In this document: in pieces, positions 1 through 64,000 of the stretch
Layout: the number at the start of each line of letters is the position of its first letter
How positions within the stretch are numbered: the stretch's first letter is position 1
DNA from: Mortierella sp. BCC40632
Lineage: Eukaryota; Mortierellomycota; Mortierellomycetes; Mortierellales; Mortierellaceae
Assembly (NCBI GenBank): GCA_011634665.1
Contig: WAEK01000007.1
Location: forward strand, 1,947,001 to 2,011,000
Direction of reading: 5' to 3'
Length of the DNA stretch: 64,000 nucleotides
Translations under genes and position numbers: made by a program
The notes under the pieces: model-generated
What the model was told of the DNA's origin: nothing
Seen by the model: only the letters and a program-made list of their open reading frames with translations
Database searches by the model: none

Positions 1-1
1 C

Positions 2-241
2 AAATCGGCTGCTTCGGCTGAGGACGATGTGTTTTCACCTTACACTTCACCTATGCCCTGCAAGATTCTCAAGGTCCTTACTCCTACCGGTTCGACGGTC
101 AAGAAGAATCAGGCCATTCTTACTATGGAGTCGATGAAGACCGAGGTCCGGCTTTATTCTCGTCATGATGGTGTGTTGACCCTCAACGTGGCGGAGGGTG
201 ACATGATCGAGGCTGGATTTACACTCTGCGAAATCAATTAA
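2..241 (+). CDS. Biotin-dependent acyl-CoA carboxylase, C-terminal biotinyl domain (partial)
   Basis: Only the last 79 codons are present; the frame is open from base 2 and the 5' part lies outside the window. The residues form a biotinyl (BCCP) domain: a Pro-Met-Pro-Cys-Lys strand, then MESMKTE around the biotin-accepting lysine (codon 137-139), then a closing strand with Gly-Asp and Ile-Glu-Ala-Gly. A biotinyl domain at the very C-terminus is typical of the alpha subunit of methylcrotonyl-CoA carboxylase and of related acyl-CoA carboxylases. There it carries CO2 between the biotin carboxylase and carboxyltransferase sites. The acceptor motif reads ESMKTE rather than EAMKME, so I leave the substrate open; the MCCA-type alpha subunit is the best guess. 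No gene symbol is given because the catalytic part is not visible. Confidence 0.8.
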   Translation, partial: KSAASAEDDVFSPYTSPMPCKILKVLTPTGSTVKKNQAILTMESMKTEVRLYSRHDGVLTLNVAEGDMIEAGFTLCEIN

Positions 242-436
242 CGGAAGCTCTTGGCTCCGGTTTTTCTTTCTTTCTGTAATGCAACACCTCCCCTCCCCTC
301 CCCTCAACCTGAATCCAAAAAGAGTGAAAGGAGAGAGTGCTTGTTTTTATGTGTACATGTGTCAATTCTCCAGAGTTCTCAGAGAATTTGTTCAATAAAT
401 GATAATAACAAAAATGGAAAAAGGGGGGGGGGAGGT

Positions 437-867
437 TTATGAGGGGATAATGCCTTTGCCCCTTCGCTGCTGAAATGGTTCCGACTCGGGAGCGTTCTCA
501 CTCGAACGTGAACGACTCTCAGAAAAACAATTAAAGTCTAGGTCGAGTTCAGGAGCAAAGCCGGAGAGTAACCAATCGAGCGAGACTCGAACATGAGAGA
601 ATCGAATTTGAATCTCAAGATTAGCACGACAAGGTGACGAAAGACAGAAGAGACATCGTTTGCTTTCGGATACTTGAGCCGTGTACTCGACAGATAAGTG
701 TCTTGAGCCGACTGTAGTGGATATGGATAGTTTCTTTTTGAGCTCAGCTCGAGCTTCCTTCTAGTCGGTAAGATAACAAAAAAAAAAAAAAAAAAAAAAT
801 GAAAGATATGTATCCGGCAATAGAGTCCAAGACTGTGAGCAAGTGGGGTTTTCTTTGGTTTATCTAT

Positions 868-907
<40 letters not shown>

Positions 908-3277
908 AAAGCTTACCATCACGGAATCCTGCTCTGCATGTTCTGGACTCGCAGAGGTCATCGAGTTGAGTGCAGCAAGGTCTGCCATGAGCTGATCATG
1001 ATGCAGACAGAAATAACGATGTTGGTGTTTAGGTGTACTGGGACTCGAGCCTAGAGGGGCACCGCCATTACTTGGCCGCTGAGTTGTCAAAGACATGCGG
1101 TGCTTATGAATGCCTGTACACCATTCTCTTTGAATAGCCTCAGTGGCTATCTCTGTGTGGTCATCCTTGACTCCCTGTTGAGGGGGATAATCTGTAGATT
1201 GTTGTGCTTTGTCACAGTGTAGGTTTTGTTCACATCTTTTTTTGTGTTCGTATCCATGTTCAAGATGTTCATAATGATCTTCTTGCAGGAGCAATTGTCG
1301 CCGATGTTCGGAAATTCTCCATAGATCCTCCTTCAGTGGCGAGGTGGTCGAGTAACCCGAATCATTGACATCGTAGTAACAGATTGGCGCCTGTCCTGGC
1401 CAAGGAAGATGAACCATCGATTCTTGTGTTGGGGTTGAGTACAGTCCACCACCACCCCACCAATGATCGCCGCCCTCCTTTGACGTAGTCGTAGTCGTTG
1501 CTAATGAGGCTGCGGCAGCGATGGCCCCAGCGGCTGTGGTCACAGTCGTTTCGGGCCGGGACCGGAAGGGGGCCCGACCATCGGACCAGTCCCCATATTT
1601 GATTCCAATCACACTGTAGTGCTCTCCTCCATTGCCATTGACTGTTGACAAGGCCCGGAATGGAGACGAATCTCTCGGTGGGACCATTGGCGTATTCATT
1701 GTACTTGATAAAGATTGTGCAGGAAAAAGAGGATCCCTATGGCTGGAGCCTCCGTTGCCTGTACCGTTGCGACTCTGGGGGTTCCGGGGTTGCCCCGTTG
1801 AATAATCAAAGAGATTGAGTCCTGAGCTCGTATACCGAGATTCTGTTATCTTTGACGACATGCTTCTCTCTCCGCCCGAGCCAAGCTTGTCTATGTGATC
1901 GCCCGTGTTCTTGTATCGAGCGTCGTAATTCAATGGGGACGTGCCCGCACTCCTCAGTGCTGAATTCAACCAGGTGGAACCTGCAGCTGAGATGGCAGCT
2001 GAAGACGAGGTATAGGACAAGCTCGCAGACGGCACATTCCACGAGTTGGTGCTGAACTTTAGGCAATCGCCCTCAGCAGCCATCCTAGCCCCCGGTGCAG
2101 GCGGTGACGAAGGGGCGGGCGAGGATGGCCAGACCATGGCCGAGATTGGACTAAAGATCAGCTGTTCGCGATTTCGATCAATGCCCGTACATTGAAGATG
2201 GACTGACTGTCGGTCCTGCCAGCCGGTTGGTGTGTGATCGTGGTGCGGGAATAGGAAGAGCGCCAGTGTTCCCGGTGCCACATAGCCAGCATCACGGTGG
2301 TATGCTCCCGGCGATGGTGGGGAAGTGTGCGCAGGAGGAGGTGGTGGAGGTGGCGATGAGGGAGATGGCGGCGGTAGAGCAGAAAGCGGAGAGTTCAGTG
2401 GAGGCTGACCAGGGTAGTGCAGCGGATAGGAGTCTCCTTGAGTTGGGCTTTGGCTGTTAGTTGGTAGATCGGACATTATTGGGTTGGTGATTGTGTTGGC
2501 AAAGGGATCATGGTGCTGAGAATGGAAAGCATGCTGCTGATGCTGGGCATGGTGACTGTGAGGTAGTGGTGGGAGGTCGCTATTTGTGTAGCCCATGTTG
2601 GTACTTCTACTACTGCTGCTACTATTCTGCCTTTCCTCCATTTTGGCACAGATGGGGCAATTAGGCCTCTTCCGAGAAGATTGCGCCTGTTCTCTCTGTC
2701 TTTGCTCCAGCTGTTGTTCCAACGATGGTAGAGGCCTCCGCCGTTGTAGTTGCTCCTCCAACATCAGAAGCCTTTCTTGCTGTCGTCGTTGCCATTCTCT
2801 CCAACGTCGATGCCATTGTTGCTGCAACAGGAATTGGGCTCCAAGTTTATCCAGCATGACGGTTCGGGCTATGGCTCTGAACTGGCGCGAGACTAGCTGG
2901 CAAGGCAATAGCTGGTTGACGGTCAGGTTTTCCAGGATACAAAGTAGGACCTCGGATGGTAGCTGTGGAGGTCTTTCTTGGCTCTGTTGGCCTCCCGAGA
3001 CAGATTCAGCTCCTGCAAGGCTAACAGAGTCCTGGCAAAGGTACTGTCCTGTAGTACTTGAAAGGTTCAGATGGACGCTGTCTTTGCGAGTGGGTTCAGC
3101 TTGGTTGACCACTGATTTGGTTGCCTCATCTTTGTTCATATCATGGCCACGATCGAGTTTTAGTCGGCTTCCCTGCTTAGGATCCTGGATAGGACTTTCC
3201 TCTGCAGTAGCGTCGCTGTGATTGTCATTGACGCCATTCTCCAAGCTGTGCAAAAGATCCTGCGAGAACGATTCCAT
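437..3277 (-). CDS. F-box protein with long low-complexity region, two exons
   Basis: Model: exon 1 3277-917, intron 916-761, exon 2 760-437, giving 894 residues. The F-box lies at about residues 105-145 (LPSEVLLCILENL and following), after an acidic/polar N-terminus. It would bind Skp1 and act as an SCF ubiquitin-ligase substrate receptor. Next come a glutamine/arginine-rich helix and long Ser/Pro/His-rich, probably disordered stretches without recognisable repeats. Reading on past exon 1 would give only three residues and a stop, but the exon ends ATG|GTAAGC in phase 0. A CTAG acceptor at 762-761 opens 107 further in-frame codons, beginning KEARAELKKK and ending GKGIIPS. The intron contains a CT/AG microsatellite and an A/T run. 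No substrate-recognition domain is identifiable. Confidence 0.8.
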
Positions 3278-4167
3278 AATATAGGAGAGACTGAGGAGGA
3301 GAAGGAAGGGGAGAAAAGTGAAAGGAAGAAAGAAAGAGAGTAGGTATGAACTGCTGTTGTCTATTTGGATCCTTTCTTTTTCTACTCGAATTGCGAAGCA
3401 CTGGGAGGCAGGAGAAAATGAAGAAGAGATGACTTGGGTGGAACATTTTTTTTTTTTTTTTTTTTACAAAAAAAAAACTGGTGTGCGAGTTGTGGGTCAC
3501 GGGCTCAATGTCTTTGCCTCTATTAGGAAACAACTCGAACGCTATGCGCTCTTGTTGGCTCCCCAGTTGTTCATTTGAGTGCGTGCGTGCGTGTCTCTCT
3601 CTCTCTCTTTGTTAGACAGTGATGCAGTGGCCAGAACAGAGTCCTCGGCCTGTCAGAGTGAGATCTCCAAGTGATCGCGCGGAATCTGATAAGCCAGCTG
3701 AAGGCAATCAAGGCAATCCTTCCTTAGAGACTGTCAGTGCTTTAACAAAGGACTAGCAATTAATACAGTACGTACACAATCAAGCACGCGTGTTCCCTGC
3801 TTAGTCGTTTCCAACCAAGATTTCGTTCCGATACTCGAGTGGGTCTGATTCTCCATCTCTCTCTCTCTCTCTCTCTCCTTGCTTGAGAGAAAGAGGATTG
3901 GCCCTTTGTCAACTGTATTGTGGTTCTTGCTGTGTAACGTTTGGATGAGATGTCTCCCTAGTCCCCCTGCAGTAGAACATCTACGATTTTTTGCACCAAA
4001 CATGTATTGAATCTTCGAAGTGTCTATGAACATTTACATCTACTCTTTGCTCTTTAGCTGTCTATGGGACCCACTCCTCACATGTCAATCCTGCCCTTCT
4101 ACTCATGAAGCCACGAATCCCTCTCAGAGGAATTGCTAACAGGTAGAGATGGGGATGGCTTGAGGAA
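3278..4167. other. Intergenic spacer between F-box gene start and hydrolase gene end
   Basis: About 890 bases between the F-box start codon and the stop of the minus-strand hydrolase. I see no coding frame with splice support. It holds a T run near 3447-3464 and CT microsatellites near 3593-3608 and 3857-3876. The part next to the F-box gene is presumably its promoter. Confidence 0.5.
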
Positions 4168-6107
4168 TTAGTCTCTCTTGTCCCAATCCTGCTTGTCCGC
4201 TGCCTTGAACATGGCAATGCAGTACTCGGCCAAAGGACGGGTGCACCATCGCTCCTGGTTAAAGAAGCCCTCGAACCAACCCAAGTGTCCTCCTTGTGCG
4301 GTTGTCGCCAACAATCCGAAGGGATTGCCCTTGATCTCATCATAAGGAATACATTCGTCAACAGCAATAGGATCGTCAAGTGCATTGAGACACAAGAAGG
4401 GCCGCTTAATATCCAAGATCCGGCGCGAGCAAGATGCATTCCGGTAGTATTCGTGCACAGTCCTGTACTTGAACACTCTCCTGGTCACACGCTCATCAAA
4501 GTCGCGGATCGTCACTCCAGCCTTGACCTCATCAATATCGATAATGTCCGAGTTTTCAAAGAGATGGGAGTGCTTCAAAAAGAGTCTCTTGAGGTTGCCT
4601 CCCATCGTTGGTGAGTAAATCTTTTTTCCCACGAGACGGCGTTCCATGGACAGGCAAGTTCTAAGGGGGAGGAATGGAGTATTCAATGCATTGGGATAGC
4701 GCGTGTAAAAAAAAAAAAAAAAAAAAAAAGTTAGTGTATTTCGCCGACCAAGCAAAAGAATGAGCCCAGTAAGGGAGACAGGACACACTTCCCGTCCCTG
4801 AACACCTGAACACAGCATCTCTCTGCGAACACAAAGCAGGACAACAATGTCATAAGCAAAGACATAGATGCAGGTGAGGAGCAAAAGGGGGATGGCACGG
4901 AATATTTGGAATGGGAATGGTAGTGTGGTTGTTGGCTCTCGCTTACCCCATCAGATCGAACGGATTTCCAACTGACATGGCTCCGATGAATGGACACTTG
5001 TCGCCTTCCTCACCCATATAGTTCATCAGGATGTTGGAACCCAGACTGAATCCACAGCTCATCAACTTGGCGTCGGGCACCTTTGACTGGATGTAATGGA
5101 CCACCGTTCGGAGATCATCTGTCCATGATCCGCAGTAAAGCTGGGGACTAGTCAACTTGGTGTCGGCACAGGCACGGGCATTGAAGACGACACAGCGCAC
5201 ACCATGGTCGCGGTTCATGGTTTGGACGAGAGCTCGAATGTAGGATTCGTGACTACCTCCAGTGAGGCCGTGCAGGAGAACGAGGGTCGGGCGGTCACTG
5301 ACAGGCATCTCTTTGAAAGAGGGAGACCAGTCGACCGAGACCGTGCCACCATCGGGCATACCAAGCAGATCTCTATTTGAAAGAGATGAGGATGAAAGGA
5401 CGGGATGGCGGGTGAGTAAGTTGCCGGCGATCGAGAGTCTCTTTTTTTCTCTTTCTTTCTCTCTCAGTTTACCAGGGTGGGATTCGCTGACTGAGACCAT
5501 TGGCCCGATCAGCAGTCCGACAGCCGGGGATACAAAACAAGCAGGGGCCAAGCGAACAAGCCCGGTAGCTCATGGTTGAGACTGCCTGCAAGACAGTGAG
5601 AGAGAGAGAGAGAGAGAGATGGCGAGGATAAACTCTCTGCCGCTTCATTCAAGCATTTCTCTCCCTTCTTCTTCGCCCTCACTCTTGCTTCCAAAAAGAG
5701 TAAAAGCGTGCTTACCTCTCATATTCAATGACATAGGTGTGCTCAAAGGAGCGGAAGGCAGCTGCAGCGGTCTGAAGGTGGCCATTGGCCATCCAGATAG
5801 TCGGCTTGTAGACAGCGCGGTTGTTGTGGACGTCAAAGAGCGAGGGACAGCTCGTCTGGAGGTACTCGATCAGGTCCTGCTTCTTGGTCTTGCCTGTGTC
5901 TCTGCAGGGGACTTTGATGGAGACAGGCTTCTTGTTATGGGTGAGGACAACAGGCGAGATTGTAGCAAAGCGGAGGAAGCTAGCCAGGACGAGTGGCGAG
6001 AGCATCAAGGCGGGGAGAACGAAGGGCTGTCCTGCATGGAAATCCTTCAGTTGCTCGAGGACTGAGGAGGCACTGAAAGTGCCAAAGAGCGCTGCAAGGG
6101 CGTCCAT
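4168..6107 (-). CDS. Alpha/beta hydrolase, EMB8/YheT (ABHD1/3-like) family
   Basis: Model: exons 6107-5716, 5372-4947 and 4660-4168; 436 residues. The N-terminus has a hydrophobic stretch (about residues 28-45) that probably anchors the protein. The family signature ANGHLQT follows near residue 108. The oxyanion strand reads LVLLHGLTGG (about 161-170), and the nucleophile elbow GFSLGSN puts Ser240 in place. The acid (ALDDPIAV) and histidine (GGHLGW) come in the last exon. Fungal relatives include the yeast Eht1/Eeb1 medium-chain ester synthase/esterases, and animal relatives act on phospholipids, so a membrane-associated ester hydrolase or acyltransferase is likely; the substrate is not known. 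Length fits the family. Both introns have GTAAGC donors; the 3' intron contains a 20-base homopolymer. Confidence 0.9.
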
Positions 6108-6226
6108 GGGCTGGGATGAGGATGAGAGTTGCGTGGGGGAGATGGATCAAAAATAGGGAAGGGGATGGAAAAAGAATGAAAGAATGAAGAATGAAGGAAG
6201 ATAACAGGGAGAGGAGGAAGAGAAGG

Positions 6227-6266
6227 GGGGAGTGGAGTGGAGTGGAGTGGAGTGGGGTGGAGTGGA
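6227..6266. repeat. GGAGT pentanucleotide tandem repeat
   Basis: About eight units of GGAGT/GAGTG in tandem, one of them altered, about 120-160 bases upstream of the hydrolase start codon. It is a simple-sequence repeat within the promoter spacer 6108-6933. That spacer shows no gene otherwise, but also has a four-unit AGCC run near 6769-6784. Confidence 0.8.
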
Positions 6267-6933
6267 TACGAATGTCGGGCTTTTTATGTGTGGTGGCGGC
6301 GATTCAGGAGCGCCGAAGGGCGTTTCTCTCTCTTCCTCAGGACCGATCAGTGGACCGACCAAAGAGGTGCATGTCCGCTGTAATAAGTAGAAAAGAGTCG
6401 TGGCAGAAAATATGTGCACAGGGAGAGAGAGAGAGAGAGCACAACAATAGGGAGACTCGACAAAACAGAGCGAGTGCGCTATGGTGTGGAAACACGTTGG
6501 TGGCCTGCAGTAGAGATTGGAGATTGGGCACTCTCTTTTTTTTGGCCTAGACTTTTTTTTGTAGCCGTGTCTCGATGTGCAAAGCGCTCGGGGCTTGTTC
6601 TTTCTCTTTTTTCCCCAATAGATGGACCCGTCTGGTGTAGTCTCCTGTTCGAGTGGTCTTTCCAGAGAGTCCTCCCAGGGAGTCTTTCTACACATCACTC
6701 CCTTGCCCCGCCCAACTTCTAGAGAACCACCGCGTTCAAGATTGTGATATCGCCAATTGATGCCACAGCCAGCCAGCCAGCCAGTGTGACGTCACTCCGT
6801 CTGGTGGGGGGGGCAAAATGGACTACGATTAACTAAAAAAGGTAAAAGGGCAACAGATTTATTTGCCCAATTGCCCTGACGATGCCATGATAGTGGAGGG
6901 TTGCCATCACTAGTCTGTTATTCTTAGTAAATA

Positions 6934-9810
6934 TCATTTATTACACTCTTGAAGTTGTTGCAGTAAAGTTTTAGAGGAATTCACTGCAGCCTGGAGGTCC
7001 TCCAAGCTACAGGTTTTTGGCTTTTTGTTTATCAACTTGGCAATCGAACACCCATTGCTAAAGAGTTCCTTTTCTACATCTTCAAAGACCCTCTTCCTCT
7101 GCTCCTTCCGTCGATATCTCTCTTCCTCTTCGTCCGTGGCTCTCAAGTATTCGAGCTGGGTGTAGGCCAGTGGGCTGTGTATGGCTAACTGGTCTCTGAG
7201 TGAATCATTTTTGATGCTGCTGATGCTGCTGATGCCGCTGATGCTGCTGTTGCTGTTGATACTGTCGTTTTCTTTGTCTATGCTATCGGATGACATAGGC
7301 GAAAGAAAGCGACTGAGCCATAGGTCGTGAAAAACACGCTCGACAAGAAAGAGGTGTTTGCACGGAAGGGGCTTGCGCCTGAAAAAGTCGGGGCATGAAC
7401 ATGAGACTAGCTGCCCGGATCTGGCAATTACAACAATAGTGTAAAGTTTATCTGGAGTGGTGGGGTCCAATGAATGTATGAAAATCTACCCGAGAAGCGG
7501 AAGAAAGATAGATAAAATCCATTATAAGTGACATTCGACTGAGCAAACGAATCCGGAATGGTTATCAACTGCCTCATGGTCATCAAACCATACTTGTAGA
7601 TGTCCATCATTGCAGGGTTGATCTTTGTTGAAGCTGATCTTGCGCTGTGCTTCGTCGAACGAAACTTCGTCTGCCTTCTGCTTCCTCACCTTATCCTCTT
7701 TCCTCCAAGGTATGGGCAGGAAGCCTCTCTTAGTCTTGAAGTATGCGAATCGAAACTCTCTATTGACTCGGCCCTGTAATAAATAAACAACTCGATCGAC
7801 GCGGAGATTCCGTTCACCATCAAGGTGGTAGCCCTTCAAACGAGCATGCCACGACTCTATCCAATTATTGGTTGTGACAACTTGCCCGTCCTAATTAAAT
7901 GAGACGAGTGTATTATTTAACTGGTGATAATCATGACGATCGACGTGGAAAGGAATTGAGATACACTTTTACCTCTCTTACCTCTCTGTGGAAAAATGCC
8001 CATCTCTCCAGCCTTCCCTTCTTGTCGAACCAGTTCTTCTGGATGTAATTAATCACTGGCGATGCAGCTGAATAAAGCTCTTTGAACCTAATCCAGAGTG
8101 TCTGCTGTAACTCGGGTGACCTGGCTCTGCGAACCTCATTCAAAAGTGGCGCGCATCTGTTTTTCCGCCCTTCCTGTCGAATAAGAGTGCAACATATGAG
8201 TATACGTCTAAGAATACTCTGTAGTTTCAGTTCAAAGAGAAGAGAGAGAGAGAAATGCCTACCGAGAACTTGAACAGCTGTTTCTCCCACAGCTGTCCGA
8301 CATGGAAATCGCAATAATAGATCTTTGACTCGGGGAAAACAGCCCCGATGGCGTGGGACTCGGCTTCTGCACAGTCCACCATGAATAAGAATCCGTTTTC
8401 AGAACACATTCGTTCTTTTAGCCATGCAGCCACCGGAATGATAGGATAGCTAATGGGTTTAAAAGCACAAATGTAAAAATACAAGTCCATTCATACATGT
8501 GGCACAGGTAACGATGCAGATGCACAGAAATAAAAATGGGGGAATCATACCGAGATTCAGACTTGCACGCCATGTAGGCGACAGGGGATTCCTTGATGGA
8601 TATCTTTGTCATTGACAAGTAGAGTAAACAAATATGCTGAGCCGTGGACATTGCTGCCCTCTTCGGTCGGTGTAATGTCCCTTATAGTCTTGTGAGTCGA
8701 ATCCATACAGTAGCAGCTGGAGTTTCCAGACATGACCTACATGGACATATTAAAAGACATTGATAGTTGGCACATGCATGACTGAGAAGCTCGAACGCAT
8801 GCTATCTGTAGTTTACCATCAGCTGAAAGCTCGTGCACCATCCATACGCAAATCCTGTCAGTGCTGCATCCTCAACGAACATGGTCTTGCCACCCCTTGT
8901 TTTCGATTTCTTTGAACCACAGTTTGACGCTGTTGGCAACGCACCTATCCTTCTGATATTCCATTCTTTTTTTCTCTTGGAGATAATTTGTCGAATGTAA
9001 CCAGGGTCAAAGAATAGGTTGCCAGAAACAATTCCTTTGGAGTGATCATGGGCCGCGTCCTCCATTCACATGGTACGTTTGAAGACATTAGACACAAAAC
9101 ACACTGTTCAGGAAATAGGACAAAAGCCAACACTCTTACCGCTTGAAGGCTCTGCTCATCAGGGGATGAGCCTGCTCGACGACAGAATACCAATCATAAC
9201 CCTTTTCCGCCAGACGCCGAACCCAGCTGCGTTCTATTTTTGACCAAGAGGCAGTTGTGCGCGATCATCATCATGATTGTGCCTCCATATTGTACCTGAC
9301 CACAACCTTGTCCTCCTCTCCAACAGGTTGTGCCATGAAGAAGACCTGTGCCCTGCAACGTTGACCCACTGATTCACGTGGGAGAGAGATATCTTTTTTT
9401 CTTGCGGTGGCGACGGCAGGCAAACGTGAGTCTCCAAGAGTACATATGGTCCTTGTGCCTGCAACCTTGTTCAGATGTTTTTAAATGGAAGTGGAGTGCT
9501 CGGATCGTCCTTTTGATTATAGAAGGTTGAGTACTGATTGGGTCTATGAACCCACATACCAGTTTGCCGCTCTTCCGCCCACCATTCACGAAATTCCGTC
9601 GATCTTAAAAGTGAATTCCTTGGTGCTAGTGTCGTTTGATGATAATTGTTGAGGTTTGATGTTGTTTCTGGGGTCGTAGTTGTGAGCAATGATAAGTTTA
9701 TCCTCCAATTTGAGACCAGACATTTTTGGAGCAGCCGATTGTGGGGAGTTGTTGCAGTAGGCTCACAGAAACGTGACAGAGGGCCAGGGATGAGGAAAAA
9801 GGCCATGCAA
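6934..9810 (-). pseudogene. Mutator-like (MULE) transposase gene with SWIM zinc finger, decayed
   Basis: Exon-like blocks read on the minus strand down to a stop at 6934. From the 5' side: a WW-containing block (about 9640-9490); a Cys/His block (9480-9380); a block ending AFKR|GTAAGAG (donor after 9140); a block with VKLWFKEIENKGW (about 8950); exon 8736-8551 with CMDSTHK (Asp at 8703); exon 8449-8263 with VDCAEAE (Asp at 8376) followed by the CDFHVGQ motif; exon 8173-7982; exon from 7890 with NNWIESWH (Glu at 7857). A C-terminal block with a SWIM finger (CSCPDFF, then CKHLF) follows. This is the DDE order of MULE transposases. The frame breaks near 9270 (a run of TGA codons), near 8610 and near 7450, so I call it a pseudogene. 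Exact boundaries at the 5' end are uncertain. Confidence 0.72.
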
Positions 9811-10229
9811 AACCAAGTAATGCTGGCGATGGTATGGTATTGACAGGCAAGCGGATAGGAGTGAGTGTAGATGTGTATGTGGAGTGGCGCGTGTGTATGT
9901 GTCTGTTTGAGGGAGATAAGACTGCGGAAGAGAAGGGGAGGATGAGAGGGAGCAAAAAAGCGGAAAAGAGGAAAAATATTGCACGTACCACCTCAACCCA
10001 CATGTTCATAGAATCCACTGCCCTTTCTCTGCCGAACTGATGCGGGGAAGAGATGCCGGTATTGCATCTCCTCCTCCGCATTTTCCTTTCTTTCCATGAC
10101 AGCCCAATGCCGGCTGCAGGTCGCACCAGTATAGAACCTCCTCTTCCCGCTTCAATCTAAGCCACATATTCTTTAAGAACGCGTTCTGTTTCGCGTTTGA
10201 TTTTGATTGCTTCACCTCATCTCCCCGCC

Positions 10230-10598
10230 ATGGGCGTGAAACGCGCGTGGCAACTACCAGGCAAGAAGGGGTTTTTTCCAAACCCACAACACACAATCTC
10301 GTCAACCGGCGTCATCCGCGTTGATGTCTGCTCGACCCACAACGTCCTGATAAAAATCATTTATGAGAACGCCACAGACTTAAATGCTGCACATGCCAAG
10401 CTCGAATGGTGGCTCACAAGACTGGGGAGCAAGGATCAGCTGCGTTTCTATGTTGATGGTGAACCGGCACAAGAAAAGATGGATGTTCATGCCAGTCGCC
10501 GTCGACACCGTCAACAATCTCTATCGAGGGCTGCCGCTGCCATTTCAATCCTCGAATCACGTCTCATTAAAAGGCTCGGATTCGCAAGCACCATATAA
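10230..10598 (+). other. XPG-N-like domain segment of the decayed two-nuclease gene
   Basis: First open segment, 123 codons from ATG 10230. It corresponds to the FEN1/XPG N-region: Met-Gly-Val start, Asp32 in a short hydrophobic strand (FEN1 Asp34 position), and Asp76 in YVDGEP followed by basic residues (FEN1 Asp86 in VFDGKP). Near 10575 the frame shifts by one base, after which the next frame reads IRKHH and later EQRRSFVEYIHEQ up to about 10680. That is followed by another single-base shift into the XPG-I segment. The ATG at 10197 is in frame, but 10230 is preferred because the family starts with Met-Gly. Confidence 0.65.
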
Positions 10599-10673
10599 GC
10601 AACGCACGCAAATTCCCTGCGTCAGTCATTTATTGGCCATTGGAGCAGCGCCGGAGTTTTGTAGAGTACATAC

Positions 10674-11081
10674 ATGAGCAATAAGGGCCATAACATCGTG
10701 TTGTGCGTAACCGAGGCAGACACGCTCATCGCAGCAGAATGCCAACCACAAGATGCAGTTGTATCCTGCGATAGTGATCTCCTGTTTTACAAGACCATTC
10801 GCGTTGTTTGGCGTCCTATCGGGTCATACAAAGCACGCCGCTTTGTCCCGTACGAGAAAGGTGCCCTTCTCGAGGCACTCGAATTGTCTCCAAGCCAGAT
10901 GACCGCTCTTGCTGTATTAAGCGGCAATGATTACGTCCCAAATATTCCCTACCTTGGACTTATGACCAATTACAAGATAATCAAGTCTTTGGAAGGTGGT
11001 AAGAAGGCAGGCGATTTTGATATTGACCTACTTGTTCTTAGTGCTCTGACAGCTAATATTGTCTCTACCGTCCGTCTTTAG
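10674..11081 (+). other. XPG-I-like domain segment and its intron
   Basis: Contains the second set of FEN1-type metal ligands: Glu and Asp in TEAD, two Asp in CDSD, and Asp in SGNDY, followed by a helix-hairpin-like stretch (YLGLMTNYKIIKSL). The coding part ends at 10998; GTAAGAAG begins an 83-base intron with GCTAAT branch-like and TTTAG acceptor signals ending at 11081. The next exon continues in phase as DERSIVQQYLTRPE and then loses frame in an A5 run near 11120. Confidence 0.65.
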
Positions 11082-12699
11082 ATGAGAGAAGTATTGTCCA
11101 GCAGTACCTTACTCGCCCAGAAGTAAAAAGCGACGCACGGACAAAGGGTGCGGAGATTGGACTGTTGAGACTTATAACAATGCTCTCAAAGTCTTCGTGG
11201 AGATGAAACAGGACAGAGTATCAGACACAGCCTTTCCGTCCTCTTCGGCTACGAACAGCCCATCACCTTCGTATGCTACTCTATGCCAGCGGTTGGATCG
11301 ATTCCTGGTTGAGTTTATGGCGTCCAAGAAGAAAGCGTATGAAGAACGCGTGGCCAAGAGGTATCAGGCGCCCGTCCTCGCATTTAACAGGCCTTGGCTA
11401 CAAATCAAAACGATTACTAGTGAACACTAACCGTCTCAATGTTTCTACACCTTACGTATTTGCTGTCAACAGAGCGGTGCGTGATAAACAGTCGAGAACC
11501 GGAGGAGCAGAACCCGAGCAAGCTAACATCTTTTTACGACTGACCAGCCGAATCCTGCCAAAACCATCAATTTCGACCAAGATTCAGCCCCAAGGTCCGG
11601 TATGAACCTATGAAAGAACATCCTGCCCCCCTGCGATCTCCAAAGAATACCAACTAAAAGCCATGGAAGCAGGCACCTGAGAAGCCGTCGGTGGGGACAC
11701 ATACGCCAAAACCCAACAAAACGAAGCCTGCGGACATCAAAGCCGAGATCAAAAAGAGAATGACAGCTTTGGGCGTAAGCAAATTTTAAACGCCCTATCG
11801 TTCGAGCACCCAATCGTATGTCTGGATCTTGGCCGCCTGGCCCCTAGTATTCATGCCGCCGTCAATGACGATGGGGCCGCCAAGGAAGTCATCGAGTGCA
11901 TCCGTGGAGCTGTCCGCGCTGCGTGGAGTTGTAAACGGCGCTGTCAGATTTTGATTGGTCTATATCTGGAGTCTGTTTTCTATCCTCGGCCACACCCTGG
12001 CGCCCCTCGACCTGCGGCACCAGTGACAAGCATCACTCCACAAGATCGTGAGATCCTTGAAAACTTGTGCCCTTCTCTAACATCCAAGGAGATAGCTGAC
12101 GACGACCCCGTCAGCTCTATAGGGGATGGTGAAGACGATCCATCTAATGTGCGCTTTCTCCATTCTTTCATCAGCTTTCTGTACTCCGGCAACCCGCCTC
12201 GTGAAAGGAAAATCTTAGTATCCGGCAATCCGCCAGATACTAAGAAAAAAATTGGAACAGTCGTCAACTCCTTCATTAATCGACTGGAAGAGTTGGGCCA
12301 TTTAGACACATCGAACCTCACCAACGCAGTCATGATCCAGAATGTCAAGGAGTACACACCAACGCTGTTGGTCCGTTCGGTAGCTTCACAGCTTTCGGTA
12401 GAGCTCATGCGACACTATAGGCAAGGAACGAAAAAGCTGTTGGAAATGGTAATACGCCCGTCAATGTTAGTTATTTCCAATTTTGTCAAAATGGAGACAA
12501 ACAATTCAAAGTTAAATAATCGTTTTTCTGTATATGTCACAATAGATCCGAAAGATGATCAGAAAGGGCCGATTGCCAAACAATCAAGCAATCGATTTGT
12601 CCTCTAACGAGCCAGCGATCCAGATCTTTTGTACGAGCAAATGCTACGGCTGGCCGGCCTTGGCGACTCTCACCGCTGTCGCCAGAAGAGCATGGATAC

Positions 12700-13350
12700 A
12701 TGACGTTTACCGAGCTAGAGCTGGCCGCATTTCTACACAAGAGGAAAACATTGCATCCCATCCTGGCGAGGATTATTGGATCTGAGGACCGACAGAGAGA
12801 TCTAACTCAGACAGAGCTGACTCGTGACTGGATCCCACACCAGACGCCAGGCCTGTTCATCCAGCACATCATAGCTCCTGTGGACCCCAAGACTTTGACT
12901 GGTGATCGTGTTCGCGGTCGTGAGAAGAAGGAAGCCGGTGTCTCTGCCGCAGTCAAGATTGTTGATCCAGATGACATCCGGGACCACATCAATGATCTTC
13001 GCCGAGACGGATTTGACCCAACAGCTTACGAAAAGAGGGGATATTTCCTGCGTGGCTCCATAAAAACTGATGGATACAGCCTCCAGTTGCTGGCATATAA
13101 ATTACGTGAGCTCAACTCGGTCAAGTTCAAGCGTTACAAGACCGAGGTTCTACCCGACCGTCTCCTCTCAACTACAGCCGGCACAAGCGACCATCTCACC
13201 GAGGTGCATAATGTCTTCAAGTCGACTGCTGATGTCGAGCGTTTGCTTGGGTGCACTCCAGGCGAAACAGATAGTGTGTCGTACCTAGGAATAGATCTGG
13301 GCCAGGCCTTTGTGGTAGGGGGCGAGTGCGATTTCTCCCGGAGGGTATGA
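12700..13350 (+). other. Pre-RuvC and RuvC-I segment of the two-nuclease gene
   Basis: An open stretch of 216 codons, the best preserved internal part. It reads a charged helical region (FTELELAAFLHKRK), a basic/aromatic region (GYFLRGSIKTDGYSLQLLAYKLRELNSVK has no break), then YLGIDLGQAFVVG, a canonical RuvC-I strand with the catalytic Asp at 13294. The following Arg/Gly/Lys-rich stretch loses frame at about 13350. That point could be a GTATGA...GATAG intron (13345-13444) or a frameshift; I cannot decide from one copy. Confidence 0.6.
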
Positions 13351-13712
13351 CCATCCGAGTCGGTAAGCGACGGCGACACCGGCAAAAAGAAACGAGGCAG
13401 CCGGGGCCGGCGCCCGAGAGGTAGCGGCAAGGGAAGGAAGATAGCCAGCCGGGAGGGCCGTGAGGCGGTACATCAATCTCGCAGCCAATCAAAAGGCCGT
13501 TGCGCGACCAACTCTCGCTCACAGAACCTGGCTTGAAAATCAAAAGTCGGCCGGCCTGACGCGCCCCCCCTCCAAACCCGAGTCATTAGTTGTACCGACC
13601 GTCAGCACAGACGCAACGACTTCATTGACACTTCAGTCTTCCACCTCTTGTGTCAGTCCAACGGTGTCGACCTCCTTTCGATTAGCTTGATCGAATCATC
13701 GCTTACTCCTCT

Positions 13713-14552
13713 GTGTGGTCCAGATGCCGACTTTTCCCACATGTGCAGCAGCGACAAGCGAACAAAGACCACCTGGACACGTTTTACAATGGCCGTCAAT
13801 TCAAAGTCAAGAAGTACACGCAGATGGCAAAAAGGGCAAGGAAGAAGGAGTTTTGTCAGCTTGCAGACTCGCTACTGCGCATGGTTGGCGGTTCTTTGGG
13901 CGAAAGGAGGAAAGAGAATGCCAAGGTTGTCATTGGCATTGGCATGGGCCAATTCACCTCTACTTCCCGACTGACATCCTTACATGGATCATTCGAGGCA
14001 TTTTTCGTTCAGAAGGTAACATTTTATTGTAAGTTGCAGTGATTTCTTTCCAATCCTGCTACTGATAGCTGTTGGATTGACTCTCTCTCCCCTCTTTCAA
14101 TGGTATAGGTTCGAGCGCTCGGCTATGTCTTGGTTGGAATTAACGAGTTTTATACCTCAAAAAAGTGCCCAACATGCGAACAATTTGTCGGTGAGGCGGG
14201 CAGTATGAGACGCCTGTACTGTTATCGATGCCATAAGTTCCTCCACAGGGACATAATGGCAGCACACAATATGTGCACCGTCCTCAAGAGGCATGTGGAA
14301 CAACAAAAACGACCACTGTATTTGCAACCTGTAGATGCTGAAGGCAATTATCCATGGCTTGATAAATCCAGCGACTCTGACCCAACTCCAGACAGTCGTG
14401 GAGGTGGTGGTAGCAAGCGCCAGGCAAAGGAGATCGGCGAAGCCGATCAGGAGAAGAGTAGCAAGCGGAACAAGGCAACCAATGTCAAGAAAAAGTCGTC
14501 CAACACCACGAGTTCCAAGACAACAGCAACTGAGCAAGGGTTGGCAACGTAA
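13713..14552 (+). other. RuvC-II/III and zinc-ribbon exons of the two-nuclease gene
   Basis: Two exons joined in phase 0 across intron 14016-14108 (GTAACA...GTATAG, 93 bases). Exon a ends LHGSFEAFFVQK; exon b starts VRALGYVLVGINEFYTSKKCPTC. The zinc ribbon has cysteines at 14166, 14175, 14220 and 14229, and the RuvC-III Asp is in HRDIMAAHN. The last 70 residues are Lys/Ser/Thr-rich. The pattern TSKKCPxC...CxxC..HRDxxAAHN is that of TnpB/Fanzor C-termini (OrfB zinc-ribbon family). Confidence 0.7.
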
Positions 14553-14605
14553 CAAGCAGTATGCAGATTGATAGCTAGATAGCATTTATTTTTTTTTTAC
14601 CTTGG

Positions 14606-14621
14606 GGTGTTCGTCAACACC
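14606..14621. other. Hairpin 54 bases after the RuvC ORF stop
   Basis: GGTGTT, a four-base CGTC loop, then AACACC: a perfect six-pair stem just after a T10 run. It could be a transcript 3'-end hairpin or part of an element end. No terminal inverted repeat or target duplication was found to confirm an element boundary. Confidence 0.3.
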
Positions 14622-14832
14622 TTTGTCTACTATTGAGTAGATCTTGATTGCTGCGCAGGCCGAGCGCGTCTCCATCCGGTGACGTAATCGTAGTCCGATG
14701 CGCGGCCGTCCGTCTGGTCTGTCGCGGGCAGTGGCTTGGAAGTTCGGGATTCCTGGCAACTATTGCCATGGGGCATGATCCGAACAGGGCTGCTCGTTCC
14801 ATCATCAGTTCTTACTCGACCATCACTTCATC

Positions 14833-16137
14833 ATGTTGCGCGCCACACGACCCATGGCTCGCGTCCTTGCGGCCTCCAACAGCAGGGCTTCATTGTCTGC
14901 AGCATCCTTGACCCGACCCATCAACCAGGTCCGCGCTGCCCACAGCATCCACAACCGCAACGATCCTGCTATCCCCGGCGATGCCACCGGCTTCCTTCCC
15001 GGCGACAAGATCACTGGCGAAACCCAGATTGGCGACTACCCTAACCTGCCCATGTACAACCAGCAGTGGCGCAGTGGATTCGAGTCTGCAGGATACTGGG
15101 ATAAGCAGGACCGCCGTAACTTTGGTGAAACTGTACGCTACCTCAGTCCCTTTTTTTACACTTTTTTTTTTATCATTTCTGTTTTCTCTCCTTTCCTTCC
15201 CGACATAATTCCACTTCCGATGCGCGGAATGTCGCATGCTAGTTGGCACAACCCAATCCCAGGATAAACAAAAGAAGAGACAGGAGTCTTCAATTCCAAA
15301 GGATGGAGCCTGTCTAGTTTCTCGCGATACACAACTATGCTCCAAAATTACGCGAAATACAGAGCGTAAATTTCTGCAGGGAGATAAAAAAAACCTACCC
15401 CAAAAAGCAATGGCGCCAGGGTTCGGGATTCTGGTACCAAAGGGCGCAGTGGACTCGATTCACATTAGAGCAGCGGGACAGGAGCGCTCCTCTTTGTGTA
15501 GTCACTATGGTTGTTTCGATGGCATCAAAATGAGGCCAGTTTCATTGGTCAATTGCACGATGCTTTCCGATCAAACCCCTTCTTCCAACATTGAGAAATA
15601 AGCGAGCGTTGGAACATGAAGACCACTGTCCGAATTTATCTGCTTTGCTCGCTTTGGCATCGATTGGATCGGGGATCAAAAAGGCGCAGGTTCTGGACAA
15701 CAAAATGCACGGTTGGGTTCAACGCTTTCCAATTCTGCACACCGCCATGTTTCTTGGGAGGCAGGCGGTCTACTTTTGTTTCTTTCCTATTTTCCGATCT
15801 CCTATCTGCATTCTTTGTTCATGCAGGAGGATAAATTTGTCACGATACTGACGCGACAACGCTCTTTTTTTTTTTTATCTGATAGGTCGCTGAGGAAGAC
15901 GAAGTCTTGAACATCTGGTCTCCCGATGTCTGGGCCTTCCCTACTTCCGTGGGTGTGAAGGCCTTGTTGGCTGCTGCTGCCGCTTTCTTCGGCTTTGGAT
16001 ATATGCTCTCAGAGACCAGACCCGAGCCCCACTTTGAGCGTCGCTCGTACCCCTATGATGGACTTGCCGAGGCTTTGGGTGTTGATGCCTCGGATGAGGT
16101 CATGGTCGCCAAGAGAGCAGCTCGCGCTTCTGCTTAG
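14833..16137 (+). CDS. NADH dehydrogenase (complex I) subunit NDUFB8/ASHI-like
   Basis: Model: exon 1 14833-15132, intron 15133-15885, exon 2 15886-16137; 183 residues. The first 35 residues are Arg/Ser/Ala-rich without acids, a mitochondrial presequence. The body shows the NDUFB8 pattern: GDYPNLP, a WDKQDRRNFGE stretch at the exon junction, then EEDEVLNIWSPD. A single membrane helix follows at about residues 117-137, then a short charged tail. It is an accessory subunit of the membrane arm of respiratory complex I in the inner mitochondrial membrane. The 753-base intron is about ten times longer than most introns here; it has a T12 run just before its acceptor and no convincing internal gene. 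A 36-base A run lies about 50 bases beyond the stop. Confidence 0.88.
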
Positions 16138-16182
16138 GAGCATACAACCAATGAAATAGAACATTGAAAGAAAGAAAGAAAA

Positions 16183-16183
16183 G

Positions 16184-16219
<36 letters not shown>
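16183..16219. repeat. Long poly(A) tract downstream of NDUFB8 gene
   Basis: A run of about 35 adenines interrupted once near its start, about 50 bases after the NDUFB8 stop codon, on the sense strand. It may be an ordinary homopolymer expansion, as others in this window are of similar length. Confidence 0.7.
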
Positions 16220-16221
<2 letters not shown>

Positions 16222-16635
16222 AGGGATGAGATGGATCGCCTTGTTTCCTCAACGTCTACTACCTATCACACCAATTCCATTCCGCGTCCTCCCCCCTCCA
16301 ACGATCCAAAAAGGATAATACAATAAGAGACGTTCATGATTCTGCAGTCTCGACTCTAGTCGTTTTGATATCCCGGAGCCAAGTGTTGTGCAGTTGCGAG
16401 AGCAGAGAGTGAGAGTGAGTGTGTGTGTGTGGTGTGTGTTTCTTCTTTTTGGTTTTTATGGGAGATGGAAGAAGACCTCTAGAGAGAAATCCGAGTCGTG
16501 GCTTAGTCGTGGAGGAGTAGGAGGAGTAGGAGAGGAGGAGGAGGATTAGGGAAGAGTAGGTGGGAAGGAACGAAGAAGAGAAGAAGGGAAGAAAGGGAAG
16601 AGGGCGGAGTTGACCCCAAAAGCGGATTGGGCCTC

Positions 16636-16637
16636 TT

Positions 16638-16708
<71 letters not shown>
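16636..16708. repeat. (CT)n microsatellite
   Basis: About 35 CT dinucleotides with one TT interruption, in the pyrimidine-rich leader 16220-17607 upstream of the next gene. That whole 1.4 kb spacer is CT, ATT, CA and CAA rich (ATT repeat near 16990-17011, CAA near 17340-17440) and shows no supported coding exon. Confidence 0.9.
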
Positions 16709-16712
<4 letters not shown>

Positions 16713-17607
16713 CTTCTCTCTTCTCTTTGTCTTGCCTGTTAAACAACTGACCTACTTTCTGACTGGATCCCCTTCTCTTTCTCACTCTCTTTCTCTTGCT
16801 CTCCCTCACCCCTTTTACTCTGCTCTCGAACACATTCCACCTCCATCCGCGTCCATTCGACCCTCCCTTTCTCCCTTTCTCTCCTCACCCAGCAACGCAC
16901 CCAACAACGGAAGCGGAGCCATCAACAGTGCTCCGACCAACAAGTCATTCTGATTGGGCCTTCAATCGTTGGATCCAAAGAAGAGCTTTTTATTATTATT
17001 ATTATTATTATTTTTTTTCTCTCTTCTTCCTTTCCTTTCCTTTCTTCTCTCTTCCACCTATTCTTCTCTCCCACCTACCCACCCACCCACACACACACAC
17101 ACTCTCTCTCTCTCCTTGAGTCGACCACCACAGAGTGCGTCTGCTCTCTCAAATCCCTCGTGCCCATAAAAAAAAAAAAAGGCTCATCTTCCCATTTTCC
17201 ATTACCCCTTCTGTCCCCCCTCTCTCCCTCGCTGCTCCTCGACCAGTCCTAGGTTGTTCAACACGCAGCTGCTTCCCTCCCTTTTTATTGACCCAGCAAC
17301 AGTCCTGCCTTTCCTCCACTCACACGAGTCGACTACAATAACAACAACCACAACAGCAGAAACAGTAGCTGCCAACCATTCGCGACAGCAACAACAACTT
17401 TTAAAACAACAACAGTATAACAACAAGCAAGAGCTGCAACCCATAACAACTACAGCGAACAACAGTAGCAGCAAAGGGGGAAGGGGAAGGCCATTGTGAA
17501 GCATTCCTCCCAAAAGTCAATTCCACAGGCAGCAAGCCAACAGCATCAACCTTAAATCCAGGGACGGGGCCCTCTTCTCCTCTCGACGACCAATAGTGCA
17601 AGAAGAA

Positions 17608-19455
17608 ATGTCGGCATCTTTCATGTCCATACAGTACGATTCAGACTCAGACTCGGCCGATGATCTCGACTTTGAGCCAATCAGTGATGAGAGCTCAGGA
17701 TCAGGCAAGTCGATTTGATCTCCTGCGTGTGTGTGTGTGTGTCTCTCTCTCTCTCTCTCTCTGTGAGTGAGTAAGTGAGTGTGTGTGTACAAGAGAAGAG
17801 GAAAAAAAAAGAAAAAAGAAAATAGACGCGCAATAGTCAGGAAAGCAACAAACCCTGGACGCGTTCAAATATTCACTCGATCTTCGTGTCTGTTGAGAAA
17901 GAAAGAGAAAGAGAGGACAAACATGGCACTCTCATAACGCAACACGTTGCTTCTCCACATGCCTCTTCTTTTTTTTTTTTTTTTTTATTTTTTTTTTTTT
18001 TTTTATTTCGTCCCGGCTAATCTCGTAAACCTCTGCCTTGCTTGTACTTGCACTTGCACACATACCTTCCTCCTCTCCCTGTCCTTCTTCTCTCTCCCCT
18101 TCAACTTCCTGCATAACCTCTCGGATTCAACGACTCGCGCCACACCTTCACCAACCCCTAGGAAGCGACCAAGGCTCGGATCTGGACGAGCCAATGGAGA
18201 GTCAAGACCAAAAGGATAACGAAGCTGAAGATGTCGCAGGGGAAAGCAGCGATGTGACCATGACTACAACAGCCGTTGTTGCTGAGACAGAGACGCAAGG
18301 GAATGGAGAGATGGCCAAAGGCAAGATGGCCAAAAAGCCAACCAGGTCAAAGAAACCTACTCCAGCGGCACGTAAAACAAAGGGCACAGAATCGGATTCG
18401 CATGCACAGCTAGGGACAGCTGCATCGGGTGAGGTAAACCCCTTCCTTCCTTCCTTCCTTCCTTCCTTTTCTTTCTCCCTCATTTTAAACAGGAATAACT
18501 AGGAAGCGGTTCTTGCCCAGGAATGATCCAACACTCACCGGTCACTCTCTTTCTCTTTCTCTTTCTTTTCTTTCTCTCGTTTTGTTCAAAATGAATAGAC
18601 CACAAAGAAAAGGGCACCAGCCAAGGGTTCCAAAAAGGTAGCTGCATCAACTGCTACAGCCGAGGATTCTTCTGGTGGGTCTCAAACTAAAAAGAAACCC
18701 ACCAAAGCTTCCAAGGCAACCAAGGCCTCAGGCATGAGTGCTGCTGTAGGATCCAGGTCCTCCAAAAAGGGATCAACAGGGTCAGGCTCCGTATCCGCAC
18801 CACAGGCCAGTCTGCCAAATACCTTTTCGGCGACTTCATTCCGGTTCCATAATACCCAGTTTGACAAAGGTAAAAGAGACAAAAAGAAGAAAAGAAAAAA
18901 GAAAGAACTCGATAGCAGGAGAGGTTGCTTATTTTTCAATGATATTGAAATCTCTTTTTCTTTTCTACTACTACTCGTCTCCTCTTCTAGATCGGCCACT
19001 TGAATCCTTCCGGTGGCCTTATTCACCATTTACACCCGAGTTTAAGCAACAACATGCAGCACGGGATCGAATGGCACGAGAGTTACACGACGCTGTCGAG
19101 GCCATGACAGGAACCAACGCAGATGCAAGTTGGCATCTCCAAGAACTGGATCATCAACTGCAAATGACAAGACAAGACCTAAAGACATCTTTGGATGAAA
19201 TTCAATATCGCAAGAGTCAATTACGTGATATGAGTTTGATGGCAGTGGATCTTGTACGACGTTTGTCTTCTTCTTCACCTTCTTCCTTTTCTTCACCTTC
19301 TCCACCCACGACTTGTTCTCCTTCAACAGAGACCACACCAATGTCGTTGACGGTCTCGGGAGGAGTCAACAGTAACACGACAGTCCCAATGGAGGTGGAT
19401 ACACATCTATCCTCGTCGGATCCTTCTTTGTTGGATCCTCAGTCTTCTTCTTCTT

Positions 19456-19486
<31 letters not shown>

Positions 19487-19736
19487 CACTACTACTACTA
19501 CTATTCATGTTCACACGCATCCGCATGCCCACCAGTCTCGATCATCTCCATTACCATCACAGCCACTATCCTCACAATCGTCACAACCACCGCAATCTCA
19601 GGCACAACAACAGCAACAACAACAACAACAACCTTCAAGAAAGGCTGATCTATCTGGGTTGAATGAAGGCAATGTTCGTTCATTCCTGGAAAAGATACGC
19701 GAATTAGAGCAGGCACAGCGACAGATCGCAGTATGA
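17608..19736 (+). CDS. Uncharacterised low-complexity protein with C-terminal coiled coil
   Basis: Model: exons 17608-17704, 18162-18433, 18599-18869 and 18991-19736; 461 residues. I do not recognise the family. In order: an acidic start (DSDSDSADDLDFEP), an acidic/Thr region, a Lys/Ala/Thr/Ser-rich region with AT-hook- or histone-tail-like composition (about residues 65-200), a more conserved-looking patch (PLESFRWPYSPFTPEF), a coiled-coil helix of about 80 residues, then Ser, Thr (15 in a row), Pro and Gln runs and a final helix (NEGNVRSFLEKIRELEQAQRQIAV has no break). The composition suggests a nuclear, chromatin-associated protein; this is inference. The first intron appears to be of the GC-AG type (AG|GCAAGT), the only donor there that keeps phase. 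Confidence 0.6.
17705..18161 (+). other. Candidate GC-AG intron
   Basis: Exon 1 ends TCAG and the intron begins GCAAGT, the usual form of the rare GC donor. The acceptor CCCTAG at 18156-18161 restores phase 1 to GGA-AGC-GAC. No GT donor between 17640 and 17760 gives an open join. The intron holds GT/CT repeats and two T runs. Confidence 0.5.
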
Positions 19737-19767
19737 TTAGAGACACGGTAGAAAAAAAAATAAAGTC

Positions 19768-19814
<47 letters not shown>

Positions 19815-19984
19815 GGGATGCGATGAATCATCTTCTTGATAGGAGAGAGGAAAGGGAAAAAAGTAAGTGGATCGGTTGTCCGTCTCTCAAGCGTTCTCTC
19901 TCTCTCTCTTTTTTTAATATTTATTCACATGAAGCGGGGAAAAAAGAAGAGGAAAAAAAAATAAATGAAATGAAATGACGAGTG

Positions 19985-20512
19985 TTATTCACCGAGTGGG
20001 GCAGGCTCTATAGAGGACGTAGACAAAGGAGATGTGGATGGAGACAATGAATTCTCTGGAATGGCCGTAGTAGTTGTAGTAGTAGTAGTAGTAGTAGTAA
20101 TACTTGCTGGTGTAGAGGCAGCGGTGGCAGCAGTCGAAGCCGTCTCCAAACTTGGATCAAAATCTATCTCTCCCTTGGGCGAAGTCGCCGTTGAGGCCGA
20201 GACCGAGGTTGAGGCCGAACCCCTTGGCACTGGAGTCGACGTTCTTGGTGTAGAGATCGTAGCAGGAGTCGCTTGTCCCGAAGACAAATGTTGATGTTGT
20301 AACGCTGGTGTGATAATGCTCAGTTCATCTTGATCCAACTCTTGAGGTGCTGTTTGAAACAACGACTGGTGAGCACGGATCAAATCCTCAACACCGTCAT
20401 AGGAGCCATTGGGTCCCGTCTGGTTATTGGTTGTGACTCCATTCGTCGGTGCGCTCGTATCCCCCAACCCGCCTTTAGCTATTCGACAAACAATGATATC
20501 ATCAGTGAAGGC

Positions 20513-20546
<34 letters not shown>

Positions 20547-22479
20547 TAAATCAATAAACCCCCCAGAGATAATGACTTACCCATGGTAGACCCGCCCGAA
20601 AAGTCCAGGAATTGTTGACCGTCGAAATCAAGATTCAAACCGTGCTGCTTCAAAGACTCGAGACTCTTTTGAAGTTCCTCCATCTCACGCGTAATCTCCT
20701 CGACGCTCTTCAATACATGGGCCCCTTGAGGTGTCTCTCCAAACGAAGGCTCCAATGTCTGCCCTGGGGGGATGGACATGGTCTGGGAAAACGAGGGTTG
20801 CTGCAGCTGCTGCGGTTGCTGGGCAGATGATGCGATTGACTTTAAAAGATCCTCATGGATGGCCATCATATCTGCAACACCAGGGATAGCAGCATTGTTG
20901 TCAACGAGGTTATTAACGATATTGCCATTCTCATCGTAGCTCAGAGTAGTAGGGAACGTAGTTCCAGTTGCTGCTGTCATATAGTCTGGAAGCAAGCCTG
21001 TCGTGGATGAATTGAGAGGTGTGGTTGAAAGGCTGGGTAATCCAGTCGATCCTCCTTCTGAAGGATTCATATTCGTGATAGAAGGAGCACCGGCTGTTGG
21101 ACCTAAATGAAACTGTGGAAAGGCCGTATGAGCTGTTGCCAGAGGGGTAGCTGAAGTTGCTGGAGCGAAGCCTTGAGCAGCTGTGCCAGAAGGCATTGCC
21201 AACGATCCAGGAGCTGCAGTTGTAGCCTGATTGGCATTGGCCAACATTGCTAGTGCAGCTATTTGACAAATACAATGAAAAAGCGGACACAGATAGGAGG
21301 TGAGAAGAGATGAACTAATTAAGAAGCAAAGGCTGACCATGAAGAACTCTTTTTAAACAAGAAGACAGCAGTACCTGGTGTCAATCCACTCAAGGCGTGT
21401 AGTGGATTCGATGTCCCTCCTTGCCCTCCTACGCCGGCTAGTCCTGGCAGAGCATATCTGGGTTGACCAAGGGTTCCTGTTGTATTTGGTGTAAAGTTGA
21501 TAGAGGCGTCCGATGCCTCACGTTTCCTCTTGCTGCCAAGTGGCGGGGTACTGATCTCCTCTTCTTCTTCCTCCTGTGCTCTCGTCGAGTTATGTCCACC
21601 AACACTTCCAGTGCGAGATCTTTGGCTAGGCCCGGCAGGGATATGGATAATCTCCTCGCCGTCGTCTGCAACCTCTCCATCCATAATAGTCAGCCTCGGC
21701 TTCTTGTTCCCGATCACTCGTTTGGTATTATTTTCAGCAGAAAATACGCTGGCAAGGAATCGTAAGATCTTGTCAATGGTCTCTTGCTGCCGTTGGTGTC
21801 TCTCTCTTGCTGCAGCCGACTCGGTCCAGAGTTGCTGGTGATCCCTTTCGATGCTCTTCAGGTCCGCAGAGATGGCAACCTGATGTTTCTTGATCGCATT
21901 CACTTCCTGTAGAATGTGGTTCAAGTCCATCATGAGAGACGATGATGTCGACCCCGATCTGTCATCCCGAATACTATTACCTCCCTCGAAACCTCCAGCG
22001 AGACTATGACTAGTGGCAGGAGTCGAAGTCGAAGCTTTTTTACGAGAGACTAGACAAAGTAAATCGGGTTGGTTTTTTTGAAAGTGAGGGTTGCTGAATT
22101 CCCACTGCTCCGTGTCTGCTTCGGGGAGGAGGACGCCCTGTTGAAGGTGAGGAACCTTGTGAAATCCATACATATTGAGTTGTCGGACAAAGGATGAAAA
22201 GTTGTTGTGCTTAAAGAACTTTGGGAGAACCTCCTTTGCGAATTCAACATGGTTCAGTACTAGATGGAGGTGGGAGAGTTATAAGGTGATTAAAAAAAAT
22301 GTGTCGTGGTCAACAGACTGGGGGAAAGACTCTGGATCCTATTGTACTTTGCATGGTGCATAGAAGAGCTCTTTGTGGGGGTAGTTACCAATAAAAGAAT
22401 GTCCATTGTCGGACCACCGTATCAAGTTGTTGGAGGCCTCATCGCTCACCATGCTATTTCATCGGGCACGAGCACAATA

Positions 22480-22512
<33 letters not shown>

Positions 22513-22924
22513 CAAAAGACAGGTTCTTAGGACATTTAGCGGAGTCTCTTTGGAGAAAGAAGAAGGAGCAAAACACAGATGCACTGGCCATCACTTTTAT
22601 GATATCTGGTGTGAAATCAGAGTTTGGGCTGTCCATGACATACTTGTACAACTTTGTCAAAAATGCTGCCACATTCCCTCGAGCTGTGCTCGATGGCCGT
22701 GGGGTCTGTTGGAAAGGAGTTGACACTTGGGTGTTGCTCGATGAGGACGCGGACCCTGGCAAGGGCAGAGAAAGTAAGGAAGAGGCGGATGGAGCTGCTA
22801 GTACTCCAGAGAACTGTATTCCAGAGCTGTCATCTCCGAAGCTGATCTCTCCACTTTTGCCACTGCTCCTGTCATTGCTACCACTCAAAACAGTGTCGTT
22901 CTTTCCGCGTGTAGCGTTAGCCAT
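19985..22924 (-). CDS. Heat-shock transcription factor (HSF family)
   Basis: Model: exons 22924-22644, 22453-22389, 22259-21375, 21258-20581 and 20478-19985; 800 residues. The winged-helix HSF DNA-binding domain spans about residues 85-190 and is split by two introns. Its recognisable parts are [45 protein letters not shown] and WEFSNPHF. A heptad-like helix at about 220-290 matches the HR-A/B trimerisation region. The rest is Ser/Thr/Gln/Ala-rich, with a basic GSKRKRE patch that may be a nuclear signal, and acidic/hydrophobic clusters that could activate transcription. HSF trimers bind inverted nGAAn repeats and drive chaperone genes. The next gene downstream of its promoter side is an Hsp70 on the same strand. 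Correct joining needs the 65-base second exon. Confidence 0.93.
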
Positions 22925-24812
22925 GATGATGCCTCCCCTCTAGCTGTGGTGTTGTCTGATGTGGGTTGGCTTAGTTCCTACACTACCGGAAACCGAGCGA
23001 GTCGTCGGGGATAGGGAATGAAATAAAATGAAGCGCGGAGATCGGCGGCTTGGTTTTGCTGCGCGCCTGACTGTGTCCTGCTTGGTTCTGTTCTCTGATA
23101 CGAAAGAGGTTGGTAGGGTTGGTGGCAGTGGTGGTGGCAGTGGTGGCAATGGCGGCGATTACGCACTCTCGAGGAGCAAAAGAATGAAAAGCTAGTGCAA
23201 CTGATCGACGTGGAAGGTGGTTCACTAAAGAATCCTGAGGTGACAGATAAAGCTTAATAAAAGGATTGCCCGGATCTGATGGTGCAACTGGTTGGTCCTG
23301 CAAACACTGCTCTTCTCAGGTAGTGCGATGACCCTGTCAGAAAATATGGTCCGGTAAGGGGAGTAGCTGCAGTGCTCCGTCAGAGACGTGGAAAAGGTAA
23401 TACCAAAGGTGTTGCTACCACAGGGAAAATGTTTTGAGAGATATGATGTAGGTGACGAAAGGATGAAGGAGTAGTTGTCAGAGGAGGCGAGGAGGTGTCA
23501 ATGAATAGTTCCAGTTTACTTTGATGAGAGAGGAATGATGCAAAATGATGTCTGAGGAATGGTCAACCGACAAATGAACAGATGGCAGCAAAGAGCAAAG
23601 AGCAAAGAGAAAAGAGCAAAGAGGAAAAAAAAAAAAAAAAAAAATGCACTGGCAGAAGTGTGACTGTCAAGCAATTTGAATCGTTTTTTTTTTTTTTTTT
23701 TTTCCAAGTGTTCAGTGGGGGCTACTCCAGTCTCAATTGAAGTGAAGAGGCTCTGAAAACTCACATGTGCGCCCAGTCTAAAGGGAGTCTTCCTGGAATC
23801 CTCATAGATAAAGACTGGCTTCAACCAAGGTCCAACAACTGACTGGGGCTGACGGTAATGAACTTGACTCTCAAAGATTCTTTCTCCAGTTGAGACGGGT
23901 GGTAAAGTCCCGCAGGTGAGAGGAAGTTGGATACTCCAGCAATTACGATTTGCGACCGCTGAGTGAGCATCTCAACACTTGACGGAATATCCACACTTCA
24001 GGGACGCGTTCGGGATTCACCCGCCTGCCGAGAACGAGTTGAATGGATCTCCTGAAAGCAAAAAGCGATGCTTGGTATCCGCTGGTAATGCTGATTGTGC
24101 AGCTCCTTTCTCATCTTCCCGCGTCGCGCAATGGCCCACGATATCGATTACCGACCTCAGTCCCTGTGTCCAAAGAACTGACAATCTCTGGGGGGGATAA
24201 AACATCTTGTCTTTCTTGGGGCACTACAAAAGTTGAGAGAAATGGTCGTTCAGCTTAATTGTCATTTCACCTTCAGCTTTTACCATCCACTTCTGCTGCA
24301 CGACTGACACCTCGGGTGCCACTAGTGCTACCACTAGCACCACCACTTCTGCCTTGAATTCAGGTACGGGGGACATGTCCACTACTGTCATCACCAGCAC
24401 AAGTTACCGTGTGCCAAACTATGACATAATAGTCCAAAAAAAAAAAAAAAAAAAAAAAAAGGAGTTGCATTCCTGTCAGCATCCTGAATGGGGAGCAATG
24501 AAGTCAGCGACTTGGTCATTCTTCCAAACAGATTTCACTTTCATCCAATCTGTAATGATTACTTGACTCGACATGAGCGCTGGCACCAGCGTCGTCGCCA
24601 CTAACATCAACATTAGTCCAATTTGTAGTCGCGTAGGACAGAAGAATTAAAATGGGGAAAATGAACGCTTTTTTTTTATGTACAACTTTGGGCTAGAAGC
24701 TAGGAAGAGGAAGGAGAGAAAGAGAAATAGCTACAGAAAAAAGAAAAAAAAAATGAGAAGGGATGAACAAGAGGATGCTGTCTTGCTCTTCAAAGCCAAT
24801 CTCTCGCTTGAT
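22925..24812. other. HSF-Hsp70 intergenic spacer
   Basis: About 1.9 kb between the HSF start and the Hsp70 stop (both minus). It holds three A or T runs (near 23623-23644, 23685-23703 and 24437-24460). A stretch near 24295-24410 reads Ser/Thr-rich on the plus strand, but I could not link it to a start, a stop or exons. No supported gene. The half near 22925-23300 is presumably the HSF promoter. Confidence 0.5.
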
Positions 24813-27105
24813 TTAGTCGACCTCCTCGATCGTGGGGCCTTGGCCGCCATCACCAGGGAAGCCACCGGGAGCTGCTCCACCACCAGGCATGCCTCCGGGT
24901 CCGCCGGGCATACCTCCAGGAGGAGCTCCTCCTTCACTGTAGACCTTCATCATAATTGGGTTCGAGATTCCCTCGAGTTCCTTCTGTCTCGACTCATACT
25001 CTTCCTTGTCAGCCTCCTGGTTAGCGTCCAACCAAGTGATGACTTCACCACAGGCATCCTCCAGCTTCTTCTTGTCTTCAGCACTGAGCTTGCCTCCAAT
25101 CTTTTCGTCGCTCAACGAATTCTTGATGTTGAACGCAAAAGATTCGAGTCCGTTCTTGGCCTGGATACGAGCAGCAGCAGCTTCATCTTCGGCCTTGTAC
25201 TTCTCGGCCTCGGAAACCATGCGCTCGATCTCCTCCTTGGAGAGACGACCCTTGTCGTTGGTAATAGTAATCTTGTTGGCGCGGCCAGTTGCCTTTTCAG
25301 TGGCAGAAACGTTCAAGATACCGTTGGCATCGACATCAAAGATGACCTCGATCTGAGGAACACCACGAGGAGCAGGAGGAATGCCAGTGAGCTCAAACTT
25401 GCCGAGCAAGTTGTTATCCTTGGTTCGGGCACGCTCTCCTTCGTAGACCTGGATCAAGACTCCTGGCTGGTTGTCCGCATAAGTCGAGAAAGTCTCGGCC
25501 TTCTTTGTGGGGACAGTTGTATTACGTTTGATGAGGGCGGTCATGACGCCTCCAGCGGTCTCAATTCCGAGTGACAAAGGTGCAACATCAAGAAGCAAGA
25601 GATCCTGAGTCTTTTCGGAGGTGTCTCCTGTCAAGATGGCAGCCTGGACGGCAGCTCCATAAGCGACGGCCTCATCTGGGTTGATGGACTTGCTGGGTTC
25701 CTTTCCGTTGAAAAAGTCGGAAACCAACTTCTGAATCTTGGGAATACGAGTCGATCCTCCGACCAAGACAATATCATGGACGCTAGCCTTGTCGATCTTG
25801 GAGTCGCGAAGAACCTTCTCGACGGGCTCCATAGTGTTTCGGAAGAGATCCTGGCACAACTCCTCGAAACGAGCACGAGTCAAGCTTGTGTAAAAGTCAA
25901 CACCCTCGTAGAGAGAGTCAATCTCAATCGAAGCCTGAGTTGCAGACGAGAGAGTACGCTTTGCACGCTCGCAGGCAGTACGGAGACGACGGAGAGCACG
26001 TGGATTCGTCGAGAGGTCCTTCTTGTTCTTGCGCTTGAACTCGGCAACGAAATGGGTGACGATGCGGTTGTCAAAGTCCTCGCCTCCCAAATGTGTATCA
26101 CCGGCTGTGGCCTTGACCTCAAAGATACCCTCCTCAATTGTCAAAAGTGAGACATCGAAGGTACCACCACCAAGATCAAAGATAAGCACGTTCTTCTCGC
26201 CAGTGGACTTCTTGTCCAGACCGTAGGCAATAGCAGCTGCGGTGGGTTCGTTGATGATACGGAGAATGTTCATACCAGCAATGACACCGGCATCCTTGGT
26301 GGCCTGACGCTGCGAGTCATTAAAGTAGGCAGGGACTGTAACGACGGCTTTGTCAACGGTGCCACCAAGATAAGCCTCAGCAGTTTCACGCATCTTGAGC
26401 AAAACCATTGACGAAATTTCCTCTGGGGTGAACGTCTTGGTTTCACCCTTGAATTCGACTTCGATATAGGGCTTGGTACCCTTATCAACCACCTTGAAGG
26501 GCCAGTGCTTCATGTCCGACTGCACCTCGGCGTCAGCAAAGCGACGACCGATAAGACGCTTTGCGTCGAAAACAGTGTTGGTCGGGTTCATTGCAACCTG
26601 GTTCTTGGCTGCATCACCGATCAGACGCTCCGAGTCGGTAAAGGCAACATACGAGGGGGTAGTGCGGTTACCCTGGTCGTTAGCGATAATCTCTACGCGA
26701 TCATTCTCCCACACGGCCACGCAAGAGTAGGTCGTTCCCAGATCGATTCCGACAGCTAGATACAAATATAAAGAAAAAAAAAACAATCGTTAGCACAAGT
26801 CTGATACGCAAGGGGTGTATCTCTTATAGAGTCCAAGTCTGCCAAGAAAGCGTGTGAATGTGTCAAGCCATAGCAAGCCAAGGCTCTCACAGCTGTTTCT
26901 TCCATAGACCAAGAGGTTGTTGGTTGAAACAGACAGGTGTGACAGTATCCGCTCAAAGAAGTATCCAGACTTCAAGAACAATAACTATCCAGAGTCGGGT
27001 CGAGTGGTGGCGAAAAATGTAGTCTTTCACCCAGGCAAGCGACGCCTAAGTCACTGCAAGGGTAAGCGTCTGGGATAGGAGTGCAGCAAGCCTACCTTTA
27101 GTCAT
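24813..27105 (-). CDS. Cytosolic Hsp70 chaperone (Ssa/HSPA8 type)
   Basis: Model: a 10-base first coding exon 27105-27096 (ATG-ACT-AAA-G), intron 27095-26756, exon 2 26755-24813; 650 residues, the normal length. The nucleotide-binding domain carries [34 protein letters not shown] and [11 protein letters not shown]. The substrate-binding domain follows, then a helical lid and a Gly/Pro/Met-rich tail ending PTIEEVD. The EEVD terminus binds TPR co-chaperones and marks the protein as cytosolic/nuclear. There is no signal peptide or KDEL-type end, which excludes BiP, and no presequence, which excludes the mitochondrial form. The codons are strongly C-ending, as expected of a highly expressed gene. 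An HSF gene lies immediately downstream on the same strand. Confidence 0.97.
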
Positions 27106-27300
27106 GGCGGTGAAGTGTTGGACGCGTATAGGAAAGTGGTGTTTGAGTGCGATTCAACAGGGATATGGAGCGTGAGGAAGTGGAGTGAGGGGGGAATGGG
27201 AGTGAAGGCAAAGGTTATTTGGCAAAGAGTGAGAAAAAGAAAAGGAAAAAGAAAACGAACAGGAGTGGGAAAAGAGATAAGCGCTGTGATGCAATGGATC

Positions 27301-27310
27301 TTTATATGCA
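27301..27310 (-). promoter_or_regulatory. Candidate TATA box of the Hsp70 gene
   Basis: On the minus strand the sequence reads TGCATATAAA, about 195 bases upstream of the Hsp70 start codon. It is a good TATA-type element in a spacer otherwise poor in TATA motifs. The transcription start is not known. Confidence 0.4.
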
Positions 27311-27364
27311 ACACACGCCCTAAAACTTTTTTTCTTCCATGGTATTCCACGGTCTTCACAACTA

Positions 27365-27384
27365 CACGTACGGAGTCGTACGTG
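27365..27384. other. Perfect 8-bp hairpin upstream of Hsp70
   Basis: CACGTACG, loop GAGT, CGTACGTG. It lies between the candidate TATA box and the candidate heat-shock element. It could be a dyad binding site (each arm contains CACGTA/TACGTG) or a cruciform; no direct functional evidence. Confidence 0.4.
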
Positions 27385-27444
27385 GGTTGTCTCGCTCTCG
27401 AACACTCGCGCTGCTTCCTGATCCGTCGCCTTTTCTCCCAAATG

Positions 27445-27462
27445 TTCTCCCAGAGAACAGAA
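27445..27462 (-). promoter_or_regulatory. Candidate gapped heat-shock element
   Basis: Minus strand: TTC at 27462-27460, TTC at 27457-27455 and GAA at 27447-27445, all in a strict 5-base register with one unit missing (TTCnn-TTCnn-nnnnn-GAA). Gapped and step-type HSEs of this kind are known HSF sites in fungi. It lies about 340 bases upstream of the Hsp70 ATG. Confidence 0.4.
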
Positions 27463-28451
27463 AGACACACGCACAAAAGCATCGCTAAAGACTGATCATG
27501 AAAAGACGCAGCGCTTCCTTCATTCTCTTAAACATACTCGAATCGCGTAGAAGCATTCATCTTGTCGGGAGTTGAATGGACAAGTGGCCCGTCCACTGGA
27601 AAGCTTGTTCAAAATGATGTGAGCATGAGCTGTAATAGTAGAGAAACTTTTGTCAAGGCTTTCCAGGCCGCCTATCTTCCCTTCCCTGAGATTTGCTGAC
27701 AGCCTAGCAAGTCTGATCAAGGTAAGATGAACAGAGTATAGGGATCACGATGGTACCACCGATGCGTTCACTCGATCATTTTCAGGCGATGGCGGTCGTC
27801 TATCTGCGAAAGAGCACAAGCCAACCTGCAGCGCGAGTCAAAAAGCGGAACAGGCGGGACGAAAGAGCGGGGCGTTAATCAAAGCAGTGAAGATCGCTGT
27901 GTGGGGACCCAATTACCTCTTTTGTTCTCAAATGGGTCCCCATTACGAAGGAAGGAGGGATTTTTCTTGTTTGTGTGTAAATCGAGACGCTCCAACTCTG
28001 CCCGATTGGTGAATAGGGGACCAATGTAAACTGCAAAACGGACACGGACTCGGGCAAGGACGCGGAGCCTCTCTTTCTCTCTCTCTCTCTCGCCATTCCC
28101 GTTTCATCCTGGGCTACGTGTATGTACATTATTTGTACGTTGCCCTCACAGAGTCATATGATGCGTCCATTTGACGGCGGTGCTTCCACACAGAGAAATT
28201 AGCCGACGAGATTGGTCCCATCTCTGGCTCACTGCTCCGCCCCTGCGCCTTTGCCAAGGGAAGAGCGAAAAGGAGCTTCCTCTTTCTCTTTCTCTCTCTC
28301 ACATCCTTGTCCGCCTTTTTCTTCTTTTCTTTGTCCGTCCCTGTCCCTTTTTTTCCTGTTCTTTTTCCATTACCACCCTCTTTATTCTTTCCATTCCATA
28401 TCCTTCCTATTCTTCATCCATTCTCCTACACACAGCCACGCCCATTCCATT

Positions 28452-30225
28452 ATGAAGTTGCTCTCTATCGCCACCGCTATCCTGGGGTTCGCAGGTGTGT
28501 GTTTTGTCTTCTCTCCCCCACACACACCCTCATGTGCATGAACCGCAGCACTCTCTCGCCCATTGACCTGCCCACTTCTCAAACAGACACAAGGGTCCTG
28601 ATTATTTTGCTTCACCTATCAAAAAGGCGCATCCTAATCCCTATTCCGATGCATTCTCTAACCCATCCATCCCTTTAGCCTTTGTGTCTGCCCAGGAAGT
28701 CGACAAACGCTTGATCGACATCTCAGAGACTGAGTTGCAGGTCACGGAGGTCCACAAGCCTGACCTTGACACCTTCATCGTCACTGTCCAGCGTACGGAC
28801 GACCTCCTTGCTGACGATGGCACTTTCCTCGCTGAGCGTGACATGACCGTTGCCTTCAACTTTGATGTCAAGAATCATGAGGTATGCATCTTATACTCAC
28901 CTTGAAGGTCTCCCATGCATCCTCCCCCCATGCATCCCTCTCATGCGTCCTCCCCATGCATCCTCCCATACATCCTCCCATACATCAATGTTCAAAAATT
29001 GATAGGCTACTCCGGTTGGCTGTGGTCTCTCCTCCCTTCCTGCTTTCCTATTACATTATTGCTCCTTCCCCCCCTTAGTCTCTTCTCAATCCTTTTCACT
29101 ACTCAATATCTCCCTCTCCCCTCCCCTCCCTCCCTCCCTCCCTCCCCCCTACCCTTCCTCTCTCCCCTCTCCTTCTCTACCTCTTCCATGATTCCGAGCA
29201 CCCTCTCTTAGTCGTTAACGTGTCTGAGCGAGGTTGGCCCTCATACGTGATAGTGGTGACAATCTATTTTTATACCATCGGATGAATGGAGTCTGATATC
29301 CGTGTTCTCGGCTCAGTTGAGATATCCAGCTGGGCCTTGGGTAGTAAATGGGGCCGAGACATTCCAACTAGTCTTCAAATTGGCTCTGAGAGTGAGAAAG
29401 AATACTCTGAGGACTACATGCCTCGATTCGATTTGGGTCTTGACCATGGACCTTTGACAGGACTTGGAGGGGGAGGGGGCGCTGCTCAATCCTCTTTAAT
29501 GAGCTCTCAATTCGGCTGTGCTGCTAAAATACACACTTATTAATAATCGCCTTTTCTCGCTGCGCCTCAATGCCTTTCTCATTGTCTTCCAGGTTTTCTT
29601 GAACAAAGTCCCTCTGCCACTGGATGACTCGGAGGAGCCTATTACCGTCACTGTCGATATCGAGGCTGGCCTCATTGTCGGCCCTGCACTTGACCCCGAA
29701 ACCGACATTGATGATCTCCTCAACGCCTTTGATCCCGGCCTGGTCAAGGTCCAAGTGACAGCCTCGACTGAGTTTGCCACCGCTGAGGATGGAACCGTTA
29801 TCCGCCGCGTGACTTTGCAGGAGACCATCATTGAGGTCAATGGCCATGAGATTGAGCAGACTGACGCCGTTCAACAAATCTTTGAGATCATGCCTGATGG
29901 CACCCTCGGTAGCTACACTCCTCTCAAGTTGAACAAGGGATGCCAGAATGGCAAGGACTTTGAGGAGTTCATGAAGAATGTCGATGAATGGTTCCGCTCA
30001 TTGAACTGGCCCGCACTCGCTATTGCTGGACTTGTCGCCTCGGGCATGTTTATCGCTAGCGCCACCTCCCTCCGCTCGTTGATCAAGAAGCGTCGTGAGG
30101 CTCGCCTTGCTCGTTATGCTCAGATCCAGCAGCAGGATGAGGAGTTTATCCAGGTTGCCATTATTGATGACAAGAAGGCTGGACTTGATGATGATGACGA
30201 GAAGAAGCCATTCATCAGCCAATAA
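28452..30225 (+). CDS. Putative type I membrane protein of unknown function
   Basis: Model: exons 28452-28494, 28679-28881 and 29593-30225; 292 residues. The start MKLLSIATAILGFAG-AFVSAQ is a typical secretory signal peptide, split by intron 1. A lumenal/extracellular domain of about 200 residues follows, rich in beta-like Val/Thr strands and acidic residues (LDPETDIDDLL). One membrane helix (about residues 230-250, WPALAIAGLVASGMF) comes next, then a basic stop-transfer patch (KKRREAR) and a tail of about 45 residues ending in acids and KKPFISQ. This predicts a single-pass protein with its N-terminus in the ER lumen or outside the cell. I do not recognise the family. Intron 2 is long (711 bases) and carries a CATGCATCCTCC-type minisatellite. 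Confidence 0.75.
28910..28990. repeat. Short tandem repeat (ATGCATCCTCCC type) in an intron
   Basis: Six or so imperfect units of 10-14 bases based on CATGCATCCTCCC / CATACATCCTCCC, inside intron 2 of the membrane-protein gene. Confidence 0.75.
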
Positions 30226-30906
30226 GTCAATCATGAAAGCTGATGTAGGGGCGCTCCTACCGCGCGCCCATCTGGCTCAATGGCTTGTCGAGCCAATGTC
30301 CAGGACGGGAACGGACAGGCAGACCGATCTTATGTTATGATATCTGTATTCATCTAAGCTGAACATACAAACCTCCAAAAAAAAAAATTCTCCCAGAATA
30401 GTTGCTCCCTTTTTACCCTCCACTCACTCATTCATTGACCCTGTATCCCTCTTTTTGCACACGCATACGCATACGCATACGCACTCAATACATGAATGGA
30501 GTGGGATTGGTCTGAAAAAAAAAAAAAAAAAAGCGAGATTGCCTGCTGTAAAAAGCGTACGTTTTAGACTGGGCTGTGTGGATTTGTTAAGAGTGCAATT
30601 TGAGCCAGGGGGCATGGGTGGTGTCAGAGGATTGGCAGGGATGCCCTGGGCGAAGAAAGGGTGTCCTGTCTCAGTGCAATCATCGTTCCCCCTCCACTGG
30701 ACGGCGACACAGGCGCAGGCAGTCCCAAGTTCCCTCTTCTCCATTTTTTTTTTTTTTTTTCTTCGATCCATCACATGCCATTCACTCTTGTCCCATCCGC
30801 TTGGATCTATCGCCTTATCCTTCTAGCCTCTGGACACTGTCACCACTCATTGACTCTTGTTCTTGCCACTTTATCCTTTTAGACATTTCTTACCTTTTCT
30901 TCCATC
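30226..30906. other. Spacer between membrane-protein gene and kinase-like gene
   Basis: Holds a GCATAC repeat (near 30464-30482), an A18 run (near 30515), and a T18 run (near 30745). No coding exon seen. The last 150 bases are pyrimidine-rich, as before other starts in the window. Confidence 0.5.
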
Positions 30907-31515
30907 ATGCCTTCGCCTGCCATCATCCGTACTTCACTTGTCCCAACTAGGCGGGCTCTGCCTCTCTTCACTGCCTCCTTCTCTAGACCCCTGTCCTCGA
31001 CAATCATCTCGACCCGGGCCAATGCCTCTTCCATCAGACATCCCATCTCAACATCTTTCCAATGTTGTACTCCACAAAGACCTGTTCAAACGGCTCGAAG
31101 AGCCCTGGCTACCATCTCGGCTAGACACTACACCTCCTCCACACAGACCGTGAACAATGAAAAAAGCAATGTTAACCAAGGTTAGAGATCACCTTTGCGA
31201 AACAAATGCTGTCTTTCTTTTTTTTTTTTGCTCATTCCCTTCATGAAAGCCTCATATACTTTCATTCAATAACCTTTCGCTCTTCGTGGGTACTCACCTT
31301 TGCCCCTTTTGCTGCTGCTGCTGCTACTCCATGATCTAGCCCCAGCATTAGCTGCCACAGACGATGATGACGACAGTCTAGGCGAAGCATCCGCTTTGAA
31401 AGACAAAAGGTAGAAAGGACCTTTTTTTTTTTTTTTTTTTGGTTTTGGGCAAAGCAAGTGGTCCGCCCCACCCCCTTCCCTCAGATTCTTCCCAATCCTC
31501 TGCTCCCCTTTCCCC

Positions 31516-31546
<31 letters not shown>

Positions 31547-32658
31547 GTGAGCGGATTGTTTTGCGGTGCCTGAAATCATTTTTTTATATTTCATGGTCAG
31601 TTGGAGAGCAGGACAGTGACATTTTTGTCTCGTTGGAAAGAGAGCGCCCTTTGATCGCGGGGCGTATGATTAGAACGATCACAGTCGATGCTCATGATCA
31701 ATGCCGCGGAGAGAAAGAGGAGGAGGAGGAGGGTGGGATGAGGGGGGGGAGAGAGAGGAGATAGAGAAGGGAAGAGGGGGGGGGGGAGAAGGTTAGGATA
31801 GCGCAAACATGTGTTTGCTAGACAAAGGAGACCATCATGCTCCATCTCTCAGTGTCTGGACTGGCTCATGACGTATGAATGGATCTCTTTTCTGGTAACC
31901 TTCTCACGCAAAATATCGATCTCGTTCTTTGCCTTTTGTGCGACCCAAAAAAAAAAAAAAATTAGAATCTCAGAAATCAAAAGACGCCAAGTTGATCTTT
32001 AACCAGGCCTTCAAGAACGTACAGGACAGCTATGGACGTGATAAAATGCGGTTCCCCAAGGAAATTATCTGGCTCATGGGTGCTCCTGGCTCTGGCAAGG
32101 GTACACATACCCCAGCGATTCTACGCTCGCGTGGAATCACAAACCCATCAATCTCCATGTCCTCACTCCTCTCCACACCTGAATGCAAGGAGCAGATCAA
32201 TAAGGGTTTAATGATCAGTGACGGAAAGGTGGTCGAGAATTTGTTGCTTGCCCTCTTGGATTGTGAACCTGAGGTTGGAGTCCTGGTCGATGGCTTCCCA
32301 CGGAGTGAAGCCCAGGTCGAGTGTCTGAAACTTTTGCACGAAAAGATGCATGAGCTCAGGAGAGAGTTCCGTCATACACCACTGAAGGATTTCTTCCCTC
32401 GACCCACCTTCCGGATCTGTGTTCTTTATGTGGATGAAGAGATCTCTGTCGCGAGACAACTTATGCGAGGAAAACTGATCAAGGAGCATAATGCTCAAGT
32501 TCAACGATCTGGAAAGGGTGAAGTCATGGAAGAAAGAGTGACCGACTATGACGAGCTGGTGAGTTTTGGATCTTTTTTTTTTTTTCTTTGAACTATTGAT
32601 CTAGGTGCACAGTAACATTTTGGACGAGTATTGACAGGGTGACGGGGTGGCACTCCTT

Positions 32659-32745
<87 letters not shown>

Positions 32746-33790
32746 GCGGTCTGTGGTCTGTGGTCTATCAAATAGCTGATTCGAGCAAGATACCAGATCT
32801 TCAAGGATCACTACTCTTGCTTACTCAAGCTGAGCAAGATCTTTCCTTTCCGTAAGTTGATCGAAATTGTTTGCATCGCAAAAACTCACCTGACTATCCT
32901 CCAACATCGATAAAGAGAACTCATAAATTGTATGAACGTCATTTCGTTTCTCTTCAGACTTGATCAACGCTGTTGGAGATATTGACAGCGTGATGAGAAT
33001 CATCCTCAAGGAGTTTGAGTACCAGTCTTCGCTAGAGCTCGAGCATGATACTTATGAATCCATTTCTCATATCCCATTGGCAACCAAAATTGGAATCCAC
33101 GCGTAAGTGCCAATCGTTTCGAAGGAGAAAGAAAAAGAAAGGTCCCTACAGAAACCTAGTTCTAATCTTCTAGGTTGTTGTCATTGGGAAAACTGAAATA
33201 GGCGACAGGATCTGATCAGGAGACTGGAGCATTATTGCGAAACAGAACCCGAGGTTTTTTCCAAGGCCGTTCGGTTTATTGACCAGGAAGTGACGCCAAT
33301 GGTGGCCCGTCATGCTATTGGAGGACAAGCTCTTGTTCGATCGTATGTTTGTGTCCTTTAATATCTCCAAGGTTGTCAGCCAAAGAATGAACGCGACATG
33401 TGTTCTCTAGAATCTAATGCTCAGGTTGAATCCTTTCTCTAGAGATAACACCGTTCTCTCGGATCCCAAGGTAGCAGAGGTTGTGATCAGCATTCTTTCC
33501 GAGCGAGGATATGCCGTGACCATGGATGAACGTGTTCACGAAACGCCCAAGAGGGTCGACCCCGAAACTTGGGAGATTATCTTGGAGAGGTATTTTGAAA
33601 AAAAAAAAAAAAAATAGCGCTCCTAATCAAGAGCATATGATCAGTCATGTCTATGGTGTGTGGTATATGTATATAGTATGCATTCTGACAGTCTATTTGT
33701 CCCCTTTCTCGCTAAAATAGGCATCATGTTTATGCTCTGAACATCCGGTTCCCGCAGCACCATATCCAGCCCCTGGAACAAAAGTTCTAA
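30907..33790 (+). CDS. Adenylate-kinase-like (NMP kinase) protein with mitochondrial presequence
   Basis: Model: exons 30907-31180, 31966-32558, 32776-32851, 32958-33102, 33202-33342, 33425-33589 and 33721-33790; 487 residues. The first 85 residues are Ser/Thr/Arg-rich with no acids, a probable mitochondrial targeting sequence. The P-loop GAPGSGKGT lies at residues 130-138, and LVDGFPRSEAQVE matches the NMP-binding/Walker-B region of adenylate kinases. It therefore probably transfers phosphate between nucleotides. Beyond the kinase core there are about 170 residues (from about 320) with helices and no domain I can name; ordinary adenylate kinases stop earlier. Intron 1 is 785 bases with many simple repeats, and intron 2 holds an ATT repeat. 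Confidence 0.8.
32671..32745. repeat. (ATT)25 microsatellite in intron 2 of the kinase-like gene
   Basis: An uninterrupted ATT array following a T14 run, wholly inside intron 32559-32775. Translated, it yields only poly-Asn or poly-Ile, so frames through it are not coding. Confidence 0.95.
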
Positions 33791-34222
33791 GGTCCAGGAT
33801 AGCTTCCCAAACAACCAACTTTAGACCACACACTTTTTTTTTTTTTTATGAACCCCTTCCTTCTACCCCCGCACAGACAGATTACCCATCTTGATGATAC
33901 CAAACCTCCCCTCTCCCTCTCTCCTTTCAGAGTCCGTCATGATAGCCCACCTAGATAGTTAGATTTCTTTTATTGGACATTGGACAATAAATGTAGCCAT
34001 TTTGGAAAAAAAAAAAAAAAGCGCGAAACGCCACTTAAGAAATGGAGCGAGAGAGAGGAAAGAAAATTTGCCTTGCTTGCTCATTGCTTTTTTTCACCTT
34101 TGCGGATTCACCGCGTTTTATTCCCCTTTCGAGCCAAGTGAAACGAGAATCCAGGACAGGGAACAAGGGGAGCGCATCAGGGAAAAAGGACATTTACCAC
34201 AGCTCGCCACTTGGAATCAATA

Positions 34223-37200
34223 ATGTCAACACCAACAAGATCGCGTCGATTGCGTAATGAAAGAGGACAAGGATCCGTCGCAGAACCTTCTCATGCACCG
34301 GCCTCAACTCACGCACCGGCCTCAACTCATGCACCAGCCTCTACTCCAACACGATCATCCCTTCGGCAAGCACATAATGCTCAACGAGCTCAACAGCGGC
34401 AACAGCAGCAGACTACGCCAGGTCGAAACACAGAGCTGTCCTCACAAGGCTCCTCCAATACCCGGAGCCATGCCATCCCACAGACCCCTGTTCGACCCAG
34501 GAGTAGATTATCAACTTGGGCTCCTAGTATCTCCTCTGGAGCCACTTCCACCGGTGGTTCTTCACAACACTATACTGAAGGAGAAGTCGTATCCGGGATT
34601 GGATCCACAAGAGGAGTTGATGAACTGGACGCAGGCCTGGATACGTCTTTAATATCTGATACAGGTCATTACTGGACAACCCCATCGGCTACTCCAGCCT
34701 CCGGATCGACATCCACCTCTCCAGCCCATGTTAACAACAACATGGGTATAAATAACAACAACTCAAGTCATCTTTATATGTTCGACCCTTCTTCTCCAAC
34801 CAACAACAGTGCCTTCACAACCCCTGTTCGACCCTCGCGATATCCTCAACGCCATAGTCATCACCATCACCATCACGGAGCAGAGGATTCTAGTGCAGGC
34901 ACCGGTAACAGTGCAGGTGGTGTCTCTTCTCTTTCACTCCGATTACGTGGAGGACCCGTGAATTCGACTTCATCTTCGTTATTGATGACGACAACACCTC
35001 CCAGAATCGGGACTGGTCCAGGAGGTGAACCCTCAGCGACTACACCTTCATCCGTATCACCTTCACCAGCTCAGTTGAGACGGACATCAGGCTCAGCAGG
35101 AAGCTTGATGTCCATGTTTGCGGATCGTTCGCCAACTATAACTGGACATGGTGTAGGAGGAAGTGGAAATAATACCAGCAATGGTGGTGGAGCAGGAGGA
35201 AGTGGAGGAGGTAGTGGCATCGGAAGTAGTGGTGCTGGAACACATGGATTGACACCTATACCAAGGACACCCAGAGGAGCAGGCACACCAGGATTCCAAG
35301 GTTCAGGCACGATGAATGTAACACCATCGAAGCAAGGCATGAGGGTCATTCCATCTCCTTTTGCGAGTTCCCCTGCCAGTTGGATCGAGACACAATATCC
35401 GATCAGTTCACCCATTAAGCATCCTCAGTTTTCCAATTCGTTTTCGTCATCGAATTCTGGAGTCGGAGGGATTGGACAGGCGAGTCCATATTCGTCTCAA
35501 CAACCAATGTTGATGTCTCTGGACGAGTCTCTGGATGCTGCTGCTGCTGCTGCGGCATCATCCTCATCTACAGGGATCCAGGGACAATCCATGAGGTATC
35601 GAAGAAGTTTTGGATCCACCACAAGTGGTCGCGACTTGTCAGTGGCGGTGACCACTGCCTCCGATCTGGACCCGGATGTGTCCATAGATCATTTGGACCT
35701 TGATCTTGGACCTTTACAAGAAATCAATCGAGATCGGTCAATGGTGGACCGGTTACGAATCTGGAGAACAGATGCCATTCAACAACAAAACTACTCGAAT
35801 GCTGCCTATTGGGGAGACAAGATTCTGAGCTTTACTGGTAGGTTGCTAAGCTGGTTCATCTATTTCCCCCTCTTTCTCTTTCTTTCATTTTTTTTTGTCA
35901 TATTTAAATAGCTAGCAAGTCTGATTAACCTTATATCTTTCACCTTCAAACTAGGGGATGCAAATGATGCATTCTGGTTGGCACAAGTGTATTCACTGAA
36001 TGGAGAATATGAGCGAGCCATTGATCTATTGGAAAAAAAAGGTCTATTACAGTCCTCGGTTGCATGTCGGTATCTTGCAAGTCTATGCTCGGTAAGCAGT
36101 CGAAAGGAGGGGGGAGGGGGGAAAGAAAAGTGCTGTAATTATAAATTCTCTGTTTGCAATCCAACAGCGGACTAAATTATTTCTCTCATTTTCTCCATGT
36201 CTTCAATTTTTTTTCTCCTATATAGATAAGACAAGAAAAGTGGGCGCAGGCTCTAGAGTACTTGGGTGAAGAAAACCAGGACGTTCAGGTCAGTGAAGGA
36301 ACACAGGATGACGAAAGTGTTGTTGATGGGGATGGAGGTTTCAAGGTAAGATAATATGGTGTTGTTGATCTTCACAATAGTCTCTTTTTGATTCATGGGT
36401 AAATTGTAGAATGGAGTTTGTAAGACGGTACACAGGAGTTCTGAGCCCTGCCTTTTTTTTTTTTTTTTTCACTCTTTCTCTCGCTCTCTTTCGTTCTTTT
36501 GAATAGCTTGAAGCATCGATGTGTGTGCTACGAGGGATCGTGTACAAGCAATTTCATAATTTTGGTCAAGCCAAAGAGTGCTTTAAGCGTGCGCTTGCTT
36601 TGGATGTCAAGTGCCATGATGCCCTCGACCTTTTGATATCTAATAGCATGCTTACTATCGAAGAAGGTTTGTGCTCTTTGTATACTTTTTTGATTAATAC
36701 CAAAGGGCCAGGTTACCGTGTGCGCTCTCTTTTTCTCTCTCTCTAATTAATGGTGGCCTTGACTGCACCCGTCTTCTCTGTTCTTTTTCTGTCGACGCAT
36801 AGAACGCGAGTTAATGGATTGTCTCGAGTTTCAGAAGCAGCTTCAGGACAGTCATGATGCAGAACTTGTCAAGATGTTGTATCAAACAAAACTAAGCAAG
36901 GTAAATCCCTTTACTATCAACTGTGGTTGTCCTGTGCTGGTTTGGTTAGGGTAAGACGCGTGTGAAGAAATAAGCCCATCCACTCACGTTTGTTTTCTTT
37001 TTCTTCTTCCTACACAACCAATCTTCTACTTGATGTAGTATGACAACATTGACTTGCAGGACGAAATTTACAAGAAACTCTCTGCAAAGTTCCAAGATGA
37101 GAATGCAGATGTGCTTTTGAGTCGTGCCGAGATCTACTATACGCAGAGCCGATTCGACATGTGCTATATTTGCACCAAAAAGTAAGTGTCCTTTCATTCC

Positions 37201-38882
37201 AGGGCTTTTTTTTTTTCGTGGAGATACCTTTATTCTAGTCTTCGAAATTAAGATGTCGGGATTTGCTTTCTTTTTTAGGATCCTAAGCATGGACAAGTAC
37301 AATCTTGCATGCATGGGCATGCATGTGGTATCGCTATGCGAGATTGATCGCAAGAACGATCTCTTTATGCTTGCACACGAGCTGGTGGACCACAGGCCCA
37401 CACATGCCTTGACCTGGTTCGCTGTGGGTGCCTATTACTACAAGATTGGCAAAATGAACAAAGCAAGGGATTATTTCAAAAAGGCAACGTCTATCGATGC
37501 TCACTACCGGCCGGCTTGGTTAGGATTTGCACATTCATTTGCAGCAGAGGGAGAACACGACAAAGCTGTAGCAGCCTATGCCACCTGTTACCGATTGCTT
37601 CCAGGGTACGATGCGTGTCTACCCCCTTTTTTTTTTTCTTTGTATGTGCTTTAGTGAGTTGAGCTTACTGAATGGATAGAGCTAACTTTGACAAAATAAC
37701 GGTCTGTTGGATAGATCCCACCTGGTTCCAATGTATTTGGGGATGGAGCATCTTCGACAGAACAGCCTTCTTCTTGCAAAGCGGTATCTTGCCTCTAGTC
37801 TAGCCATTTGCGACAGTGATCCACTTTTGCTCAATGAACTGGGCGTCCTGTACTTTAACACGGGAGATTACGAAGACTCGATCAAGTACTTTAACAGGTT
37901 AATCGCAAAGCTCGTCCAAAGCTCCAGACCTCCGCCTCTCAAGATAGGACCACCAAAACCTCCATCCACGGCCGTAAACGGCAAACATGGAGACAGCACT
38001 GATGATGGAGTAAACGGAGAAGTTCCTTCGACTTTGTCTGTGGAACTTGCCTCATCAGCCTACAGATACCCCTCACATCGTCGCAACAACTTGCTCGAGA
38101 CAGCCCATCTAAACTTGGGCCATGCATACCGTAAGATTGCAGACTATGAACAAGCGGAAAAGCATTTCCTTCGTGTAGAGGCGATTGCCACATCTTCATC
38201 TGCAGCCACGTCGACCACTGGATCCTCGTCATTTCCACCAATGATGATGTCTGGAGGCGCACCCATGTCTACGAATCCAGGGACCACCTCAGCCACGGCG
38301 GCCGCTGCTGCCGCTGCGGCGATTAATCGAGATACGAGTACCAAGGCGTTAGCATTGGCTGCACTAGGATTCATTTTTCAGATTCAGGGTCGACTTGCCG
38401 AAGCCGTAGAGTATTATCACAAGACACTAGCGATCCGACCCATGGATCCAGTAGCGAACGAGATGTTGCAACGAGTTCTTGAGGAACGAGTGGAGAGTAT
38501 GGGCATGGAATGGATGAAGACATCAATTGTGCCCTTGCCAGATGATATGCGAGATGAAGAAGCCGTTGAATCACGAGCGAGGTTAATCATTGAAATGGCG
38601 GCAGCGCCTGCGACTCCTTCAACCCCTTCGTCTTCCATGTCAGGATCATCAAGAGTGAAGGGAAAACGGAGAGCGATGGAGGATGATCATGAGGATATAT
38701 CCTTGGAAGTCCACAAGAGGAAAGGCAAGGAAAGAAAGACGATTGTCGAAGACAATGATAGTGATACGCACGGGAGTCACTATAGTGGCAATCATCGGAG
38801 TCAAGGTCTGGGAGAGGAACGGAGTGAGGATCTCATTGAAGGATTGGAAGATGAGGACGATATGGACCTGATCGATGAATGA
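34223..38882 (+). CDS. CDC16: Anaphase-promoting complex subunit Cdc16/APC6-like (TPR protein)
   Basis: Model: exons 34223-35837, 35955-36091, 36226-36345, 36507-36666, 36803-36900, 37039-37181, 37279-37605 and 37715-38882; 1255 residues. From about residue 510 the protein is a TPR superhelix with the Cdc16/Cut9 pattern (DRLRIWRTDAIQQQNYSNAAYWGDK; KYLxxALxID-type repeats; HPTHALTWFAVGAYY-like motif reading RPTHALTWFAVGAYYYKIGK; PAWLGFAHSFA). Cdc16 is a core subunit of the APC/C ubiquitin ligase that drives exit from mitosis. The N-terminal 500 residues are Ser/Gly/Thr-rich and probably disordered, far longer than in yeast Cdc16, with an 18-base tandem repeat. A poly-Ala run and Ser-rich insert interrupt one TPR. 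The C-terminus is acidic (DEDDMDLIDE). The start is the ATG at 34223; upstream frame lacks another ATG. Confidence 0.9.
34296..34350 (+). repeat. 18-base tandem repeat in the Cdc16 N-terminus
   Basis: Three copies of a GCACCGGCCTCAACTCAC-like unit, encoding APASTH in tandem. In frame, so length changes would not break the gene. Confidence 0.85.
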
Positions 38883-39723
38883 AAAAAAAAAAAAAGAGGT
38901 ATCATGATCATAGAGTTTCCTCTTTTTCTGCGGTACGAGGCATATTTAATGTCTGTACCTTGTACATTACCATGAAGTCCCAGGTGACGGATCTCGTGGC
39001 ATCGCCACGGGTAAAGTACTAGTCAAATTTATAAAATTAAATGGTATTTTGCCAAGGTATCAGTTTAAGGGATACACCAAAGGAAAAGCAAAACAAAAGT
39101 TTTATATGGGATTACGATAGCTATCAAGTATATCATTGACTTGAAAGGGAAGTTAGCCAGAAACAACAACAACAGCCTCATCTTGTAACTTTTACCATCA
39201 TCTTAAAGTGAAGGATGATGGTATGAAATATAGCGTGGGGTTCACTTTAAGAACTCTGTAATTCGAGCTAGGTCTGCAGTTGACCATGATCGTTTTTGCA
39301 CCAAGATGAGACTCCAATATACGGCTAGATGACCACCTTTGCACCAAGTCAGCACACAATGCCCCCCTCAATAGGTCTCCATCCCAGTCTTACCCAGGAG
39401 TGAACGCAAGGAGACCTTGCTTGCTGAGGTAGCGCCAAAGGAGGAGCTCGATGGAACGGACGACACTGCTGACGTCTTTCCAGAGGCTCCTTCCAAGAAG
39501 ACGGTCCATGATCAGTGTCTAAAAGCCTAAAAGCGCTCTTTGTCACAAAGTTTTGCAAACGTCAGCATGAGCTTATTCACCCACTAACCTTATTTTTTTT
39601 CTCTCACACACACACTTTTGGTCCATGCACCCTGCGCCTTCTCGCTCATTATTGTCTGCACTCTCTTGTCTCTGCATCTGTTTATTAATTCTTGCCTAGG
39701 GTGTAAACACAGATAACAATCCT
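38883..39723. other. Spacer between Cdc16 and the F-box/LRR-like gene (convergent)
   Basis: About 840 bases between two convergent genes. Apart from nested inverted repeats at 39193-39251 I see nothing coding. A possible polyadenylation-type AATAAA-like context (ATTTATAAAATTAAATGG) is near 39027. Confidence 0.5.
39193..39251. repeat. Nested inverted repeats
   Basis: TACCATCATC (39193-39202) pairs with GATGATGGTA (39214-39223). The overlapping CTTAAAGTGAA (39202-39212) pairs with TTCACTTTAAG (39241-39251). The two stems exclude each other. Confidence 0.7.
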
Positions 39724-41832
39724 CTAAGTTGAAAGGGATAGCGTTGAACCACTCTCCTCATCAAATTGCTTTTTAGACCAATACTCAACCGGTATCGCTC
39801 TTGGTGAACTCAAGAGCCAATCCCGAGCATAGAGTCGGACCGGGAACTTGGATGCATTGTAGACAATTCTTTCCAGAATAGGGAAGGCACAATAAATGTA
39901 TTGTGTCAGATATCTGTCCAGAGGTTCTTCTGATGGGTAAAATCTTGTGAAATGACGCGCGAAGCGTCTTCCCTTACGATCCGAGGCTTCGATCGAAAGG
40001 GTCTTGACGGCTCCAAACATCCCTAATGGTAGAGCTATTGCCGGGAACTGAGGTCTGGATGCTCGGTCTTCGGGGTCCGGGTAATCACAAAGTAGAGTAG
40101 ATGTCATGATGGAATGGTCATTGTTATCAATCCCGGAATCCGGGATCTCAAGAAATCTGATCGGTCGCTCCTTGGAAAGCCAAGGGAAGACATGTGATGG
40201 TAATCCCAGATATTCGAGTTGATGGTCCAGACTTTCAAGAAGATCACAAACCCCGGAGAGAAAGGTTTCCTTTCTAATCCGACATGCATTCATATCAAGG
40301 TATCGAAGATGAGGACAACCCCATCGAAGGTATCGTGAACTCATTCCCAAATTCGATCCTACTGTAGGAAGGACCGAATCCGAGGAAGAAGTAGCTGCTC
40401 CTTTGGCATGAGCATTCAAAGGCTCATCAAAGGAATCCGTTGGAATAGCCTGGATCAAGGTCCTTCCTAACTGAAGCTTGAGATCTTTCATGTCGCTGAT
40501 CGCGTCAGCAGAAGAACTCAGTTCTATATGTAAACTCCTCAATTGCCAACATTGGTTGATCAATTTGCCCAGTCCAGCAAAAGATATTTCTGAGCAACCC
40601 GAGATGGATAAAGATCTCAACTGGTAATGCTTGATATCATCGTGAAGTTGGTTCAATTGTCGGGAATTGAAATGATTCTGAATACTGTCAAGCTTGATTT
40701 CCCGAAGCCTTGGAGGAGGATTCATCAACAACTCGTGAACCTGGAGATTTGCTGCGATGATCATTTGGTATTCATAATTGCTCAGTGAGATGCTTTCTAG
40801 TTTTGGGCAGAATGTAGCCACGTTCTTGAGTGTGATGTCGGTCGAATCCAGGGTCAACATCTGGAGATTGGGACTGATTTCGAGTAGTCTGTCGACAAAG
40901 TGTTGGACCTGCCTTGCTCGTTCTCCAATAAGTCGACAGAGTCGAATCTGTTGCATACGAAGGCAGTTCTTGTTCCTGGGGTTTGGCAAAAAATCAAAGA
41001 ATTGATCAGGATATTCGGGAGCTTGTCGGGTCTTGCCCTTTTCTGCGGCATCACCCTCTACAGGAACAGCCGTATCCTGCTCACCATTGGGTCTGGGATG
41101 GATAGTACGGTTTTGGGTATCTCTTTCGAAGAATCGTGCAAGAGGACTCCAAAACGAGGGCCTCTCAACTTGGAAGCGTCGCATATTTATCGGAGTTGGA
41201 GCCGCAGGAATTTGATCGGGCGATGTCACCAGCCTTAGAAAATCAATATCCAGTACCTCCAAGGAAGCACACCCTAGGAGCGCGTATAATATCAGGCTCG
41301 GTGAATAGCATGGGGTTTGATCCACGCCGACAGGTTGTGCTGCTAAGCGTAGCTCTCGCAAACATGGAAGACCTCCCTCGCCAATAAACTTTAGGAGGGT
41401 GTATTGTGGTAGCACTTGTTGGTGGTCATATGGTGGTTTGAATGACAGATATTGGAGGTTGGAGAGTCGTGCCAAAAGAGACGAGAGCTTGGCTGCATCT
41501 TGAAAGGAACGAATCTCGAGACTGACCCGCAAAAGGTTGGGACAAAAGCATGTAATCCTTTCCAGGTCAGTGTCGTCTAAACAATAGGTATTGAGCGTCC
41601 GGATGTAGTGGGCGTTCCTCGGAAAAACCTGGTCTGTGCGGACTTCGATTCTATTATATGTGACAGACTCCCAGAGGAAGCGGCGAAAGCATCTTGACCA
41701 GGCGACAGACACTAGCATGCACTTTTGGAGGTCAGTCACACCCAGGTACTGACGAATGTTGGTGGCAATCTCATTGAGTTCCAATGGCTGAGGAGAAATC
41801 TGATGAAAGTATTTGATGGATTGCTGGTTCAT
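39724..41832 (-). CDS. F-box/leucine-rich-repeat-like protein
   Basis: A single open frame of 702 residues with no intron needed. The N-terminus (about residues 15-60: LELNEIATNIRQYLGVTDLQKCMLVS has no break, then WSRCFRRFLWESV) is a degenerate F-box. The rest shows repeated Leu/Ile-rich units of 25-30 residues with CPxL and L..L.L motifs (FCPNLLRVSLEI, LSNLQYLSFK, SLEVLDIDFL, FCPKLESISLSN, CWQLRSLHIEL, CPHLRYLDMN). These are the amino-acid-type LRRs found in many early-diverging fungal F-box proteins. It probably recruits an unknown substrate to an SCF ligase. Such genes are highly expanded in Mortierella-type fungi, so the target cannot be guessed. Confidence 0.8.
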   Translation of the reverse strand: MNQQSIKYFHQISPQPLELNEIATNIRQYLGVTDLQKCMLVSVAWSRCFRRFLWESVTYNRIEVRTDQVFPRNAHYIRTLNTYCLDDTDLERITCFCPNLLRVSLEIRSFQDAAKLSSLLARLSNLQYLSFKPPYDHQQVLPQYTLLKFIGEGGLPCLRELRLAAQPVGVDQTPCYSPSLILYALLGCASLEVLDIDFLRLVTSPDQIPAAPTPINMRRFQVERPSFWSPLARFFERDTQNRTIHPRPNGEQDTAVPVEGDAAEKGKTRQAPEYPDQFFDFLPNPRNKNCLRMQQIRLCRLIGERARQVQHFVDRLLEISPNLQMLTLDSTDITLKNVATFCPKLESISLSNYEYQMIIAANLQVHELLMNPPPRLREIKLDSIQNHFNSRQLNQLHDDIKHYQLRSLSISGCSEISFAGLGKLINQCWQLRSLHIELSSSADAISDMKDLKLQLGRTLIQAIPTDSFDEPLNAHAKGAATSSSDSVLPTVGSNLGMSSRYLRWGCPHLRYLDMNACRIRKETFLSGVCDLLESLDHQLEYLGLPSHVFPWLSKERPIRFLEIPDSGIDNNDHSIMTSTLLCDYPDPEDRASRPQFPAIALPLGMFGAVKTLSIEASDRKGRRFARHFTRFYPSEEPLDRYLTQYIYCAFPILERIVYNASKFPVRLYARDWLLSSPRAIPVEYWSKKQFDEESGSTLSLST

Positions 41833-42077
41833 TCTGCAAAATGTGCTGATGTTAATGGTTGATGCTTGTTCTAGGAGACAAGGTATGATGTGTTCTCTGC
41901 AAGGACATTAGAAGATTATAAGGGCTTTGCTCAACAAACACTGCCACATGGTAGAAAGGCACAGCTCCACGTGGATTAATAATATCCCACGGATATCCAA
42001 CTTGCCATAGTCACTCGTGTGCAACCAAAAAAAAAAAAAGGTCTTTATTTCAGTCTCTCTCATGGTATCGTGTCAGT

Positions 42078-43780
42078 TTAAAGACATTCGGGCGACAGTA
42101 ACCCACGCTTCACCATAAAGTCTTCTGAGTATTTGAACAATCTCTCCTGAAGCTCCTTATTCATCGCATATGGGCCTGGAGGTAGTGAAATGTCAAAAAA
42201 AAAAAAAAAAAAAAAAGTTAGCACTTTGTTGGTATTGCATTGGTCTAAAGCTCTAAGCGACTCCTGATCTTTCACCACCATGACTTACTCGGTCGGAGTT
42301 CATGGACATCGGGTATAAAATAACGGCCTGAAAACTGCTTTTCTTCAATTTCTGGACTCGTTGCACAATATAGCGATGTTAGGGCCCCATCTTCAGGGGC
42401 TCGGCCCAAAAGGGAACGAGTCACTGAAGCGACTTTAGATATCATATAGTTCATTGCGCCTTCGACATCGCCATCGATTCCTGTTTGGCAGTACCCTGGA
42501 TTGGTTGAGTTGACATATACGTCGGTATACCCCTGCGCTCTTAGTCGCCGCTCTAGCGCCTTCACATAGAGAATATTGGCCAGCTTGGACCGGTTATAAT
42601 TGACCACGGGTGATTCGGCATCCGGCTGACTCAGTGTCCCGAACTGTATCCCTCCCTGAGGTACTTCAAGCTCATGTGCCAATGAACTTCGGGCGTACAT
42701 TTCCCGTAGATTAAAGGAAGAAATAGTTGGAGAGTTGAATGACGTCAATCATTTGAGTTGGCGCGTGTGGGCTTTCTCCCTGCAACAGAGCGTAAAAAAA
42801 AAACTCTAACCTGACACAAACTATCCTTGATGGTCTTGACTCAATCAGCCTGGGGAGTAGGAGCTGTGTAAGAAGGAAATGACTGGAAAGGAGCGGAAGC
42901 ATTTGCACATTGTCAACAAAATGGGACGAGTTTGCATAGTATTAAAAAAAAAAATGAAGAAGGATGACAGCTCTTTGAGAAGAGAGATGTTCTTGTGATA
43001 GAAGGTCCGCCCCAGATTGTGTAACTGCTGTCATCTGCAATATTTGATGGTGGTAAAAGGGTGGTAAAAGGATCTCCACGAGCTTTTACACAACGAGCGG
43101 GTCTTTGGGCGTGCAGTTGACGCCCAGCAAGTGCTCACCACCTGAAGCGCCCTCACGCCCTCCTGCATAAGGATGTGGAGTCACAACGAGAATTGAGATG
43201 TCTCTGGACCTGAGTAAGCACAGTAATGTTGCTTACGAAGCATTGGTGCAAGGGGTAGAGTGAGAGAGAGTGAGAGAGCGCGCGCTGGAGAGAAAAAGAG
43301 AGAGAATAGATACTCAGACTTTGGCGCGTAAGAGACTTACCCCATGTGGTTGACGGCAAAAACAAGTTCGATACCATCCTTACTAAGGGTTGGAGGTACG
43401 AGTCCTAGTCCAGCGTTATTGACAAGGATATCCAGTCGAATTTTTCTTGCTAAAAACTCTTTAGCAGATCGAGCAATCGACCTCAGGTCCGAGAGATCCA
43501 GGTACATAAAGTCTACTTTTGGGTGAAGATGTGGTGCTGTCTCTGCCATCTCGCGCTCAATTTTTTCGATAGCGTCGCGAGCTTTGGCAGGGCTACGACA
43601 CGCCAAAAAGACATGAGCTCCATTGAGAGCTAGTGCGAGTGCGGTATGATAACCGAGGCCAGCGTTGCCTCCGGTGACGATGGCAACCTTGGACTGGAGA
43701 TTGGGGATCTTTTCCAGCGAGAAAGTACTAGGTTGGACATAAGTTTTCCAGTAGTCGATGTTGTAGAGCGATTCGAGCAT
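42078..43780 (-). CDS. Short-chain dehydrogenase/reductase (retinol dehydrogenase/WWOX-like SDR)
   Basis: Model: exons 43780-43341, 42882-42811, 42686-42289 and 42175-42078; 335 residues, phases closing exactly. The Rossmann motif TGGNAGLG lies at about residues 34-41, DLSDL at the acidic position, NNAG at about 112, the substrate-side serine in VCVSSLAHE, and the catalytic YNRSK in exon 3. A PGYCQT stretch follows. It is an NAD(P)-dependent oxidoreductase with 11-cis/all-trans retinol DH-like architecture; in fungi the substrate is usually unknown. The acceptor of exon 3 is CGAAG at 42688-42687. A stronger-looking TGCAG upstream (near 42779) would lead into stops in every frame. Intron 1 (458 bases) is the largest; introns 2 and 3 carry A/T runs. 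Confidence 0.88.
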
Positions 43781-45195
43781 GGCAGGCTGAATGAATTCGA
43801 TCAAGAAAGAAAAAAATGTTGGGGAAGAATGGATGGAAGGAAGAAGAGAGATGTGTTGCATCCTTTTTTTTTTTTTTTTTTTGCTCGTGAACGTGACTGG
43901 TGTCTGTCCGACTGTGTGCTCGACTTTTTTTTTGGTTTTTGGTTTTTTTGTCTTCGCCCAGCTGTCCATTTTCTCATGGGAATTGCTCCCTGCCTTTCCT
44001 CCTCTTCCCTTTCCCGCGTGGTCATCTCGCTCGAGCCAGCGTGTGCATGACGCGGATGAGAGTGCTCGCTCGGCTCCGGCTGCGGAGCGGATGTGGACGG
44101 GCAGACATCTCTCCTTTTGGACATTATTCATCAGACTGAACGGAATTGACCAAATGCGTTCAGTCTTGCCGGCGGCTGTCCGACCCGTACTCGGCGGGAT
44201 ACACGCGACGGCACATCGATCCAAGGACAGAAGTGCAAGAAGGAAGGGTAAACTTTATTACACAGACCTGATGGGACTCTTTCTGCGCGGGTCGCTTAGG
44301 TCGTTTTTTTTATATTTTCAATCCATTTCTCCTTTCCAGTTGCTGTGTCGCTACAAACAGGAAATTGCCCAGTCACTGCCTCCGCCTCCTCTTCCTCTTC
44401 GTCTCCGCCTCCTCTTCCTCTCTCTTCTCTCTCTTCTCTCTTTCTCTCTCTCTCTCTCTCCCTCTTCTCTCTCTCTCCCTTTCCCTCCATCCCCGCTCCA
44501 CTCTTTTTTTTTTTTTCCATCTCGCTCATTCTCTCGCTTATTCATTCTCCCTAATATTTCTCCTCTTTCTCTCTTTCTCTTCTTGTCTTTCCTGTCCATC
44601 TCTTTCATCCGACTGTTTTTTTTTTTCCATCGCGATTGGATCATCTCTCTCCTCCTCCTCATATCGCCCCCCTTTCCCTCTCTCTTTCTTTTTTTCTTCT
44701 TCTTCTTTTTGCTCTCTTCTGCATCGTTCGTTATTGCTCCCATCGGAGATAAATGAGTTGAACATTAAATCCTGATCCACCTGCTTATTACACCCTTGCT
44801 GACACCTTGCTGACACGCCCTGTCGAGCTACAGCTCTCACCCATTCGGATCGCTGCAATCGCCCTTCTCTTTCCTCCTCTTTCTTTTTTTTTACTTCTAA
44901 TCAAGGGTCGATTCCCCGAGGCGGACTAGCGCCTTATTCTCTACTCTCTCTCTCTCTCTACTCACTTTCCCTGCAGGTTGTTGTCTAAATTCGTACAGTC
45001 AGCCCAACTTTCTCACTCTCTCTTTCTCTCTTTCCTATTTGAATTATTATTTATTTTTCCCTTCCCTCCTCGCATCTGCGCACTTTCCTCTCTCTCCCCT
45101 CCCCCTCTTCCTTTCTTCTCTTCTTCCTCCGGCCCCTGTCGCTCCCATCCCTTCCCTCGCCGGTGACTCTGTAGACTCCCATCTAGCTTCGCCCA
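43781..45195. other. Divergent promoter region, strongly pyrimidine-rich
   Basis: Spacer between the dehydrogenase (minus) and the Zn2Cys6 factor (plus). On the plus strand 44370-45130 is almost entirely C/T, with CT, CCT and TTC runs and several T runs. Frames through it give only Ser/Leu/Phe or Arg/Glu/Lys runs. No supported gene. Confidence 0.6.
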
Positions 45196-48100
45196 ATGCA
45201 ACACGACGTCCCCTCCAGCGCCAGCAACGCTAGCAACACCAGCGCCAGCCAGAACACTCATACTCCCTCTACAGATCCATACACGCACTACAAACGTCGC
45301 AAAATAACACAGGCCTGCGACCTCTGCCGGCAAAAGAGGACGCGTTGTGGTAAGGATTTCTCTACCCCCTTCTCCCTTCCCTCCCGGTATCCCGACATGT
45401 CTTTCTGCCTTCATATACGCCCCTGATCCAGGCTGTAACGCGCTTCGTCTATGCCCATGTGTGTCTCTCCCTGCGTGCTGGCCCCTCCTTTGCTCGAGTA
45501 GACAATGCCAAACCAAGGTGTCAACAGTGTCAAAAGGCGAATGTGCTCTGCACGTTCCTGACCCGATCAAAGAAAAGGGGGCCAATCCCCAGAGAAGATC
45601 TCCACCCTCTGTCCAGCCAGCGGGCATCCGAACCTGCCTCGAGCTCCTCCTCTTCTACCCCATGTCCACTGGCTTCTGGCTCAACAGCCTGTCCCATGGA
45701 TGAGAATAGTACTTCATCCTTGCGGCTGCAGGACGGACTAGGACATGGAGGAGGAGGAGGCCGCTTGCTCGTCACACCTTTAGATGGAGTACAGAGTCAG
45801 GGTCAGGGCCATCCTCAATGCAGTTTCAGCGCGGAGCCCCAGAAGCAGCAGCAGCAGCAGCAGCAACAACAACAACAACAACAGCAGCAGCAGCAGCAGC
45901 GCGGGCCTCTCCTGCTCATGCGCAATATGCCCCTGTACTCGATCAGGGACGACGTTCCGCGGAAAGATATTTCGGATCACCTCGTGAGTCTCTTTTTCGA
46001 GCACTGCTTTCCCGACTTTCAATATATTGAGCCACGGTCGTTCCTGAAAGATTATTGCCAGGGCAGGGCAAACCCAATTCTGCTCAACGCCATGTGTTCC
46101 GTTGCTGCGCGATTCTCGGACCATCCCGAGGTCAAACGATCCCCTCGATATCTCTCTGGGGAACCCTTCGCTGCCAATGCGCGCGCGCGGATCATGGATC
46201 TGATCGACGTTGCTACGCTAAGCAACCTCCATGCGCTAATGCTCCTCTCTTATTTTGAGTATGGTGCTGCAAGAGGTCCCAGAGGATGGCGCTTTGAAGG
46301 GATTGCTGCTCGAATGAGTATCGAGCTTTACCTCCATAACCAGAATGATGTCCCCACTGCAGACACTTCCAGGGCTGCACGGAATGCATTCGAGGTCAAG
46401 ACACGAACGTTTTGGAACTTGTTTATTGTTGACATCATCTCTGCCGCAACGGCTGGGCTACCACCTATTCTGGAGCCAAAGCTAAAGAAGCTCACGATCC
46501 CACCCTACCGGTCAGACTGGTGGGCCGATGGCGACACAGATGGGTCGGCGGACCAAACTAGTACAAGTTCAGACAATAACGCTCACCCCCCTGCTGAAGG
46601 CGACGAAGCATGCCCAAAAAACGAGAGATGCGAAGCAAAAGCCAAGGAGGCTGCTGAATTTACTGCCAAGATTTTGACGACGATGAAACAGCCTTCGCGT
46701 TTTAATCTCAATGGAAGGACAGAGTACATGACGGAATTGATAGAGCTGCTCTCCAAAGTCTCCAAGTATGTCAATGGCACATCCGATGAGGAACACTGTA
46801 GACGCCCCTGTGACCCTGAGTCAGAGTTTGCCGTCCTGGATGCACGTCTGACAGAGTGGAAGAACAAGGTCCCGAGTCGGTTCAAGCCATTCCCAGCCAA
46901 TGCCATCCGTAGTGGGGTCCTCGAGACGTATACGGCGCTCATGTTCTATACCACAGTCACCCTCCTCCACCGCCCTATTCTCGCTCTAGAGGATGTTGTT
47001 GACGCAGATTTTTACCGGCGGTCATTTAATCTCTGTCTTGATGCTGCATCCAAATCAACTGAGGTGATCAAGCACTTTGACGAGGCAATGATCAAGTATC
47101 GTGGACACACATTTGTTGTAGCAGTATTTACAACCGCGACAATGTAGGTGCACAAGCTTTTTTTTTTTTTTTTTTTGGTAGCTTTTGTTTGTTTGGACTA
47201 AACCGCCAAGCAATACTAACTACGACCTGCCACCCTATTTTTCTTTCCTCCTAGCCATGTGACAAACGCATACTCGTCAGACATACAGTTGGCTCACACC
47301 TCTCGAAAAATGTTGGCCATTCACTTGGCCTTTCTGAAAGCCGCCAACCCATACTGGGCTCTCTCGGGACGGTTCTACTATGTACTCCAGGACCTCTATT
47401 CTATGCAGGGAAAGCTCCATGCGAACTCTCAGGCCCAGGCAGAAGAGGCCTCTCGCGCGGCTGATCAAGAGATTCAGGATGATGCATCACTTGCATCCGG
47501 ATCAAACGAATCGGGTGACTCTGTGACCAGTCGGGCTCCCTCGAGTACCCCAGAGCCAGGAAAGAACAAGGTCCTTCCCGTCAGTTCATTGCTCAAAAGC
47601 GACTCTGGGCTTGTCGGTCTCTGGAAACGTGTGGATGAAATGCAGGCACTCGATCAAGCCGCACACTCTATGAAACAAATGTCTCTGCGCGCAGAACCTT
47701 CAGGTACACCAACTGTCCTGTCCTCTACGTCTGCATCAGCGTCTTCGGCCGGTACAGACTCGGAGGGTGGTAGCTCTCGGAAACGAACAATGTTGGAGGA
47801 TCCCGTGCGAGATAATAGAAGTGATATCGACGTTGAACTGGCAGATAGTATTGCTGTCGCCAATCTACCATCAGGCCCAGGGAATCTGAGTCAGGATGGT
47901 GCGTCTCATTTCAAGAGGAACAGCGCTTCAAGGCCTATCCTTCCACGTCAATCACCAGGCCCAGTGGCTAGAGCATCGCCAAGCTTGGGTGACGAGGGAC
48001 CGCAAAGGGGCCAGGACTCTACTCCAGTCAGATCCGCCATTGGACATGGGTCACAATCGGCATCGCCCATCCAACGACACAGCCTTAGGGCCTCACCCGA

Positions 48101-49736
48101 CTCTAGAGCAAGCTCAGTCTCCTCTCCAGAACAATTTCAGCGGCAGCTTAGTCCTCATGGGCATAAGGATAAACAACCCCCATTCTTTCCTCGTTCCTCT
48201 GGGCGCCATCAGTCATACTCGCCTACAAGTGGCCACATGGAAGATAAACCTGATTACTATCCGCCTATTGCTGGAACACCCCGTCCTGAGCAGATGCCTC
48301 CAATATTCATTGAAGAAGACACAACTATGGATGAAAAGGTGTCCATACCAATCCCACTACTACCAAGTATTACCAGTGAGCCGCATGCGCAGCATGACTA
48401 TTCCGACAGCCGCGGTGATACCTTTCACGATGTACGGGACCATGGAGTTTACCGAGGACAGTACTGGGCTGCAGGAATAGATCATTATGGTCGACCGACA
48501 GTGCTACCACATGAATCCCAGCCTTATTCCCATGGGAGGTCTCATGGGCCTACGTCTTCCAGAGGGGATACTACAATGAGCGGTGGAGAGGACTATGCCA
48601 GATCTGAAGGGTCTATCGGAGCGGCCGACCCTCGTGATCGTGGTCCAGGTCGAGAGCTTGCCCTCATGTTCCATTATCAGAGGGAGCAACAACGACAGTA
48701 CATGTCCTCAAGATTCATGCACTCTCCTCAGCCATCCCATTTTAAAGAAGACAATAGAGCCTCTTCGCCTCGAGGCAACTGGTCCTCACCCAGTACTTCA
48801 GATTCTCGCCCTCGAAACCATCATGAATCATATCGCCATTCGAGTGGAGGCGAACCAGAGATGCGGGAGAGTCGACACATGACATCGGGACCTGGGACCT
48901 CTGTATCACCTTCGTTGGCGCGCCCACCATCCCGCCATGACTCCGCCTACCCAGAGACTCGGGAGCGATATTATAATGACCCCTCCTATCGCGAACCTTC
49001 TCGGGAAGTACAAGACATGTCCGGGAGGTATGGACGTGTAACACCGATAGAGAGAGATTATCCTCGAGCACATCCAAGCGAGTTCTCTCACCAGCGTGAT
49101 CCCCGATATGATCAAGGTGTCAGTCACCCACAGGATTCCTCGCTGTCTGGTCATCGTACACCACTTAGTCAGACGCATTCTCCGCGCCCATACTCGAGAC
49201 AGGATCTTCAGCACCCACACGACGAGCGGAACTACAGATCTCCTGCTTTGATTCCTTATGGCAGTGCTAGTAGTAACGGCCATGCTCCAAGTCCGTCGAA
49301 CCCATCCCGATCAACGCTCCCGCCAGCATCTTCTCTGATGGAAGAGGAGGGACAAAACTACCGGGATGACCGCCATTTACCTTCTCAAAGCTCTGGACGC
49401 TATAGGGATTTGGAGCGCTATGACAGCCCTTCGCGACATGGGTATGATGAACGAGATCAGGGGCAAGAACGCAGGCAGGAGATGGAGTTTGGTATGCATG
49501 AGCGAGAACGGCCACGTCAGCCAGATTATTGGACACCGGAACCTCGATCTCTACTTCATCGTCCCGAGCCAGGATTTGCGCCCTCACCATCAACATCCTC
49601 CTCCACTCTGCCGCCTCCAGAGCTGCATTCCTCTCGTCATGAGGAGGATGCGCGACAGAGGCTGTCATACCATCAGCATCAAGGATCGTCGATCTCCACA
49701 ACCGCTTCTCACCCTCGACATGGCTCATACCATTAG
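45196..49736 (+). CDS. Zn2Cys6 fungal transcription factor with long disordered tail
   Basis: Model: exons 45196-45349, 45502-47143 and 47255-49736; 1425 residues. The zinc cluster is CX2CX6CX7CX2CX6C at residues 41-69, split by intron 1 after the third cysteine, preceded by the basic KRRK patch. A fungal-specific transcription-factor domain follows at about residues 200-640 (SLFFEHCFPDFQYIEPRSF, LLSYFEYGAARGPRGWRFEGIAARM has no break, RTFWNLFIVDIISAA). The C-terminal 750 residues are Ser/Pro/Arg/His/Tyr-rich and lack predicted structure. A CAG/CAA run at 45843-45899 encodes about 18 glutamines between the two domains. The FTFD places it with xylanolytic-regulator-type factors, but the target genes cannot be inferred. 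Confidence 0.9.
45843..45899 (+). repeat. CAG/CAA repeat (polyglutamine) in the transcription factor
   Basis: Mixed CAG and CAA codons, about 18 in a row, so the glutamine tract is coded by an impure repeat that resists slippage. In frame with the Zn2Cys6 protein. Confidence 0.9.
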
Positions 49737-50239
49737 ATCAAAGACAGAGCGAACAATTCCTGGGGTCACAAACAATCTTTTCTTTTTCCATTCTTTTTTC
49801 TTTATCTCTCTTCTCTGTCGTTCTCTCATTGTTTTGCTTTGCTTTGGTTTTTTTTTTTTTGTCCGCACACTGTCTCGTTTTTTTTTTTTCTTTCTTTCTT
49901 TTTTAGAATCCAATACATCCTTTTTTAATACTTGGTCAGACACCCATAGTTTACGACCTTATTTTGCTGTTTTGTTGATAAAATTAGCTTTCTCTCTTTT
50001 CCTTCAGAAAGAAAAAAAAAAAAAATAGGGGGAAGGGAGAAGGACAGCTCATCGACTTGCAGCATACCCCATCTAATCTGTTTTGTTTCCTCCTACGCCG
50101 GAATCAAAAAAGCATCTTGAGCCGAAACCAGTTTTTTTTTTTTTGTCCCATCTTGCGACATCTTGCTTAAAAAAACTGGGGGGGAGGGAAAAAATGCAAA
50201 CCTCACCAGTAGATACTCCGATCTACTACCAGACTTTTT

Positions 50240-50277
<38 letters not shown>

Positions 50278-50469
50278 TGTTTAGTCAAGTTTGGTTGGCC
50301 ATTTATCATAACGAGATATAAAGGTTCATAAAATAAACACACACCACACCCACATACCCTCCGCCCTCTCCTCTGCCACTTGGTTATCTGGTTGTCTGGT
50401 TGTCTGGATTATGTAAAGTCGATCCTTTTTTTTTTTTTTTTTTCCTCCGCCTCCTCTTTCTTTTCTTTT

Positions 50470-50508
<39 letters not shown>

Positions 50509-51459
50509 CTTCCTTCTCTTCTCTTTCTCACTTTCTTACTTTCTCTTAGTGAAGTGTCGGAGTTTTGTTCTTCGTGAGAGATATTTCTTGTCCGGGAAAG
50601 CTTTTGAGCCTATTGACAATCCTAACCTCATGTCGAAAACAATAACAATAACAACAAGAAAAGTGAAGAGGCAGTGCTTTGATTGTTATGATTGAGATGT
50701 GGATGGGATAGGATGGGATGGGATGGGAAAGGGGGGGGGCACTCGAGATAGGTTTTTTTTTTTTCTGAAGGGGGGTTTAGTCCCCGATCTTTCTTTTCCG
50801 GAAAATTTATGAGCACAAATTACTAAGCGCAAAAGAAGTAGAAAAAAAAAGGAAAAGAGATATCAACGGTCTTTTGGCCGATTTGTCTTCTACGCCTCAG
50901 CCCTCGCCTGCTTTTGTACATACAGTCGCCAAAGAAGAAGAAGAAAAAAAAATAGACAAGACATGCCTTGGATCAAATATTGCGTCACAGCGATGGTTTA
51001 CTCTAGTAAGCTCCTTAGTCGACGTGGAGACTACGTACTGTTGTCCGTTGAGGACGGTTTCGATCCTTTATGACTGCGTGATCGGTCGGCTGGATCCCAT
51101 TAATCTGTTCTCACACTGGTCTCTTTGGCGCACACAAGAGAAAGTCATCAGCGGCACCTATCCATCGTTTCCTCTCATCTGCAATACATGACTTGTGTGC
51201 CCTTGCCATACTGATCCGCATCCTTAGTAACAGATGAACCTTCAGAGTGAGGAGAACAGGCAAGCCAAACGCGTCACGACGAAACCTCCTACAAAGGAGG
51301 AGACATCGAAGGATCAAAAAGCAACGTCGCTATGAACGCTTGGATGCCATAAGCAGAGCTGCTACTGTTGCAAATATATATATTTATTTTCTTTTTTCTA
51401 TTGGGCTCACACAGTTGCTCGTTCCTCCTAAGAAAAAACAACAACAAGAGAAGAAGTCT
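49737..51459. other. Homopolymer-rich intergenic spacer
   Basis: 1.7 kb between the transcription factor stop and the protease stop (convergent). Many A or T runs: 49848-49860, 50133-50144, 50234-50278 (T-rich with C interruptions), 50427-50443 and 50474-50508 (about 35 T). No supported gene. A GGGAT pentamer repeat lies near 50702-50727. Confidence 0.6.
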
Positions 51460-53895
51460 CTACAACACAAACGTGTCTGTGACAATCGAGAAATAGGTCA
51501 ATGAAGTCCAACTAGGACGAGCCTTGACCAGTTTTCGCATCACTCCAATCTCACCACTTCCCAAAAGCTCACGCTCTGTGTCTCGTCCAAATCCCTCAGT
51601 TTCCATCGCCGTCAACTCGATTCGAATCGTATCATCAATGCCAGTCGCGTAATGCTCTAGCTCTACACGCCAACCTTCACTTGCATGGCCACCCACATGT
51701 CGAATCACATATCGAGTCAAATACGGGAATGGCTCTGAGGATCCCAGGGACCAAGAGGCCAAGTGCGCATCAAACGAGGCTACCGTCCAGATATACTCGG
51801 GGTGCGAGCAATGGATCGTCAACCTACGGAGACCTGTCTTTGGGTCATACGAAACCTTCTCGGCCTTAAGCTTGGGCGCTCCATGGATCAACTCGGTCAA
51901 GGGAGCGGTGGACTCGGCAATGGTCTGGTTATAGGTTTGGCGACGTACATAACCGGTTGTGTCCAGCACATAGGATTCCAGGAATTGATTGAATGGGTAA
52001 ATTGCATTCCAGTCGCTTGGGTATTGACTCGCTGTACGGAATTTGGCCACAGCACCAAACATGGACTCGACTTCGGTCACATAAGGTTCATAGAATGGAC
52101 CTGGATCAGCATGGGCCAAGTAAAGCACAGACTCGCCAGAGGTCATGTTGCGAAGGTGCTGGATAAAGACACGCTTGGGGTGGAATTCATCATAGGGGTT
52201 CATGGTGGCGGACGAGATCAGGATAGCGACCAAGTGCCAGGCCAAAAGTGCCAGGATCATCTTCTTGAGAACAGCTCGACCAAATCGATGCGTGAACGCG
52301 AGCAGAGGTGGACAAAACACAAAGGTGACAAAGCCTGACATGACAGCCACAATATGATCCACTGGGGCGTCCACACCGATTCGGCCCGTCAATGGAATAA
52401 ACATATCGAGCAAACTGAAGCAGACGAATGAAAAGTAGGCTGTTGGGATAACAGTGCTGATAAAGTAGGCTCCGTAGACGACCCGTGTGACTTGGACACC
52501 TTCCTTGGTCTTGGCTGCAGTTCGTCCACGGTTGACAACCAAGGCGGCTGTGACGCTGAGCGTAAAGAGCGCAAAGACGTAGCTGCTTGCCAATCCAACA
52601 AAGGAGGCGATCGCAAGCGTGATGGTAAAGCAGAGCTGAAGTCCTGACAGAGTGGCCAGTTCGTTAGCCCCTGTGCTGGCGTGCTTGTTGTGGAAGAGAT
52701 ATTGGACGGTAAACATTCCGACTAGAGCCATGGGTCCAAAGAGAAGCACCGATAGCCATTCGTGGGAGAACCACTGCATAGAGGTTCCCAAGGCCTTCAT
52801 CAGCACCACGGACAAGTTGGGCATAAACAAGGCCATCACGAACGAGAGAACGATCGAGATGGTGCCTTGAGCAGTTGGTCGAGAGGCTCCCATGGCCATT
52901 GTCAGGAGAGCGAGTCCTCCAATGACAATATGCGACCGGATTGCGGCTGTCCACGAGTACGAGACAAAGATCTTGCCAAAAATGTCAAAAAAGACCACAC
53001 TCGAGGTTCGCTCTAGGTGAGTAAGGTCCGCCTCATTCGTCAAATAGGTCGCCAACGCCAATGCATTCTCACCCATGTGTTGTGGAAGACCCGCCTCCAC
53101 AAACTCATCGAGATCAAGATGTGTATGGTAAAGGTAACTGTTCTTGTAGACAGCCATGTCCAAACCCGTCAAGTTTCCGTGATCGACAAACTGACGGAAA
53201 TCCGTGTCTGAGAGAATAAGGCCCGTTGCAAAGAGATCGTTGGCGAGGACAGTGCCATGTGGATAAGGTACAGTCCGGTAAGCATCGATCATTTCGCGCG
53301 AATTTGCCTGGAAGAGGACTTCTGGACCGCTTGTACCGCAGGCTTCCAAATTCACAACAGCCTTGATCTTGTCCTTGAGCTCATGTTCTGTAATGAAAAG
53401 GTGCGAAGCATCCTGCAGAGATTCCTCACCACCATTAAACACTATTGGATATGCAGGAGAATATCACGAAAGAGAGAATGGTTTTAGAAGAGGGGCAAAC
53501 TCGGTGGTGTAGCTAAGGCGCATTGATCCTGTAACATTGCATTTGGGTCCTCTCCCATCTCTCCTTTTCTGAACAGGGGTTTTCACGTACGGAAGATAAC
53601 GCTGTTCTTCTTGGATGCCGGGCGCTGGGACATGATTCGGATAATTTCCATCATGATACCGCAGCCAAGAGCATCGTCTGCGGCACCAGGGCTGCCCAGT
53701 GTGGTATCGTAGTGAGCGTTCAACAGGATGGCATTCTCGTCGCATTCCGGTCCACAGGAAAGCCGGACAATAATATTGGTCATGTTGGTGTACATTTTCA
53801 TAACCACTATTCAACAGAATATGTTCCGTAGCAAAGGTAGTGTCAGAAGGCTCATTCTTTTTTTCTTTGTTCATTCCATGAAACTGGACTTTCTG

Positions 53896-53931
<36 letters not shown>

Positions 53932-54672
53932 TTTGGACATAAAGTCAAACCGGTGCGATCCATCGCCAACTTGGACCCACATGTCAAAGTTAGGCAGAGC
54001 GGCCTCGCCGCTGTCCTGCTGCCTGATTGCTTTCATATGGGCAAGCTCCTTGAGTGCTGTCAATTCCTTGATCAGGTACATCTTGGTCTCGACCTCCTGC
54101 TCCGTGCCAACAACACGGTACCCAATGTCGCGGGTCATGTACCGCATCACCTCACGAACATTATGCTCCGAGAACTGAAGAGCACCCGTCTCATGGTGGG
54201 TGCCTTGGTGGATAGGGGTTGGAAGGGTATAGTGGAATTGGTAGCTGATGAGGACAATCAGTGCCAAGAACCCCAGGAGAACCCCCCAAGCAGAAAGGAC
54301 TGTCCTTCGGCTCGAGAAGGCAGAGTGACCCCGGTGTTTACGATGACTCTTGGCCGAGACCACTGTCGACTCTGCTGACTCTATCGTGGTCCCTGTGAAA
54401 TGGCAGTGGTTGTCTATCCTATCGAGACTCGTCTTGGCAATATCTTCCTCTGAAGAAGTCTCATCCGTAAAGAGGTCTGCAAAGAGCCGCTTCAACTCTT
54501 TACCCTTGGATCTGCCTTGGCTTTCGAGAAAAGTCGTAAAGGGTGACCGGATAGGTTTCTCATGGAGAAGGGCTGCGTCGACCAGCGACTGAGGGGAGAG
54601 CAAAGGAAGTTCGTCGTCATTGTCCAGGACACTCTGGAGATGACGCTGTTTTAGTGCGCCAAGAGCCTCCAT
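51460..54672 (-). CDS. Vacuolar/ER membrane M28 metalloprotease (Pff1/ERMP1-like)
   Basis: Model: exons 54672-53931, 53806-53591 and 53441-51460; 979 residues, the same size as yeast Pff1. A cytosolic N-terminus of about 120 residues precedes one membrane helix (WGVLLGFLALIVLISY). The peptidase domain follows with the M28 zinc ligands in order: NAHYDT (His, Asp), GAADDALG (Asp), FNGGEE (Glu pair) and later a His in SYLYHT. The C-terminal half has about eight hydrophobic helices and a lumenal tail. Family members are dizinc aminopeptidase-like proteins in the vacuole (fungi) or ER (animal ERMP1). The first intron begins GT followed by 32 adenines. The C-terminal helix block and tail match full-length relatives, so the stop is credible. 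Confidence 0.92.
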
Positions 54673-55027
54673 TTTGGGAGGGATGAAGAGGAGGAAGAGG
54701 AGGAGGAAGAGGAGGGAGAGGACAAGTAAATGAGGAAGAAAAGGAAGAAGAAAAAGAGGAGGGTGGAGAGAGAGGAGAAAGTCAGGCTGCTTCAGCTCTG
54801 ACGATCGCTTGGTTCCGCTTCAAGAGCAAGTGCACTTGAGAAAGAGAAGTAAAGAGATGGCGATGCTGATGCGGGGAGGCGGTGCAGCGGACAGAGATGA
54901 GGCAAGGAAAACGGGATGAACAGGGAGAAAGAGGAGAGAAAGAAGCAAAGGACGGAAAATAAATGAAAGAAAAAGGGAAGAGAGAGAGAGAGAGAGAGAG
55001 AAAAGGAAAAAGGAGAGTGAGAATGCA

Positions 55028-55360
55028 CTACAAGTCCTTTAAGTACATTGGCCAGGCAGGCGGCACCTCGCTCCGGGCACCCTTTGGAGTAGTGACTATC
55101 GTATAGAGAGCGTTTGCTGTTTCTTCAGCCCTCTTTTCAGCCCAGCTCCTCACTACTGGCGTCGCGGCTCTTTTAGCTCGCGCAAACACATTCGGTCCGC
55201 GGCTGGGCGTCGTCGGAGCAGGTGTCCGAGAGTTGCCCAGGGGTCGGACAAAGACGAACGCACGGGAGCAATGGCCAATCCTCACCAATGTCATCTGTGC
55301 AGACACAGCTGCTCCGAAGGCCTCTCCCAACATGTGCCTCCCGCTCCTTTTCCTTCTCAA
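55028..55360 (-). CDS. Possible small protein, uncertain
   Basis: The minus strand keeps an open, normally composed frame from about 55360 to a TAG at 55030-55028. It ends in a basic region (FARAKRAATPVVRSWAEKRAEE) and PPAWPMYLKDL. The likely start is one of two ATGs (MLGEAFG at about 55336 or MTLVRIG at about 55297). Upstream the frame runs into CA repeats and is not credible. The sequence GTGAGG at about 55291 could also be a splice donor. I do not recognise the product; basic N-terminal composition would suit a small organelle protein, but that is a guess. Confidence 0.3.
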   Translation of the reverse strand: MRRKRSGRHMLGEAFGAAVSAQMTLVRIGHCSRAFVFVRPLGNSRTPAPTTPSRGPNVFARAKRAATPVVRSWAEKRAEETANALYTIVTTPKGARSEVPPAWPMYLKDL

Positions 55361-55424
55361 ATTGGCCTGACTCTTGTCGGAGTCTGTGTACAAACGTAGC
55401 GAGCATGGGCCACATGGACATTGC

Positions 55425-55475
55425 ACACACACACAAACACAAACACACTCACACGCACACGCACACACACTCATC
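55425..55475. repeat. CA/CACAAA microsatellite
   Basis: ACACACACAAACAC-type repeat of about 50 bases in the spacer between the protease and coilin genes; frames across it give only Cys/Val or Thr/His runs. Spacer 54673-56030 otherwise shows GA-rich stretches near 54690-54770 and 54978-55000, and the possible small gene. Confidence 0.85.
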
Positions 55476-56030
55476 GGGCACACATGTCCCAGTGTCCTCC
55501 CCCCACTCACCCACCCGGAATTACACCTCTATCGCTGTATCATTCGCACACCTTCCCGGACGCACTCGGACGCACTGGGTAATCTGGTTATCTGGCAGCG
55601 TACTCACCCAATTGTAGGGCAAATAGCGGGGACGAACAGACAAACCTCAATCACAAGAGTCTAGCCAAACAAGTACGAGCAGCGTTCGAATCCAGAAGGG
55701 CCGATCGTCTGCAGTCTTCTGTCCAGTCAAAGCAGTCAGACGACTGGTCGAGTCGGTCCAGTGGTCGTGGCGCTCAGCTGGTGCGTCCGATGTTCAGATC
55801 CTCAGGGGTTACACACTCTGGCTAATTGGCAATAAGCATTCGACCCAACCAAGAGACGAGGGTGAGAGAAAGAGACAAAGAGAAAGAGAGTGTGTGAAAG
55901 AGAAAGAACAAGTCTCTCCCCCCCTTCCTCCCTTTAGCACATGCAAGGGTCAGCCCCTCGTCTTAACTCATCTCGCTGAGCAACTGCCAGCGGGCCACGA
56001 GACCCAGCCGCATTTTTTTTTTTATTATTA

Positions 56031-58330
56031 TCAGCCAAGCTTCGATGGCAATATGCGAGCATCCATCAAGCTAAGTATGTCCAGCGACACTATCCCCTTG
56101 CGTCGGCGCTCCAGCTCCTCCTCATCAAACGACTCAAACTTGCCGAGGATCGGTGCACCATAGTCATCAAACTCAACGGGTGTCCTAAACTTGCGTCCCA
56201 GCTGAACCTCTGCTGTCATTAACACTGGCGAAAAAGCCAACACCACCGCCTCCTAATGAACAAATAGAGCAGTAACTCTGTTAGCAACCATTCCAACCCT
56301 CAAGCGACAACAATCTTTTACTCGAAGGTCTTTTTTTTTTTTTTTTTTTTTTTTTTTGCATACCTTGAAGGGAGAGACGATGGGCTGGTATGACGCATCC
56401 ATCTCAAGAGTCTAGCGCATATTATACTGTTAGTTAATTGCCTAGAACTTAACAGACATGAGAATACTAGAGAGAAAAAAAGGGACATAATAGAGATATC
56501 TCTTACCTTGAATGCAATATGGTCGCCAACAGCAGGGTTTCCTTCAAGTTTTGGTAATACGTTATAGTCATGAGGTACGTCTTCCAAGAGGTCCGCTTCT
56601 TCAGGTTCTTTTCCCACGTCTCCATTGGCTGTCGCCAAAGTCTTTTCTTCGGATTCCTGTTCCTTTGTCTCTATCGACTCTTCTGCCAATGAGTGCTCTG
56701 TCGTGTTTCCAGCCACCTGTCTCTTGCTACTCCTTAAATTGAATGTGACCCTTTGGTTGCTACGATCCTTCTCTGACGCTCTTGCACTCGCTCGAGTTAC
56801 TCTCTGCTTGAGCGACCCACTCTTGGAACTCGCCTGTGCAAGGTCTTGGTCCTGCAATTCTACCGTCGTCATTACCACCTTGGGGGTTGCTGTAGACGCT
56901 CCAGGCTTTGAAATTGATTTTGACTGGGCCTCAGCCTTGGGTTGATTGGGAGTCGTAGACTTTTTCTGTGATAGAGTCTTTGGCGGAATATTTTGAGCGA
57001 CCTCCTTATCATTCGTAAGCGTACTGTTAGGTTGTGTTGCTGATATGGATGTAGATGTTGATTCATTGTCATGCAGTGATGGTGGCTGTTGTTGTGCCTG
57101 TTGCTGTATCCGCTTCTGAACTCCTGCTCGTGATTTCCTAGCATTCCTCAGCTTGGTCTTTGTAAGACCCATCCCAGGTGGTGTCTGCTTTTTTGTTGGA
57201 GGGCTGGTGCCTTTCACCTTAGACTCGGAGTCGCTATCACTTTCTGAACTGGAGTTGGAGCTAGAGCTGGAGCTGGAGCTAGAGCTGGAGCTCGAACTAG
57301 AGTCCGAGTCTGAATCAGATGAAGAATCGTCGCTACTACTGCTGCTATCATCGCTGCTACAAGAGTCACTGCTATCAGAACTCGAGGAAGAGTTTTGTGC
57401 CGCTTTCTTTTTTGCTATTTTTGTCGACTGATTCTTTTTCTTTGCCTCCTTCTCTTTGACGTTCTGTCCTTGCTTTTTCCGATTCCCCGACTGATCTCTG
57501 TCTTTGCTCTTATTTGCAATATTAGATGCTTTGGTCTGCTGTTTGGAATTTTCGTGTGTGATATTCTTGTCCACAGTACTCTGACTCAGCTTTTTCCCAT
57601 TCTTGGTTGGTTGGTTGGTTTGGTCTGCCTGTTTTCTTGGCTGTTTTGGCAAGCCTTGGTTGCCTTTGACTTGTCCAGATTTTCCTACAGCCAGGTCATT
57701 CCCTTTGCTTGCCACCATGGATACGGCCGCTGCTTTTCTCCGCCTTCGGTTCCTTGGTCGTTTCACAGAGGTTTTGGAATCCTGTCCTAGATCAGCATCC
57801 TCTCTCGATCGTTTCTTTCCTCCTAAGGAGTTATCCGGATAGTATATGAGAAAACAAGGTTAAATATGATTTCCAGAGGCACTCTGTTTGCTGAGGTCCA
57901 TAGATCAAATGTCAAACGGCTTACCTGATACAGGCAGTGATTTTGGAGGAAGGACGTCGCTCTTTCTCCTGATCTTGACTCTGGATACGAGAAACGGTTG
58001 GAAGAAAAGAAGACGACGAAGGAAAATACCACAGTGATGTTAGTTGATATCTCAAGGTATCAATAAATGCTCCAAAGTCGGTCAAATGAGATTCTATTCC
58101 GTGGCACTTTACTGGAGCATGTCGCCATCATGAAGAGTTCCTGCAATAGACGAGGCTGGCAACAAGAAGAATCCATCGAGATCCAGTCGGGTTGTTTTGC
58201 AGTGTTCGCTCAAACGGAACCCCTTGCGGATACTCCTTTGCAGGTCACGGATCGTGGTACAGCCACTTGGAACCTCATACCAGCACCGGTACGGAGGCAG
58301 AGGATCCTCAAAAGTCAGGCGGACGCGCAT
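56031..58330 (-). CDS. Coilin-like nuclear body protein
   Basis: Model: exons 58330-58113, 57980-57925, 57822-56507, 56411-56364 and 56252-56031; 619 residues. Residues 1-75 match the coilin N-terminal domain (MRVRLTFEDPLPP, then RLDLDGFFLLPASSI and LHDGDMLQVKI). A Lys/Arg-rich region follows (KRPRNRRRRK), then Ser/Asp runs and long Lys/Gln-rich disorder. The C-terminus matches the coilin atypical Tudor domain (YNVLPKLEGNPAVGDHIAFK, TLEMDASYQPIVSPFK, EAVVLAFSP, VQLGRKFR). Coilin self-associates through its N-domain and scaffolds Cajal bodies, where spliceosomal snRNPs mature. Small exons of 56 and 48 bases are needed to complete both domains. The start is the ATG at 58330; a longer in-frame ORF exists upstream, but the domain begins exactly here. 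Confidence 0.85.
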
Positions 58331-58709
58331 AGCGATGGGCGGAATTGATTTGTCAGACTCTGGGATGCCTTTTTTTTTTTTTCCTTCTCCTTCTATTCCT
58401 TTCAGTTGCTTTCCCCGTGACGGACGAGTTTGTAAACGACGAGGGGAGGATCTTCTTTCTGCAATTGCGCGGGCTTGCTGAGAAAGAGGAACGCTTCTCA
58501 ACCCTTTCGGTCGTCATTCAGTCCAAAAAAAAGGCGATCGAGGCATGATGTCAAAGCCACCAAGTCTGCATGAAGCGATCTGATTTTTACTTTTTTTCAA
58601 AAAAGAGTGGCGGTTGCATTGGTTGCATGTCCAACAATTGTTAGTGTCCTCCTTCTCCTTCTCCTCCTCTTCTTTTTCCTTGGTCCACCCCCCCCTCCAA
58701 TCCCTCGAC
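58331..58709. promoter_or_regulatory. Shared divergent promoter of coilin-like and Slt11-like genes
   Basis: 379 bases between the two start codons. It contains a T run (58371-58382), a pyrimidine-rich stretch before the Slt11 ATG (58646-58700), and TTGCATTGGTTGCAT, a direct repeat of GGTTGCAT/GTTGCATTG near 58612-58629. No clear TATA box. Both genes act in spliceosome biology, so co-regulation is plausible. Confidence 0.5.
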
Positions 58710-60333
58710 ATGGCGCAGCACAAGCAAGACCCTAACAAAGTTGGCTGGGAAGAGTCGGTAATACAGCTTTTCAAGAGCTCTTCAGCATTTCTTAGCCCTG
58801 ACTTTCAGCATCATTTTGAAAAAAGATCACCTTGGTCTTAATGACTTCCAGAGAACCATCAGTCCTAATGCCTCCATCTCCTCTCTCTTGAAATCATTAC
58901 GCCTTTATTCCATAGGAATTCCCCATTCTCTGCGAGACATGCCTTGGAGATAACCCATATGTTCGGATGGTAAGTGGCATTAACGGTCGCCCTGGCATCA
59001 ACCACTTTTTTTTCCCCCCCAGCTATCATTGTTCTAAGCATTGCTCCTTACATCAATTTCTTCTAGACTAAGCAATCCCAAGCCAAGGAATGCAAAGTTT
59101 GTACTCGTCCATTTACAGTCTTCCGTTGGTGCCCAGGTGTTGGTATGCGCTTCAAAAAGACCGAGATTTGTCAAACATGTGCCAAAGTCAAGAATGTATG
59201 CCAGACTTGTCTTTTGGATCTCGAGTATGGTTTGCCAGTTCAAGTCCGTGATACTGCCTTGGGAGTTGAGGGAAATGCACCTCGATCCGATGTCAACAAG
59301 GAGTTCTTTGCTCAGAATATGGATGCACACGTATGTCTAAACTTTTACCACTTTGTCAAAGAGATGATTTGGACATGTTCTCTGAAGTGGTGTTTTTTTT
59401 TTTTTTTTTTTTTTTTTTTTTCTTTCTTTTTCTTTTTTGCTAACGACATTGACGATTTACGAAAAAATCGATCTATTGAATAGTTCCAAGACACGGAGAA
59501 CGAGTTGGGATCTGGAGGATTTGGAAAGGCAGAGTCTGCAGGACGGGAGATGCTGAAGAGACTGCAGAGGAAAGAACCCTATTACAAACGCAATCGTCAG
59601 CATATTTGTTCTTTCTACGTCAAGGGCAACTGTACACGAGGAGCAGAATGTCCCTATCGCCATGAAATGCCCCAGGAAGGAGAGCTAAAGAACCAAAACA
59701 TCAAAGACCGTTACTATGGAACGAACGACCCGGTCGCGCGAAATATTTTGGCGGGAGCTAGGGCAGGAAACGCTGGAAAGCAATTCTCACCTCCTGAGGA
59801 CAAGTCGATCGTAAGTTGAACAGCTCTATTCCATCAGACTCTAATGAGAATTCAAGTAGCAAGAAGAGGATAAGAGAAGAAAAATGCACTAGAGTGATCA
59901 TTTACATTTACACTTTTTTCTCTTCTATATTTGTCGGTAGACTTCACTATTTGTTACAGGAATCACAGAATCAGTGACTGAACCGGACCTACGAGGATTC
60001 TTTTATGCATTTGGCGAGATCAAGTCAGTAGTGGTTGTTCTCAAGTCCAAGTGTGCATTTGTCAATTTCGCCACACGGGCAGGAGCAGAGCTTGCGTTCG
60101 AGAAGGCTGGAGGAGGAGTCAACATTCAAGGAGCCATGTTGCGAGTTTCTTGGGCAAAGCCTCGACCTGTTGGAGCAAGATCTGAGCAAAGAGGAGAGGC
60201 AGCACCTTCGCCTACGCAGGTTCTGGATGCTCTTCAGTCAGGACCACCCCCACCTCCAGGAAGTAGCCGTGCTAACTTTGCTTACCCAAGCCAGGACCCA
60301 ACCTATCAGGGGTCGACCAGCAAGTACCGGTAA
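58710..60333 (+). CDS. Pre-mRNA splicing factor Slt11/Ecm2 (RBM22/Cwf5 family)
   Basis: Model: exons 58710-58757, 58916-58969, 59067-59330, 59484-59810 and 59941-60333; 361 residues. The N-terminus has the family's Cys-rich zinc region ([45 protein letters not shown]). A helical linker follows, then a CCCH finger, CX7CX5CX3H ([19 protein letters not shown] has no break), and an RRM at about 230-305 with TSLFVTGI and CAFVNFAT as RNP2/RNP1. A Pro-rich tail completes the protein. Members bind the U6 ISL/catalytic core in the activated spliceosome with the NineTeen complex. Size matches yeast Ecm2. Intron 4 contains a 27-base T run. Confidence 0.95.
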
Positions 60334-60948
60334 ACAGGACAGAGGATGTGACAGAAGACATGACGGAAGACCCCTCTTTTTTTTTTATTTCGAAGGAAAG
60401 CCAACCACTTTATCTTTTCTAGCATCTTGTAACTCTATATAAAGAAGAAATCCAGGAGCCATTTGGATGTTGCCCTATACCATAAACTTTGGACCCTTTC
60501 GACTATTACACTCGTTTTTTATTTTTATTTTATTTATTTCTGTGCGTTAACTGTCAACCGGGGGGATAATGTTGAGGGTTGGAAGATAATTGAAACTCTC
60601 AGGGGATGCACATGGGCTTCATAGGTCGATTCCCACAGTTGGGACTTGTAAACCTTTGAGATTAGCAAGTTCTCCTTCTCTTCTCGACTGTGGCGAAGCA
60701 ACTCCGTCATTCCGATAAGATGTTCCTGCTCCTAGGGTTGCAAGCATTCATTGTAAATGAGAAATACGAGAATGTAGTAAAATCATGCTCTCCACTTTCT
60801 TGTCGTCCATCGTCTCTCTTTTTCTGTAGTTTTGCCCGCCACGAAAAAGCGCTATAGGTACAGATCGAGTAACTCTTAATAGATGGCATAGTTAATGCAT
60901 CCAGGTACTCTGACGGTTCCTTCGAAGATCTATGTCGCTACTAGGATA

Positions 60949-61115
60949 TACTTTCGGGAGGATCATATTTCTTGATTGGATCAAATCGCTCCTTGGATAA
61001 ATACCACGGGTGCCATGGGTTGTCTGAAGGGGTGTCCACGGTTATTTGCGGCGTTCGATTGGTCCGAGTGTTGAGCGGTTTAGCTGGGGTATTCGAGGCA
61101 CCCTCAACTGTATCT
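60949..61115 (-). CDS. Possible terminal exon, uncertain
   Basis: On the minus strand, after a good TTTCTCAGCAG acceptor near 61122-61112, an open frame of about 55 codons reads Asn/Thr/Pro-rich then NPWHPWYLSKERFDPIKKYDPPESIS (that run has no stop) and ends TAG. The amino-acid usage looks protein-like. I could not find upstream exons that join it in phase, so the gene may be absent or broken. Confidence 0.25.
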
Positions 61116-61413
61116 GCTGAGAAAGTGACAACTTAAGCTTTTTTTTAAAAAAAAAAAAAAAAAAAAATTAAGTGTGGTGTTGAAACAGATCGCCATCAAC
61201 AGTGTTTCTCCAAAAGACAGCTACTCTGGACCATCGATCAGCAATTTAAACGAACAGACTCCCATCTTTTCGCAAGACAGGTTACGAACGATCGTCATCA
61301 ACTGCAATGGGTACCTCATGGACTTCATTACGGACAACCATGTCCTCAGGATTCTTTCTCATCAATGAGAGACTATTGAGACTACAAGATTCACTTAACT
61401 TTTTTTAAGTCTT

Positions 61414-61960
61414 GGAGGATCCTGCAAAGCCATTTTCGGACATCACAATCATTTTCCCTCAGCCTTCTGACAGCATAGCATCCATATCGTTTACTACGAT
61501 TAAGCTTTCTCGGGCGCTCGAAGACCTTTGTCAACATACTCAAAGTTACTGCAACATCCATGCCACCAAAAGGAGACTAAGCTCAGTAGTCGCACGCTGC
61601 TACAGTAATGCATGCTATTGTACTCTTCCCTGAACTAAGGATGCAGTCAGAGAAGGGGAACTTAAGAGACCAAGCAAATGGGATCTTGAATTGTGCGATC
61701 GAGATGAAAGATTCATCGTGCATACTTGCAACAGTCCGGTAGGTCTCGCAGAGAATTTGGTGCAACTTGACACCGTGTGTCTACAAAGCAGAAGCGATAG
61801 CATGGCATGGAGTTTGACTTTCGACGGCGAGAACGGCGTTGTTACCCCGGTAGTCAGCTATGGAATTGCCACAGACGCACGCGACGGGTCTATGTCACAA
61901 TGTACCCCCAAGAAAGCGTCAACCAGTAGTCAAGCACCGCCTCCTCCCGCGGTGACTTAA
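61414..61960 (+). CDS. Possible uncharacterised gene fragment, uncertain
   Basis: A plus-strand frame reads from about 61414 (after a TTTAAG acceptor-like site) through PFSDITIIFPQPS and SISFTTIKLSRALEDLCQ. A 54-base GTAGTC...CTAAG interval at 61587-61640 carries the only in-frame stop and can be removed in phase 0. The frame continues DAVREGELKRPSKWDLELCDRDERF to a TAA at 61958-61960. Composition is natural and ends Pro/Ser-rich. An upstream exon may lie near 61189-61366. No family recognised. The minus strand also has protein-like stretches here, so the strand call is weak. Confidence 0.3.
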
Positions 61961-62391
61961 TCTGGTGAGCAATTTCTAAAGAGGGAGTGGGAGGAGAAGA
62001 GACGGGTGAGGGGAGAGAGGGAGAGTCCATCTTCGCCCTCGTCTTGGCCGTTTCTCCTCTCTCGTATCGCCCCGGAAGATGGACACTTAAGGCGACTCCA
62101 TCGGGGACCACCAAGTACCTTTTTTTCTTTTCTTTTCTTTTCTTTTTTTCCTCTTTTCCTCTCTTTCTTTCTCTCCTTCTGCCTCCCTTTATTTTTCATC
62201 TGCTTCTTGACTTTCCCATTGTCACACACCACCTGTCCTCTGCCATCTCTTTGCCCACCCGCTGCTTTCTCTCAGACCCTCTTGTTACTACTTGCCTGCC
62301 ACGAGGCGTTGTGCTTTTTCTTATCCTTATTTATTTTTTTTTTTTTACCCCTGAGAAACTCCCCTACCCCACCTTCCTCCAGACAAGACTG

Positions 62392-63953
62392 ATGCCACAC
62401 ATCACGGACGACCACGACGAGATCAGGCCCGTCGTTCACGAGCCAATGTCAACGATAGCGTCTTCCTCTTCCTCTTCATCCCCACGACAAAGGACAACTC
62501 TGCCGCCAATACAGCAAAAACTCTCGTCGTCTGACTCATCTTCAAGCAATACCCTGACAGTTTCCGCACAGTCACCTAATAGAAGCCAAACAGAGGACCA
62601 TCATGTTCGCTTTCCCGCCACCTCTCCTAACACTCTCGCACGCACATCGACACAACCACAGCAGCCACAGCAGCCACTAGGATTACAACAGCAGACGGTC
62701 CCTGTTACATCACGTTCATTCATTCTCGGAGGAAGGTTGCGGAGCAGTGCACTTTTAGGATTCAAGGACGACGATGATCAAGATAAAAGGCGAAGGGGCA
62801 AACAACTGCACAAGGCTGACGCTGTAATTTCAACATCAAGCGAAGAAAAGGACGTTAACCCACCCAATGCTGCATCCACATCCATCCAGGTTGCTGCCGA
62901 CCCCGAGAAGGGTCTAGTGGATGATCAGAAAGAAACAGGAAAGGAACCAAGAGCCACCTTGGATGAAAGAGACCATGTTCCGAGTTGGACAGAACGATTG
63001 CATGGACAGAGACCTGACCGACACTTGTTTCCATACCGGAGTACCAAGGAGAATATGCGTGCTGTCCGAACTTTTTTTCGGAGGTTCTTTTTGATCCTGT
63101 TGATCATCCCTGCATGGACCTTGCCCAATGTCTTGACCGCCAAGATGTTGAAGGAGCAAGCAGAGCACGGAGGAGGAGAAGGGCATGGGGCAGGAGGGCA
63201 TGGACCAGAACTGAGCAAAGGTGTCAACATAGCCGTCTTTGTGTTGAACATGTTGGCCATGATGCACCTGGGCAAAGCTGCAGGCGCGGCATTAGAGGAA
63301 CTTGTCCCTCGATACGGCATTGTAAGTGAATCACTTTTTCTTGGACTCCGAGGAGGAAAAAGAAGAAGAAGAAGAAGAAGAGGCGAAGGGCATTCAAAAC
63401 AGGAACACAAAACCCGATCTTTACTCAAGTGCAGTATTGGATATTTGTTGCAGGATCTTTTTTTTTTCCCCACTTTTTTTTCACTTTCTCGTTTTTCCTT
63501 TTTTCTTAATGAGCAAACCAAGTGGGTGGGAAACTGTATCTATTGTAATGTCACTCTGAAAGATGATGGGACTAACGAAATTTTTGTTACTGAACTTGGA
63601 ATAGAGTATTGTCAGTGTCTTTGATGCGATGACCAGCAGCTCGGTTGAATTGGCAGTTGCAGCCTTTGCATTGAAGAATGGCTTGATTGTTGTGGTGCAA
63701 GCCGCAATGTTGGGGGCTATTCTGAACAACCTTTTACTGGTAAGGGAGAAGGTCCAATATCCTGAGCAGTAAGAAGAGAGGAGGGGAGGAGGAGGAGGGG
63801 CATGAAAGTGAAGGGGATCAAAAAAAAAAAACCCAACCGGTGTCCTAACGTACTCGATTTGCTATGCCTCCTTTCTTTGGCGGTTGAAAATAGATGATGG
63901 GAATTGCGATTACAGTAGGAGGAGCCTTCCATAGCAAACAGCGTCTCAAGAAG
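62392..63953 (+). CDS. Vacuolar Ca2+/H+ exchanger (VCX1/CAX family), 5' part
   Basis: Model within the window: exons 62392-63321, 63605-63739 and 63894-63953; at least 375 residues, continuing past the end after a GTAAAA donor. A 215-residue Ser/Gln/Thr-rich cytosolic N-terminus precedes a membrane helix (FFLILLIIPAWTL), a His/Gly-rich loop (EHGGGEGHGAGGHGPEL), a second helix, then the first alpha repeat of the cation/proton exchangers: VELAVAAFALKNGLIVVVQAAMLGAILNN read in pieces across exons 2 and 3 (the family has GN/ALxxGxxxVVQASLLGSILSN). Such carriers move Ca2+ into the vacuole against protons. The long N-terminus may be autoinhibitory as in plant CAX1; inference. The His-rich loop could sense metal. 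Confidence 0.88.
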
Positions 63954-64000
63954 GTAAAAATTTTAAAACAAAGGGAGAAAGGGAAAAATAACCCACAAGG

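Follow-up and report, generated by a model that had tools for sequence, protein, structure and literature searches.

The transposon and its fusion gene

The window, i.e. the whole stretch of DNA that was analysed, comprises 64,000 nt of Mortierella sp. BCC40632 (GCA_011634665.1, WAEK01000007.1, positions 1,947,001-2,011,000, forward strand). It contains a MULE-type transposon, which carries a gene joining a FEN1/EXO1/XPG-type PIN nuclease half to a Fanzor1-type half (Table 1). The original prediction had described a single plus-strand gene at 10230..14552. The gene is real and comprises both halves in this order on the plus strand, but it is interrupted by stops or frame changes near 10598, 11081, 11430, 12607 and 13350, and it is only a part of the larger transposon. 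Some of the gaps are probably introns, as in the related locus L037, while others may be base-calling indels. A comparison with the copy C2 showed 16 mismatches and 29 gap events in 5237 columns (20 single-base, 17 in homopolymers).

Table 1. Positions of the features in the window
Feature	Position	Strand	Remark
TGACGT target motif, TAM-like position, 5 bases ahead of the duplication	6787..6792	+	
Left target-site duplication CGTCTGGT	6798..6805		
Whole MULE-type transposon (7905 bp), carries the fusion gene	6806..14710	not assigned	ends common to several copies
Left terminal repeat, short and imperfect	6806..6831	+	GGACTACGATTA also present at the right end
Putative MULE-type transposase with MULE and SWIM-like pieces, divergent and broken in frame	6934..9065	-	Pfam; homologous pieces near other family genes
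FEN1/EXO1/XPG-type PIN nuclease half, all metal-ligand positions present	10230..11078	+	
REC-like middle part of the Fanzor half	11681..12604	+	family profile; SpuFz alignment of the corresponding region
Fanzor1 RuvC part and C4 zinc ribbon (RuvC-I D 13294, RuvC-II E 14145, RuvC-III D 14250)	12559..14552	+	
Candidate scaffold of an omega-RNA with three predicted stem-loops, the third containing GGTGACGTAAT	14569..14710	+	
Right terminal repeat, short and imperfect	14685..14710	-	
Right target-site duplication CGTCTGGT	14711..14718		

The acidic codons were found where they had been predicted, namely GAT 10323, GAT 10455, GAG 10713 / GAC 10719, GAT 10770, GAT 10776 and GAT 10929, followed by GAT 13294, GAG 14145 and GAC 14250. 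Searched as separate pieces against Pfam, 10665-11078 matched XPG_I with an E of 5.2e-5 (24.0 bits, just below the cut-off of 24.9), and 14109-14549 matched Cas12f1-like_TNB with an E of 2e-10 (41.1 bits, cut-off 26.3). Family profiles, made from related proteins without the window sequence, matched the PIN pieces with an E of 7e-24 and 1e-46, the middle piece with 6e-69 and the Fanzor pieces with 2e-52, 1e-38 and 5e-42. A chance pattern was ruled out by these profile and Pfam matches together with the homologues comprising both halves.

The transposon ends were determined by copy comparison. The right boundary at 14710 is common to five copies, one of them matching two bases beyond, and the left boundary at 6805-6807 to four. 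The flanking repeats differ between copies (CGCGCCTT at C11, GAGCGTCT at C4). MULE/Mutator transposons duplicate about 8-10 bp of their target; the duplication determined here was within this range, with 8 bp at C7, C11 and C4 (type A) as well as C3 (type B), while at C2 an A-run leaves its length uncertain. The type-B element at C4 showed a TGACAT without duplication, that at C25 has lost its left end, and no upstream counterpart was found for the 8-mer beyond the presumed right end of L037. The type A ends comprise 12 identical bases, located 14 bases inward from each end; a longer inverted copy was not found there, nor was a second copy of the terminal 22 bases of the right end (up to 3 mismatches) within the window. 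The putative transposase matched MULE with an E of 7.8e-4 (20.3 bits, cut-off 27.6) and SWIM with an E of 0.029, both sub-threshold and in broken frames. MULE-type homologues are located upstream and on the opposite strand at the divergent family loci L031 and L037 and in the type-B elements of L039-L041 and L050. Since L045 comprises MULE pieces and TNB on one strand, this arrangement varies. The defined-end transposon setting of Fanzor1 was observed for type A and type B elements. An NDUFB8-like gene has its start codon 115 bp downstream of the window element. Neither a tRNA nor an Rfam match at the gathering threshold was found in the window.

Predicted structure and conservation

Structure prediction resulted in a FEN1/EXO1-type PIN fold for the N-terminal half and a Fanzor1 fold (REC-WED-RuvC-TNB) for the C-terminal half. 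The region corresponding to the middle part was mostly alignable with SpuFz, and the fold of the PIN half with its full set of metal sites matched best the DNA nucleases EXO1, FEN1 and XPG. The mutual placement of the halves was predicted without confidence (pTM 0.42, linker pLDDT near 40). The acids listed in the original prediction are the conserved ones, which together with these folds contradicts a location outside the PIN/XPG and RuvC sites.

Both halves occur in one predicted protein in 52 of 105 retrieved proteins, and three homologues (P0019, P0022, P0024) carry XPG_I and TNB together in precomputed Pfam annotation. The halves are therefore not always separate genes, and the occurrence of similarly organised proteins in Mortierella-type genomes, stated in the original prediction, was borne out. 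XPG_I was also found sub-threshold (15-20 bits) in two members from the same genome. In L034, a single open stretch (4683-5867) covers the last part of the PIN profile together with the middle domain, and in L047 a single open stretch (5025-7304) is matched by both the middle and the Fanzor profiles. The distances of the two halves are congruent.

Counted over the rows having a letter at the respective position, the seven acidic metal ligands, whose positions we take from FEN1 numbering, were conserved in 13/14, 19/19, 20/20, 21/21 (Asp for Glu), 19/21, 21/21 and 22/23 rows. For the RuvC triad, the Asp of RuvC-I was present in 26/26, the Glu of RuvC-II in 25/26 and the Asp of RuvC-III in 25/26 rows. 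Eleven pairs were used for dN/dS, of which three were near-identical and uninformative, six gave both halves, and two (L034-L028, L042-L044) the Fanzor half only. The values for the Fanzor half were 0.08-0.58, and some pairs, with values up to 0.63 for PIN and 0.58 for Fanzor, showed weak constraint. Since the RuvC triad is conserved and dN/dS lies in this range, it is argued that catalysis of the Fanzor half is kept. Many copies look decayed, and stops were observed inside 14 of 48 TNB matches. P0010 fits the Fanzor1 motif D-X(125-275)-[TS][TS]XX-C4-X(5-50)-RD (given in the available part of PMC3627910) with D847, T1064-S1065, C1068/1071/1087/1090 and R1096-D1097.

Target motif and right end

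TGACGT was present on the left in all five insertions, which belong to two element types, with identical spacing to the duplication, and their right flanks, of which four were read, showed no mirror motif. At C2 (type A) the motif is imperfect. A scan of 23 oriented places, with available sequence stopping short of the left end in most loci, showed three motifs at spacing 5 (C7 and C3 real, L048 apparently by chance), two each at 3 and 4, one each at 6, 9 and 18, and none at the other fourteen spacings within 0 to 20. Behind the gene, TGACGT was absent in 11 of 23 rows. Since the type-A site of C11 is the same as the motif behind the gene of L005/L035, it serves in both counts. As a TAM, the left-side TGACGT is only suggestive from its sequence position, and it can equally reflect a preference of the MULE or of a host factor. 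From the short TAMs described for SpuFz1 and others, it differs by its five-base gap to the duplication (available part of PMC10432273).

At the right end, a search for CGGTGACGTAATT resulted in 35 sites compared to 3 for the reversed control. Twelve of them lie within about 450 bases downstream of a TNB match, on the strand of that match. Among the remaining 23, 20 were inspected. L070 (80 bits) clearly resembles a right end, L064 (25 bits) and L058 (22 bits) also show a type-B-like ending by eye, L062 (22 bits) does not, and about a dozen have a common promoter-like module. The right-end alignment A2 comprised 10 of 11 loci; L008 was omitted because its motif is unusually close to the gene. 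One of three putative stems covaried; its number of two-sided pairs was reached by 20 of 500 shuffles and its number of pair types by 393 of 500. The stem strength of the right end exceeded mononucleotide shuffles in 1 of 10 loci, and single stems were mostly no stronger. In 7 of 11 cases the loop hairpin exceeded dinucleotide shuffles, no more than 10 of 200 being equally good; GTGA formed a strict apical loop in 3 of 11. Rfam gave no match for ten right-end loci at E up to 0.1. The guide of the candidate omega-RNA would begin inside or past the duplication.

Interpretation

We give about an even chance to the following reading as a whole: the MULE-type DNA transposon carries an accessory nuclease gene, present in the window as a copy with disrupted frames, that encodes one protein in which a FEN1/EXO1/XPG-fold nuclease (about residues 1-312) is connected by a flexible linker to a complete Fanzor1-type nuclease, and this protein combines guided cutting with end processing. 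Of this, the fusion and its conservation, the location on a transposon and the conserved active sites are shown, and the process by which the protein would work is inferred. In this process, the right end of the transposon would be transcribed as omega-RNA, with the flank beyond the end as guide. The Fanzor half would locate a matching empty site (the excised donor or a sister or allelic locus) beside a TGACGT-type motif, open an R-loop and then cut, while the fused PIN nuclease might act on the R-loop junction or on 5' ends like FEN1, XPG or EXO1. Trimming of flaps or resection could then let break repair copy the transposon in. The earlier guess of an enzyme that might both cut a target and process flaps would fit. 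A more specific version, which we regard as tentative and rather doubtful, is a two-nuclease RNA-guided enzyme that cuts the R-loop at TGACGT and processes the displaced 5' strand with its FEN1/EXO1-type half, steering repair to transposon copying, whereby the MULE host would insert directionally at a fixed distance from a promoter-type TGACGT and stack in tandem at the same site.

The PIN half could instead serve the MULE transposase at flaps, gaps or hairpins of transposition intermediates, leaving targeting or retention to the Fanzor half. The upstream MULE-type homologues on the opposite strand and the 8-bp duplications, as products of a transposase, speak for this, whereas the arrangement varies at L045, a transposition cofactor would need no fusion to a Fanzor, and no such domain is reported for the Fanzor1s on MuDR-like elements in other fungi (available part of PMC3627910); altogether we consider it unlikely. 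We see a still smaller chance for guide RNA trimming by the PIN half, or for a role limited to binding structured nucleic acid. PIN-fold enzymes do include ribonucleases, and the right end forms predicted stems adjoining the element end, yet the fold and the metal sites are nearest to DNA nucleases. A reduced or lost RNA-guided function, in which case the protein would regulate by binding DNA or assist transposition as a cofactor, has a precedent in the known TnpB-derived repressors and would agree with the decayed copies and stops, but is made improbable to a similar degree by the RuvC triad and the dN/dS of the Fanzor half.

That two adjacent genes, or a jumbled pseudogene, were mistaken for a single gene is extremely improbable: the window copy is indeed not a single open frame, but the bridging open stretches of L034 and L047, the fused homologues and the congruent distances rule out two mis-joined genes. 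Only slightly short of an even chance, and compatible with the fused accessory nuclease, is the view that TGACGT stems not from the Fanzor but from the transposase or a bZIP-type host factor, either of which would target host promoters. Free motif copies recur in the promoter-like module TTCGGTGACGTAATTAnnGCGTCCATTGTC, which the type-A insertion at C4 fits, and the window element itself precedes a start codon; the left-only motif without a mirror, on the other hand, is an asymmetry not predicted by paired transposase ends alone.

Comparison with known systems

In the literature searched, we did not find the combination observed in these Mortierella-type soil fungi, i.e. a Fanzor and a FEN1/EXO1-type nuclease in one protein, which does not establish its absence from print. 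Neither did this literature yield a Fanzor paired with XPG, Mortierella or MULE, a TnpB in Mortierella-type fungi, or Mutator transposable elements in Mortierella; the words for Fanzor with FEN1 and for a TnpB-flap endonuclease fusion co-occur there only in PMC12719977, in which they have no connection. The fusion would offer a natural precedent for editors with a coupled nuclease. The end processing after cuts of RNA-guided nucleases is left to the host, and a flap/exonuclease joined to a Fanzor, with both active sites kept over a wide divergence, suggests that end processing aids the persistence of the element. With the left-side TGACGT insertion rule, it becomes possible to test in eukaryotes how the target-adjacent motif, the transposase and promoter targeting are linked.

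The TnpBs of IS200/605 and IS607 are RNA-guided nucleases that promote transposon retention; unlike the Mortierella enzyme, they are bacterial and small, have no extra nuclease and accompany other transposases. From FEN1, EXO1 and XPG (RAD2), the family differs by an Asp at the position of FEN1 E160, by its fusion to an RNA-guided nuclease and by its location on a transposon. As far as the available parts of PMC10432273 and PMC3627910 describe Fanzor1 (SpuFz1, PpFz1, GtFz1), it shares the C-terminal fold, the D...[TS][TS]xxC4...RD motif, the transposon setting, a putative RNA-like structure at the right end and the motif beside the left end, whereas the Mortierella protein bears a whole additional FEN1/EXO1-type nuclease. 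Additions are described for PpFz1, whose FRI insertion of about 100 aa binds cyclophilin (available part of PMC11423790), and as an N-terminal HTH for some TnpB and Fanzor2 (available part of PMC3627910). The MuDR-like elements ROr-4, PBl-3 and MCi-4 of Rhizopus, Phycomyces and Mucor are likewise Mutator-type transposons with Fanzor1, reported in the available part of PMC3627910 without MuDR transposase and with 9-bp duplications. In contrast, the Mortierella element comprises putative MULE-type transposase pieces, an 8-bp duplication and the added XPG-type half.

Domain architecture and relatives of the fusion gene

The gene in the window fuses two nucleases, and this fusion is ancient, conserved and located within a MULE-type transposon. 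All residues named in the original prediction, an XPG/FEN1-like nuclease joined to a Fanzor/TnpB-like RuvC and zinc ribbon, were present at their bases when read from the sequence, and a piecewise search recovered both the FEN1/XPG-type N-terminal half and the TnpB-like zinc ribbon (TNB; see table). In sequence and predicted fold, the protein fits both Fanzor1 and the FEN1/EXO1/XPG nucleases. Both halves occur together in homologous proteins, with 52 of 105 database proteins matching both end profiles (describing rather than testing the family, since the profiles were made from 26 of the 105); 44, many of them 'partial' records, matched only the C-terminal profile, 3 only the N-terminal and 6 only the middle one.

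Features of the fusion gene, its transposon and related loci
Feature	Position or locus	Sequence or match
N-terminal half	10665-11078	XPG_I, E 5.2e-5, 24.0 bits (cut-off 24.9)
Zinc ribbon	14109-14549	Cas12f1-like/TnpB family, E 2e-10, above cut-off
Common left end, four copies	6805-6807
Common right end, five copies	14710
Type A, window copy	C7	8 bases on both sides, CGTCTGGT
Type A	C11	8-bp flank, CGCGCCTT
Type A	C4	8-bp flank, GAGCGTCT
Type A	C2	flank, A-run
Type B (related element)	C3	8-bp flank, CCACTACC
NDUFB8-like complex I gene	within 14711-15267, start codon 14833	Pfam, E 6.6e-4, 20.1 bits (slightly under cut-off 21)
Second PIN-half match	L035:1314-1994 (-)	E 3.1e-6, opposite strand
PIN half	L031:3716-4531	Pox_G5, E 3.3e-4, 20.2 bits (under cut-off); XPG_I, 15.0 bits
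Promoter-like module	L060, L065-L069, L071-L073, L075, others of L058-L077	approximately TTCGGTGACGTAATTAnnGCGTCCATTGTC

The assembly (49.9 Mb, 62 contigs, window on contig 7) contained 48 TNB matches. In twenty roughly 10-kb stretches surrounding some of these matches, a frequent same-strand arrangement was PIN - XPG_I - middle - RuvC - TNB, with protein identities to the window of mostly 23-60%, plus near-identical copies. With the family profiles, 14 of 21 sources (the window together with the 20 stretches, of which L039-L041 share some of their elements) had both end halves on the same strand; L043 was a 15th source with weaker matches to both, and the N-terminal half was absent from that strand in six. 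Beside the second PIN-half match in L035, no Fanzor half was detected with these profiles within the stretch covered. The PIN half of L031 scored higher against Pox_G5 than against XPG_I.

Locus L037 comprises an unbroken gene model of 1350 aa with five introns of 64-111 bases. As a query it found 47 database proteins, all with Mortierella-type names, three of which had XPG_I and TNB precomputed together. The C-terminal-half profile, scored on the best 7989 candidates by shared words, matched at least 66 proteins, 59 named, all from Mortierella-type genera, and seven without a name; the restriction to these fungi is valid within the bounded reach of the searches. The genera of the named relatives belong to one family.

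Codons near indels being excluded, dN/dS of the PIN and Fanzor halves was 0.21 and 0.12 for L047-L049 (181 and 342 codons), 0.18 and 0.12 for L047-L048 and 0.16 and 0.08 for L047-L046, these three pairs being non-independent. The values were 0.33 and 0.13 for L033-L034 (few changes), 0.41 and 0.39 for the window and L050 (67 PIN codons) and 0.63 and 0.30 for L050-L039 (71 PIN codons), while the Fanzor half alone gave 0.32 for L034-L028 and 0.58 for L042-L044; three near-identical pairs carried no signal. The distances of the two halves were correlated across 20 proteins (r 0.725, reached by 0 of 5000 permutations), which makes a single ancestral fusion likelier than repeated ones.

The window copy (9487-14710) differs from the C2 copy by 29 gap events, most of them single bases and more than half in homopolymers, alongside 16 mismatches. 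The same pattern was observed for L040-L041 (type B; 9 mismatches and 35 gap events) and L048-L049 (16 and 40). It resembles long-read base-calling errors in repeats, suggesting that the repeats of this assembly are unpolished; accordingly, the broken frame in the window may partly be an assembly artefact.

Structure of the transposon

The transposon has short, imperfect terminal repeats. Its left third contains, on the strand opposite to the fusion gene, broken fragments of a MULE-type transposase that score under the Pfam cut-off, and homologues were found upstream of family genes, also on the opposite strand, in L031, L037 and type B of L039-L041 and L050; in L045 the pieces are on the same strand. 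Two copies hold additional insertions. At C2 and C15, types A and B stand in tandem with one common duplication (L039-L041, L050, L057), as expected if the second insertion hit the same site.

The window copy lies 115 bp before the start codon of the NDUFB8-like gene. At C4 (L056), the distance from type B to an ATG downstream is likewise about 115 bp; the following reading looks mitochondrial-presequence-like by eye and gave no Pfam match. The promoter-like module (CRE-like site and inverted CCAAT box) is repeated outside transposons. Since the transposon right end also carries CGGTGACGTAAT, it might replace a promoter element separated by the insertion.

Candidate guide RNA and target motif

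In 12 of 23 rows, CGGTGACGTAAT or a near variant follows the TNB match at a distance of 46-286 bases (two rows being the same type B and one, L005, doubling as the C11 target site), and CGGTGACGTAATT occurs at 35 sites in the genome compared to 3 for the reversed control. Right-end-like sequences at L058, L064 and L070, where a TNB match was not found nearby, are possibly 'ghost' loci or decayed copies. The right end of the window copy is predicted to form three stems, with the terminal repeat making up the last (z -2.2; 5 of 200 shuffles equally good). Pairing of the first stem is kept through two-sided changes, with 93.3% of cells paired against a shuffled mean of 80.4 (reached by 0 of 500); three of its five pairs show such changes (matched by 20 of 500 shuffles) and its pair types are not above shuffles (393 of 500 match), these counts being inflated by kinship of the sequences. 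The loop hairpin was better than shuffles in 7 of 11, plain stem strength in 1 of 10. By its predicted structure, the right end is a candidate for a transcribed guide RNA, resembling the Fanzor1 reRNA with its three stems, which, in the available text of PMC10711439, includes the terminal repeat and duplication. The fusion protein would then be RNA-guided, and its PIN half may cooperate at R-loops or cut ends. The available text of PMC10432273, PMC10711439, PMC3627910, PMC11423790 and PMC12719977 does not describe such a fusion.

TGACGT stands exactly 5 bases ahead of the left duplication in five insertions (type A at C7, C11 and C4; type B at C3 and C1, the duplication at C1 being inferred from the left flank, which alone was read there), and no mirror motif occurs in the four right flanks read. 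As exceptions, the C2 motif is imperfect, type B at C4 has TGACAT without a duplication and type B at C25 is truncated. Allowing any hexamer and 30 offsets, the chance of a fixed hexamer at five sites is about 1e-13 for independent sites, an assumption that would not hold for members of a single repeat or promoter family: the C11 target lies inside another family member's right end, and the C4 target matches the promoter-like module. A preference of the transposase or of a host factor for TGACGT is as probable an explanation as its use as the target-adjacent motif (TAM) of the Fanzor. This use as a TAM is suggested by analogy to SpuFz1 elements, for which the available text of PMC10432273 gives CATA as the TAM and a conserved CA preceding the left repeat, so that a left-side motif is the expected look of a Fanzor TAM.
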